Positions 1 through 64,000 of a DNA stretch of 64,000 bases are shown here, piece after piece (position 1 is the first letter of the stretch; the number at the start of each line of letters is the position of its first letter). The position numbers and the translations under genes are program-made. Source of the stretch: Sipunculus nudus (lineage: Eukaryota; Annelida; Sipuncula; Golfingiida; Sipunculidae); the NCBI GenBank assembly GCA_026874595.1, contig CM049311.1, positions 8,159,676 through 8,223,675 of the forward strand. The letters are read 5' to 3'. Below the pieces are notes generated by a model that saw only the letters and a program-made list of their open reading frames with translations, searched no databases and had not been told where the DNA came from.

Positions 1-911
1 GTAAAATAACAACAATCATGTCAGTTTCTTAGCTGTTATTGTATCCCCAGACAAAGTCGGGAGATACTATGTTTTCATACCGGTCCCGCCGCCGCCGCCA
101 CCGCATATAAATCTTGCTTGCGCGATAACTCAAAAAATATTTCACGGATCTTAACCAAACTTGGTATACGTATAGATATGGGTGAGAGGACAACGCCTAT
201 TAAAAATGAGGTCATGACCTTGACTAAGAGAGTGTCATTGACCTTGAATATGTCCAATTTCAGGGAAAATCACACAAATTCTTAAATATCTCAAGGAATC
301 TAGCATGGATTGATCCCAAAATCAACTTGATCGAAGATCTTGAATAGTATTGTCATGTACCGGATACAGGTCGCGCCACCTGTTATTCTTTTACTTGTTT
401 TCGTGCCGTTTAATACCCCATCATTGCCACTTAACAGTACTGTGAGCATTATAAGTCAAAAACTAATTTACAGATTTCTTTCATATTATGCATATACATA
501 GATATGGGTTATAGGATGATGTTTATTTAAATGAGGGTCATGACCTTTCCTATGAGAGTGGCCTTGACCTTTAATATTGCCATATATGGTGAAAATCACA
601 CAAAATCATTAATATCTCAATAAGGGATGCATTGATTGGTCCAAAAATCAACTTGACCGAAGATCTTGGATAGTGTTGTTATGTACCAGAAACTGGTAGC
701 GCCACCTGTTATTCTTTTACTTGTTTTCGTGCCGTTTAATACCCCATCATTGCCACTTAACTGTACTGTGGGCATTATAAGTAAAAAACTAATGGACAGA
801 TTTCTTTCATATTATGCATATACATAGACATGGGTTAGGGGATGATGTATATTGAAATTGGGGTCATGACCTTTTCCATGAGAGTGACCTTTTCTATGAG
901 TGTGATCTGAT
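1..911. repeat. Tandem ~326 bp repeat, about 2.5 copies
   Basis: A block around GCGCCACCTGTTATTCTTTT at 373 recurs at 699 (spacing 326). Flanking phrases such as ACCCCATCATTGCCACTTAA and CATATACATAGA recur with the same spacing, and a more diverged first unit lies before 360. It shares the GCGCCACCTGT core with the arrays at 6.2, 13.8 and 52-54 kb. No coding content. Confidence 0.75.
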
Positions 912-2157
912 ATTAATTGTTGCTGAAGATGGGGGGCCTATTCTTAAAGAGGGGGGGGGGATTAATTGTCTGGGGATACTATGGCACCTGCGGTGCCAAG
1001 AAATATCTATTACATCTGGTGTCCCAAAACCTGGTATGTTTATTGATCACAAGTGGTTGCCTTATAGTAATCACCCTGTCTGTCTGTCTATTTGTGTGTC
1101 TGTCTGTCTGTCCATCCGTCCATCCACTTAAATTTGTTTCCAGATGATAACTCAAAGTTGGATTGACATATGGATTTCAAACTTGATATCCACCACTCAA
1201 GCAATTTAGTGCCTAAATTAATTTAGGGTCACAAGGTCAAAGGTCAGGGTCACAGGACTCACTTATTTAAAAGGATCATGGCTGCATTTTAAGCCAAGCT
1301 TTAAATCCTAAACTTTCCATCTTGCGCATTTAGCTGGCTTGCCAGTATATAGGGAGAGCATAAACGAATTTAGGGTCACAAGTCAAAGGACAAGGTCACA
1401 GGGACCATCTGTTCACAAATTAGTTTCCAGATGATAACTCCAGTTTAGTTTGATATATTGGTTTCAAACTTTACTTATTTATTGCTCACCACTAAAGTAA
1501 GAACCTTGTTGATTTTTGGGTCGAACGGTCAAAGGTCAAAGTCACAGGACCCATTTCTTTAGAAAAGAATGCGAATGCATTTGAAGTGAGACTTTTCATC
1601 GCAAACCTTTCATCTTCAAGATATCGCTAACTTGTCAACAGGGGGAGATTCTGTTCGATTTTGGGGTCATAGGGTCAAAGGTCAAGGTCACAGGACCCAT
1701 CCATTCATAAATTAGTTTATGGATGATAATTCTGCTTTGGATAGACAAATTGGCTTTTAACATGATAAAATAATGACCCACCACTAAAGTAAATTCATTT
1801 TGATTTTCAGGGTCAAGAGATCAAAGTTGAAGGTCACAGGAGCCACATCTTTAAAAAGATTGTGGATGCAATGTAAATCAAACTTTTCATCACGAACTTT
1901 CCATCTTTCACACATGGCTTACTTGCCCAAAGTGAGTAAAATCTGTAGATTTTGAGGTTACCTGGTCAGAGGTCAAGGTTTCTTTTTTGAAAGATAGTTA
2001 CAATAATCTAATTGCTGCAAGTTAAAGGATAATAAGTTCTAAGTTTTATTATCACAAGGTCATTGTTTAAGGTCACAGGACTGTCATTCTAAAAAATTTC
2101 TTGAAAAATATCCTTATAGACAAATTCAGCTTAGCGTCGAGACCCATGGGTCCCTAG
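912..2157 (+). mobile_element. Helitron-like non-autonomous repeat (copy A)
   Basis: It holds a CCTGTCTGTCTGTC tract near 1075, four or more blocks of 'GGTCAAAGGTCAAGGTCACAGG', and an end with GACCCATGGGTC (2141-2152) then CTAG (2154-2157). That end is shared with copies at 34.1 and 54.9 kb. The 5' border is uncertain. Confidence 0.5.
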
Positions 2158-4783
2158 TTGTAAATAAGATACCTTTTCCATGGTCATTGGTGAAGATTTT
2201 TTAATGTCAGCCGACCCGTGAAACTGATAAAAAATTTTAAAAAAATATTTTCCGGAAAATATGATCGTATCGTGTTCAAAAACCACCTATCTCTATATAT
2301 GGGGAGGCGACAAAACAGATGCCCGTTAACGGTGCAACACGTTTCCCTGCAGGCGCCGGCGGCTATAGGCCTATAATCTTATGAGGTTGTTGACTTTACA
2401 AAGATTACTCCATGCACAGACGTTCAATCTGTGTCTGACACAATGAGGTTACGTTTATCCTTCATCAGGGTTTGTTGCTGTATTTATTTCTTGTTTATTT
2501 TCAGGCTGTTAGTCAATGGCTACAAAGTTACTTGAAACTGTCGAATCTTGAATATTCTGAGTTTGGTGAAGGTTAATTAACATATATGCTAATTAGGACT
2601 CTAGGGAATATCCTTACCAAAGACAACAATGGTATGTATATATAATATTTATTTTGCTGTTTACTCTGTTTAGCCCTATTTCGGCAGTATGAGAAAGAAA
2701 GGGAGATGAAAGATTTCCAAGAGAGTGGACGGGAAGGTTAATCCTGGTAACGTGTAGAAGGAAACCCGGAGCCGAGTTAGCCACACAAATGCAACGGCTG
2801 ACTTCAGTAGTCAGCCGAATTTCGTGGCTCAACTCGGCTTGAAAAATGTCGGCTGGCTTAAACTGACCTGAAAGCCTATTCATTTTACTATAATACAAAG
2901 TATAAATTTCATATAAAAAAAAGTTAACTATATTACGTGAGACATATTGAATCGATCTACATTTAACTAGTTTTTGATTAAATATCGAGCATAGTTTACC
3001 TGGTGGGTTAATAAGCCAACTTTTCATTCTTCAACAATCACACCGTTTCCTTTCAGCGACAAGAACCAAAAAAAAATCAAAACCTGAACATTTGTTTCGG
3101 ACAATTTTATTTGTAAAAGATTTATCTTTTTATACTTATCTTTTCTTAAGCCAAACTGAGCTGCACAAATCGGCTCACTTTGGCTCAATGAAATATCAGC
3201 GTCGTCTCCTAATAAACTCAGCTGGCTCGACTTAATCTTAACTCGGCTGAAGGCGGCGCAAAATGACGGCGGCGCCGGGCGCTATTCCAAAATATGTTTG
3301 TTCCGGATATCCTGGTAACGTGAAAAACGAAACCGATGTGGTTCCAAAATATGTTTGTTCGCATCCGGATCGCCTCTCTTATATACTCTTATCATCGCTC
3401 AGTATCCACTATCATTGATTTTTTTCTTGGACTTCTCTTGTTAGTTTTCTTGACATTTTAGTGGTGACGGTTTCGTTGATTAAGCAAATTAAGCAGAGCT
3501 CGAAACCCATTAACATATTGTTTCTCAAATTCAATATGTAGGACCTAAATGTTCGCTCTTGGACTCTTGGCGAAGGCAAGGTTTTTACAGTAGTTACACT
3601 TTCAAAACAACATTAAATTTGAGTATTTGTTCTTTTAACTCAAAAAAAAGAGCACGTACTTGCCACTGTTTTTAGAATACATGTATATTGTTTCCAAATT
3701 TATTTTTGTATGATAGAATCTCTTATTTCTGGTTGTCTTTGTTATTTAAATTTTAAAACTATGTATATATGTTTATTTCAATAAGAATTTCAAACCTCTC
3801 CTACAGGAAATATTTCTCAGTTTAATAGGTTAGAAATTTATTCACTTAGACACATTGTTTTAATATAATATTTTGTCCAAATGTTTTCATAAGTATATAA
3901 CATGTTAGATGTGAGGGACTGTTTTTAAGTTACCATGATAACAATTAATTTAAAAAGGATATATCCAATACTGCCTACTGAAGAACGACGAAAAAAATCA
4001 AGGTTAACTAAATCGCAATACTCAAGACTTAAACACATGCTCATTACAGGTTATTAAGGGGCAAAGTTGATCCCTTCCCTGGGGAGTACATTGTTTTTCT
4101 TCTACCATGTTTTCACTATCATATTACAGTGAACGTTTTATACAATTTACAAAAGATCAGCCGTGCCATGTTTCTCATTACATCAATATCTCGCGGATCT
4201 TTATATCTAGTTTACGCAGACTATACCCGTAATCGTATTTCATAGGAAATCTGGGCCTTGTTTGATTACCATCTGAACAAACACGCATTAAAATTGTAGA
4301 AAGCTTGAGGCATTATGGAGGCACTAAAGTATGAATACTTGTTGCGATTCTGAACACTGTCAAGGATACATGGTGGCCATTCAGTATGCCATGCCGTATA
4401 TGATAAAACCTTTACCTAACGGGCCTGCATATTTCAAATAACTTGTTTTTTTGACTAGTGAAAAACTTGACATTGATAGGCTGCTCTGAATGTAACTAGT
4501 ATATAATGTTATGCCCATATTCCCCGGTACTCATGTTCCTCATGCAGTCCAGTCCCCATGTTGATATTTGTTTACCAGTCCTTATATATGTTCCACATGC
4601 TGTCCTTATGTTCCGAACCCATATATATATAAATATTCTCCAGTCCCAATTTTACCAGTACCTGTGTATCTCAGACAAATATCTGATGTGATTAATAAAA
4701 TACAAATAAATTATTAATACAATATAAGTAATGAAGAAAGTAATAGGCAGCTAAAAATACGCGAGAAAATCAAGATATGAGCG

Positions 4784-4785
<2 letters not shown>
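2158..4785. other. Upstream AT-rich DNA, no gene recognised
   Basis: ORFs here are short and show no domain or splice-consistent coding. CGGCT-rich words recur at 2775-2870 and 3150-3260. The signal-peptide exon of the cadherin could lie here but I cannot pick it out. Confidence 0.5.

Positions 4786-4847
<62 letters not shown>
4786..4847. repeat. (AT)n microsatellite, ~62 bp
   Basis: Uninterrupted AT dinucleotides, upstream of the first visible cadherin exon. Confidence 0.97.
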
Positions 4848-4848
<1 letters not shown>

Positions 4849-5289
4849 CTACATTAGCCTGGACGTATTAATTGATTACTTTTTTTATTTATTTCTTCTT
4901 CAACGAATATATAGACATCTGTTAGTAACTACTTATACTGAGCGTTCGGGTCGGTCACACGAATCCAAGATCATATTGAGTCAAATCTAAAAGGAATATT
5001 GTGTGTTATCCTTAAGAAAAGTATATTTCATCGGAGAAGTTTCTTTAGGGAATCTCAAGTCTGTATCTGTTAAGACTTGACTATGGTCGCGGTGCTGTGT
5101 CAGTTGACCTTGATTCAGCAGACGATCGGTTAAGCACGCGTAATGCGCATGCACATCGAAAAGATGTAATAATTTAACCATTTACTCTGTGGAGAAGTGG
5201 GATATAAGCTTAACTTTCTAATGATTCTTTGAAATCACGTGCAACGATTCTTACAATATTAAACTTTACAATTATGTTCTTATTTGCAG
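4848..5289. other. Sequence upstream of exon 1, nothing else recognised
   Basis: It ends in the acceptor CTTATTTGCAG. The phase-1 entry of exon 1 means this is intron, at least at its 3' end. Confidence 0.55.
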
Positions 5290-5376
5290 TCTGCTCTCAG
5301 TTCTATGGACGAATAGACATCGAAAATCGCATCCGGGAACCTCTGCGTTTGGTCGTTAACGACTCTGTGCCAGTCG
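5290..5376 (+). CDS. Cadherin exon 1 of those visible (EC1 start)
   Basis: Acceptor TTTGCAG, donor GTAAGT, phase 1 in and 1 out, residues 1-29. It reads CSQFYGRIDIEN... and ends NDSVPVG, the usual first strand of an EC repeat. The leading Cys is a candidate for a disulfide with the Cys in exon 3. There is no ATG or signal peptide, so at least one 5' exon lies upstream, in 1-5289 or outside the window. Confidence 0.75.
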
Positions 5377-7665
5377 GTAAGTAGTGACGTCATCACGTAT
5401 TATTACAAGTGGATTTCACATGCTTGACCATCCGTACCGTAAAAAAAAAACCTATCTGGATTCCAGGACACCTTGCCCAGTTGATTTATCCTCGTGTTTG
5501 AGGTGTATCAACGAAGTCAGGGTAGACCAAGCTGAGGACTTACTGACTATGGGCCTTGTTTTAAGGGGGCATGTCCCCCTCACTTTATCAGGGGAGGGGG
5601 ACAAAGTATCATTTGTCCGAATCACTTTTTAGAGGGATACTTACTTTTGATATCATAATTGCATGTTCCACTTTCTGGGTTTTCTTATCTCAGCTGACTG
5701 TAAGTCAACTGAGCTATAGCGATCGGGCAGCGACCGTCGTCCGTTCGTCTTGCCGTCCGGCTGTCTGTCTGTTAGACTGGCACCTTTTGACACCATTGGA
5801 CCTAGAAACCTACAATTTAATATCCAGAGAGGTCCATAAAAATCTACTTCGAAAATGTCACTGTGACGCATATCCTCCGAGCAGTGGGGCTCGTAAGTAC
5901 CCCAAGAATAATTGAAAATTTGATACAAAACCTCCAATATCTTGACAATTTATACATGGATTGCTCTGAATTTTGGATTTATTGACTAGGGTTGTTAGTT
6001 CTCAAAAATTTGTAGCGTCAATTGCTTTTTTTTCTAAATTTTACAATTTTCCCCCTTGTTTTGGGGACTGTCGAATGACAGCGATCGAGTCCGTTGCTCA
6101 ATTTCAGCTTCATCTAGTGTCCTGAAACCTCACGTGTATATTGATTATGACTGGTTTCTCCAGTTCCTGAAGACTGGTGGCGCCACCTGTATTTTTTTTC
6201 TATTCTTTACCTTTTCCACTTTATTTTGAGAATGCCAAATTAAATTGAAACTATCAAATTTGCAACTGTGGTTTCATCTCGTGTCCTGAAACCTTGTGTG
6301 TTATTAGGGCGCCGCTTGAGTAAGCGGATGCCCTACAGTAATCACCCTGTCTGTGTGTCTGTCAATCCGTATGTTCGTCTCTGTACATTGGTCTTTTTAT
6401 TTCCTGGTGATAACTCCAGTTTGGATTTACATACTGATTTCAAACTTGACCTATAAATAGCCTACCTCTATTGCAAGAACTCTTTAGATTTTGGGGTCAT
6501 GAGGTCAAAGGTCAAGGTCACCAAACCCACTTATTTAGAAATATTGTAGATGCATTTTAAGCCAAACTCTTCATCCCAAACCTTCCAATTTGCACATATA
6601 GCTGACCTGCCAATGGGGGAAGATTATAATTGATATTTGGGTCATAAGGTAAAAGGTCAAGGTCACAGGGGCTATATCTCTGCTTACTTCCGCGGATGAT
6701 TACTCCAGTTAGGAATGACATATTGGTTTCAAGATAAACCAGGTTGATTTAGGAGTCACCAGGTTAAAGTCACAGTGGCCATCTGTCCATAAATTTGTTT
6801 CTGGGTGAAAACTCCATTCTTTGTATTAACATATTGGCTTCAAACTTGATTTATAAATGGCCCATCAATAAAGTAAGAACATTTTTTTATTTTTGAGTCA
6901 TGAGGCCAAAGGTCAAGGTCACAGGGCAGAAGGCGTTATTCAGTATTATGTAAAAATTAAGTCTGAATCAGGATTTCGGCTGGACCACATCGTGATCAGG
7001 GTTTGGACTGGTCAAATTCCTGATTGGGAATTGGTCTGGACGTTATAAAACATTCTGATTATCAATTTCAGCTGAGGGTCGTGACCCACAGGTCCCTTGT
7101 TTCATATGTGTCTCAATATTCTTTCAGTTATGCATTTCGTAAAAGCAAAATTAGGATATGGCCTGCTTCAGTGGCCTTATTGATAGGGTTGATAACTGAG
7201 CTTTTTCATTACTTTCATGACCAGAATATATAAACTCTATTTTATAGTTAAAGTTTTTTATATTCCGTGTTTGGCCTACTCGACCGCCGATGCTTTCGCC
7301 CTCTCACACTTTCCTAGCAAACAATGGCCATGTGACCGGCTTTAAACGGGGTATACGTTATTTTCAAGAAGGCTGAAGCCTGGGATTAATGTGGGGCATG
7401 CTTTTGTGGAATTCAGATAATTATCTACATATGGTTTAGCTGGCATGAACGTCCAAAGAACATTAGTATTGTATAGCTTTATATAAGGTTTGCAGAAGCG
7501 GCTCTGTTAAATAGCAAGTGGTGAAGTAATTCAGTCCCTCTTGAAATGATATCATCAAGATTACACCATTTAAAAATCTTCAAAATGCACCCCATCTCCT
7601 CTGAATTTTATGTTACCGGATATCAATCTGTATGGAAATTTTAAGTGAATACACCTGACCGCATG

Positions 7666-7739
<74 letters not shown>

Positions 7740-10516
7740 TGTCCTTTTGACTTACGTACATGAGTCTGAGCTAAGTTACATCCCGTTAGTATATCCATAT
7801 GTGATACAACTCTGTTTAGAATTGGATATTTTAACTACCCAATTCCCCTTCTTAAATTTAAATTCATTTAGGTTGTTACGGAACCTAATATGAACAGATC
7901 ACGTATGCGTGATGAATACACATTTTGTAATGGAGATAAAAAAATCAGATTCTGTAATACTAGACAGCGTGAAATGTCTAGGGGAATGAATAAAGAAGTC
8001 AGTGGTTTTTTGTAAGTAAATAACTATAATTTATTATTAAAACAACCGTAACATTACAATACACTAAATCAATACAATTATACAGTAAAACAGCGGTATA
8101 ACAACAAATCAATACAATCACACAGTAAAATACACAAAGTGCACAGTACCTGGTTACCACCACCGTCACAACGATAAGTGCTTTAAATGTATACTCTCGG
8201 AGAATGACAGTCCAGTGTAAAGCCCTTGTAACAATCCAGAAAGTAAACTGAAGTCCAAAAGAAAAGCTATAATTGCCACACTCGTCGGATAAGGTCCCAG
8301 AAACTGACACACGCTTCTGCGTCCGCTAGAAATCTTCAAGCCGTGAATTTTCAACTCCTCGAACAGTCTAAAAGATCTTACACAACGCAGTAAACACGCG
8401 TTACTGGAATCATCTAGAAAAACATCGCCGTGCCTCTTCATACCATGGTGTACACGTGAGCTCGCCCCAAGCCAGCATGACAACAAGAGTTCAACCAGTA
8501 CGGATTAAACTGCGAATGTAACAAACGGCCCGGCGAGGGTGTCACAACACGAGTTACGCCCGTGTCACACAATAAAAAGAGCATCTGTAACAAGGTTGTT
8601 CTCTCACTCTTAACTTTGTCGTTTTCAGCTGGATTTCAATTTTAAGCAATATCTGACTCTCTTTGTCAGTGTATGTACATATAGTTTACAGAAATAGGCA
8701 ACAGTCTGTATATACTCTAGTGCGACTTCTTTACCTATAAGTATGTGTTAGATGTTATACGTATGACAGACATATAAAAAGTGAAGCAACGCGCCACTCA
8801 TACATCATGTGTATCATGTTGTCAAGAGTGTCGGCTTTATTTATAAAAATAAGTTGTAGAACATGTTTGGTTTTGCAACTGCATGTTGACTCGGAGCACA
8901 CTTCAGAATAGATCATGTTGTGGCGCTTAAATCAACTATTTTTAGTTCCTTATCTGTTTCACTGGTGGAAACAGGCCGGTTACTTTTACAACGTTTTAAA
9001 GTAAGATATACCATTTACACACGCAAACTGACACGGTAGTTAATTATTAACGCGATTCCACTCGGTGTCTAATGGAGAACACCACTGATAAATGGTTTCC
9101 CTTTATTCAGAGGTTAAGTATTTACGGAAATTTGCCTCTTCATGAATAACGTCAAGGCGATTCTTTTAATATATTTCTTAACCTACAGATGTTTGTTAGC
9201 GCATGCCGTCAGAACTAACTTCAATAAAGGTTGACGACGGCATGGAAAAAGCTACTGTTATAGACGGATAAATCCTTTCCTCGGTTAACATGCATGCAGT
9301 GTGGATAGCTTAGGTATTAGGACTATTATGCACTTACTAAAAATGTTTCATCGGAATTCTCCTTTTTTGTTATTGAAGAAGAACTCAAGACAAACCCTGA
9401 GTTAACTGTTTAACATGCTGTCGGTCCCATCTTACTTTACAATGCTTCTCTAGTCTCTCGGGCATATTCTTTCCCATTGCTCATCACGGCTCCCTCCTTG
9501 GGGAGCACACAAACCAAGCAGGCGTAACAGGCGCTGAAAGATTATTCGTTCTTCATTTGTCTGCAAACAAAGACCGGTACCCGTTCACTTCTAGGTGCAG
9601 ACGGCGCAACTTTGTGGTCAAGGCTTTGGCAAGGGGTCTCAGAGCGAGAGGCGGTCTGAACGGGCGAAAGATGTTCAGCGCCCTAACCATCACTCAACCA
9701 CGTATGAAAGTGCTATATGTATTGTGCCTTTCTAAAAATAGTCAGAGAATAAAAGACAGGTTCTCGTGTCATGAAATATAGTGCAGTTTGTTCTATTTGA
9801 TTATATAAGTCCAAGTCTCGGCATTTCATGTACTAGTCACAGCATGAACACCTGTACTTGTTGATAACATTATTATTATTATATACACCGTCCGTCAAGA
9901 GTTATCAACAGGTACAGGCTTCCCCGCTGGGATTTCTATAAACCACCAACTCCCTTGTTTCTCAATGTTTGTTTTTACAGAGAACATCGTGCAACACGCT
10001 GTCTGGAAACATTCCCCATTATTTATCATCAGTCCTGCTTATTCCACTTGTTAACAGTGCAGACAGACAGTATTTCTAATACGTTTAGGAGGGGGCAACA
10101 AGTCTATATTTTATGTACCATGGCTTTATGACCTTTTGTCTACAACTAACAATACAAACATTTTTTTAGCAGATTTCAAGTTTACATGTAGGTTTATATC
10201 AGGTCAGCAAGTACCGTTTAATAGTTCTTCTCCTGGGATAAGTACGGTAGCTGTTTGAATATAGGTTACTCTAATTTGTTATTTTGAGGGTTCCCCGGCT
10301 GACATGCGTAGACACCTGAGACAGAATGATAACCCTGGCCTCGCCTCAGCCGCCGCGGGCAGAGCTTGAAGAATGTTCACATTAATAATATACCGGTATA
10401 TAACTTCATAAAAGCAATTCTGCTATCTTTGACAAAGTTGTTGTGTTTTAAAAACGTTTCCAATGGAAATACGATTTTGGCAGAGAATGTGACGGCTAAT
10501 ACAAACTCTCAATTTA

Positions 10517-10574
<58 letters not shown>

Positions 10575-13500
10575 TAGGTGTACTTTAAGTTCATTAGGTG
10601 TACTTTTAGTTAATTAGATCATGCAATGTAATATATTACCCTCGTGGGTTTCTAACTTAAAGGCAGCTATTCGCCTAACTTTTCCATAATATTTATCTGA
10701 TTCCTGGTTTACTCTGCGTACATATTAATGAACTCCAGGTTATTCATGTTCAGAAGGTTATTATGATGCCTCTGTGACGGATGTATATCGCCAAACAGAT
10801 AAACCACGTGACATAAGGTGGTCGGTTTTTATATGTGCATAATTTGAAAGGTCGCTATTTGCAAAACACCCTTGGAAAACTTCTTTAGACTTGCAGTTAT
10901 AGATGACCTTGTTGAATGCGCTCGGATTTTTATACCCCCCCCCCCCCCATACATGTGGATGTAAACTATACGAACAGCCTGTGTGCTGTGGGGTCTGCGT
11001 TTTCTGGTCTATTTGTATCAAAGGGTAAAGTGATTATCTGTACAGTTAATGTAGACGTCAGATATTGGTACCGGTCCCTTTAGACATCAATAATAATAAT
11101 GAACAATGTGATGTGTGTGTTCCCAACAGAGATCGCTCCTTCCGCCCATAGGTCTGACCCCCTTAAACAGGTGCAACAGATGTCGCAAAGCAGACGACAC
11201 ACGAAGTTAGTTTCTCCCACAGCAGACGACATACTGCTATGCTATACTATGCACTGACTTTATGTTCCATCGGGGTGATAGTTTTGTCGACAAAGATATA
11301 GTTTACGGCACTCCATGAAACTAGAGATTATGATTACGATTTGTCATAATAATAAAGCCTGCTACAACAACGTCATGATTTCTTTAAAAACATATAATTC
11401 TCTATAAGTTATTGTAATGTTCACCTGTTCCGGTGTTCGGTTACGTTTCCTTTTTGCTTACATTTGTCGCTATGGCCATAAGGCATGAGGGGAAAACACT
11501 TTTGGAATTCGTTGTTTATAAGTTGTGCATGTAAGTGCTCAGCTTTCCTTTGAAACTCCCAAGGACACAGTCATAAGATAAATAAATATGGCTGGATTCG
11601 TGATTCATGGTACAGAAGAAATATTTAATTATATATAGTTAATTACTGTAGTCAGTTCAAATAAGGGCCGCCCATCGTTTTTTTTATTTTGGTTTCTTTG
11701 AAATATTATTGAAATGACAGGGTAGAATAGTTTCTTTATAGCTGATGATGTATTTAATTATATTAATGGTATTTAGTACAATCATCGTACAATAAACATA
11801 TTTAAAAAAGAATCCTTGGCCTTGTCTCTAAGACAACAAGCCATAAGAAAAGCAGACTTTCTCATAAGGGTAGACTGTTTACTCCTAGCGGATTCAGGGC
11901 AGTATACAGACGAGGATTTCAAGCGCCACTACATAGAAAGGTTACCAACTTGCGAAAATTCAGTGTTTATTAAGTTGACCGAAAATTGTTAAACCCAGTA
12001 TTGCACTGACAGGGAATCAAATTACTGTGTTACTGAAACAAAAAAGTACGGTGTCTCGTGAGTCACTTATAGCAAACCACAATTCTGTATGAAAGACATG
12101 TATCGGTAATTCTACCACGATTGACAATGGATAGCTTATACAGGCTTACTACAAACACAAAAACTTCTTCTTGATACCGTAACTTTTATCTAAAGGCGTC
12201 TCATCTCCTATGAGCTATAAAAAAACACCCTCATCTCTCTAATTGAATAAATTACCTATGACTGTAGACATTTGGTCCAACTTTGACATTTTCAGTTTAA
12301 ACGGATTCGAACCTACATGTACGAGTCACTGTTCCACCAAAACACGTTCGTACAGTGGTCGAGCAGTGAAACGTTTGAAAACCACTGAATGGAGTTCATT
12401 ACTATGATGATTTTAATTCAACAGACAAAGCTAACATGTATAAACTATGAATTTAACTTTAACAGTTCTCTCTAGGTCGCTTTGAGAAAATGGTGATGAT
12501 TACTATCGAGATTAATTAATCCCTCCCAAGTTTCAAATATTTCGACTTCTACAAGAGAGGAGACATTCCACTCGTTGTATGGAGCTGCGTGCCCCATTGG
12601 AGAATATATCGAATAAACTGATGTCTCGTGTTTATCGCCTCGTGGTGTCGTCTGCTTGTGTGCATAAAGTAACAAGTCACGGCCGTGGGACCCCAAGGAG
12701 ACTTTTAAAAACTCCAATATCTTCGGACTGTGCTCTGCAGATAAACAGTATATAAAGCAATTAAATTAGTGTAGAGCTCCCTGCACTCACGCAATGACTG
12801 TATACCGCTATATATAAAAGCTAGTTGTTCACATTTTTTTATGCGCAGTCTTTATATTCCTAAGTACTTTTTTGTAACTGAAGCTGACTGTAAATCTCTC
12901 AAAACACCATCTGTATAAGTGCTCTTATAGGTTCAGATGAACAACCAGCTGCTGTCTGTATATAGAGAACTTCATATAAATATTATTTAAGCCTCTTCGT
13001 CATGTTTTCCTATATGTGTCGCAATAAACTGCAACAGATATAAAAAATAAAAGTTTGTTTTTATATTAAATACAATATTAAATACAAAAAGGTTTCCCCT
13101 CCTTGCGCAACTGTTCCTTTATTTCATTAATTACATACACCGACATTTGCAACGTTATACATTAATGGAATTACGTATAATACATGGGGCGCTGTTTTAA
13201 ATTAAACTCCCTTGGAGGACTATGTTGTACCCGCGTTTATTTTTTTTTGTCAACAGTTTTCATTTATCTTATTCTATTTCAAAGGGGAGAGTCAACATGC
13301 AGCTAATTTGCTGATTTTATTGTAGGTTCTTGAATGTGTGCAGCTAAAGATAAACGTATAAAACAATGTCAAACTTTAAATTCATTTTACTTAGGGGATA
13401 AACTTAACAGTATAAAACAATATGTATAAAAACTGTACATGTTTTTTTAGCTCAGCTGACTGAAAGTCATCTGAGCTATAGCGATCACTCTTTGTCCGTC

Positions 13501-16500
13501 GTCCGTCCGTCCGGTTGTCCGTCCGTCCGGTCGTCTGGACGTCCGTCTGTTAACAGGACACAAATCGTAACCGCTGGACCTGGAATCTTCCAGGTTGATA
13601 TCCTGGGAGGTCCATAAAACATCTCCTAGGAAACCTGAAATTAGGTCTCTGTTACCAATATTCTCCGAGCAATGGGTCTCGTAAGTACCCCCCCCCACCC
13701 CCAGAATAATATAAAATTTTGATACAAAAGCTCAAGTAGCTAAATAAATACTGCATTGATCACCATGAATTCTCTGCATGAACATTGATCATTGAGTGTT
13801 CCATCAGTTCCTGCAAACTGGTGGCGCCACCTGTATTTTTTTCCAATTTTTATTATTTTTTTTTTCTTTATTTTTGAGACCTTCAAAGAAACTGTCCTCT
13901 GTTAACAGGGCACAAATTATAACTGCTGGACCTGGAATCTTCCAACTTGACATCCTGGGAGGGCCATGAAAAATCTCCATGGAAACCTGAAATTAGATCT
14001 CTGTTACCCATATTCTTCGAGCTATGGGTCTCGTAAATACCCCCTAGAATAATAAAAAAATTTGATACAAAAACTCAAGTAACTTAATAACTACTGCATT
14101 GATTACTATGATTCTTTGCATGAATATAAATCATGGAGTGTTCCAGTAGTTCCTGCAAATTGGTGGTGCCACCTGTATTTTTTCCAATTTTTACAATTTT
14201 TTTCTTTAATTTTTTTTCTACATTCAAAGAAGCTGTCATCTGTTTTTTACTCTAACTGTCATTTTGCTCTTTGTTCAACATTCCTTGAATTCAGCTGAGC
14301 GTCATGGCCCATGGGCGAATAGTTTTATTATGTTTTTCTAAACCTTTCTTCTGTTGGTTGGTTAGTTGGTTTGTTTATTGGTTAGTGTATTGTAGAATTC
14401 ACACTAGACCACGGGCATATATTCATGCCATGGGGTTTCAGGTCAAATGCATCTTCTAAAATCGACAATTCCTCTATTTAGTCATATATAAACAATTATG
14501 AGACTTTAAGTCTACCTTATTTATAGTTTATCTCGTTTTTCCCTAACCAAATACTTTTCAAAGATTTCGGCTCCTCTCTCTTTTGCTTCACGCTATTTGG
14601 TCAGCTGACTTGAAGACAGCAGACGACAGACAAACGCCCAATGCGCATGCGTATAGAAAACTTTTTTTCAACGGAAGGTTACAGAATGGGTCTGCTCATA
14701 AGGGGTTTGGCATTCATAGTTGAGATAATAATTTTTTTTTTGGTCAGTGGAAAATGCGAAATTATTCCTCTCCTGTCATCGCTCTATACACCCTTCTTGA
14801 AAAGTGTCACCAGCAGGATAAAATGGCTGGCATTGGCTGGTTTGCATGAGTGGTGAAACATGTTCTTCCTCATGGAGACATATATGCATGTGCTCTACTG
14901 GACTTTTGTTCCACTATCCATGTGTCTTGTAAATATGTGTGTGTGTGTGTGTGCTGTGACATAACGAAAGCTCAGAAGCATTTTACACGTGTTGCGCTGC
15001 AGAAAAAGGCCTTTTCGCGTAAGGTTTCTTTTAGGCGAGTATTCAATAATATTAAACCAATTCTGTTAAAAAATTTATTCAATTCCCTTCAAACACGAAC
15101 ATCTTAACATCATATTTTATTCCGGCATGTGTCACCCTCAGTTTTCTATAGATCATGCTAATTAGATGTGATATTTGGTGATGTTATAATCTTGGAGACA
15201 GCGGCAGTTCTGCGTGTGGTCGGACAAGAAAACTGACTGGCCCACGCAAGGGAACTTAACACACGTTTTGCTTCTTCTTTCACTTATAAGTTTACATCCT
15301 GTATCTGGCTTTTGTTATAAACCGCTGATTCAACGAAAGTGATGACAGAAAACCCGTGAAAAGGGCGTCACTCACAGTAAGTGGGCGTTTGTATTAGTGT
15401 GTTTTAACAAATTCACAGCCTGTCAATGAATCAAATATTATATATTTAACTTAAGTTTTAAGTCTCAGGGTGCATGTGTAAGAGTGGCGATAAAGCATAC
15501 ATATTCTGTTGCTCGATTTCAATGACAGTAAATATGTAAATATGGCTGATTTTCCTGGTTCTAATTTATTTTTAATTTTTCAATGTTTGGTGTGGGTCCA
15601 TTTCCTGTAAATCCAAATTAACGGTTATAAAAGTATAATTAAAGTTGATACACCGGTGTCTGTAACTATAAATACTTTACACATATATTTCTGTCATCCC
15701 ACAACGTTTAAACAAAACTAGCAACAAGGGTCTTCACAATGTGACTTCGCGTTGTAAATATCGGCCATCATAGAAATATTCAGGCGTGAATAACAAGAAA
15801 ACCTCATACAAAAGCCCAAAGGTCTGTGAAAAAATAGGGAAGGGTCTAGGATCACGTCTCAGTAATTGGTATAAAACCCTTAAAAAGATGGGGGAGGTGG
15901 GAAAAGAGGGACCTATATAAACCCCTGCCCCGCCCCTTCTGAATCCGTTACTCTAATTAATGCTTGTTGATCAGCTTAGCGTCATGAGTCAGGGGCACTT
16001 TTATGTAAAGATTGTACATTAACCCCATGTGTTCCTGTTGCCACACAAAATTTGAACAAAATTTTTTGTAGCATTTATGGACCAGACGTGTTGCAAATAA
16101 TTTTAGAAAAGTAAACATGGATATACTAATGTAATTGCGCGTGTGGTTGCAAATGTTTCTGCTCCCAAATTTCCCCCACCCACACACACACAAACCACGA
16201 AGGTTTAAACCTTTAGGAAAAACTTCCCTGTTGTTAATATTGTGAGGGCAGTGTGCCTCTCAGGGTCAAACACCGTGCACTATCATATATTGGCACTGTA
16301 CGATGGGCGGGTTGTCTCTTGTCAGATATTGTTAGTGTCATCTGTCATTTACTGTCAGTATCATGTTTACTTGTTCATTTTGACCTAGATTACAGTCACT
16401 CTTATTCAGAGAGTGTTATACATATAGAGAATACTGAAGGATAACTTGAGATATTTATATAAAACAAATTTTATTCGCCACTGATATTATGTGGAGCACG

Positions 16501-19500
16501 TGACACTGACATTCGATACTCTCATTGTTTACCATAACGTTATTTTTATTCATGACTGCAAGTTGTTTATAAACACGTTACTTTATAATGCATTTTACAA
16601 TACACAATACATTATATGTTATAATTAAATATATAAAGCGGGGGGGGGGGGGGCACCCAGCATATACGTCTGGATCTTTGGACTTTGACCAGAAACATAT
16701 AGAGCATTTATTATGGTATTTATTCAGAACTACTAATTTGTACGCATGTCTGTTTGTACGCGTGTCTGCTTTAGTAAAAAGCATCAAAACATTAAAATTT
16801 TGGTATGTTTTAATAAATATATATTGCAGAGGTAAGTAAGAGTTAATTTTTTTTTCTGTCTTACTGTCTGCCCGTCCCTTAGGCGCTCAAGATTGTGGGT
16901 ACGACATTATGTCAGGTTATTTAAAGGTATAAGAAAAAAAGAGGGATTAAATTAGCTCCTTAAAGTTTGGTTGATCTCATAATTCCGGTTATTATCATAA
17001 TTTTGGTGTGGAGGGATAATATCATACATTATAAGTCTGCGGTGTATTAGATAAGATTATATATATATATGTAATATATACATCTTTTACGACGCTGTCT
17101 CTGCATGAGAGTTACGAGCCAAAGGTATACATAAATAAAAGTCGGATGTCCTATAGACGATCAGTTAGTGGGTTGGAAGAGAAACCAGGGAGACAACCCT
17201 GACAGCACAGCTGTGCCGGCAGTTTTTTTGTTTTTTTTCCTTTACTATCCCCGAGACCATCGTCTGCTCCAGGTAAACCACAAACCCCGGATCTGGCTTT
17301 AAGCGACACATCTGGTTGAATTTATAACAGTGATTCATGGCCCCATAAAACATTTACTTGCGGTAAAGTAACATTCATAAATCTAACGAATCCTTAGTCC
17401 CTAGGGCAGATAAATGATGAAGCATTGGGATATCATATAATGACTCAAACAGCCAGGCCCTTCGTAACTATGCCCCCCCCCCCCCCCCCCCCCCCATGCT
17501 GTTTTCAGTGCCATGCATGCATCGTCAGTCGTCGGCGGCGGCGGCGTCTGTAGGATATCTTGTGAACCCGATAACCTTTGAAGGGCTGCATATATTCTTC
17601 CAAAATTTTAAACACTCATTGTTCCTACCAAAATTTCGGACGAGTTCGAAATTTAGTGACCTTGACCTTCATTTTCAAGGTCAAATCTGCCGAAATGTAA
17701 ATTTTTTGTGAACCCCATAACTTTTGAAGCGCTTCATATTTTGTCCTAAAATTTGGTAAACCAATTGTTCCAACCAAGTTCTTAGTGACCTTGACAAGGA
17801 TATTTAAGGTCAAATCAGCCAAATAATATAGTTATAGCCATGTGAACGCAAGAACTTTTGAAGGGCTGCATTTTTTCCCTCTCAAATTTTAAACACTCAT
17901 TGTTCCTACCATAAGCTCTGACTATTTCGAAAACCGGTGACCTTGGCCTTCATCTTCAAGGTCAAATCTACCGAAAGGTAAAATATTTTGGAACCCCATC
18001 ACTTTTGAACCGCTTCACATTTTTCACCATGTCTGTTGATACAACCTATATACAACGGGGGGGGGGGGAGGAGACTTCTGTTTTCGCAAGTGCGAAAATA
18101 AACCATCTAGTTTTATTTCATTATTGAACCAGAGTTGGCGTTATAAAATAAAAATAAAAACTTTAATCATTAAACTGACAAACGCGTCAAGTGATTGTTT
18201 AATCCGGCACATCTTACTGTTATAATCATAACACTGTGAGTAATAGCACAATAATGCGTTCACTGACAAATTATAATCACTGTTTAATTCAGTGACGCAC
18301 GCGAAGTCACCAATGAGTGTTATCCCGGCTTCTTCTCGGAGACTTACGCTCCCTATTCTGGGCTCTACTCAAACAATATTTGGTTGATTTTAACCAATAT
18401 CTGCTTCAACCAATTAAATTGGTAGCTGTTTCAACCAATCCGTTTTTAGAGTGTACTATAAGTCATTCCTTGCAATTCTTTCAAAAGGGTTGACGTATAT
18501 TTCGTACAGACTAACCGGGTTGTCTGAGTAGTATTTCGGCATTATGATATATCGCGAGTATAAATAAATCTGTAATATTTTGAACTATTTAAATATATAT
18601 ACATACAATTTAAGCAGCTAACCATTGTCTCTATGTCGACCTGGCTGAACATTTCCCGATTAGTACAAGGTGCCAACTATGTCATATAAAGGACTAGTTT
18701 GACACAGATATATAACAATAAAATAAAAAGGAATAAGTCATTTTTTCATAAGTCAATTTTGTTTATTAATGTCTAAATAAAAGCCATCAACAGAACCGGA
18801 TCCGGTTGGGAGGGGGGGGGGGGGTCTAGGGGGTCCGGACCCCCCCCCCCCTTTTTTTCATCCGAAGCAACCTTTTTTAAGAGTTTCAAGGGACCTTGTT
18901 TTTTGGTTTTTCATTAATCCTCCTGGAATGGACTCCCCCTTTTCCTAAATCCTGGATCCGCCCCTGATCAAGCAAGGTTATTTTGACATTTGATGACAGC
19001 TCATATCTCTATATTCTCTGAATACTACCAAGTAACTGTGGAATAAAACAGGGGATTCCGTGTCACAGCGTACATGCGCCCCCGGCATTTTAGACAGGAA
19101 AAAGCACATGCAAAGCCGATTTGTCATGTATCTTGTGATGTGAATGTTACAAATTAAACCGAGGCTGGTTCACGTTAAAACTTAAACGGACGCCCTGAAA
19201 CACAAGAAATGAACAGCGAGTTTCAATTACGTGACACGCGTGTACGGGAACACCCATATAAATACCTACAGTTAATGTGGGCGTTTTCTTTTGTTTGTTT
19301 AATTGGTAGGAGTATATTTCCGCCAACGTGATCGCCCACACGCAAGTATTAAAATTGAAAATGAAAGTTGAAGATAAAAACATCAACCTTGCATTTGGGT
19401 GGGGGCTATGGTAACCGTGACACCACTTCTCATTTAAGTTTAAACTTAATAGAGCTAAATGGAGTCATATCAGGCCCGGATCCAGAATTTTTCGCAGGGA

Positions 19501-22500
19501 GGGGTCAACGGGTGTCATGCATATAAACTGTCAAAAAAAGGTCGTTTGTTATAGAGGGGGGGGGGGAGGGGGTTATTCGACCCCCAACCCCCCCCCCCCC
19601 CTAGATCCGCGCCTGCATATCAATCAGTGCGTAATTTTCTCTCTCTCTTTCTCTCTCTCTCTGCGTGTGTGTGTATGTGTTTGTTAGACAGCGGGAACTC
19701 GTCTCAGGTCCACTGTCCTCCACGAACAATAAGTCTGCGTTAAACATGTTGTCTTTTTCATTTGTTCTTAATTGAAATTATGCAACAATGTTAAATAAAT
19801 CAGATTAATTCAAATGTATAAGTTGCACTTGTGGCTTCAATGTATTGTTTTAGAAGAAACAAACAATATCTTTGTTTTTGCACTTAAACCAAATATTTAG
19901 ATGAAAATGAAATATTAATATGGAATATGACATGTCTGTAGTATCAGTTTCACGATGTTAATAAAGATATATATGTAATGGCGGTAGTTTTTATTCATAT
20001 TAGTAAATTACAATTAACGTTAAATTTTAAAGGTGCATAATTATCTTCCGTTTGAAAAATAATTTATGTGATTTCTGGCTTCATCTGCATGTGTATATTA
20101 ATGATCTAAGGGTAATGTTGGTTCATGAAGGATGTGTGAACTTGTTTATCAACAAGATGTTTGTAAACACAGCAATGTTGACAAACCAAGAAAAAACATG
20201 TAACCTAAGGTGGTAGGTTGCATATATGCGGAGGTAGAAAGGTCACTTGTTGCAAAATGCCATTTGCAAAGCTCTGGCTTACATGACTTGCTGCCAGATG
20301 CCCTTGTTGACTTTTTTTGAATATTTTGGCAGCCCCCCCACATTTTATAAACACACTGATAGTAAAAAAATCAAGCTGCTTGTTTGCGGTGATATCAACA
20401 TTTTCTGGCTTATTTTTTTTGAAAGCTCCAAGGGATTACCTTTAGTTTATAAAGGTCAGATAGGTGATTGGGCCCCTTTAAATCTCAGATTTACAGTTTT
20501 AATCTCAGAACTTTTTAGACACATGCATTTGTTATCCACTTTCTTATTGTTGGTACATTGTTTGAGTCGCGGAGCCATATATATCAACCCAGATATTGTC
20601 GTACAATTATATATCTTACTCAGATATCGTCTACAGTTGTAAAAAAATTAATATAAATTCACTCAAAAAAGAAGTAATGCAATGCATAAAGGGGAAAAAA
20701 GGGAAATAGAACGAGACATAACACTTTCAAGCACAGGCAATGGTAAACTGTATGTAAATGGTAAAGCAGGTAAAGTTTAAGAAACATAAACATTAGTAAT
20801 GATATGTGTATTATCTCGCACTGTTAATTAATTTTTGCTGAATACAATAGATTCCCAGCAAAATCATCCCGACCCAATTCACTTGTTTTATCCGTTGTTA
20901 TGGTTCTGTTTGTTGGTAAACACAGTCCACATATCTTAAACAACAATAGAGCTCTGATACTGCAGATCATGCGAGGCAACTACCAGACAGAAGAAACATG
21001 AAGGAACTAACACAGAAGAAACAACACCATGCAGGTGGTGTCCGCGCTATATTATGTTTTACGTCACCGATAGCGCCCGGTTTTAGTGCATCACCACTAA
21101 TGTACATACAGGAGTAAGCAAACGGTTTTAGAACGAAATATAAGCAGATATCATATTACTTAAAGGAGAAAACACGATACTTCATGCATTCTAGAAATAC
21201 CTGGAATGTGAATTGTTCCCTTTAAATGGGGAAACTGTATGTATATACCGGTAGGTTTTAAGGTTGACAAAAAACGAAGGGCCTTAATCGTAATTTTTCT
21301 GGGTTGTTCAATATACCCATGCTTGTACGCATAGATGGGTGTTTATTATGTGTGTCTATGTTGGTACAATGTCCATACATACAAAATAGCTAGATTAGTC
21401 GATTAAGAAATTGCAATGTATGAGGGGGCCAGATTGCCTTGTGGCTTTTGTGGTGATAATTTAGAATGATGATATCAGCTGTCCCTCCCGATATTTGTGT
21501 TTTGCTCTATCAACATACTTCCGTCATCAAACATGAAATAACTTGCTATTTTTTCGTTCCTGAATGATGCCCGCTTGTACATTGCTGTTCAAAATGGCTG
21601 TTAATTTTATTCACGACAGAGTACGTCAAAGGAGACCAAAATTCAAATTAAAAGAAAAAGCATGCAGCGTACACAAGCATGTACATGTATGAGTTACGAC
21701 TTGTGCATATATGACTTATGCATATTGAAGTGTACGATTGATTGAATGTGGTTGTATTGTATTTGATGCCGGCTCGGGTTTAGGGTTCCTAACACTCCGT
21801 GTTGTTACTTGTACATGTTTATTCGGCGTGACAGGTCAGGAAGTAACGGATCTGTTTTAACAACGAGACAAGCACGCTACAAAGTGTCAGGCTTATATAA
21901 AACAGGGACTTAAAGAGGATGATGAGCAACAGAGCTCCCTTTATCGAGTTTCAATCCGGCATAGATTGTCCTCTACCGACCTCGCATGCATTTTTAACTG
22001 CAGCAACTCTGCGACTGTTTGTTAAATTCATTTAACAGGGTAAAATAAATACGGTTTATTGAATGACTTTAATACCATTGTTATGAAATTATCATGTTCT
22101 TTTTCTTTAGTTTTAATCCTTATAGAATACCCCTCCCGTCATGCACTGCAAGTAGCGTGTACAAAGCGAGCGCATTGTATATACAGTTCAATATATAATG
22201 CAATTTACACAGGACTTATATTGTTTTATTGTTCTAACCGAAATGATGAAATGGTGATTTATGTCACATCGTCTCTGCTGAAGACGAGGCTTAGAAGGGA
22301 TTACTTATCGAGCGATGGGGATGATTACACATCATCTGCCAGGACTCGCAGGTGTAGTAGACACAGGGCGAAGATGAAACCAGAATTTAAAGGAGATTAA
22401 ACGTGTTTTACCGCACTGTCAAGATTATCTTATTAAAACGGACAAAAAAATTCGAATATATGCATACTATAAGGCCTAAATATAATGTTCCAAATTGATA

Positions 22501-25500
22501 GGTTCAGGGAACACCTGCATGTCTACATGATTGACGATCGCTTCCTCCTGCACCTGATATCCCGCAGCGGAAAATAGTGCCATTTTTGTCAATCATGCAC
22601 AATGATTTTTTATTTAAATACATGATTTTTTTAAACTTTAAAATGAAAGTAATTATAAAATAAAACGTCGGAAGACTTTTTAATAATTATAAACAAGAAA
22701 TTAATTTTAAAAACAGTTCCTCCAGGTTTTCATCTTAAATGAAGACAGATCTGTAACTTTGAATAAATGAATGAAATAGGAAATTTGTAGTGAGTTTTAC
22801 ACAAAGTATGCATGGGATTGTCAGAGAATTTTGAAAACTGCCGAATGTCTGTGGACAAACATTTGTATGTGCAACAGAAGTTCGTCGACTTAAAACTGCA
22901 AAATATTAAAAATCAATCTGTAACACAAATCATTAACCTAGTGCACCTTTATACTTGACACAATTATCCTTGTATTTTTAATTACTCTTATCTGTATTAA
23001 ACACAACACATTTAAGTAATAAAGGCGAAATCGCTATCCATATGACTGAGCAGAGAAAGTCCCCAACCCAGACAAAGCAGATCATGAGCGAGATCGGCAT
23101 CCCTGGTATCAGCGACATAGGGTACGACACAGGCAGTTATATACAGGGTTAATTGTTATTTTAGACACCTCAGGGGTAAAGGGCCATCAAGGGGTATTAG
23201 TTATCTCCCGGGAGCAATGTGTTTAGTACCGTTTACCCGAGGGCAGTCAATGAATTAAAGCACACATAAGGTACCCACATGTGGCTGCCATTTTTGTGGA
23301 TAATTTGTCGTACGTTTTCATATAGACTAGAGCTAGGAATCAAGTTTCTTTGAAGTGTCGTTACGCAGCACTTTTGGTGGAAAGTTGGTCGCAGGGTTTC
23401 TACTGATTGAACATATCTTTTACGACACCTGCATTGGGTCTTTAACGACATAAGTGGAACAAAGACCGGACAAACTCCCCATATCCATACAAATTATGCT
23501 CACCCTTTCAAAACAACAGCGTTTTTACTTCCAGGACAGTGTTTTTCTTGGCCACTGAGCCAACGTTTTTAATCCCTACGTATGTCTTTTTGGTTGGATG
23601 TTGGACGCATTAAAGCCATTATTTTGTTTGAAGTGGAGGTTTTGCTTGTGGTACATCTTGCTTGTTTGTCACTGTTTTCGCGGGAAGTCCGCTACAATGA
23701 TTCGTTTTGATGTGGGTTTCATAGATACATGTCACTTTCCTGTTGATAAGTAACGCGTACCAAATGTTCTGTTGGAAAACAAATTGGTAACATTTTCACA
23801 GAGTGGAAACAAAAACTCTCTCTCATTCCGTTACGGTAAAGGTTTATTTATATTTCTTTTCTTAAAGAAGTAATCAAACAAGGTATTCAACTTATAAAAG
23901 ACAACTTCGCATACATTATTTGAAAATCAGTGAAAATCTCGCCTGCGACCACCCTCCTAAATGACAGCTGCTTTTTTGGCCCTAGACTCATGTAAATCCA
24001 GCGGCGTACCTAGCCTAACTGCCGCCCGGGGCGGTCTTACTAACTCTTAGATATGTCCGCCCCTCTAACAAAACATTACAAAACTAGACAACATATTGAA
24101 AAATATCACGTCAAATTTCCTTGCTATATGGTTTTAGTTGATAACAACGCAATTATATGGATGAAATCATAAGCAAGTAATTCCTTCGCCACACATTTAA
24201 GAGCAGCCATCCCTTTGCCAATGTAAATCAAAGGATCGCCCTAACTTCAAACAAGTATATTCATTATGAAGTGCACAGAAAAGAATAATTGTAACTAGAA
24301 AAAAATACACTGCAGGATACACATATAATGTAGTAACTTAATTTTTCTTTTAAACACGATTTATGATTAGCCTAAACTCAGCATGGAAAAACTTCATTTG
24401 ATGAGTGTTATTCAATTCTGATCGCATATATATACCTTGTTACTTCTATATTTCCACCTTTTTTTTCTTCCCTTTTTTTCGCCTCAGATTGCTGAATTAA
24501 CTCAACCTTCTGAATTCATCATCGGCGATTAAATTTATTTTTAACACAACAAATGACATGAAATACAGACAATTTACATTATTGTACAGGACTCCAAAAG
24601 ACTAACAATTGAAGGCCATTCTGACTACAAATTCAAAAATCCAAGATTCAACAATCTAGATCACAAGCATCTCTTAAATTACCCCATTTCAAAGTATGTT
24701 TAGATATTAAACCTTTTTCATGCGCTAAAAACCTTTCTGTAACCTCTGTCTTGGTTAAAAACCTTCGTAATATTGAAAACAAAGCAGCTGGGTTGTCCTC
24801 CATTTGCAAATACAAAACATATTTAAATAACATCAAAATCTGGTTAATCAGCATGTTTTTTTAAGTGACTGGGAGTATACCATACAATATAACATCTAGT
24901 GATAGATCTGGCATATTAATATCACTATTTTGCATCCATGAGTGTATTTTAAAATAAAGGTTTTTTGGCAACTGCGCATTCAAACAGTAAATGAACAATA
25001 CTTTCATTATACATATATATATAGTTAAAGCAATAGGAACATCTAGGTGTTTCCTTTATTTTCCACTTATACAGATGCTCATTTAGAGGAATGTAATTAT
25101 TCAATAGTTTGTACTGGAATTTTCTCATATGCGTATCCATTGTTGTTCTATAGATACCTTCGTACACATCTTTCCAATAAATATCAATACTATTTTTCAT
25201 GTTCAAGGTATTAAAAAACTTCTGAGCTGTAGGAGGTTTCCATATTTTTTCAATCAATGTGCCGTATATTTTCTTTGAATTTAATTTGTCCATGGACTGA
25301 TGTCCATCAATTGTTACAATAATATCTGTATCAACCTCTGTTGAGTGTACTTCATAGTTCATAAACATTTTTTTCCCAGCGATATGGTATTGCATTCCTC
25401 AATGCTTTCCAGTACATATAATCAAGGGGACTTTTCCTAAATACGTCATGTATTTTCCATACTCCTTTCTCATCAACTAAATCCTTAATATAACAAATGC

Positions 25501-28500
25501 CCAAACTGTGCATTCTATTATTGTACACAGATATTTCATTCTTAGTTATATATCTGTTGTTCCACACAAACTGATAAAGAACATCCTCATGTGTTTTTGG
25601 TTCCACTGACACATAACTTGCCCAGTCTTCAAAACACCTAATATAAAAGTTAGGTTGAACATTTGTTAGAATACTAACATCAAAATTACTTCTAATACAT
25701 CTTAATCCACCAATGTTCCTTAACTTGTAATCCAGTATCTCAGTAGTCTTAGACGACCGATTACAATATAACCGCCTGACCCACAGAATTCTCTGTGATT
25801 TTATCTTGCTCTCAATGTCTGGGACATTGATTACCCCATTTTCATATTTCCCTGTAATTGTAGTATATTTAACCTTAGGTTTTTTCCCCTCCAAATAAAG
25901 TCACAGAGAAGTCTTTTGAAATGCTTCAACGTGTTTTTTGGCGGTATCATCATATTTGTCACATACAAAATCTTTGGTAGAGCTAATGTACGGGCAACTT
26001 CTGCCCTCCCATATATTGAAAGATTTCGACTTTTCCATATTGACATAGTTGTTGCAAGGTTATTTTCCACACGTGTAAAATTTTCTTTATTAATCAAGTC
26101 CTGATTATAAGAATAATGAATTCCAAGTATTTTTATGGTTGCTTTTGTGAGGTCTACCCATTTCAGATAATACAAATTTTTGGTCACATGTTTTATAGAT
26201 CCTATACAAGCAACCTCTGATTTCGTATAATTAAACTTGAGTGAAGAAAAATATTGAAATCTTTCAATTACACGAAGAACATTTTCAAGTGATTTAACAT
26301 TTTCAAAAAATAATGTTGTATCATCTGCAAACATGCATAGTTTGACTTCTGTGTTTCCAATGTCTATTCCTTTTACATTTTTGCCATTTCTAATCTTGAT
26401 TGCCAATATTTCTATTACAAGGATAAATAAATATGGGGCCAGCGGATCGCCTTGCCTGGCCCCTCTTTCTAACTGGAAATACCCTGTGGAAAAGCCATTG
26501 TTCATAACTGAGCTTTGTACATCAGTGTGTAATATTTTAATCCATCTGATAAAAGCACTATCAAAACCAAAATACTTTAAAGTCTCATATATAAAACCAT
26601 GAACAACACTGTCGAAATCAGCCTCTATAGATCTGCTGCAAACATAATTCCAGGTTTATGTTCCAATTCCGTATAATGCAACACATCCCATATTAATCTG
26701 ATCGGTTCTCCAATATATCTTTCCTTAATGAAAGCATATTGGTCATATTTGATTAATTTTGGTAGATATCTTTCTATTCTTTTGACTAATATTTTAGTTA
26801 ATACTTTTAAATCAACATTCAACAAACTTATTGGTCTTCAACCACTTAAGTGTTTTAAATTTTTACCTGGCTTAGGAATTAATTTTACAAGGGCCTGCTT
26901 TGTGAAGATGTCAAAGATCCATGTTCATAATTTTCATTTAAACAATCTGTTAAGCATTGGCCAAGTTCATGAAATAAAGCCAAATAAAATTCCTTTGTCA
27001 ATCCATCATTTCCTGGAGTTTTATTATTCTTCATTGCATTCAAACAGGAATACACCTCATTTCTTGTAATTATATTCCAACATGATTTTGCTTCAGACTC
27101 ACTGAAAGTATTCTCATGTACAGGAAGACATTCAAAATAGCTGTTGAACTCTTGTTCAGTATAAATTACTTTTCTCTGGTATTTATCAATAAAAGAATTC
27201 TCAATAAATGACATGACTGCTGCATGGCAAACAATATCTTGTCTGTCTTTTGACAGAATTCTTATGACACCTTTTTTATGATTATTTTTTTACTAGGTTC
27301 AGGAAGTATTTTGTGCCTCTCTCACCATACTGCTATATTTCCACCCCTTGTTCTCGCATATGACATCAGCTATACACCCTATAGAACGCTGTGATATGAC
27401 ATCAGCTATACACCCTATAGAACGCTGTGATATGACATCAGCTATACACCCTATAGAACGCTGTGATATGACATCAGCTATACACCCTATAGAACGCTGT
27501 GATATGACATCAGCTATACACCCTATAGAACGCTGTGATATGACATCAGCTATACACCCTATAGAACGCTGTGATATGACATCAGCTATACACCCTATAG
27601 AACGCTGTGATATGACATCAGCTATACACCCTATAGAACGCTGTGATATGACATCAGCTATACACCCTATAGAACGCTGTGATATGACATCAGCTATACA
27701 CCCTATAGAACGCTGTAATATGACATCAGCTATACACCCTATAGAACGCTGTGATATGACATCAGCTATACACCCTATAGAACGCTGTGATATGACATCA
27801 GCTATACACCCTATAGAACGCTGTGATATGACATCAGCTATACACCCTATAGAACGCTGTGATATGACATCAGCTATACACCCTATAGAACGCTGTGATA
27901 TGACATCAGCTATACACCCTATAGAACGCTGTGATATGACATCAGCTATACACCCTATAGGACGCTGTGATATGACATCAGCTATACACCCTATAGAACG
28001 CTGTGATATGACATCAGCTATACACCCTATAGAACGCTGTGATATGACATCAGCTATACACCCTATAGAACGCTGTGATATGACATCAGCTATACACCCT
28101 ATAGAACGCTGTGATATGCATGGTAATGCAGCAAGCAATTATAAGGCACTTATATTTTTATACTCAAAACGCGTAATTTCATGAGTTATATGTAGGGAGT
28201 ACCGGTTTGTTTAATGTTTTCAGAAAAAAACTATGTTTTAATAAACTGTGACTTGTTTTATTACAATATCCTCAAAGTTAAAAGCATGCTTTAATTCAAG
28301 GCTACATCAATTTCATTTTAGAATAAGTGAGTATATATGTTTCTGCACTTTGCGAGGTTTTATTTTATGAACTTTAGATTACTTGTTATTCAATAAAGTA
28401 TTTGAATTTGGGGGGGAATTTAAAAGTCCAAGAGTGGAATTTTTTATATATTCAAAGGAAAAAGCAACATAATTCCTCATAATATTTTCCACACAATAGG

Positions 28501-31500
28501 CTATGTAAGATAAAGACACCCTACCTCACCACCAGGGGCCATTGGTCTTCTGGCAGGGTTTTTCCCTGGTTAGTCCCCCTTGGGATATCTGTAAACGTAT
28601 ATAGACCGCCCTTTCCAGGACTGATCAAATTATCGATGGCGTTCTGACATTGCAAGACCGCTGATCTAATAAAGAATAACAACAGATCTGTATTTCTTCT
28701 TGCGAAGCTTGCCTCTATAGAGATCGTTCGCAAATCTTTGGTTGGTTCCACGGCCCATGCAGTTCATAATTCCTGAAATACTTGAAATGGGACACACAGC
28801 CAAAAAAACGCAAAAAATAAGATTTTTCTCACCAATCTTGAAATAGGCCAAATTTGTACTCTTTGGGGAACTCCTCATGCCATTTCATAATAATACTATT
28901 TCCCCGAAATGGCGCCCTCTTATATGTGCCGCCCGGGGCGGACCGCCCCTGCCCCCCCCCCCCCCCCTAAGGTATAGAAATTGAAAGTTTGACAACCTGG
29001 GTTGTTGTTTTAGGTACACTCATTTGATAACCCTAAAGTTGTCGATTTGACAACCCTATGTTTTCAGTGTAGGCCAGAGTGTAAATCATCATAGAAACCT
29101 CCCGCTAACATGACCACTTTGACTCGGCCTGCAGGTGGTCATGTTAGCGGGATTTCACTGTTCTTGTAATTTTAATGATGGACAAAAAACCTCGGCTTCC
29201 AACCTATATATGATATCCAGTGTCTATATGGATCATTTCTAACTTTAGCGGTAAACAAATCGTCTTATTTACAACCTAATATGTCCAGAAAGAATAAACA
29301 ATAAATTTGAGATTTTATCTTTATGAATTTTTGCTTTATGTAGGCCTATACATGCATAGTATATCAACTTACGTACAGACATGTTTCTTATGGTTAATAC
29401 GTTTGTACAAGCAGCTACTAGCAAATATATTTGACCTTGACCGCTGTTGGTGGGTTTAATTAAAACTGGCATGTTGTAAAACGTAGACTGTTATATTGTC
29501 TTTCTCAAATATCCTGAAAGAAGTACGTTTTGTCCTGTCTTTATGTAAATAAGACAGTTGGCTTAATTTTCCGTTATATAATTACAATGTACAGCATACA
29601 GGAATGTTTCTGTCATCAGAAGAATGAAAACGTCACCACAAACATTCTGGATGGCATTTATTTGATACATTGCTGTTAGATGTATCTAGTTCTGACGGTT
29701 CCCAAAACAACATATCTTAAATATTCAAATATGATATTTAGAAACACTATTCCTAAAATATATACACCGAAATCGGCAATACAAAGTATATAAATCTTAT
29801 GTTGATGTCTTTGTTATTTTTATAAACCCCATTAATCTTTCATATTCTGATGCATAAAGAAGTAAAACTTGATGCATATTTCGTTTAGAAACACATCCGT
29901 CAAGTAATTTAGTGCGACATCTGCCGGAATCGCGATGCGCTTTTACGTCATCACGTGACCGAGGATGTCTCCCGCGGCGTAGAATATAATACTTCTGGTG
30001 TCGTCTTGGAAACACGCTTGTGGGTTTTGACAATATGAAAACATGTTATAATCTGAGAAAGGAACCATTGAGCGATACAATACTCATCAGAATGTCAAAA
30101 GATTATTATTACCTAAAATTGTAAGGGACATTTTTCAAACCACTTTGTATAATAAGCTAGAGGAACCTTTTAATAGGACACTAAAACATTAGGATATCCT
30201 GCAAGACACATCAGATTAAACCATGAGCCATGACACATGCAGATGTTGGAGCTTCAAAGTATATTAACGGTTTCCTTTGTAGCTTGCCGGAACAACGTTC
30301 AGGAGAGCTTAAATGCTGTACCCCTGGCGTCGTCGGCATCGTCCGTTAATTGACAGCTCAGGTTAAAGTTTTTAGTTAGTTCTTTATATATCAGCAAGCA
30401 CTGAAAAGGAACTATTTAGTTCCCTTCTGTATTTAATTTCATATGGCTAATGTAAAGGGGGAGGAATATCCGCTATGGTGGCGACTAGAGGTCAAATTAA
30501 CAGACCACAGCTGTTCATGAACAACACAGCAATTAAGAATTTCCCCATATTTTAACTTTTCGGCTTGTAAATAACACTAAAGGAACAAAATTTTAATATT
30601 TCCCAGTCAGTTCAGGTTTAAGTTTTTCTGTTTTTCTGCTGGAAAAGATATTTCAATTAAACTTAGTACACTGATGAACTTTGAAAAAAAAACAGACATA
30701 GCAATTAAGATATTTCAGGCTTGCCAAATTACCAATTTCTAGAACATTTTCTTGATTTTTTTTTTGGCCTTGAACTTTCAGTGCTTGTGACTTCTAAAAA
30801 AAATGATAACCATACCAAGTTTCCTGGAGATGCGATCTATAATGATTATCACTTTCTTTTCAAACGCCCCGTATACGGCGAGCTCTGCATTTTGTCCCCA
30901 GACTTCTTGTAAACAATCTATAAGTTGTGCGATCGAACGTTATAGCATAATTAAATTATGATGGTTCAAGTACATTAGCCTATCTTTAATATATGTTTTA
31001 TAAGGCACAAAAAAATTTTATTTTATTGAACCATAAAGTATCGATCGTTATTTTCTTTAAGGAGGCCATAGAGGAAAATTGAAGTTTTAGTTCATAATAC
31101 ATGCGTGGCATTAGCATCACAAGTATATAGACTGTATATTGTTCCTTATTCTGTCAGTTCCATAACTTAAGTACCTCCTTGGAAATTTTCTTCATTTTCA
31201 GGAGTTATTTTATTACTCTCTACGTAAAAAGACCATCAAGGATTTTCTCCAGCCTGTTCACAACTAATTTTTTTTTGTCTATGTAGGAATACTTTTAATA
31301 CACAAGTTCATATGTTTGAAAGTACACTTTAATCATGTTGAAGAAGTATTTAGTTGTAAATTAAAGGGGCAATCACCTATCTGACCTTTATAAACTAAAG
31401 GTAATCCCCTCAAGCTTTCATAAAATAGGCCAGAAAACGTGGATATTACCACACAGGCTGCTTGTTTTGTTTATATCAACGTGTTTATAGTATATGGAGG

Positions 31501-34500
31501 CCCGCCAAAATAATCAAAATAATTTAAAAAAATTAAGGGCATCTGGCAGCAAGTCAGATAAGCCAGTGCTTTGCAAATGGTGTTTTGCAACAAGTGTCCT
31601 TTCTACCTCCGCATACATGCTACCTACCACCTTTGAGTTACATTTTTTTCCGTTTGTCAACATTGCTGTGTTTACAAAATGTTTTTGATAAGCAAGTTCA
31701 CACGTTTCACGAAGGCCTTATGAGAACTTTTAACAACCAAAATTACCTTTAGATAATTAATTTATACACAGAGGAAGCTAGAAATAACATACATTCTTTT
31801 TCAAAAGGTAGGTGATTGTGTACCTTTAAACATCGTATATAGCAACCATGCAATATGTTTTCCTGTTCTTTTGTGTTTGGTTCTTTCACACCATAATCAT
31901 TCATAGGCCCTCTGTTATATTTTGGTCTTTGTATTTATTCTCCTGAAATCCGTTTGTTAAAGGTCTGTTACTACAAACATTAGACAAGAAAATATTCAGT
32001 ACATTCTTCTTCATGTTTCGTTAGTTTTAGTTACCCGATTTTCTGTAAAAAGAGTGTGATACATCGGTCTCCTTAACTGGTTGACATCTTACAAGCCCTG
32101 CTCGGTTCCCTACTTTAGACGGGGCCAAATTGTTTAAAACACAATAATTAATCTAACAAAATCAAGGTATGTCTATATGTGGCTATGAGAACGACGTTTA
32201 TGAAACAGGATGAGGCTTTTACTCGGATGACTTGAGTGGCATATCTGGTGTCATCGCAAAACAAGCTGACCTCTCATCAGGTGTACACAGGGGAAACATC
32301 AGTCGGGCTCCGTAACCCAAATACACCGTAGTAAATTGTATCGTGTAATTTGACGCCCATATTTGCAAACAGACATCATGGGAGAAGGCCTATCTTTTTA
32401 TACACACACGTGGCGTGGTTTATACGCGGTAACATGATCAGGGCTATAACGAAGTCCCTAATTCTTCTGGATTCCCAGGTGCAAAGGGTTCAACGTTAAA
32501 ATAATGTACTTGGCAATGGCGAAACACCACTGATCTGTGTAGTATTTATTACAATTTATTTAAAAATCATTTATTAGAGTCACGGTTTATGGTTCAGTTA
32601 TTATTCTACCTACCTTACGGGCTTAAGTGAAGCAATTAATATATTTCAAAAGAGCCATATTGTCGGGAATTCGCGGAAAATTTAATATAATGACGTCGTA
32701 TATAATTAGAAAATGTATAAATTAATGCATTTCACTTTAATCGTAATTCAACCAACCCAATCAACAAACCCTTTTTACCTCCGTCCCTCAACAAACCCTG
32801 AATATTCATTCCGACGGTAAATGGTTGAACACTGATAAACAATAACATTGTGTTTAAACGAATAATATATATTCGAATGAAGAAATATATGCATTATGTT
32901 TGATTTGAGAAAATTTAGCCAAACTAGGGAGTTACAGGTGTTTAAGCTCCATGGGCTTGAATGGCCCTGTGAGCAATAAAGGTGTTAATTAATTGCCGAA
33001 ATTCATTCTGTTCATGTTAACCCCTTGTTCACTCAAACATAATTATACAACTCTCAGAGTTTTACAATTGACTTTTCCAGGTCATGTACTGCACAAGTTC
33101 CGGCCTGACTCGACAGTTCCCGAGCGCGGGATCACATTTCTTCCCAATGAGAAAGGTTATGTGGAATTCAACGCTACCTCTTATGATTTACTGGCGGGGC
33201 CACGGCTAAGACACAAGGCTGTAAGTGTCCTTATCTCATGTTGTAATATCTGGCAAAAGCGGATCCAGAAGGGGGGGGGAGTCCAGGGGTCCCCCCCCCG
33301 CCTTTTCTGCCACCACAATTTTTTGTATTGGTTTCATATTTTTGCGCCCTTGACCCCCCCCCCCCCTTTTTCCGGACATGGGAACTTTTATTTTAAGTTT
33401 TGTAATTAGTCTGCCTGGGTTGGACCCCTCCTTTTCCTAAAGTCCTGGACCCGCCCATGATCTGTTTCTTGCAGTTTATTATTCTGATTGCCTTAAGGAA
33501 CATGTGAACAGGACAATGAGTCAAGCATATTCCTGTGATGAAGAAGACAGGTTGTATTAGCAGAAAATCATAATTAGGTGGATGTTATGGGGATATCAGG
33601 TGGTCACACATCTGGTTCCGAAAATTTTCCTGTCATCCACCTGGGAAAGCATGGTGGGATTAACATTCCCGCCATCTGGTGGGAGGGCTGCGAAACAATC
33701 GTAGAAGACCTGAACAAATCTGTTCCTAGGATAGTAAATATTGTCAGGTTTCTTTGTTTAAAATTTGTTTTATGTATGCACTCTTATGATGTATGATTAT
33801 CTAATTACTAAATAAGATGTTTATATGAAATGGAATCAGAATCATTTGTGGTGATATTGTATTACAATTTAACGTTCGGTGAATTTAAGAATATTTGTTG
33901 AAAATACCTCTATCTAGAAATTCTTTAAATAACACATGCAAACTAGGCTAATCGAGATCGTTAAGCATTACAACAGACATAAGTTTTCTTCACTTTCATA
34001 TTTAACCTTTTAAGCTTGTGTAGTTTTAAGAATATGAAAGCATACGAAACCCTTGAAATCAACAGACATGAAATACTTAATAATGCTTCTGCTGATGATT
34101 TTTAGCTCAGCTGACTCGAGGTCATTGTTTAAGGTCACAGGAATCATTCTGAAAAATGTCTTTAAAAATATCCTTATGGACGAATTCAGCTGAGCGTCGA
34201 GACCCATGGGTCCCTAGTTTTTTCTTATCATAAGTAACACATCCTATGTTCTTGATTCGACTCTTTTGATTATTTTTTTATTTTTAAATTGACTTCAGGG
34301 GAAAACTTTAATTATCAGAGGAAGCTGCGCCGACCTGATTGAACCAATCGCTGTAAGTACAAGAGATTTTCTTTTTTAAGGATAGGTCCATGGCCTGTTG
34401 GTGCCACTGTCTACTGAGTGAGGATGAAGGTATCCGTATGATGAGAATGATATGTTTGTTATTAAGCCTTCTGGATTTCAGGTTTTATATGCTCGGGTTT

Positions 34501-35073
34501 AGGAATATCCCAGAAGTCATAACCTGTCGTTAAGACATAAGAGCGAATCTCTGAGGTTCTATAAAGAGATTTCATCATGATGCCAATGAGCCACCGGCGA
34601 GGTTCAAACCGGGGACCTTCAAATCCGAAGTCTAACGCCTTCATCACTATAGGCTTCGTCCTACACCTACATTGAGCTTTTATTACTTTAACTTTTTAGC
34701 TCAGCTTTCAGTGAAATGTCGATTGAACAAATGTTTTGGGTTTAATTTTAACGGGATGTTTTGGTGTAGTTTAACCTTTGTTACCGTTACTTCTGTCATG
34801 ATATTTAAAAAGAAATGTTTGAGGATTACGTTGAAATACCGGATGATTATAATTTAACGAGTAAGTCATCTACGCAATGGGTCCTCTTCTTTAAAATCAG
34901 CACTGAATGTTGAGTTTATACATACATGACATACATGGAATAAAGGCATGGTAGATGCAGGGATAGGGGTTTTGGTCACGCGCAGTAATATTTCTAATTC
35001 GATATTTAGAATTACTTCAATTTATTAAAGACGAGAGCGAACTTTATGAATTCGGTCCATTTGGTAATATATA

Positions 35074-35114
<41 letters not shown>

Positions 35115-36738
35115 CTTTTATAAATTATATAAAGATTTTATCGTTGTGTATATTACCTGTGTTATATAATAATCCGTGTCTTATCAGTATACTATATATG
35201 TATATGGTTTATTCATGTTACCACAGCTCTCTGTGAGCCTCCCAGTGTCCATATTTATCCACGTGGAAGACGTCAACGACCCGCCCGTGTTCATAAACTT
35301 ACCTACTACTGTTCAAGTTGGTGAGGTAACATCTTATTAACTTACAATCTCGCATTTATATGTTATAAAATAATATAAAACCATTGCCTTTTTATTATCC
35401 CTGTTAGACATGAGTAAAAAAGAGCTAGAGTTATATGAACGAAATAAAGGTCTATAAACAAGGTATATAAACCTGATTTTATAACTCAGAATGAATTTAA
35501 ATTAGGCCAACAGTGCTTTATCTATACAATTTAATGCTATCATTTGACACTCTTTACGTTATATCGGTGAATAATCAAACTTAAATTCCAAGTTATATTT
35601 TCTCAACAATCCATAATACAATAGTATGATGCATAAGTGATTTCTACAAGACCAAAACAAAATGAAAGTTATTTAGATTTACGCCTCTTTTTTTTCTAGC
35701 TCGAAAAGTTTGGCAGCTTCATCTATTGGATTCACGCAGAAGACATATTTGATATTAAGGCGAACTTTAAGGACACCAAATTGTATTTAGAGGTAAGTCA
35801 AGAAATTCTGGACAGAATAACATATTATTTTCTTCGACGCCGGTGAGTGAAATTGGTACATGCTCTTAGACTGACATGATGAAAGTCGCTAAAAATTATG
35901 TCGATTAAATTACTACTCAGTTTTCATTATTTTTTTAATCTAGTAGGTAATTGTTGCAATAACTTTGTACCGGATTTAAGAAAAGTAACAGGTCTGAAAA
36001 CCATTGTAAAAAGGGTGACGTTATAACATTTACCATAGTAACCAAATGACCCGAGGCTTAAATTACCTTCATGACCTAAATCACCTTAATGCAACAGACC
36101 CCATGTCTTCAGCTTAGTTTGGTCCACATGACATTTAAAACAATCTTTCACATAGATCCTAAAGGATTATCTGCATATGAGAATGGTTTGTCTTTTCTCG
36201 CTGAAAATATATTGCAGCTAGTTGATTATTTGTAAACAAATCATTCAGGCCATATAAAACGCAAAATAAATAAAAATTCTTAAACACACATTTTATGTCT
36301 TAATTTGGTAAAGGACGTCACAGATAATAACAAATCCTATTTGATTTGCGAATGTTTTGCAGAATGCAACGGCAGACGACGGAAGTGACGTCACCAGCTG
36401 GTTTCGCCTACGGTCACGTGGTAAACTCTTCCTGAAAGCCCCTCTCGACTACGAAAGAGGGCCACGAAGCATCAAGCTTTCTGTCATTGCCAAGGTGAAA
36501 AAAGTTAATTCAGTCAACTGGCGGCATGTTTTCACTATAGACAGTATCATCATCCTAATCATTCAGTTTCCATAGAAACCTAAAACTTGACTTTTATTTT
36601 TCTTCTAGAGAATGATTCTAGCTCCGCATAACTGTTTGTCACGAGATATTTGTGATGGAAATCAATTTACTTTCGGTGATTTTGCCTGGTGGCTTTGTGA
36701 CTGAACGGACGATACCTAAGTTACACCCCAATTTTAAA

Positions 36739-36800
<62 letters not shown>

Positions 36801-39800
36801 ATATTATTATATAATATTATTATAAAAACTTTACTACGATAAGCATATTTACTTACTATAATTGCAAGAGTATTTAAGTCAGAATATTTACATTTAACTG
36901 TATGGTATTTGTGGATCTAGGACGCGGGCCGCCCTCCTCTGGTTAACAGGAGCCTGCTGACCATTGAGGTGGTGGACGAGGATGACCAGGCACCAGCGTT
37001 CACAAGCAAGCTGTACCAGGCTAATCTAGATGGAGAGAAACCGATACAGGTACCGTAACACACGTACACACACGTACACACACGAACACACAGATACCAG
37101 GTGCTTGGGTTTTTTAAGCAGGTTGTAGAAGGCTTCTCACAGGTCACAGAGAAACCGATTCATCATATATGCCATTACGCAATGCAGAAATAGAACTATG
37201 TAAATTTAGAATGCAGAATTTGAGAAAGGTGCATCCACAAAAAGGTTTCCAAAATGGGTCAAATTGTTTAATATTTAATTTAATACCCGCTTGTCATTCA
37301 GAAGAAATCATCATGTGATTTGATCACTGCAGGCACCTGAAGAATGTCTGTCCACGGAGCCAGCTGTCATGGCGGAAGACAAGGATCCGGTCGCGGCGTC
37401 ACCTTTGACCTATTCTGTTATTTCAGGTATGGAGAAGGAGAGGTTCTCTCGTCTTTTAGAATGCTAGAAAAGCAAAATAAAAAAAAAAGAAAACAAATAC
37501 TACAGAAAATACTGGACACTCCAGTAGTAAAACGTTCGGCTCTCTCCGCTAACGACCTTGGTTTGATCCCCGGCGTTGCTATGAGAGTTGATTTTTGTTG
37601 CCGGTTCAAGGCCGGTGGTTTTCTCCGGGTTCTCCGGTTTCCTCCACCATTACAGAATACCGAACGCCTTCATCCGAGATGCGGAGAGTGCACAAGGTTT
37701 ACAATAAATGTAAAATAAATAAAGTTTATAGTTTAAATACGAACTAAAAGGCCAAGTGATATAAAAGGCCCGAATTTTAGTAAGCAGTATTAAAGTTATC
37801 CCGAAAAAAATCATGACTCGATCCTCTTATGCTTTTATTTTAGGGAAAGGGGATGAGAATGCTGATTGGAAGGAATTCATTAGACTTGACCCGACTTCCG
37901 GTATGTTATGTCAAAAAGCCAGAGTTCCTCGCAGTCAGCGCCAACATAAAGTCAAGCCAGATTTCCTCAACTTCACCCTCCTTATACAGGTAAAGTAGCT
38001 TCGGTTTATTAGATTTATCATCGTTATCTTGATATAAAATCCCTTGAATTAGGCCAAATTTAACAATGGTGATATTGATTGATTTGCATTGTTATTTTTA
38101 TATTATTATTTTACTTCTTTCACTTAACAGTTTTAAAATTTACTTGTTTCTATGGTTGTGATCACATAAGTTTTAATTTTTCTTCATTTGAACCGAAATT
38201 GATATTATATCCCACGTACTGTATAAAACCGGATGTTGTTCTAAATCTATACATATAAGTGTGATACAATCTTTGTCAATCAAGCCTTGATTCTGGCATG
38301 TTCAGTTTGTGTTTTATCATCAGGTTCAGCAGAGAGATGACCCGACCAAGGCGGACATAGCAACGCTGAAGGTCAAGGTCCAAGATGTCAACCAACACGC
38401 GCCGGAGTTCTCAAAAGAAGTCTACACCGTGGATATCCCAGAATTCCCCGGGGTCAAGACCGGTCACCGGCTGCTGAGACTGAAAGCCAAAGATAAAGAC
38501 TATGTGAGTGTAAAACAAGTTATTGAAAGTAAAAGTGATAAAAATTAAAAGGGTATCGACTACTTAGATTTATGAGATATTATAACGTAATAATCCCCCT
38601 TGTCTACTTCACCCGCTGTGTACACTGTGTGGTATTTAAAATATTTTCCAGCTTAAGTCATTTAGGAAATTATGTCAGTGAAAGCTTCGATTCATTGAAT
38701 TTTTATAACCATCCTGTTTTGACTATTACAATTTAATCCTTATTCTGCCTAGTACAAGTCCTTATAAAGATAACAATCATGTGCATGCAATTTGTCTTGA
38801 AAATTTTCTAATATATTTTAATGGCCGATAACTACGCTTTTCACTACATGTATACGTCCGATATACCGTAAACTACGTAATAAGCGCACCTCCCGTAATA
38901 AGCGCCCCCCCCCCCCCCCCGCCCCACCACCCCCCTTTCACTTTTAGAAAACTAAGGGATGAGGCATCCTAACCTCACTTTTCTCCCTAGCCAATATAAC
39001 ATGGGGCAACATAATGCTTTCATTTCTCCCCGCCAAGCTAAAAAGTTACCGCCAGTTTTTACTCTATTTCCGTTACGCTTTATAATCTAATATTATTATC
39101 ACTGGTCAAGTGTGTCATAGATAACATTAACTGACTGCGTCCGTGAAGGCCGACCCTGCAGGTGGCCATGCTGATCGGGTGATCTGAATTTAGATGTGTG
39201 GATGTATTTGCAATGAAATATATATACTTACCGTATTTGCACGTGTACAGGACAATAAATTTTATCCTAAAAATATTTGGCAAAGAAGGGCGGCTGTGTT
39301 ATAAACGGGTACAAGTTTTTTAAGAGTCCTCAGGGTATTTTCAGGATAATTTAAAGAACATTTCAATGCTTTGTTTTTGTTTTAATTCATTGTTAATGCA
39401 TAAGATTTATAGGTGCACATAGTTAAATAATTGGTAAGAGAAGGTTTGCCCTTACCGCATTGAAACAGGGATTTTAACTGAATCAATATATGAAAGCCCT
39501 TCTGACAGAGCAAATGATTTTCTTCGGACGGAATCGCGGAACTGACAGACCAAAACGGAATTCCCAGTCCTAAAAATATAAGTTGTAATGCATTTTTTTT
39601 TTTTTTTTTTTGCAAAAAAAAATCTTGGCAATTTACTTGAAACATGTATGCAGTGATATAATTGTCTATGCCGCTGACAGCGTACGGGGCTTACCAATTT
39701 GCGCATTTGCTCAAGATCCCAGAGCGCTGGGTTTATTTGTGTGAATACAGGGCTCGCGCAAGCGATGCTGGGAACTTACAAGCCTACTTGGCTAAATGCC

Positions 39801-42800
39801 GTCTAGTAGCACGTAATATGCATATTAAAACAAGGATGATTTTTTTCATATGGTGCCGTATTCACCGCGTAAAATGTTCACGAGTCCAGTGAATGCCGAA
39901 GCTGTCAGCTGGCTTGCACGCTGACATACACACAGACTCGCACATGGCACTTCGATTACAATACAACCAGTAGCGCGTTATAATTATAAATATGAAGCGG
40001 CCTTTCCTCAGGTGACGCGAAATTTGATGTTTGTCAAGCTTGTATTATTGAACTACGTCAAGAAATGAATGTATTATAACGGGACCGTGTTTCCACGGGA
40101 TATAAATATGACGAATTTCCTCACAATTTTAAAACAAAACCCCGGACTTGGTGCGTATACGCACTGAAGTCAATATAAAACGCTGAATTCAGAGGGCCAG
40201 TATTTCAGCTTTTATTAAAAAATCTTTTGCATGTAATATCAGGCACAATGGAGGCCCAAAAGGACAATTATTGGCGATGCCATTCCATGTCATACATCGG
40301 TTCAGCAGTCAAAGGTATTTGCGCAAAGTGACTGACATAATCGGGTCACCAACGTCCCGTATTATATTTTTTTCATCTTTCTAATAAATACAGTTTTACA
40401 TACCTTTACATGAACATTTAATATATTCCACTACCTTATTAGGCGGTGACTTTTATTAAAGAGTTCATTTATTCTGCAATCTCGAACTGCAGTCAATCAT
40501 ACAATTCTCTCATACAACACAAAATAAAATCGTCTGCAAATCGGTATCACTTGGATAAGTTATTATTTTTCAAAACTTCACACAAACATCGCTAAAAGAT
40601 CGTTGGTTTTTCTTAATTGTCCTGAATGTACTGTGAAGTCAAACACGTGTACACAAGCGGCAGTGTTAAATTAGAGGATCGTAACGCACTTTGGAAGTTG
40701 GCAGATATGGGTAGGGGCGCTTATTAGGGTATAAAAATTTTGTAAAAATTTAATTTTGAAAGCGCCCGGGGCGCTTATTACAACAAATACGGCAGGTATA
40801 TTTAGAAGCACTAGTGTCTATCGTGGGGAAATGATAACTTTATCCCCTGTCGAGTACTCTTGCGAGTATAGTTTTTAGAGATTGTTGAATCAAATGGTGC
40901 AACGAAAAAATAAGTGCAAAGCAAAGCAAAACGGCAGCAATGTCTATGCCTTTGCTCATGATAACTACACCGTTCATTTGTATAAAGTAACACAATAGTA
41001 AATTGTATAATGGTAACTATCTGCTTGATCGTATGGTCAGCTTCAAATTGCGAGCCATGACCTATATCTGTTATTAGTAATATAAATATAAAGTTGCATC
41101 CATTGGAAACCTATTGAACACCATCTGCATTAAGTATATATCGCTGCTTCTCTATACTAGCAGTTAATTTAATTGAACATAATGGTAGTTAAAAGTGAAA
41201 GGTTAAAAAAATTATTCTAGGGGATTAACGGGAAGTTCAAGTACGAGATTCTGGGTCGTGCACCAGAAGCCGTCAGTCTGGATCCGGTAACAGGTCTCCT
41301 GACCGTGGTGCAGCCGGAACTCCTGGACAGAGAGCAGAACGAAAAACTGGAATTTAAGGTGGGAATCACAACTATTTAAGTACAGAGCTATTGCTGACTC
41401 TTATATTTCCTATATTTTTCTTTTATAGAATTGTCTCCTTTAAATATCTATATTTTTCAGTATTTAAACCACAACCTCATATATTTTGCTTTTTTTTCAC
41501 TGCACGATTATGTTTCTCACATAACTGTTGTTCATGAATACATTTTGTTATTTGAACGTATTATTGCTGAACACATTCAGTTGTTTTGTAGAATCTTCAG
41601 ATAACGTATATTTTTGGCTGATACCTCCTACAAATACTCCTATAAATTTGTTTCAAGTGTTCTATAAATTTACTAAATTTCTTCAGGAGTACATAAAATA
41701 ATATGATAAATTCATAAGATAATATTATAAATTCATAAAATAATATGATACGTTCATAAAATGATATGATAAATTCATAAAATTACATGATAAGTTCATG
41801 ATAAGACGCACACAGCTCTTTATTGTTTTTTACTTAAAACTGATTTAGGATAAGAGCACTTAGTCCTTAGTGCACAGAATGTGCATAGGTAGATTTTTAG
41901 GTTTATAATATTACATTGTATATCAGGTACAGGCCATCGAGACCCACTCCGGAGACTACAAGAAGGGGATTGCCCGGGTAGTTATAACAATAACCGACCT
42001 GAATGACAACAGTCCTGTGTTTACAAAGCCGGCATATGAATTCACAGTGAAAGACAACCTCAAACCGGGGCGCCCTCTACATCAGGTAGGCAAACTCTTC
42101 CCTTCATCTACCGGACGCAAGGATCTTAAGGATTCTATTGCTGTGAGGCAAATTGTGGTTTTATAATATTACAAGTTTTATCCGATACCACGCGCCATCT
42201 AGCGGTGATATACGTAACAACAAATTTATTGGGATATTTATGGTTTGAATCCGGGTAGTCGTTGGTCTGGAATAAAAAAAAACTGGGATTAAAACTTATG
42301 AAAGGTCAGCTGTCTCAAGTTTTTTACTTATGTCGTTAAATGACATGTTGAATCTTCCAATCAAATATATGACTTTCATTTGTGGTCACCTCTAAAATGA
42401 TACTGGACCATATAATCTAGTAATTTCTTGTATTGTTCCATTTTTGCGCTTGAAAGAATAAAGATTTTCCTGTTTGATAGACCAACCTTTTCCTAAGACC
42501 ATCCAAATGTGTTTTTAATTCGTAAAAATTTCAGAAACAAAACGAAACTTTCCCTTTGACCGCGAGCTTTTTCTTCAGCTTCATTCGTTAAATTCATTTT
42601 TGATTGATAATAGCATAGATATCATGTTTAATAAGATTTTGTTAAATAATATTGTTTCATTGGAGTATTACTGTAATATGCTTGCATTATTTTGATGTTT
42701 TTCGTAATGACAAATTCATTATTAAATCCTTGATCTAATGAAACGCTGTAAAGTTTTTAATTAATTAAAATGCGGAAATTTAATGACATGATAACATTGA

Positions 42801-45800
42801 AATTCCTCCAAGCACACTTAATGTATATCAGTAAAAAAACAGCCAGACGCCGGGTTGAGAGCGACAGACGCTGACCAGGGTATCAACGGTAATCTGCTGT
42901 ACCGTATCAACAACGTGAAGCGGCTTCAAGGCAAGACAACCTATACTGACCAGAACAGATTTGTGATGAACGCTAGAACCGGAAGTCTGCGTCTTGACAA
43001 AACTCTTCATGACCTCCGCCGGCTGAACCAGTACCCCAAGTTCTTACTCCAAGTCCGAGTCACTGATCTTGCCCAGCCCAAGTCAGAAAGAAGGTATGTC
43101 AGTACGCGCACTGAAGTTTATAACTCAACTTGAAGGCATTTTAGCTGAAGGGACGGCGCCAAGGCCGTCCGAGCACAAAATGCTAGATGCAGCTAAATGG
43201 GCATAGAGTAAGACGCGTACTGGGGAAATCTCTAAGAAAAACGAAACTAGCTCTAGGTGACACTAATTATCTGAACTAAGGGTAGTAAAGGATATTTAGC
43301 ATCTTTAAAGGAGGCTTATTCTTCTAAATGGTCAAGGATGCTAAAAAAATCATTTATCATTTTCCTCGATACTTTTGTTCTATATTTTTCTTGGACTTTC
43401 ACAATCAGTACCCATAGGCAACCTGTGACTTCTGAATATTAGTATACTTTTAAATTTGTTACTTTGAAAGGTCTTCCAAGGCAGATGTGTTCATCCAGAT
43501 AATTCCAGCCAATGAGTATCCGCCACGTTTCAGCCGCCTTCCTCCTGGTCATGTGATTCTCGTGCAGGAGAACGACCCAGTGGGAAAAATCATCTACCTA
43601 GCCAAAGTGAGCCGACATTTTAATACCGTCACTGCAAGTGAAGACATACTGTACAGTTGTTAATGAGACATTCTATTAACAGTTCTCTGAATTCGCAGGG
43701 AAATCGCACGAAGATGTGTTACAAAGCAACTTTTATCCTGAATCCTTAATATTCCTCAGAGATTTGAACCTCTGGTACCGTTGAAAGTCCTCATCGCGGA
43801 AGAGACATTAGAAAACAGAATATTACGAGGAGAGTAGAGTAAACCCTGACGGAGACGATGGTACATGGGCTTTGTTTGACGACAAAATGAGAGGGAGACA
43901 ATCCACGGGGTAACCCCCCCCCCCCCCCCCCAGGACGTAAATAATACTTCACCCCTCCCCGCAGGACGTAAATAATATCCCCCCCCCCCCGGAACAGTTA
44001 CGCACAACCCCCTCTAATGACACAAAGGACAAAAGCCCCCTCCAATAATATAATTTTCGTCACTTTCACCTCATATTATGTATTAAATATTTTTGTCATA
44101 CGGAAATTATTTTTGCTCAAATTCAAAACTTACTTTTTCTTATTTTTATTTAAATCACCTTTACTTTTTTACATTAAATAACATACTGTACGGTGCATGT
44201 GTAAAGATCCAATGATGCATTTCAGTAATGAGATTTCATATATTTTCTCAATATGAGATATATAATTTAAAGTGTACTAAGAAAAATTACGATAAAATTG
44301 TAAAATGAAAGACAGAATCATAACTTAAACTCTGTCTTTTTCTGTCTTTCCTTCGCTTAAGAATTTAGGTTGACAAAAGTAGTCTGTCCGTTGCACCCCC
44401 CCCCCCCCCCAACAGACATACACGCACACACACACTTAGGAACAAGGCCTATGCGCTAGTAATTGTGTCAGGAACGTCTATCGGTGGTTTTACTATACCC
44501 AGGTGACGTTGAAAAAAGTTCCTAAATCATCAGGTACCGATAGTAAATTATATGTTAAGTGTATATATCATGCTCTGATTAAATTAGATTCATTAAGCCT
44601 CCCAAACAGGAAGATGAGGCTTAAAGTGATTGATGATTTATATGTATATCCATATTTGATTAAAGTTTTTTTGTGGGTTGACATACTTAGGTCTATCCGA
44701 GTTTGAAACCATCGAATTCAAAATTTTTGTTTTTCTTTCTTCTGGCATTTACAGTTTGTGCCAGATCTCCAATATGGCTGATTTTCAAAAGCTTAAATAT
44801 TTGGTTACAATATTAGTCCTAGGTCACAGATTCGCACCAGATATGTATTTCTTTACCTTGACCTCATTTCCAAGGTCGTACAGCCGATAGAAAATTCCCC
44901 ATTATCGCTCAGTTACGGGCATCGGCAGGAGGCTTCTGTGGATCTCATGCATCTAGGTATTTTTATATATTGTTACCAGGCCAAGGACAAAGACGGGGAC
45001 GAAGACATATTCCTGAAGTACAGCATCACTGATGGAGACCCAGACGGCTCGTTTAACATCAGCAACAGGTCAGAGCAGAGGTTTAGTTAACTACAATGAG
45101 TACATATGAGAAGGTAGTACTAAATCCTAATGACAATCATTACTATAGATTATTACCCGTGCATTTTTTGAACTTGCAGACCAGTTAAATTTTATTCAAA
45201 TTACGACAGATGTCGCTGCGTGTTCACCCACTGGATACACAGTCTTAGTTTCTCAAAGATGACGCTGCGGTAGCCCCTTCTAAAAATAATGTTAAATTTC
45301 CCAGGGTTTATAGAATGCAGAAAATGACGCCCTTGGGACAAACTTGGCATCATTTCCGACATTTCAAGATCCTGCACCTAAATATCCGAGCCATGGCCAC
45401 AGGGGTTCCCTGAAGACTCTGGAGTAGGAATCACCGTCAATTATAATATATAGATACCCCAAAAACATATATATATAAAAGTCAGGCGGGAGGGATTCAC
45501 AAAATAAATCGGGGACATCAAGTCTATTCATTTCCTATGACAAGATCTCCTTTTCCTGCTAAGAGGTTCTTATTCCCGTCAGCTCTCACTAGTTTAAAAT
45601 ATAATTCACATTAAGTAATATACTTTGTTATTTTTACTCAATTTGTTGTTAATTGATCCCGTATTTATTCAGCGGTCAGATAGCAATTCAGAGGAAATTA
45701 GACAGAGAGACGTCCGACCGGTACAACCTGACAGTACAAGTTACTGATGGAAAGCACGTGAGTTATCATTTGATTTTAATTTAAATTCATCTATATTCTA

Positions 45801-48800
45801 AATGTGAAAACATGTAAAATGTTGTATCCCACAGCGTCATCGAATCACCTAGTCTCTTAAAATGCATTTCATTATAACAGTCAGGACCCTAGTGACTTCC
45901 CTGTCCTTAAATGTATTAAGGTGGTATGTGCTAGAGTGTATTGACTCATACACGCTCTTTCAAAAACATGCGAGACAGAGATTTAAATTAACGAAAGAAA
46001 CATGTCATACTTAAGTTGAATCCTGAATGTGTACATTTAGTCACAAAGACAAAACATGTATAAGAAATCCACAGTGTTTACGAGTCTCTACAACAAGTCC
46101 TGACACGTAAAAGCCCTCAATATAAATATCCTGATAGTTTTGGACTGTGATCTATGATCAAGTCCACTGACCGTTCTATAATGAAGCCTCTAATGTAGGA
46201 ATTTGTCCCACGGATAAAATAAAACAATGCAGCATATTTAGTTTGAAATCATCAAATGGCCAAAAGGCCTGTCCGAATTTACAATTTGCTGTTATTACTA
46301 AGCCCAATCATACACGAAGACGAAAGAGCTTTAACAATCGCGTCGGGTACCATCAAAAGATTTCCCCGGGTCCCGTTTAGCCCCTAAGAACGTCAAAGTT
46401 GCGTGACCCAGTGTTACCCCACCTTCACTTCACGTGCCAACACTTGTCACGTTACTTGAGCCGGAGCTGTGTCCTCTGACTCGTAGTGTTTCAGCATACA
46501 CTACACGAACTTGTCAGTCCTGTAAAGATGATGTCTATAATAATAATAAAAAAGATCTCAGGGTTTACTGCACTGTTCCCTCTCACGATGGACATGTTTC
46601 ACTGAAAGAAAACAATATTCTTGTAAATGCGAACTTGTCCTAACACCGACAATGTCCGTTTTCCTAACGGGTAGCCGGTCTGTCGTTGTCGTTGTCGTCG
46701 GCGACGTCGTCGTCTGTGTCATTCCTTATGAACGCGATAGCTTTTGAACGACACAACATTTTTTCATTAAATTTAAATTTAAATTGTTTCTACCAAAATC
46801 TCGGACATGTTCGGAAAGTTGGGACCTTGACCCTATTCATCAAGATCAAAAAGGCCTAAGTGCTTTTTTTCTCATATTATTTTCTCAAAATTGAAACACT
46901 AATTGTTTCAAACAAGTTCAATGGCAAGATCAATCTGGTGACCTTGGCATGTATCATCAAGGTCAAATCAGATGGAGTATATATTATTGATAACGCTATA
47001 ACTTTTGAACCACTCGGTATATTCTCATGAAATTCGATTTGTAAAATGCTCCTACCAAAATCTGGGAAGTGTTAAAAAACCGATGAACTTCATCATCCAG
47101 GTGAGATCAGCAGAAATAGAAATCGTTGTTTACACAATAACCTTTGAACCATTTAATATATTTTCATATGTGAAATTTGATGAAGAAATCTCGGAAGTGT
47201 TCTGAAACCGGTGACTTTGACCATCATCTTGTAATAGTCCATATTTTTTTCCTAAAATTGGGGATGGAACGCCCATAGGGAGAGGAGACATATATTTGTT
47301 TTTGCATTGTTCAAATCAAACTAATTCTAGTTTCCATATAGATTATTCTCTATTCCTCCTTTCTATATTCCAGACAGCAAAGGCCAATTTTCTGGTCAAT
47401 GTGGTTGATTCCAATGATAATGCACCCAAGTTCTTCGCCCCAAGTTACCACTTCCATATACCAGAGCACAGTTATACTGGAACAGCCATTGGCAAGGTCA
47501 AGGCCATAGACAATGACCTCGGTCCGGCCGGTGAGATCTCATACAAAATCATAGGAACAGACTACTTCAAGGTCACATGGGTATGTGAAGTGGCTATTAT
47601 TATTAGTTTGTTCATTTTTATATAAAGATATTATTTGTTCATAACAGTATTAACGTTAAGTATACTTATACGGTCACAGATACTTGTATAGATAAGGGGA
47701 AGTTAGGGTTAATGGTTTGGACGTAGACTGAAAGTCCATGATTCAGACCTTATAGTTTCAATGACTTCTGGATTGTTCTTAGTCCAATCAAAAAGAAAAC
47801 CTGGTTTCTGATGTTCATTGTGTAGATTTTGTTGTTTATGATTATTCATCATACAACAGACAGTGCCAAGTAAGGTATGGCAATGAAGTGAAAAGAAAAT
47901 TTAACTACCAGACAAAAAGTCGTCACGAAGGTATAATTCAAAGAAAATATTCTACACAAGATTTTACATCTTTCATTATATAAAAGATAATATATTACCT
48001 ATATATTTTTTTTTTTTTTGCAAAACCCAGGATGGTAAGTTGTCTGTCGCCCACCAAGGCCCTTTGCTGGACAGAGAGAGAAACAACCTTTTCCAGTTCC
48101 TTGTGGAAGCGGAAGACAAGGGCTCTCCTCGGATGAAGGTAGATATGTCATTGATAACTGATTGATATTTTCCATAACTGATAAATCATTAAAAAGTTAC
48201 ACTGTGAAAAAAAATATTCAAATGCTTTGTCTAGTTGTAAATGAATGTCGTTTAAATGGCCTATCACATCCTTGCTTTTAAATTTAAAATTTGGTGAGCC
48301 GACTTGGGGATCCTTGAAACACCTGTTTAAATACCCCACGACACTTATCAGTATAGTCATGGAAGTACGGGGTGTTCAAAATCTGTTACTGGTGATATCA
48401 ATTACAAAACGGTATTCTGTCCATGACCATTCACATTCTTATAGATTTAACATCATGGGGTCTCGAAGAGCTATCATTAGCCATACATGTTTGATCACAT
48501 TTCAGAGTTCTGTTGCGGTAAACGTACATATCCTGGACCAGAACGACAACCCGCCGAAGTTCACACGTCATCACTACACAGGCAGCGTGGTCGAGGATGA
48601 CGTCAGCCCCACGGAACAAGTCGTTCTAATGGTAAGATCCGCAGGCCTGTGACTCGCTTTTCTATAGAATAAACCAAACATACCAAATATATAATATTAT
48701 AACATGTTTCATTCTCTCAAACCATTTACACCCTCATTTAAAAATTTTGATATATCTTTTTTCGTATCACTCAACCCTTTAGTGAAACTTGTAACCTTTG

Positions 48801-51800
48801 ACAGAATGTGAACACTAGGAGTCTATCGATTCTTGCCTAATAATTCAGGAGTTTCTAATTACGAATTGGTTTGAATTTATGTTTTGTTACCTTTAAAACT
48901 GACAGGAGGAGGGCATCGTAAGCTGAACTGACCTTGTCGACAGTTCTTGTGTTATATCAGCGCACGGTAAAGGCAAACATTTTTAGCTCATAACTATACG
49001 TCAACTGAGGTTTAGGTATGCACATCAATCCTTTTAGCCTTGCGAATGTTAGGTCATTTGTGTCGTGCGACTGTTGTGCTTAGACATCGGAAAATATTTA
49101 TAATTCGTGTTATGGTATGTTGGTTAGTAGGAATGTCTCATGTTGGCCCGATATTTCGTGAAAATTACCTCAGTATTCTTAATTCATCGCCGCGCGTTTA
49201 TCGGCGCAATTGAGAAGCTCCACACCCACAACTTTTCGAGATTTGATGATCAAAAATGCGATAGCATAATGACCGATATATCCGATACACATGTCTGCCT
49301 CTCCCTTGCCATACTATGCCGATGCTAATTAATGTCTTACGATTTTGTTGAACGATGAAATTAGTTGACATTCATCTCATATTAGCCGACGAAACCGACG
49401 ATTTTCGTTTTGTGCGTCAAAATCGGCTTAACAGGCGCCAGGCCTTAGCTGATCATGGCGTCATCCAGTGTTAATACCTTATTCTCGTGGAGTTGCTTTG
49501 GTCTTCTCCACGCTATCACCCATCCCAGCACAAATGCTAAGCTCAGCGTCTGGTTTCTTATGATTAAAAACGTGGCAGCAGGATGACCGGCAAATGACTC
49601 TCATAGGCTTATGTATTGTCGCCGCCGGTTTTATCGTGCAGTTTTGTCCATAATTATATTATTCGCTGATATGACAAACAAGAATTGTCTAAAGTGATTC
49701 AGTCGCATGACAGAGTAAAACTCACATTAGTGTAAAACCACCGTTTTGTCATACCTCATAATCGAGCTAATATTCCCCCAGCTATATAGAATGAGAGTGA
49801 CTTGTGGTTATAAAATGTGTATTATTTTCAGGACTTTCCGATCAACGCCTCAGACGCCGATATGACCGCCTCCAACAGAGACATCCGTTTCTTTTTGATC
49901 GGCCCCGACCGGGACATGTTTGACATAGATCCCACAGAAGGTCGTCTCAAGGTCAAAACAGCGGGAACCGTGGATTGTGAAAAACAACAGGAATATCATG
50001 TAAAGGTAAACCTAAAATGTATAAACGGTCTTTTGTAATCGTCAGCCGAAGCGGATGTATTAAAATTCACTGTGAAATATCTATAAAAAGCCCGTTGTTG
50101 GAGCCGATTTTGTGCAACTTTATAACGAATGATATATAAAATAGGGTATTGTGTTTCTCCTTTTCTAAGAACTTTGGCTAGAATTTAATGATACTATAAT
50201 GACTCCTTCCAGTCATTCGTAAAATGTTGTTGATTGGCTACAGATGAAAAAAAATGACCAGAGTTTTCCAAGGAAATAGAAATTAAGTCATCGGGGTCTG
50301 TAGCCTGGAGGTAGAGCACAGGATTTAAAGCCGGATATGTGAGTTCGATTTTAATCCAAGGAACAGTGAGACTCATCACGGTCGGTCCCTAAGCAGTGTG
50401 AGAGCTGTGCAGGCGTAGTTCGAAGACTGTGCCTCACGGCCGTGTTTAGTTTTCCAATCGAATAGCCCATTCAGGGACCCTTCGGTGTTATGACTTAGCA
50501 ATGGGGTGATTACACGCCAATAACCCGCAGGTGCGATACACCGAGCCTGGTTGATACAAGGGTAATCGTGTTCCTTCTGCCCTTTCAAGAAGTTCCCGAT
50601 CACCTCCACCAAAAGGGTGGAACAATGGAAAAGAGATCAAGACAAAATAAAGCTCTCCAAACCATTGTTTGCGTTACGTGATCCTTAAGGTCTTTCGTTG
50701 TTATGAATTGGACCATGTGATCTGAAGGGAAATATAATGGTTTAAAAGGCACGGATTAATTAGAATACCCCTGCTGGTCAGGAGTCGTGGATATATATGT
50801 TTACAATTACCCACCTGTTTGTCTATCCTTCTGCCTGTCCGTCAGCTCACATCAATACACATAAGCGAACCTACTAACATTTCAATAACTTTTCTAAAGA
50901 CGGCAATTAGATAATAAACGATATCCGCCACAAAAAGTCTATTTACCGAGATTGTGTTAGAATGCATGAAAACCATTTTGTGGGAGGGCTTTATATGCCA
51001 ATATATATATGCCGCCAAGCAGCCTTTACTCAGTAACAAACCACTTAGAAGACTTTCACATCGTGCCAATTGGGGCCCCTACCGTGATCGAAAGACATTA
51101 TTCGACGGAGGTGAAAAATTTCCGCAAACCCTTATTTTAAAAGCCTAACGTAATTCATATTACTGCCCAGGTTCTTGCCAGAGATCGAGGAGGCAGCGGC
51201 CTACAATCCGAGTCTGACGTCACCATCAAGGTTATCGACGTCAACGATAACAGTCCCGTCTTCAAAGGAAATCACACGATAACAGTTGACGAGAACAGTC
51301 CGGTGGGAGTGATCCTGGGGAAAGTGGAGGCGCATGACTCTGACGTCACCGGTCCAAACAATTACGTCATGTACCTTCTGACCAATGGGGGTTACGGAAA
51401 ATTCAAAGTGGATTTTGACACAGGTGTGCGCATTCAGATTAAAGTTTCAAACTTTTTGTTATACTTGTATTTTTCTTCTTGGCCTGAGGAATTCACATGG
51501 TGTATTTAAATGTAACCTATAAGAAGTCGATAGTTTGTGATTTTTTTTCCAAATGATGATTTCTGTATTATGTTCATATTAACAATATTCCTGGACTATA
51601 AAGGGGACTCAAAAATCATGGAGCTGATCTCTACACTTGAAAAATAAACCGTACATTTCCTCAAGCACATATAATGCAAACTACTGAACTTTTTAGGATG
51701 AATTATCGAATCTTTTGGCTTCTAGCTAAGTCTGTTTATTATCTATGGAAGAAATTCTTTTCACGCCATGGGCTGATATAGCTGACAAATATCCTTTTTC

Positions 51801-54800
51801 TCTATAAATATGGTAAAATCTTCAGATTTGTCCTATTATATCAGCTTTATATTAACAATCTAATAATCTTATCTAATAACCTACAATGTTTTAATTCGAA
51901 TTTATAATAAACATTGAACAATTTAATCTTCACAATTACGTCGTTACCATTAACCACATCTGGGCTGTATATACTTCAGGTGTAATCCGCTTGGTGGAGC
52001 CACTGTGTAGCGAGCCTCAGCTTACCCGTTACACCTTGTCCGTCGTGGCCATCGATGCCGGGAGCCCTAGAAGGTCGTCTTCAACTGACATCAAATTACG
52101 GTTGCCAAGCAACACAGCCCCAAAAATAGCCGAGTCGTCTAAGCTGATGAAAGTCAAAGAAGGCCAACCTGTCGGAACTATGGTCGGAAAAGTTGTCGTC
52201 CGTGATCCCAACTTCCACGGACTCACGTTTAAAATTACTGAAAACAACAGTAAGTTCAATTTTACAGCAATAATCCAGGCTTATACCAAATGCATTCATT
52301 TGTATCTGGAAAATTTACATTTGATTTACAGCTATTTTTGATTGAAAGACTGGCACATGCATTTAAATGTGAACAGTCGTATTTGTAATTATTCTGGGCA
52401 AAATTACTACATTAACCCCTACTGAGGTTGATTTTGTCTTTTCTTTGAGATTTATTTTTAAGTTTGAATTTTTAGCTCAGCTGACTGTAAGTCATCTGAG
52501 CTATAGCGATCACTCTTTGTCCGTCGTCCGTCCGGCCGTCTGTCCGTTAACAAGGCACTAATCGTAACCACTGGACCTGGAATCTTCTCACTTTACATCC
52601 AGAGAGGTCCATGAAAAATCTCCTAAGAAACATGGAATTAGGTCTCTGTTACCCATATTCTTCAAGCTATGGGGCTGCGAAAAACCCCCCAGAATAATGA
52701 AAATTTGATACAAAAGCTCAAGTATCTGAACAACTAATGCATTGATCACCATGATTCTTTGCATGGATATTGATCATGGAGTGTTTCATCAGTTTCTGCA
52801 GACTGGTGGCGCCACCTGTATTTTATACGATTTTTTTCTCATTTTTGAGACCTCCAAAGATGCCGTCATCTGTTAACAGGGCACAAATCATAACCACTTG
52901 ACATGGAATCTTCTCACTTTACATCCAGAGAGGTCCATGAAAAGTCTTCTTGGAAAGCTGGAATTAGGTCTCTGTTACCCATATTCTTAAAGCTATGGGG
53001 CTCCGAAGTAACCCCCCCCCCCCGAATAATGAAAAATTTGATACAAAAGCTCAAGTATCTGAGCAACTAATGCATTGATCACCATGATTCTTTGCATGGA
53101 TATTAATCATGGGGTGTTTTATCAGTTTCTGCAGACTGGTGGCGACACCTGTACTTTTTCCATTTTTTTTTAATTTTTATTGTAAAGATTCTGTCATCTG
53201 TTAACAGGGCACAAATCGTAACCGCTGGACCTGGAATCTTCTTACTTTTCATCCAGGGAGGTCCATGAAAATTCTCCTTGAAAACCTGGTATTAGGTCTC
53301 TGTTACCCATATTCTTCAAGCTATGGGGCTCCTAAGTACCCCCCAGAATAATGAAAAATTTGATACAAAAGCTCTGAACAACTAATGCATTGATCACCAT
53401 GATTCTTTGCATGGATATTGATTATGGGGTGTTACATCATTTTCTGCAGACTGGTGGCGCCACCTGTATTTTTTCGATTTTTTTACGCTTTTTATTCTCT
53501 ATTTTTGAGACCTCCAAAGATGCCGTCATCTGTTAACAGGGCACAAATCATAACATCTGGACAAGGAATCTTCTCACTTTACATCCAGAGAGGTCCATGA
53601 AGAGTCTTCTTGGAAACCTGGAATTAGGTCTCTGGTACCCCTATTCCTCAAGCTCTGGGGCTCCGAAGTACCCCGTAGAATAATGAAAAATTTGATACAA
53701 AAGCTCAAATATCTGAACAACTAATGCATTGATCACCATGATTCTTTGCATGGATATTCATCATAGAGATTTTTATCAGTTTCTACAGACTGGTAGTGCC
53801 ACCTGTATTTTTTCGATTATTTACGATTTTTTTCTCTATATTTGAGACCTTAAAAGATTTGGTAATCTGTTAACAGGGCACAATTCGTAACTTAGACTTA
53901 GAATCTTCTATCTCGACAGGCAGGGAGGCCCATGAAAAGTCTCCTTGGAAACCTGGAATAAGGTCTTTGGTACCCATATTCGTCAAACTATGGGGCTCCG
54001 AAGTACGCCCCAGAATAATGAAAAATTTGATACAAAAGCTCAAGTATTTGAATAACTAATGTATTGATCAACATGATTCTTTGCATTGATATTCATCATG
54101 AAGTTTTTCATCAGTGTCTGCAGACTGGTGGTTCCATCTGTATTTTTTTCGATTTTTTACTTTTTTTTATCTATTTTTGAGACCTTAAAAGATGTGGTCA
54201 TCTGTTAATTGGGCTCAAATAGTAACAACTAGACATAGAATCTTCTCACTTTACATCCAGAGAGGTACATAAAAAGTCTCCATGGAAACCTGAAAATAGG
54301 TCTCTGTTACCCATATTCTCTGAGCTATTTGGCTTATAAGCACCCCCATCATAATAAAAATTTGATACCAAAGCAGGGCACAAATCATAAACATTGGACC
54401 TGGGATCTTCTGACCTAAAATCCAGGGAGGTCTATAAAAATCTCCTTGAAAACGTGTATTTAGGTCTCTGTTACCCATATTTCTGAGCTATGGGGCTTAT
54501 AAATATAAGCACCCCTCAGAATAATTGAAAATATGATACCAAAGTAGGGCACAAATCATAACCTTTGGGCCCAGAATCTTCTGACTTGACATCCTGAGAG
54601 TTCCTCAAAAGTTCTTCCCAGAAACCTGATATTGTGTCTCAGTGAACTTTATTCTCAGAGTTTTGGGGTATGTGTGAGCACCCTAGAAATAATGCAAAAT
54701 ACACACAAATTGCCATATTCCTCATGAAAGGCCGGTTGGTTTGTCATCAGATTTGTTGTGCTAATGGGTCTTGATGAAGTTAAGCAAATATGCATGAACA

Positions 54801-57800
54801 ATGATGCCCTCTACATTACCTTAATTAGTTGTCTGTGCAAGGACATATTGTCAACATTTCAGTCGGCTGAGCGTCATGAGTCATTGACCCATGGGTCACT
54901 TGTTTTACTCCTTATCTGAAAAGGTCGTGTTCATCCTCTCCTGACTTTGGGACTCTTTACTGTTACGGACTTAACAATTATTATGTGCAAATTTTGAAAT
55001 TTATAAAAAGAAAAAAGTTTTATTTATGATAAATTACGCTAAAGATAGAATAAGAAATTTAAAAAAGTTTTGGAGAAAAATATCAGGAAGAAATATTTGG
55101 TTCGCCGGGACATGAAAAGAAACTAAGGATTCTTATATCCATAACGGAAAAATGAAAGTCATATGTTCAGTTTAAATATGAAACTATCCACTTCAAAACG
55201 TCGGCCTGCTTGGGTTCAAATATTTCTTTTAAGAGTGTAAGACTGTAATTATTTTTTTTTAAACACAGTGAGTGACAATTTTAATCTTTGTGCTCGTCCA
55301 CAATGGTTATAGGTTGTAAAAAGGTAAAAATGGTATCTCAGGATTAGACGAACATGACACTCCTATTCCTACTTTTAACAATTTTTCCCCCACAGTTCCA
55401 TTCAAGATCAGCAAGTCCAACGGAGAAGTGACCACTACAGAGGTCATCGACCGGGAGATGTTTGACATGTACCGGTTCACGGTGACCGTTACTGACCACG
55501 GGTGTCCTGTCCAATCAGCATTCGTCATCCTCACGGTCAGGATCCAAGACGTCAATGACGTGGCCCCGAAGTTCTTACTGCCATACTACGAGGGGACGGT
55601 TGTCGAGGATGACGTCAAACCGAAATATGACCAGCCTGTCATAATGGTATTTCTACAAAGGCAACACTAACCTAGAATATATGACTAGCTTATCTTTACG
55701 GTATTGTTATAAAGAAGTCAAACCGAAATATGACCAGCCCATCTTAATGGTACTGTAAAAAAAAGATGTTAAACTGAAATATGACCAGCCTATCAAATTG
55801 GTAATGTTACAAAGATAACGTTTAACTGAAATATGACCAGCCTATCATAATGTAATTGTTACAAAGACGACGTTAAACTTAAATATGAAAAGTCTATCAT
55901 AATGTTATTGTTACAAAGACAACGTTGAACTGATATATGACCAGCCTATCATAATGATATTGTTACGGAAACGACATAAATCTAAGTATGACCAACCAGT
56001 CATAATGGTTTTGTTACGAAGAGGACGTTAAATCCAAATCTGACCAACCAGATATGATGTTATTGTTACGCAATGTAAAATCTAAATGTGACCAACCTGT
56101 TATAATGGTATTCTTTAAAAGACGACGTCAAACTTTAATATGATCAAGCTGTTATAGTATTAAATCACGAAATGCTCTTTATCATGACTAAAACTTGATA
56201 TTAAATCACGCAGAACAAACCATATTAATTTTACTAGTGAGCTATGCATATTAAAGGAATAATGAAACCATAAAAAAGAATTTGCTATGAATGAACGGTG
56301 ATTACTGGTATTGCACTTACTACAGCACATGTACCTTTCCGCCTTTAGGTAATATAGGAAAAAAACAAAGCTTTAGAGGAGTTGCATTTCAATTTTATAT
56401 AAAGTGGTCACATCTTATCACTTTTAGTTATTATTTGGATATTTTGAGACTGAACACTAATTGAAAATCAGTGTTTCAGAGCGATAAATGACATCAACAG
56501 ATTAACAGGTCCAAATTGATAGCACTTACATCAAAATGAACATGCTGCGTGATGTCAATTGCCAAGAAAACCCCAAAAGACGAAAAATTGGTAATTAAAA
56601 ACGAAAATAAAACATGAATGCAACAGCAGTATGAAGAGTTGCATGTATGAGATATCATGAACCGTAAATATACCTTGTGTCGTTCATTTTTAGGCAAACA
56701 ATGTATCGGCTATAGACGGAGATGCCACGGCCAAATATCAGAAGTTCAAGTATAGCTTACAGGGAGATGATCACAAACTGTTTCATATCCATCCCAGGAC
56801 GGGTCACGTGATCGTCAGTCAGTTCGGCTCCGGCAGAATCAATAGAGAGAGACAGAACCGCTACAAACTGAAGGTAAACAATACACAATCAGGGCAGAAG
56901 CGTATATGGTCCCATATAGACACTTCACAGTTAACTTCAATGTCTGTGAATAATTCCTGATCACTAAGGAATTAGGCAAGAATTATGATACGGAAACATG
57001 GGCATATATAACAGAAAGCTGAGTACAAAATAAAGTTTCGTGAATTCAAGTACATGAATTCTCCAAAAATTAAAGGCAGTGATACTGAAGGCAGTATTGC
57101 TAATCTGGGAGACCCTTTATAAGTCAACTTTTGAATAAAGGCTATGTTTTATTTTCCATTGCACACAAATTTACAAATTATACATTTGGATTTGATCAAC
57201 TCCGACCAGACAAACTTATCCATGCAAAATGAGGGATAAGAACGTTCAAACTACATTTTTAACCACGAAAAAAGAAGTTAATACTCGCCACCTGTTTTTA
57301 AATGTACACGTATTACACGATGACCTTGTGATATTCCACAGCTGATTGTGAAGGACGGCGGAGGGTTGAGCTCGGAGAGCGTGTTGGTCATCAAGGTTCT
57401 GGACGAGAACGACTCCGGCCCATTGTTTCCGTCCAAGTTCCTCCGCATCCGTCTACCTCCCTACGTCCGGCGTGGTCAGCGTATAGCGACTGTCCGGGCT
57501 ACGGACGGCGACGCGGACCGCCCCAACAACCGCCTCGTGTACTTCATAGAAAACAAAGTGCAGGGAAAATTCCGACTTGATATGTGGACAGGTATGTTTT
57601 ATCTTTTTAATGAAAGCATGTCAATTTCAGAGGAATTCACTCAAGAGTTTTCTCAAGGTGTCATCAGTACCATATGCAATATTGAAGAAGAAAGATTATA
57701 TTACTATTATAAAATTTAAGTTTATAACAACGTAATAGTGTGGAATATTTGTTTATGCCCCCGACACAAAGTGGCCGGGGCATATAGTTTTACCCATGTC

Positions 57801-60800
57801 CGTCATTCCGTCCTTCCGAAATAAAACAGTTGTATGGACTTTTTTTTCGCAATGCCTGCAGATATTGGCCTGATTTTTGGTGTGTGGGCAGATAATGACC
57901 ACTTACAGATCGAGTTCGCGTTTCGTCCCGGTTGACCTACTTTTGACCGTTTTACGGCTCCTAAACTTAGAAAATTTCATGAAAAATTTAAATTTTCATG
58001 ACAAATACACATGTACGGACCTTTTTTTTTTTGCTTTGCCTGCAGATATTGGCCTGATTTTTGGTGTGTGGGCAGATATTGACCAGTTACAGATCGAGTT
58101 CGCATTTCGTCCCAGTTGACCTATTTTGACCGTTTTAAAGCTCCTGAACATAGAAAATTTTATGAAGAATATAAATTTTCATGATAAATACACATGTACT
58201 GACTTTTTTTTGCAATACCTGCAGATATTAGCCTGATTTTTGGTGTGTTGGCAGATAATGACCAGTTACAGATCGAGTTCATGTTTTGTCCCAGTTGACC
58301 TACTTTTGAATATTTGACGGTGCTCTAACATAGAAAATTTCATAAAAAAAGTGCACATGTACGGACTTTTTTTCGCAATGCCTGCAGATACGGGCCTCAT
58401 TTTTGGTGTGTAGGCAGATAATGACCAGTTACAGATCAAGTTCTTGTTTTGTCTCAGTTGACCTACTTTTGACCATTTGACTGCTCCTGAACATAGAAAG
58501 TTTCATAACAAATGCATATGTACCGACTTTTTTTCCTCAATGCCTGCAGATACCACCCTGATTTTTTATGTGTGGGCAGATAATGACAGTTACAGATCGA
58601 GTTCGTGTTTCATCCCGGTTGACCTACTTTTGAATGTTTTACGGCTCCTAAACATAGAAAATTTCATGAAAGACAGAAATTTTTATGGAAAATGCACATG
58701 TATGGACTTTTTTTTCACAGTGCCTGCAGATACTGGCCTGATTTTTGGTGTGTTGCTTGATAATGACCCGTAACAGATCGAGTTTGCATTTTGCCCTTGT
58801 TGACCTACTTTTGACCATATGACACCTCCTGAACTTTTTTTTTTTAAATTTAACGAATGTTTCTAATTTGCCCCAGGCGGGGGCATTCGTGACGTTCCGA
58901 CACATCTAGTTCTCATTTTCTTTTCATGACATGGCAGTTTAGACAGTTACCTTTGTCTGTATTGAACACTGAACAAATTAATGACGGAGCTTTGATCAGC
59001 TCTGAAGAAAAATCAAAACACTGTTTCACAGAATATTGAAAAACAGCTAATCATATGCTGTTATTTTATTTCTTTATGTTCCAACATCAGGAAATGTAAT
59101 CCTGTTCATATAGGGTGCAACGGAACAATATTTAGCGGAAGAATTGGCTTAATATCGTATTATCTGCATAGCTTAGGTATATTCTCTGATGAAGAATGAA
59201 CATTAATTATGTTGACCTTTAAGCATTGCACAGTCGATCACTCTGCAGTTCTCATAAATCTGCAAAACTAAAGGTGACCATTTATTTCCTTTACAGGTGT
59301 ACTGGCGGTACAAGATGGTCTTTTTCTTCCTCCAATGAAAAGGAAGTACAACTTGCTGATATTGGTATCAGACTTGGGAAAACCTCCACGAAAGTCAGAA
59401 ATGATGATAGAAGTAATCATGCCCAACACCATTCTCCACAACTCCCCGCCACGCTTCGTGGGGAACACAATTTTCGAAATATCGGAAGGACTTCCGGCCG
59501 GGTCAGTTGTGGGTCAGCTGACCTTGTCGGGACTGCAGGACAAAACTATGCTTCCGGTTACTATGAAAATCCAGAAAAATCCTTTTAAAAAGCCGGTGCG
59601 ACAGTGGTTAGCCGAAGAACTACAGGAAGAAGCTTCCTTTGGTAACATATAAACCCTCTTGCTTAAACGCCATATTAATCATGACTATATTAAGGATGGT
59701 ATTTGGATTGCCATAAAGTAGTATCTAGATTCTGTTTTATACCAATAACATTATTTTAGACAGAATCCTTATTGAAACGAATTCCATACATCTAATTTCT
59801 TTTTGCATTCTATTATTTTGTTCTAAATCTGGAATCGACCTAGTCATAGGTTTATGGGTTGACGTCAAACAATCGTTGTTGAACTGGGACCACATTTCGG
59901 ACTAACCTCTGACAACTGCATTGCTAAAACTTATCTTAGACAATTTTATAACTTTTAGATAATGTACGATATTAGTTTAACTATTAATATATTATTTTTT
60001 TTTATTATGAATATAAAAAAATATAAATATAAAGAGATTTGCTTTGTATTCAAATATACATCTTAAAAAGGTAAAGTTTACAAAAGGCTATTCTTTCAAA
60101 GAGTCTGAAGTGCCATTTGTGTGCATTTCCTAAAGGCAAGTCCAGCCACTCGGCCAAGGGTTCTTTCCTATTGTTATTTCTAAATAACACTAGCACATTA
60201 AGGTCAGAATGAAATGTCGGTGATGAGTCAGACATTTATATTCATAACAATATCGTCTGTAATCATAACATTAAGTAACAGCCGATTGATGTCTAGATGT
60301 AGTTTTCTGGAAATAAAACAACATTACATAACAATACATATGTCACGTTGACACCTTTTAAAACACAATTTTCATGAAAATTAGTCTTTGATTTTGTCTT
60401 TAATTTAACAGTTTAGTTGTTCTTAAATTAACATGATTGTGCATGGTTATAGATTTTTTTTTTAATTTAACCATTGAGTTCTAATTAAATTTACACGAGC
60501 GGTAATTGTTAAAGATTAACCTATGTTATAAAAATAAAACAATACGTATGTATCAGGTATGTTAGTCATTGTTCCTACAGTACTGTTTTTCTTGCAGTCC
60601 CCTTCACTGTTGACGACAACGGTACGATTATGACCACGGCGGCTATGGACTTTGACCACGGGCCATCTTACTACAAGTTCTTCGTAAAGGCAGCAAACAC
60701 AGGGAACCCTGGAAGAACTGACGTCGCGGAAGTGGGCGTGGTTATTAAAGACGTGAATGACAACCCTCCGAAGTGAGTATATTAGATATCTGTATTTTGA

Positions 60801-61545
60801 CAACCGCCCTATTGGTTATATGATCTCATTTCTCTAGTACTTCATGATTCTGGACCAGCCAGCACTCGAAGATCCTATAACCCAACCAACTTTATATCCA
60901 TATATCCACTCTGATATAAGTTTTCATTAAATGCTTAACGAATCTCTAACTCTACAACCCTATGACTTTTATAGATAAAAAATGCAGTTAAACAGATATA
61001 GAAACGATGACAGGTATGGGAAGATTACAAAATTTTAACTGTATAAAAAAATTGTTTCACCTCTTCTGAAGACCATTTTTCCTATGTGATATAAATTAAT
61101 TCATTGGTATACGTGTGTTTTTAAAAATGTCCCATTCGCTGACAATCAAACATGGAGAAAAGAAAAGGCGGGAAGGGTGAAAACATGACCTCCATCATAC
61201 ATCGCGTAATTGTAGTTTCTAATAACATATTCTTTACTTTATATTTCCAGGTTTTCAAGCAAGGTTTATCATCAAAATCTTCCAGTGAAGTACAAAGCCG
61301 GAACAATCATCGCAGCACCTTTCGCGTATGACAACATAGACACAGTCCAGTCGACTTACATATACAGTATGACTGGAAAATACGCCGAGTACTTCCAGAT
61401 CAATCCAAACACAGGTGTAGTGCAAACCGGAAAACAACTGAATCCCTTACCCACGGGGATTATAAACTTGACTGTAATCGCAAAGGATAAAGAGAACCCG
61501 ATTTTGTCAGCAGAGACCTCGATAATGATTGACGTATTTGGATGA
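5290..61545 (+). CDS. PCDH15-like: Large protocadherin-15/Cad99C-like cadherin, 28 exons, 5' end missing
   Basis: The 28 exons listed separately join with consistent phases into 1547 codons and a TGA. The product is a chain of 14 EC repeats, approximately: EC1 1-115, EC2 116-228, EC3 229-353, EC4 354-462, EC5 463-587, EC6 588-690, EC7 691-794, EC8 795-906, EC9 907-1009, EC10 1010-1109, EC11 1110-1222, EC12 1223-1330, EC13 1331-1451, EC14 1452-1547. Calcium-linker motifs such as DVNDPPVF, DLNDNSPVF, DSNDNAPKF, DQNDNPPKF, DVNDNSPVF and DVNDNPPK are visible. EC repeats mediate calcium-dependent adhesion outside the cell. EC1 has Cys at residues 1 and about 83, EC5 ends IIPANEYPPRF, and EC6 resembles PCDH15 EC6, so I infer a PCDH15/Cad99C-type cadherin (microvillus/stereocilium adhesion in flies and vertebrates). 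No signal peptide, transmembrane helix or cytoplasmic tail lies in the visible exons. The cadherin call is very secure; the subfamily is moderately secure. Confidence 0.85.
5377..5687. other. Start of intron 1
   Basis: No repeat or gene recognised. There is a G-rich patch near 5565-5600. Confidence 0.5.
5688..7101 (+). mobile_element. Helitron-like repeat (copy B)
   Basis: It starts ATCTCAGCTGACTGTAAGTC with CGTCGTCCGTTCGTC after it. It has TGGTGGCGCCACCTGTATTT at 6177 and GGTCAAAGGTCAAGGTCACC near 6505. It ends TTCAGCTGAGGGTCGTGACCC at about 7087. The termini match copies C and D. Confidence 0.6.
7102..7666. other. Intron 1, nothing recognised
   Basis: AT-rich unique-looking sequence without coding or repeat signals. 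Confidence 0.5.
7667..7736. repeat. (TA)n microsatellite, ~70 bp
   Basis: Uninterrupted TA dinucleotides; the Ile-Tyr ORFs across it are artefacts. Confidence 0.97.
7737..10518. other. Intron 1, no gene recognised
   Basis: Two tandem copies of AAATCAATACAAT...ACAGTAAAA lie at 8065-8131. The block 8160-8590 is higher in GC than its surroundings and has an open minus frame of 106 codons with no recognisable domain. Otherwise nothing. Confidence 0.45.
10519..10569. repeat. (AT)n microsatellite, ~51 bp
   Basis: Uninterrupted AT dinucleotides. Confidence 0.97.
10658..11015 (+). mobile_element. Diverged relic of the 20/31 kb MITE family
   Basis: It shows phrases parallel to the copy at 20 kb: TTAAAGGCAGCTATTC at the start, then CATAAGGTGGTCGGTT, TTTGAAAGGTCGC and TTTGCAAAACACCC in the same order. 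A poly-C run follows at 10936-10948. Confidence 0.5.
11016..13449. other. Intron 1, nothing recognised
   Basis: No ORF with a recognisable domain, no clear repeat. Confidence 0.5.
13450..14317 (+). mobile_element. Helitron-like repeat (copy C)
   Basis: GCTCAGCTGA at 13450-13459 and its reverse complement TCAGCTGAGC at 14291-14300 bracket ~850 bp. Inside are a CCGTCCGTCCGG tract and two ~330 bp units, each with GGACCTGGAATCTTCC and a GGTGGYGCCACCTGTATTTT core (13821, 14162). The 3' tail GTCATGGCCCATGGGCG resembles the other copies. Confidence 0.7.
14318..17472. other. Intron 1, no gene; simple repeats
   Basis: It has a (GT)n run at about 14935-14953, (CA)n at 16181-16193 and a G run at 16640-16652. 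CTTAGCGTCATGAGTCAGGGG at 15974 looks like an orphan 3' tail of the Helitron-like family. No supported gene. Confidence 0.5.
17473..18110 (+). repeat. Poly-C run plus four ~140 bp tandem units
   Basis: Twenty-three Cs (17473-17495) precede a GGCGGCGGCGGCG stretch. Four units follow, marked by AACTTTTGAAGSGCT-type words at about 17563, 17710, 17845 and 17992 (spacing 147, 135, 147), each with a GTGACCTTGRCC block. A G run closes it at 18056-18068. Confidence 0.75.
18111..18796. other. Intron 1, nothing recognised
   Basis: AT-rich, includes repeated AACCAAT words at 18380-18440; no gene. Confidence 0.5.
18797..18967. mobile_element. GGATCC-ended MITE-like element (copy 1)
   Basis: It opens near GGATCCGG (18799) and closes CTGGATCCGCCCCTG. 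The inside is dominated by G and C homopolymers. It belongs to a family with 19472-19615 and 33259-33460. Confidence 0.55.
18968..19471. other. Intron 1, nothing recognised
   Basis: Unremarkable AT-rich sequence; a 79-codon minus ORF has no domain. Confidence 0.5.
19472..19615. mobile_element. GGATCC-ended MITE-like element (copy 2)
   Basis: It starts GGCCCGGATCCAGAATTTTT and ends CTAGATCCGCGCCTG, with G-run and C-run inside. Confidence 0.55.
19616..20025. other. Intron 1, (CT)n and unique sequence
   Basis: A CTCTCTCTTTCTCTCTC tract lies at 19640-19661; nothing else recognised. Confidence 0.5.
20026..20483 (+). mobile_element. MITE-like TIR element, plus copy
   Basis: About 458 bp. The left end TTTAAAGGTGCATAATTATC is an imperfect inverted match to the right end GATAGGTGATTGGGCCCC + TTTAAA. 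The interior matches the reverse complement of 31361-31830 over almost its whole length (for example GTAAACACAGCAATGTTGAC). No transposase, so it is non-autonomous. Confidence 0.75.
20484..23998. other. Intron 1, no supported gene
   Basis: Mostly AT-rich. It holds one ORF noted separately (22059-22400) and a 36-codon coding-like ORF at 23042-23152. No known domain or repeat identified. Confidence 0.45.
22059..22400 (+). other. Unrecognised 113-codon ORF
   Basis: An internal Met at codon 9 starts KLSCSFSLVLILI, which looks like a signal-peptide core. The C-terminal third is rich in Arg, Ser and Asp (TRLRRDYLSSDGDDY). It lies inside the large cadherin intron. There is no homology I can name, and it may be chance. 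Confidence 0.15.
24014..24647. other. AT-rich stretch left of the LINE
   Basis: No coding or repeat signal recognised; it may include the LINE 3' UTR at its right edge. Confidence 0.45.
24648..27350 (-). pseudogene. 5'-truncated L1/Tx1-like LINE reverse transcriptase
   Basis: On the minus strand, open blocks in changing frames add up to the C-terminal part of a non-LTR retrotransposon ORF2. In order they are: linker GTKYFLNL (about 27320), MKNNKTPGNDGLTKEFY (RT domain 1), KLIPKPGKN and RPISLLNVD (domain 2), DFDSVVHGF (domain 3), RGARQGDPLAPYLF (domain 4), CMFADDTTLFF (catalytic FADD, domain 5). A thumb and connector follow, then a CSYC...HLLFEC zinc-knuckle-like end. Breaks are seen near 27240, 26885, an in-frame TGA near 26840, 26625, 25894 and 25385. 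No endonuclease domain remains, so the copy is dead and 5' truncated. The clade is inferred from motif style. Confidence 0.85.
27361..28116. repeat. 36 bp minisatellite, 21 exact-length copies
   Basis: 756 bp, exactly 21 units of 36 bp. The only substitutions I see are a G-to-A near 27718 and an A-to-G near 27961. Each unit contains CTATA-CACCC-TATAG, a 5 bp stem with a 5 nt loop, flanked by CAG and CTG. Because 36 is a multiple of 3, both strands stay open: + reads MTSAIHPIERCD and - reads CIADVISQRSIG. Translation is not implied. Confidence 0.98.
28117..28927. other. Intron 1, right of the minisatellite
   Basis: AT-rich; minus ORFs at 28521-28878 are unrecognised. Nothing else supported. 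Confidence 0.45.
29100..29152. repeat. Perfect 18 bp inverted repeat (hairpin)
   Basis: The arm 29100-29117 (TCCCGCTAACATGACCAC) is the exact reverse complement of 29135-29152, with a 17 nt loop. It may be a tiny MITE or a structured repeat. Confidence 0.85.
29153..31360. other. Intron 1, nothing recognised
   Basis: AT-rich, only short unrecognised ORFs. Confidence 0.5.
31361..31830 (-). mobile_element. MITE-like TIR element, minus copy
   Basis: It starts TTAAAGGGGCAATCACCTAT and ends TAGGTGATTGTGTACCTTTAA, imperfect inverted termini. The interior is the reverse complement of 20026-20483. Both copies lie in the same cadherin intron in opposite orientation. Confidence 0.75.
31831..33080. other. 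3' end of intron 1, nothing recognised
   Basis: It ends in TTGACTTTTCCAG before exon 2. No repeat or gene recognised. Confidence 0.5.
33081..33220 (+). CDS. Cadherin exon 2 (EC1 middle)
   Basis: Acceptor CTTTTCCAG, donor GTAAGT, phase 1 in and 0 out, residues 29-75. It joins the split Gly of exon 1 to HVLHKF and includes GYVEFNATSYDLL, an N-glycosylation sequon inside EC1. It is separated from exon 1 by a 27.7 kb intron. Confidence 0.8.
33259..33460. mobile_element. GGATCC-ended MITE-like element (copy 3)
   Basis: It opens GCGGATCCAGAAGGGG 39 bp after the exon 2 donor and closes TCCTGGACCCGCCCATGA, with C and G runs inside, as in copies 1 and 2. Confidence 0.6.
33578..33733 (+). other. Possible 52-codon cassette exon in EC1
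   Basis: An open segment begins after TAATTAG at 33577 and could end before GTAAAT at 33734. It is phase 0 on both sides, so it could be inserted between exons 2 and 3 without a shift. It reads VDVMGISGGHTSGSENF...WWEGCETIVEDLNKSVPRI. Joining exon 2 directly to exon 3 already gives an EC1 of normal length, so this is either an alternative exon or a chance ORF. I recognise no domain in it. Confidence 0.25.
33734..34104. other. Intron 2 remainder, nothing recognised
   Basis: AT-rich, no coding signal. Confidence 0.5.
34105..34217 (+). mobile_element. Helitron-like repeat, 113 bp deletion derivative
   Basis: It starts GCTCAGCTGACTCGAGGTCA and ends TTCAGCTGAGCGTCGA, GACCCATGGGTC (34201-34212), CCTAG. 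The interior matches 2050-2140 of copy A, so it joins a copy B/C-type start to a copy A-type end. Confidence 0.65.
34299..34352 (+). CDS. Cadherin exon 3 (EC1, second Cys)
   Basis: An 18-codon exon with acceptor GACTTCAG, donor GTAAGT, phase 0/0, residues 76-93. It reads GKTLIIRGSCADLIEPIA and supplies the second EC1 cysteine. The other two frames contain stops, which fixes the phase. Confidence 0.75.
34465..34656 (-). mobile_element. tRNA-derived SINE (minus)
   Basis: On the minus strand, a box A-like TAGTGATGAAGGCGTTAGAC and a box B GGTTTGAACC (plus coordinates 34601-34610) sit at tRNA-like spacing, followed by a non-tRNA body. It lies in the intron between exons 3 and 4. Confidence 0.55.
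34657..35226. repeat. Intron 3 remainder with (AT)n
   Basis: An interrupted (AT)n tract lies at 35066-35110; otherwise nothing recognised. Confidence 0.7.
35227..35325 (+). CDS. Cadherin exon 4 (EC1/EC2 linker)
   Basis: Acceptor TTACCACAG, donor GTAACA, phase 0/0, residues 94-126. It contains the EC1/EC2 calcium linker VEDVNDPPVF, then the start of EC2 (LPTTVQVGE). Confidence 0.9.
35326..35699. other. Intron 4, nothing recognised
   Basis: AT-rich, closes with TTTTTTTTCTAG. Confidence 0.6.
35700..35792 (+). CDS. Cadherin exon 5 (EC2)
   Basis: Acceptor TTTTTTCTAG, donor GTAAGT, phase 0/0, residues 127-157, reading LEKFGSFIYWIHAEDIFDIK and so on. This is the divergent early part of EC2. It is recognised by phase continuity and splice sites more than by a motif. 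Confidence 0.75.
35793..36362. other. Intron 5, nothing recognised
   Basis: AT-rich, no repeat or ORF of note. Confidence 0.6.
36363..36494 (+). CDS. Cadherin exon 6 (EC2)
   Basis: Acceptor TGTTTTGCAG, donor GTGAAA, phase 0/0, residues 158-201. It carries the EC motif GKLFLKAPLDYERG followed by SIKLSVIAK, the strands before the linker. Confidence 0.88.
36495..36920. repeat. Intron 6 with (AT)n
   Basis: An (AT)n microsatellite at 36742-36795, followed by ATAATATTATTATA words. Confidence 0.85.
36921..37049 (+). CDS. Cadherin exon 7 (EC2/EC3 linker)
   Basis: Acceptor GTGGATCTAG, donor GTACCG (weak), phase 0/0, residues 202-244. It contains DAGRPP and the linker VVDEDDQAPAF, then the EC3 start SKLYQANLDGEKPIQ. 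A (CA)-rich tract directly follows the donor. Confidence 0.88.
37333..37426 (+). CDS. Cadherin exon 8 (EC3)
   Basis: Acceptor ATCACTGCAG, donor GTATGG, phase 0 in and 1 out, residues 245-276. It includes MAEDKDPVAASPLTYSVIS, the DxD-bearing strand of EC3. Confidence 0.85.
37510..37730 (+). mobile_element. tRNA-derived SINE in intron 8
   Basis: A tRNA-like head has box B GGTTTGATCCC at 37560-37570. The conserved body TTCTCCGGGTTCTCCGGTTT lies at 37621-37640, typical of mollusc/marine invertebrate SINEs. An A/T-rich tail AATAAATGTAAAATAAATAAA ends it. It fills about half of the 417 bp intron. Confidence 0.7.
37844..37989 (+). CDS. Cadherin exon 9 (EC3)
   Basis: Acceptor TTTTATTTTAG, donor GTAAAG, phase 1 in and 0 out, residues 276-324. 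It includes FIRLDPTSGMLCQKA, the EC 'DxxTG' turn, with an extra basic stretch after it. Confidence 0.85.
37990..38323. other. Intron 9, nothing recognised
   Basis: AT-rich, no features. Confidence 0.6.
38324..38503 (+). CDS. Cadherin exon 10 (EC3/EC4 linker)
   Basis: Acceptor TTATCATCAG, donor GTGAGT, phase 0/0, residues 325-384. The linker is VQDVNQHAPEF, with Gln-His replacing the usual Asp-Asn. It continues into EC4, ending LKAKDKDY. Confidence 0.9.
38504..38865. other. Intron 10, 5' part, nothing recognised
   Basis: Unique-looking AT-rich sequence before the TIR element. Confidence 0.55.
38866..40792. mobile_element. 1.93 kb TIR DNA element in intron 10
   Basis: The left end CCGTAAACTACGTAATAAGC and the right end GCGCTTATTACAACAAATAC + GG are inverted, sharing CCGTA and GTAATAAGCGC. 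Direct 8 bp flanks CCGATATA / CAGGTATA match at 6 of 8 positions, suggesting a hAT-like target duplication. Inner poly-C (38907-38920) and poly-T/A runs occur. No transposase ORF, so it is non-autonomous. Confidence 0.55.
40793..41220. other. Intron 10, 3' part, nothing recognised
   Basis: AT-rich, ends in the exon 11 acceptor. Confidence 0.6.
41221..41358 (+). CDS. Cadherin exon 11 (EC4)
   Basis: Acceptor TTATTCTAG, donor GTGGGA, phase 0/0, residues 385-430. It joins KDKDY to GINGKFKYEI, then LDPVTGLLTV and LLDREQ, all standard EC motifs. The preceding 2.7 kb intron holds a TIR element. Confidence 0.92.
41359..41926. other. Intron 11
   Basis: A degenerate short tandem of AATATGATAAATTCATAA-like units (about 17-18 bp) at 41700-41805; otherwise nothing. 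Confidence 0.6.
41927..42085 (+). CDS. Cadherin exon 12 (EC4/EC5 linker)
   Basis: Acceptor TATATCAG, donor GTAGGC, phase 0/0, residues 431-483. It has a canonical linker ITDLNDNSPVF. EC5 begins FTVKDNLKPGRPLHQ. Confidence 0.93.
42086..42842. other. Intron 12, nothing recognised
   Basis: AT-rich. It ends in an A-rich, pyrimidine-poor acceptor. Confidence 0.6.
42843..43093 (+). CDS. Cadherin exon 13 (EC5)
   Basis: Phase 0 in and 2 out, donor GTATGT, residues 484-567. It includes LRATDADQGINGNLLYRI, FVMNARTGSLRL and LLQVRVTDLAQP. The acceptor is odd: the bases before AG are A-rich (TCAGTAAAAAAACAG) instead of a pyrimidine tract. The coding frame is clear. Confidence 0.9.
43094..43470. other. 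Intron 13, nothing recognised
   Basis: No repeat or ORF of note. Confidence 0.6.
43471..43606 (+). CDS. Cadherin exon 14 (EC5/EC6 linker)
   Basis: Acceptor ACTTTGAAAG (poor pyrimidine tract), donor GTGAGC, phase 2 in and 0 out, residues 567-612. The EC5 end reads IQIIPANEYPPRF. It lacks the DxNDN calcium motif, as I recall for the end of PCDH15 EC5. EC6 begins VILVQENDPVGKI. Confidence 0.88.
43607..44979. other. Intron 14, C-rich patch
   Basis: 43914-44000 holds three poly-C runs separated by two copies of CAGGACGTAAATAATA. Another C run lies at 44395-44410, then (CA)n. The block 44760-44880 resembles the GACCTTGACC repeat family. No gene. Confidence 0.6.
44980..45068 (+). CDS. Cadherin exon 15 (EC6)
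   Basis: Acceptor TGTTACCAG, donor GTCAGA (weak), phase 0 in and 2 out, residues 613-642. It reads AKDKDGDEDIFLKYSITDG then DPDGSFNISN. The DGDPxxxF pattern matches PCDH15 EC6 in position. Confidence 0.88.
45069..45672. other. Intron 15, nothing recognised
   Basis: No repeat or gene signal. Confidence 0.6.
45673..45757 (+). CDS. Cadherin exon 16 (EC6)
   Basis: Acceptor TTTATTCAG, donor GTGAGT, phase 2 in and 0 out, residues 642-670. It reads GQIAIQRKLDRETSDRYNL and TVQVTDGKH, a textbook LDRE..DRY EC strand pair. Confidence 0.92.
45758..46682. other. Intron 16, 5' part, nothing recognised
   Basis: No ORF with a domain. Confidence 0.55.
46683..47270 (+). repeat. (GTC/GTT)n plus degenerate tandem units
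   Basis: GTCGTTGTCGTTGTCGTCGG lies at 46683-46702. Units marked by CTTTTGAACSAC-type words follow at about 46738, 46998 and 47138, with GACCTTGACC/GTGACCTTGG blocks. It is the same family as 17540-18015. Confidence 0.6.
47374..47580 (+). CDS. Cadherin exon 17 (EC6/EC7 linker)
   Basis: Acceptor TATATTCCAG, donor GTATGT, phase 0/0, residues 671-739. The linker is VVDSNDNAPKF, followed by EC7 with IPEHSYTGTAIGKVKAIDND and GEISYKIIG. Confidence 0.95.
47581..48030. other. Intron 17, nothing recognised
   Basis: It ends with a T tract and the acceptor CCCAG. Confidence 0.6.
48031..48138 (+). CDS. Cadherin exon 18 (EC7)
   Basis: Acceptor CAAAACCCAG after a long T tract, donor GTAGAT, phase 0/0, residues 740-775. 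It reads DGKLSVAHQGPLLDRERN and FLVEAEDKGSPRMK. Confidence 0.92.
48139..48505. other. Intron 18, nothing recognised
   Basis: No repeat or ORF of note. Confidence 0.6.
48506..48631 (+). CDS. Cadherin exon 19 (EC7/EC8 linker)
   Basis: Acceptor CACATTTCAG, donor GTAAGA, phase 0/0, residues 776-817. The linker is ILDQNDNPPKF. EC8 begins YTGSVVEDDVSPTEQVVLM, a segment repeated as YEGTVVEDDVKP...VIM in exon 23. Confidence 0.94.
48632..49831. other. Intron 19, nothing recognised
   Basis: Unique-looking sequence, no repeat or gene found. Confidence 0.55.
49832..50005 (+). CDS. Cadherin exon 20 (EC8), module copy A
   Basis: Acceptor TATTTTCAG, donor GTAAAC, phase 0/0, residues 818-875. It includes NASDADMTASNRDIRFFLIG and FDIDPTEGRLKV. 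Its counterpart in the second module copy is exon 24 (180 nt, same phases). Confidence 0.93.
50006..50293. other. Intron 20, 5' part, nothing recognised
   Basis: AT-rich, precedes the SINE. Confidence 0.55.
50294..50645 (+). mobile_element. tRNA-derived SINE in intron 20
   Basis: Box A TAGCCTGGAGGTAGAGCAC (50301-50319) and box B GAGTTCGATTTTAATCC (50341-50357) give a clear tRNA-like head. About 290 bp of unrelated body follows. It differs from the SINEs at 34.5 and 37.5 kb. Confidence 0.7.
50646..51170. other. Intron 20, 3' part, nothing recognised
   Basis: No features beyond the acceptor. Confidence 0.55.
51171..51423 (+). CDS. Cadherin exon 21 (EC8/EC9), module copy A
   Basis: Acceptor ACTGCCCAG, donor GTGTGC, phase 0 in and 1 out, residues 876-960. 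The linker is VIDVNDNSPVF. EC9 includes VDENSPVGVILGKVEAHDSD and PNNYVMYLLTNGGYGKFKVD. It aligns with exon 25 nearly throughout (253 versus 250 nt). Confidence 0.95.
51424..51979. other. Intron 21, nothing recognised
   Basis: AT-rich. Confidence 0.6.
51980..52249 (+). CDS. Cadherin exon 22 (EC9/EC10), module copy A
   Basis: Acceptor ATACTTCAG, donor GTAAGT, phase 1/1, residues 960-1050. It includes YTLSVVAIDAGSPRRSSS, then a degenerate linker KLRLPSNTAPKI lacking the calcium-binding acids, then VKEGQPVGTMVGKVVVRD. Its counterpart is exon 26. Confidence 0.92.
52475..54905 (+). mobile_element. Helitron-like repeat (copy D) with 331 bp tandem units
   Basis: GCTCAGCTGACTGTAAGTCA (52475) and CGTCGTCCGTCCGGCCGTC open it; GGCTGAGCGTC, GACCCATGGGTC (54886-54897) close it. 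Inside, TGTTAACAGGGCAC-type words recur at about 52541, 52871, 53200, 53531, 53870 and 54202 (about 331 bp), then two ~172 bp units. Most units carry a GGTGGCGCCACCTG core. It occupies most of the 3.1 kb intron 22. Confidence 0.75.
54906..55395. other. Intron 22, 3' part, nothing recognised
   Basis: AT-rich up to the CCCCCACAG acceptor of exon 23. Confidence 0.6.
55396..55646 (+). CDS. Cadherin exon 23 (EC10/EC11 linker)
   Basis: Acceptor CCCCCACAG, donor GTATTT, phase 1 in and 0 out, residues 1050-1133. It includes VIDREMFDMYRFTVTVTDHG and the linker IQDVNDVAPKF, ending VVEDDVKPKYDQPVIM. The last ~40 nt and the donor are the founder unit of a tandem array filling the next ~520 bp of intron. 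Confidence 0.94.
55647..56165 (+). repeat. ~51 bp tandem array derived from the exon 23 end
   Basis: About ten degenerate copies of the exon 23 3' end plus donor follow the exon. ATATGACCAGCC-like words recur at about 55679, 55738, 55779, 55831, 55883, 55935, 55986, 56039, 56086 and 56139 (mean ~51 bp). They are each followed by a match to CATAATGGTATT and usually preceded by GACGTTAAAC. Identity decays toward the 3' end. Confidence 0.9.
56166..56693. other. Intron 23, 3' part, nothing recognised
   Basis: AT-rich, ends in the exon 24 acceptor. Confidence 0.6.
56694..56873 (+). CDS. Cadherin exon 24 (EC11), module copy B
   Basis: Acceptor TTCATTTTTAG, donor GTAAAC, phase 0/0, residues 1134-1193. 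It includes SAIDGDATAKYQKFKYSLQG and FHIHPRTGHVIV, then NRERQNRYKLK. It is parallel to exon 20. Confidence 0.93.
56874..57341. other. Intron 24, nothing recognised
   Basis: No repeat or ORF of note. Confidence 0.6.
57342..57591 (+). CDS. Cadherin exon 25 (EC11/EC12), module copy B
   Basis: Acceptor ATATTCCACAG, donor GTATGT, phase 0 in and 1 out, residues 1194-1277. The linker is VLDENDSGPLF. EC12 includes ATVRATDGDADRPNNRLVYF and QGKFRLDMWTG, collinear with exon 21. Coding GC is clearly higher than in the flanking introns. Confidence 0.95.
57758..58910 (+). repeat. Element with six ~162-185 bp tandem units
   Basis: It opens CCCCCGACACAAAGTGGCCG and closes CCCAGGCGGGGGCATTCGTG + ACG...CACATCTAGTT. 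Between them GCCTGCAGATA recurs at about 57853, 58038, 58217, 58380, 58542 and 58722, each followed by GCCTGATTTTTGGTGTG-like sequence. The termini suggest a transposed element with an expanded centre. Confidence 0.8.
58911..59296. other. Intron 25, 3' part, nothing recognised
   Basis: AT-rich, ends in the exon 26 acceptor. Confidence 0.6.
59297..59641 (+). CDS. Cadherin exon 26 (EC12/EC13), module copy B
   Basis: Acceptor TCCTTTACAG, donor GTAACA, phase 1/1, residues 1277-1392. It includes YNLLILVSDLGKPPRKS, the degenerate linker IMPNTILHNSPPRF, ISEGLPAGSVVGQLTLSG, and an insertion rich in Lys/Glu (KKPVRQWLAEELQEE). It is longer than its counterpart exon 22 (345 versus 270 nt). Confidence 0.92.
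59642..60597. other. Intron 26, nothing recognised
   Basis: Very AT-rich, no features found. Confidence 0.6.
60598..60772 (+). CDS. Cadherin exon 27 (EC13)
   Basis: Acceptor TTTCTTGCAG, donor GTGAGT, phase 1 in and 2 out, residues 1392-1450. It includes FTVDDNGTIMTTAAMDFDHG, FFVKAANTGNPGR and the linker IKDVNDNPPK. Confidence 0.94.
60773..61250. other. Intron 27, nothing recognised
   Basis: AT-rich. Confidence 0.6.
61251..61545 (+). CDS. Cadherin exon 28 (EC14), ends in TGA
   Basis: Acceptor ATATTTCCAG, phase 2 in, residues 1450-1547, stop TGA at 61543-61545. It reads FSSKVYHQNLP..., FQINPNTGVVQTGKQL, LTVIAKDKENPILSAETSIM, IDVFG. EC14 stops just before its linker would begin, with no membrane segment. 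A GTATTT at 61534 (after ...SIMID, phase 0) could serve as an alternative donor, the same hexamer used by exon 23. A full-length isoform may therefore continue downstream. Confidence 0.88.
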
Positions 61546-61568
61546 AGGGGTCTACTCCTGAGTGGCCA

Positions 61569-61611
61569 AATAAATTAATTCCATACATATTTATTATTGA
61601 AAATAAATAAA
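61569..61611 (+). terminator. Poly-A signals after the exon 28 stop
   Basis: AATAAA occurs at 61569-61574 and overlapping copies occur at 61602-61611, 24-66 bp after the TGA at 61545. This is the right place for 3'-end formation of a transcript ending in exon 28. AT-rich sequence makes chance copies possible. Confidence 0.45.
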
Positions 61612-63288
61612 AAGGACAATTACGTGATACGATCACGTGATTAATATGTAGGATAAACAAGGAAATGAACGAACACGTGATTTCGCAGCGGCTTGCTTCA
61701 ATGGTTACGCAGAAGAATTTGTGTTCATGTTCTGCCCCTTGCTGGAACTTGCTCAATCTACAGATCCGTTGCTTGTCAATGGGTCTATACTTGGATGCTT
61801 TCGCCTATCTCTTTGACAGATGTTCGTTGATTTCTGTAGATGTATTGGCTGGTAATAATTCTGCTAGGGATAGACCCAGGCAGAAGAAATGTTCTAGTGC
61901 ATTGGTTTCAAGTCAATGTGTCTGCTTGGAAACAAGGATCTTATTTTAGTAACTCTAGTATCTGCATTAGTCGAAAGTATAGTCTACGGGCAGCTGTTAT
62001 GAAACTGACAGAGAATATAGAGGCGTGTGGACAGAAATGTGAGAGACCGTAAAACTGGGTCTGATACCATTGAAATTATCATGGTACATTTAATAAAAGA
62101 AAGAATAATGACTACTTTTTTATTGAATTTACAAGAGATACATATACTTACATAAAGTGGAAGGAATTATTGATCCGCAATTTATATTTTATATATGTGC
62201 ATAGCTCATAGAATATCGATAAATTTCATTGCATGGAACCATCTTTTCAGAAATACAGTGTTTATATAATATACACAGAAAATCAGTATGTAGTTCGTTC
62301 CACGGGATGGATCACCATGTATCACGAACAGTTACTGACGGCATCCCAGCAGTACTTCATGCAGCGACATAAACAACTTCTTTTCTGATTGCAAACTTGA
62401 TCAATGGCGTGTTACACAGCCGGCCACAAAGAAAAAAAACAGGGTGGTTGTATTCACCTACTTCAGAGACACAGAGAGTCAAAGACAGCAATTACCGTCA
62501 AAAACACGAATGTCATTGTACCAATTTGACAGTCAGGGCTTACACGGAGTCCTGACCGAATCGACTGCACAGTCATCCATTCCGGCACAGCGACCTTAAT
62601 AATTCGGTCTATGTGAGAATTAACAAAAATGAAATAACACGAATGAACATACCAATGTATAAGTCGTGTCTCAATAGCGACCAACCATGTTTCATGCCTA
62701 CTGCTAAGACAAACTTATGCGGTAGGAGAAATACTTGACTGCATTAGATATTCAACACGCAGAAAGGTTTACCAAAATGTTGACTTAAAAAGGTTTTGTT
62801 TCCTCATCTGGAATTTCGCTGTGGTTTATAACACTGCTGTTGCTGTCAATCAAACTATCTAAGTGGCTTGCATGCCGCTCAAAAAAAATTTCGTAGACCT
62901 CAATAACTACCGTTGATAATCTTTTAACACCGGAAATTGAAGTTGTCTTTTGTAGGCAGTATATGTGACAAACAAGTCTCTATATTAGCATTCGAGCTTT
63001 ACATGTCATATTATCGACCCATTTGGTAGCTGGTCGGACAGAATCCACAATAGGAAACCCGGCAGTATGTTTAAAATACAGACATTTACTGCGAGAATTT
63101 GAATTTTTAATATTATTCATTATATGGAAGGTTGGATGCGATTGCATCAGAGAAAAGTTGTAAAAAGCACAGAGACTGCTGAAACAGAGACATGACATCA
63201 TCTGAACGTCTTATTACAAATCCAGCAGGCATGATTATGGAGCCATATGATTAACGCTGCACTAAATTATAATCGTTATTGATCCAAA
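61612..63288. other. Downstream region, no supported gene
   Basis: An ORF at 61840-62052 (70 codons) follows TTTCTGTAG. It contains IDPGRRN and LVHWFQVNV, faintly like a PEBP fold segment, but that is weak. A minus ORF at 62463-62684 ends in a hydrophobic stretch TFVFLTVIAVF. Neither has a convincing gene context. No PCDH15 MAD12 or transmembrane exon was found here. Confidence 0.35.
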
Positions 63289-63306
63289 TGGTGTCAGAAG
63301 TGGGAT
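63289..63306 (+). mobile_element. tRNA-Leu-type primer binding site (LTR element trace)
   Basis: TGGTGTCAGAAGTGGGAT is complementary to the 3' end expected of a tRNA-Leu (ending ...TCTGACACCA), the primer used by many Gypsy-type LTR retrotransposons. An LTR would end just upstream (...GATCCA). I found no gag/pol, so only the leader or a solo fragment may remain. Confidence 0.35.
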
Positions 63307-64000
63307 CACCCTGACAAAGAAGTGCGCCTTGCACGGCACGCTCTCTGTACATTATATGCACACCGGTGCTGTTTTTGGAAGGAGACGGCAAGCACAGGCG
63401 TGAAGGACTATACGGGTTCAATATACGGCACATGACTTTACGTTCAGAAGGAGCACGTTATCGATGAAACTGAAATGCATGGAGCTTCTACTGCCTATTA
63501 TCTCATTTACTCGATCAGACATTCACCGAAGGACCAGAAGCATTTCCAAAGCATTATGAGTTTCCTGTCTTCCATTGTTGCTTTTAATGGGGTGTGACGT
63601 CACAAACTTATTTGCGAAAAAAGCTAAATTTATAAACATTTATATATAAAAATTTATATTCAAAAGGAAAAGAATTATTATTAAAACCCTTAAATGTACC
63701 ATCTCCCAAGATGGTACATATCATCTCCAAAGATATTGTATAAAGAACTATCGTTTGCAATGAGATACAAGATTTCGGGAACATGACTCTGATTGAGTAA
63801 TATAATATGAAAGGCAGCTGTTGCCATGGAGATTTGACAGTCTGCATGTTTAGGACACTGCAGCTTGCTTGTAAATTTTCATTTTCTAAATAAACGGAGT
63901 ATGAGTATTATTATTATCATTATTATTATTATTTATCCATTGACTACTGGACAATTCGACAGGGGTGCACGGTCATTTTATCCACGGTATAACGTTGCCT
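63307..64000. other. 3' end of window, no gene recognised
   Basis: Apart from the hairpin and an (ATT)n tract at about 63904-63934, nothing is recognised. Confidence 0.45.
63694..63719. repeat. Perfect 11 bp hairpin
   Basis: ATGTACCATCT, loop CCCA, AGATGGTACAT. It is isolated in AT-rich sequence. Confidence 0.8.

Follow-up and report, generated by a model that had tools for sequence, protein, structure and literature searches.

A decayed minisatellite behind a cadherin exon of Sipunculus nudus, likely derived from the 3' end and splice donor of that exon

In a cadherin gene of Sipunculus nudus, the end of an exon and its splice donor recur in tandem at the start of the following intron, which raises the questions of whether the exon gave rise to the array or the array to the exon end, and of whether the repeated donors take any part in splicing. 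We investigated this locus in a window of 64,000 nucleotides (assembly GCA_026874595.1, contig CM049311.1, positions 8,159,676 to 8,223,675 of the forward strand), and all positions given here are counted from the first letter of this stretch. A large cadherin gene lies partly within the window, on the plus strand: the joined exon translation, including that of 55396-55646, matched the Pfam Cadherin family (PF00028, E 3.4e-65), and a search of solved structures with the joined protein gave CELSR1 as the top match, followed by a protocadherin. The protein used in both searches has 'TV' at the junction before the exon at 55396, for which a single isoleucine is predicted from the splice sites; its exon end is unaffected. 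The exon in question (exon 23 in the numbering of the earlier note on this DNA) occupies 55396..55646 on the plus strand within an open frame at 55320-55670, reads PFKISKSNG ... VVEDDVKPKYDQPVIM and ends in phase 0; by inspection, its acceptor is CCCCCACAG and its donor ATG/GTATTT, the slash marking the exon end. The next exon (56694..56873, plus strand) starts with ANNVSAIDGD behind the acceptor TTTTTAG in phase 0, and a paralogous exon (48506..48631, plus strand; exon 19 in the same numbering) ends with VVEDDVSPTEQVVLM/GTAAGA, at the same phase-0 position as 55646. All exon limits and the exon-intron boundary were inferred by eye from reading frame, homology and splice signals.

TRF reported the array at 55611-56143, with a period of 52, 10.4 copies and 71% matches. 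In the unit alignment, for which the starts were placed by hand before MAFFT was applied, it resolved into eleven units, namely the exon end and ten intronic copies, with start-to-start distances of 49-52 bp. The 52-bp unit consists of the final 36 nt of the exon (GAC GTC AAA ... ATG = DVKPKYDQPVIM) followed by about 16 nt of intron that include the GTATTT donor. The source unit u00 (55611..55662, plus strand) holds the 36 nt of exon end and 16 intronic nt, its GTATTT at 55647 being the presumed true donor, and the intronic copies u01-u10 follow head to tail on the same strand (55663..56171), the last of them being recognised by the unit profile up to 56164. The identity to the consensus is 57-90% for the intronic copies and 87% for the exon unit, and the pairwise identity among all eleven units ranges from 38 to 87%. 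The earlier note had described an exon end of about 40 nt with its GTATTT donor, repeated about ten times at a spacing of about 51 bp; this was confirmed, with 36 exonic nt in the unit and ten intronic copies besides the exon. Of the coding motif that it had assigned to the repeat, 'VVED' falls outside the unit as cut.

The earlier note had also considered that the repeats might fail to align with the exon end, or that the same array might occur at unrelated loci. The repeats do align: the local alignment of the exon end (55611-55660) with the sequence behind it (55661-56200) scored 58, compared with a maximum of 33 and a mean of 17.4 when the intron (55661-56690) was dinucleotide-shuffled 300 times. 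The unit profile recovered all eleven units at E 5.4e-7 or better, a circular result in that the profile was built from the same units, and it found no further copies elsewhere in the 64-kb window (best value outside the array, E 2.7). When the 561-bp array stretch was searched against the animal's own 1.43-Gb genome, the stretch itself was the sole match among the best candidates scored, with very common words skipped, a count that is a lower bound; the same array at unrelated loci was thus not found among these candidates. We also tested 35 boundaries of the gene (18 donors and 17 acceptors) against their adjoining stretches of at most 6000 bases, several of which run over unlisted exons (e.g. 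45068 to 48506), with 60 mononucleotide shuffles each, and only the donor at 55646 exceeded its shuffles (58 against a best of 29 in 60). The comparison of TRF rows with 20 gene exons, which covered 11 of the 28 rows (all but one of the 12 from 35067 onwards) and took some exon limits from the printed stretches instead of the splice sites, gave the 55611-56143 array as the only one overlapping an exon.

We consider it very probable that this array is a minisatellite made from the gene's own exon end and donor, grown stepwise and with near-neutral intronic copies. A 52-bp segment across the 3' end of the exon and its donor would have been tandemly duplicated, by replication slippage or by unequal exchange, between which the sequence does not tell, and the array would then have expanded step by step to eleven units. 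Throughout, u00 would have remained under coding and splicing constraint, while the ten later units, presumably excised with the intron, would have drifted as near-neutral sequence. The first donor is presumably still in use, because the later donors would bring in a stop codon: reading through the true donor gives MVFLQRQH and then the in-frame TAA at 55668..55670 (plus strand), and a transcript spliced beyond the true donor would thus meet this TAA and be truncated. Such a transcript with a premature stop would probably be subject to nonsense-mediated decay.

We then analysed the donors within the array. GT is kept in register in five of the ten intronic copies (u01, u02, u03, u07 and u09) and lost in the other five (u04, u05, u06, u08 and u10). 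The true donor scores 2.24 by a donor matrix built from the 17 remaining donors of the gene, and one in-register copy reaches this value (56107, 2.68); the GT of u04, shifted by one base (55851), scores 2.74, and the out-of-register sites at 56074 (5.73), 55985 (5.08) and 56087 (4.69) stand well above the true donor. The predicted U1 duplex energies at the in-register sites 55700, 55749, 55800 and 56107 are -4.4, -5.0, -5.3 and -4.2 kcal/mol, respectively, against -4.2 kcal/mol for the true donor. Among the 18 donors examined, the true one (55644-55652) is in fact predicted to pair most weakly with U1, the others ranging from -4.6 to -10.7 kcal/mol, and its leave-one-out score of 2.24 is the second lowest (others 2.0 to 10.18, the lower one being 35325 at 2.0); these 18 are the 20 located boundary strings minus 59616, at which no donor was identified, and 60759. 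GT sites reaching 2.24 number 7 of 31 in the array (13.5 per kb) and 246 of 1038 in the stretch 35400-57300 (12.5 per kb), where 14 exons, though not every exon, were masked, and the array is thus hardly richer in donor-like sites than the gene's other intron sequence. The ladder of decoy donors that the earlier note had proposed therefore survives in part: one copy by the matrix and four by predicted U1 pairing match the true donor, whereas half of the copies have no in-register GT and the density of sites is near the intron background.

The same sites bear on the alternative that the array acts on splicing, its copies binding U1 or splicing factors and aiding or competing with the weak donor, so that the copy number would tune the yield of correct mRNA. 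The low rank of the true donor in both measures and the at least equal pairing predicted for the four in-register copies speak for such a role, as does, by analogy, human ABCA7, for which the length of a VNTR beside a donor is reported to be capable of correlating with splicing (PMC5954066). However, the donors are not preserved, the in-register GT being missing in five of the ten copies, the density of donor-like sites barely exceeds that of the gene's introns, and the predicted RNA structure of the array showed nothing beyond shuffles (fold z -0.10); we regard a splicing role as very unlikely. A more specific form of it, in which the array would serve as a splicing buffer of the gene's own making, its copies recruiting or titrating the splicing machinery for the weak donor and their number setting the amount of correct cadherin mRNA, appears highly improbable. 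The predicted U1 pairing of the four copies would nevertheless count against a neutral reading, which leaves their non-competition with the true donor unaccounted for.

The reading as a near-neutral minisatellite was examined further through the divergence of the copies. The two GT columns change neither more nor less than random columns (tails 0.27 and 0.85), and the differences by codon position in the exon-derived part are 27, 17 and 35 (permutation p 0.17). Relative to the exon unit, the intronic copies differ at a rate of 0.219 in exon-derived columns and 0.419 in intron-derived columns, and relative to the consensus the rates are 0.194 and 0.256, respectively. The lower divergence of the exon-derived columns is not predicted by strict neutrality, and it may come partly from change in the intronic part of the source unit itself; neither this difference nor the weak true donor is strong enough to claim function. 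No inverted repeats of at least 18 nt were found inside the array, with one weak pair outside it, and no Rfam match reached the gathering score. A search of viral contigs with the protein of the exon, the next exon and part of the one after gave eight pattern matches and no relative; the leading V of this query, which was also used for the own-genome search, stems from the base that precedes the exon, and its exon end is unaffected. An exact-pattern scan of prokaryote genomes with the unit motif gave no match. The divergence among the copies does not suggest recent turnover and, with age gauged from copy divergence alone in one assembly, the array is most likely old and decaying, with function absent.

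We next asked which came first, the exon end or the array. In the alignment of the repeated exon part, with the GTA of the donor, to the exon end of the paralog at 48631, 26 of 39 columns were identical (score 9.5). None of 2000 codon-shuffled versions reached this score, and the ends of 16 further exons of the gene scored from -9.5 to 2.5 against the repeated exon part. Among the eleven units, the paralogous exon fits u00 best, narrowly (9.5 vs 7.5), and two more exons end at the like place of the cadherin repeat (KDNLKPGRPLHQ/ and ENDPVGKIIYLAK/). In the boundary shuffle test, no copy of the paralogous exon end was detected in its own following intron. In a search of the own genome with the exon protein, which listed 78 matches from the best 150 of 277 candidates, just two of the matches listed extended past residue 79, namely this exon (query 1-84) and the paralog at C6:8208145 (query 31-82), so that the comparison of paralogous introns covered this one paralog. 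On the unit trees, whose bootstrap supports are 22-66, u00 is a zero-length branch, as would be expected of a constrained source, although constraint alone could also give it. Adjacent copies are more alike than distant ones (Spearman -0.50, nominal p 0.0005, the pairs not being independent), which fits stepwise growth. The homology of the exon end with the paralogous exon, together with the zero-length branch, points to an old exon end and a derived array, and as far as the sequences can tell the exon is likely the source. This agrees with the origin proposed in the earlier note, with the exon as source and the array as derived: the exon end is homologous to that at 48631 and has the same phase-0 donor, and the paralog's intron carries no copy.

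The reverse order, in which an intronic minisatellite existed first and a shift of the donor later brought one of its units into the exon, would accommodate both an exon end that is one unit of the array and the weakness of the donor at 55646. However, it is decidedly unlikely in view of the homology with the paralogous end at 48631, which shares the phase-0 donor and whose score neither the codon shuffles nor the 16 other ends attained; moreover, the reading frame runs on into the next exon at 56694, and the array had no other match in the own genome among the best candidates scored. An artefact of assembly or sequencing is scarcely credible, since units only 38-87% identical to one another are not duplicated reads, even though tandem repeats are frequently misassembled and the copy number of the assembled allele could still be wrong.

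Other repeats and related sequences were also observed. At 27358-28118, a 36-bp unit is repeated 21.1 times at 99% match just past the 5' end of minus-strand frames (24949-27289) recognised by eye as reverse-transcriptase-like, and these repeats may represent tandem 5' monomers of a LINE. The arrays at 52546-54374 and 13541-14244, with units of about 335 and about 352 bp, have like consensus starts and both contain GTTAACAGG.CACAAATC.TAAC, and to judge from these motifs they probably belong to one dispersed repeat family; the former sits in the intron before the exon at 55396-55646. A 163-bp unit is repeated 3.1 times at 58169-58671 in a later intron of the cadherin gene, with no overlap with the listed exons. 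In the own genome, many of the 78 listed matches (L003-L020; on C10, C1 and other contigs) fall within long open frames of cadherins, often about 920 aa in length on C10, and the C10 frames look like an expanded protocadherin set with large uninterrupted exons.

Finally, we compared the minisatellite derived from the cadherin exon end with known systems. Tandem duplication across an intron-exon boundary has been described as a route of intron gain, in potato RdRp and the AGGT model (PMC4974935), and the duplication of the present unit likewise crosses a boundary. The creation of a new intron by duplication was rejected for this locus, as the paralogous exon at 48631 has the same phase-0 donor position without an array; this intron position common to the two exons indicates that the intron predates the array. 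In human ABCA7, the intron 18 VNTR is reported as a 25-bp unit that flanks exon 18 and includes its donor, with highly variable length; the use of a cryptic donor, by which one unit is retained, is described as causing a frameshift, and longer arrays as correlating with exon 19 skipping (PMC5954066). Both arrays directly flank an exon and include its splice donor, but the unit is 25 bp in ABCA7 and 52 bp here. The minisatellite of IFI6 (6-16, G1P3) was reportedly first described by Turri in 1995. Two of its downstream repeat units are stated to act as splice donors (PMC4526556). The repeat donors of IFI6 are used in its mRNA, whereas the use of one in the cadherin array would bring in a stop codon.

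The closest counterparts are the 'mirage' minisatellites of amphioxus, described for Adh3, the globins BflGb6 and BflGb9, and TnC as tandem repeats spanning an authentic exon-intron boundary, in which many, but not all, copies carry the splice signals and the reported data suggest that regular splicing is undisturbed (PMC3087553). Their units are given as 10-72 bp in Adh3 and 150-160 bp in the globins, and the copies of BflGb6 as 81-100% identical, with a number that varies between haplotypes (PMC3087553); imperfect repeats of the mirage sort, with units of 60 and 108 bp, are also described for lancelet PGBD5 (PMC3902484). The literature searched, which was not aimed at cadherins and barely at molluscs, yielded no mirage that we recognised outside chordates, and the published mirages that we encountered were all from cephalochordates. 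Like the mirages, the Sipunculus unit spans an exon-intron boundary, as inferred here from frame, homology and splice signals, and its splice signal is likewise present in many but not all copies, with GT in register in five of ten. In contrast, the Sipunculus units are 38-87% alike pairwise as against 81-100% in BflGb6, and the gene is a cadherin. Boundary-spanning minisatellites are thus a kind already published, of which the cadherin array is another, old and decayed example; it illustrates that an exon end and its donor can be present in ten tandem copies directly behind a weak donor with the frame open across the neighbouring exons, and it adds to the few minisatellites that derive from an exon-intron boundary of their own gene, whose published examples we found in amphioxus and human.
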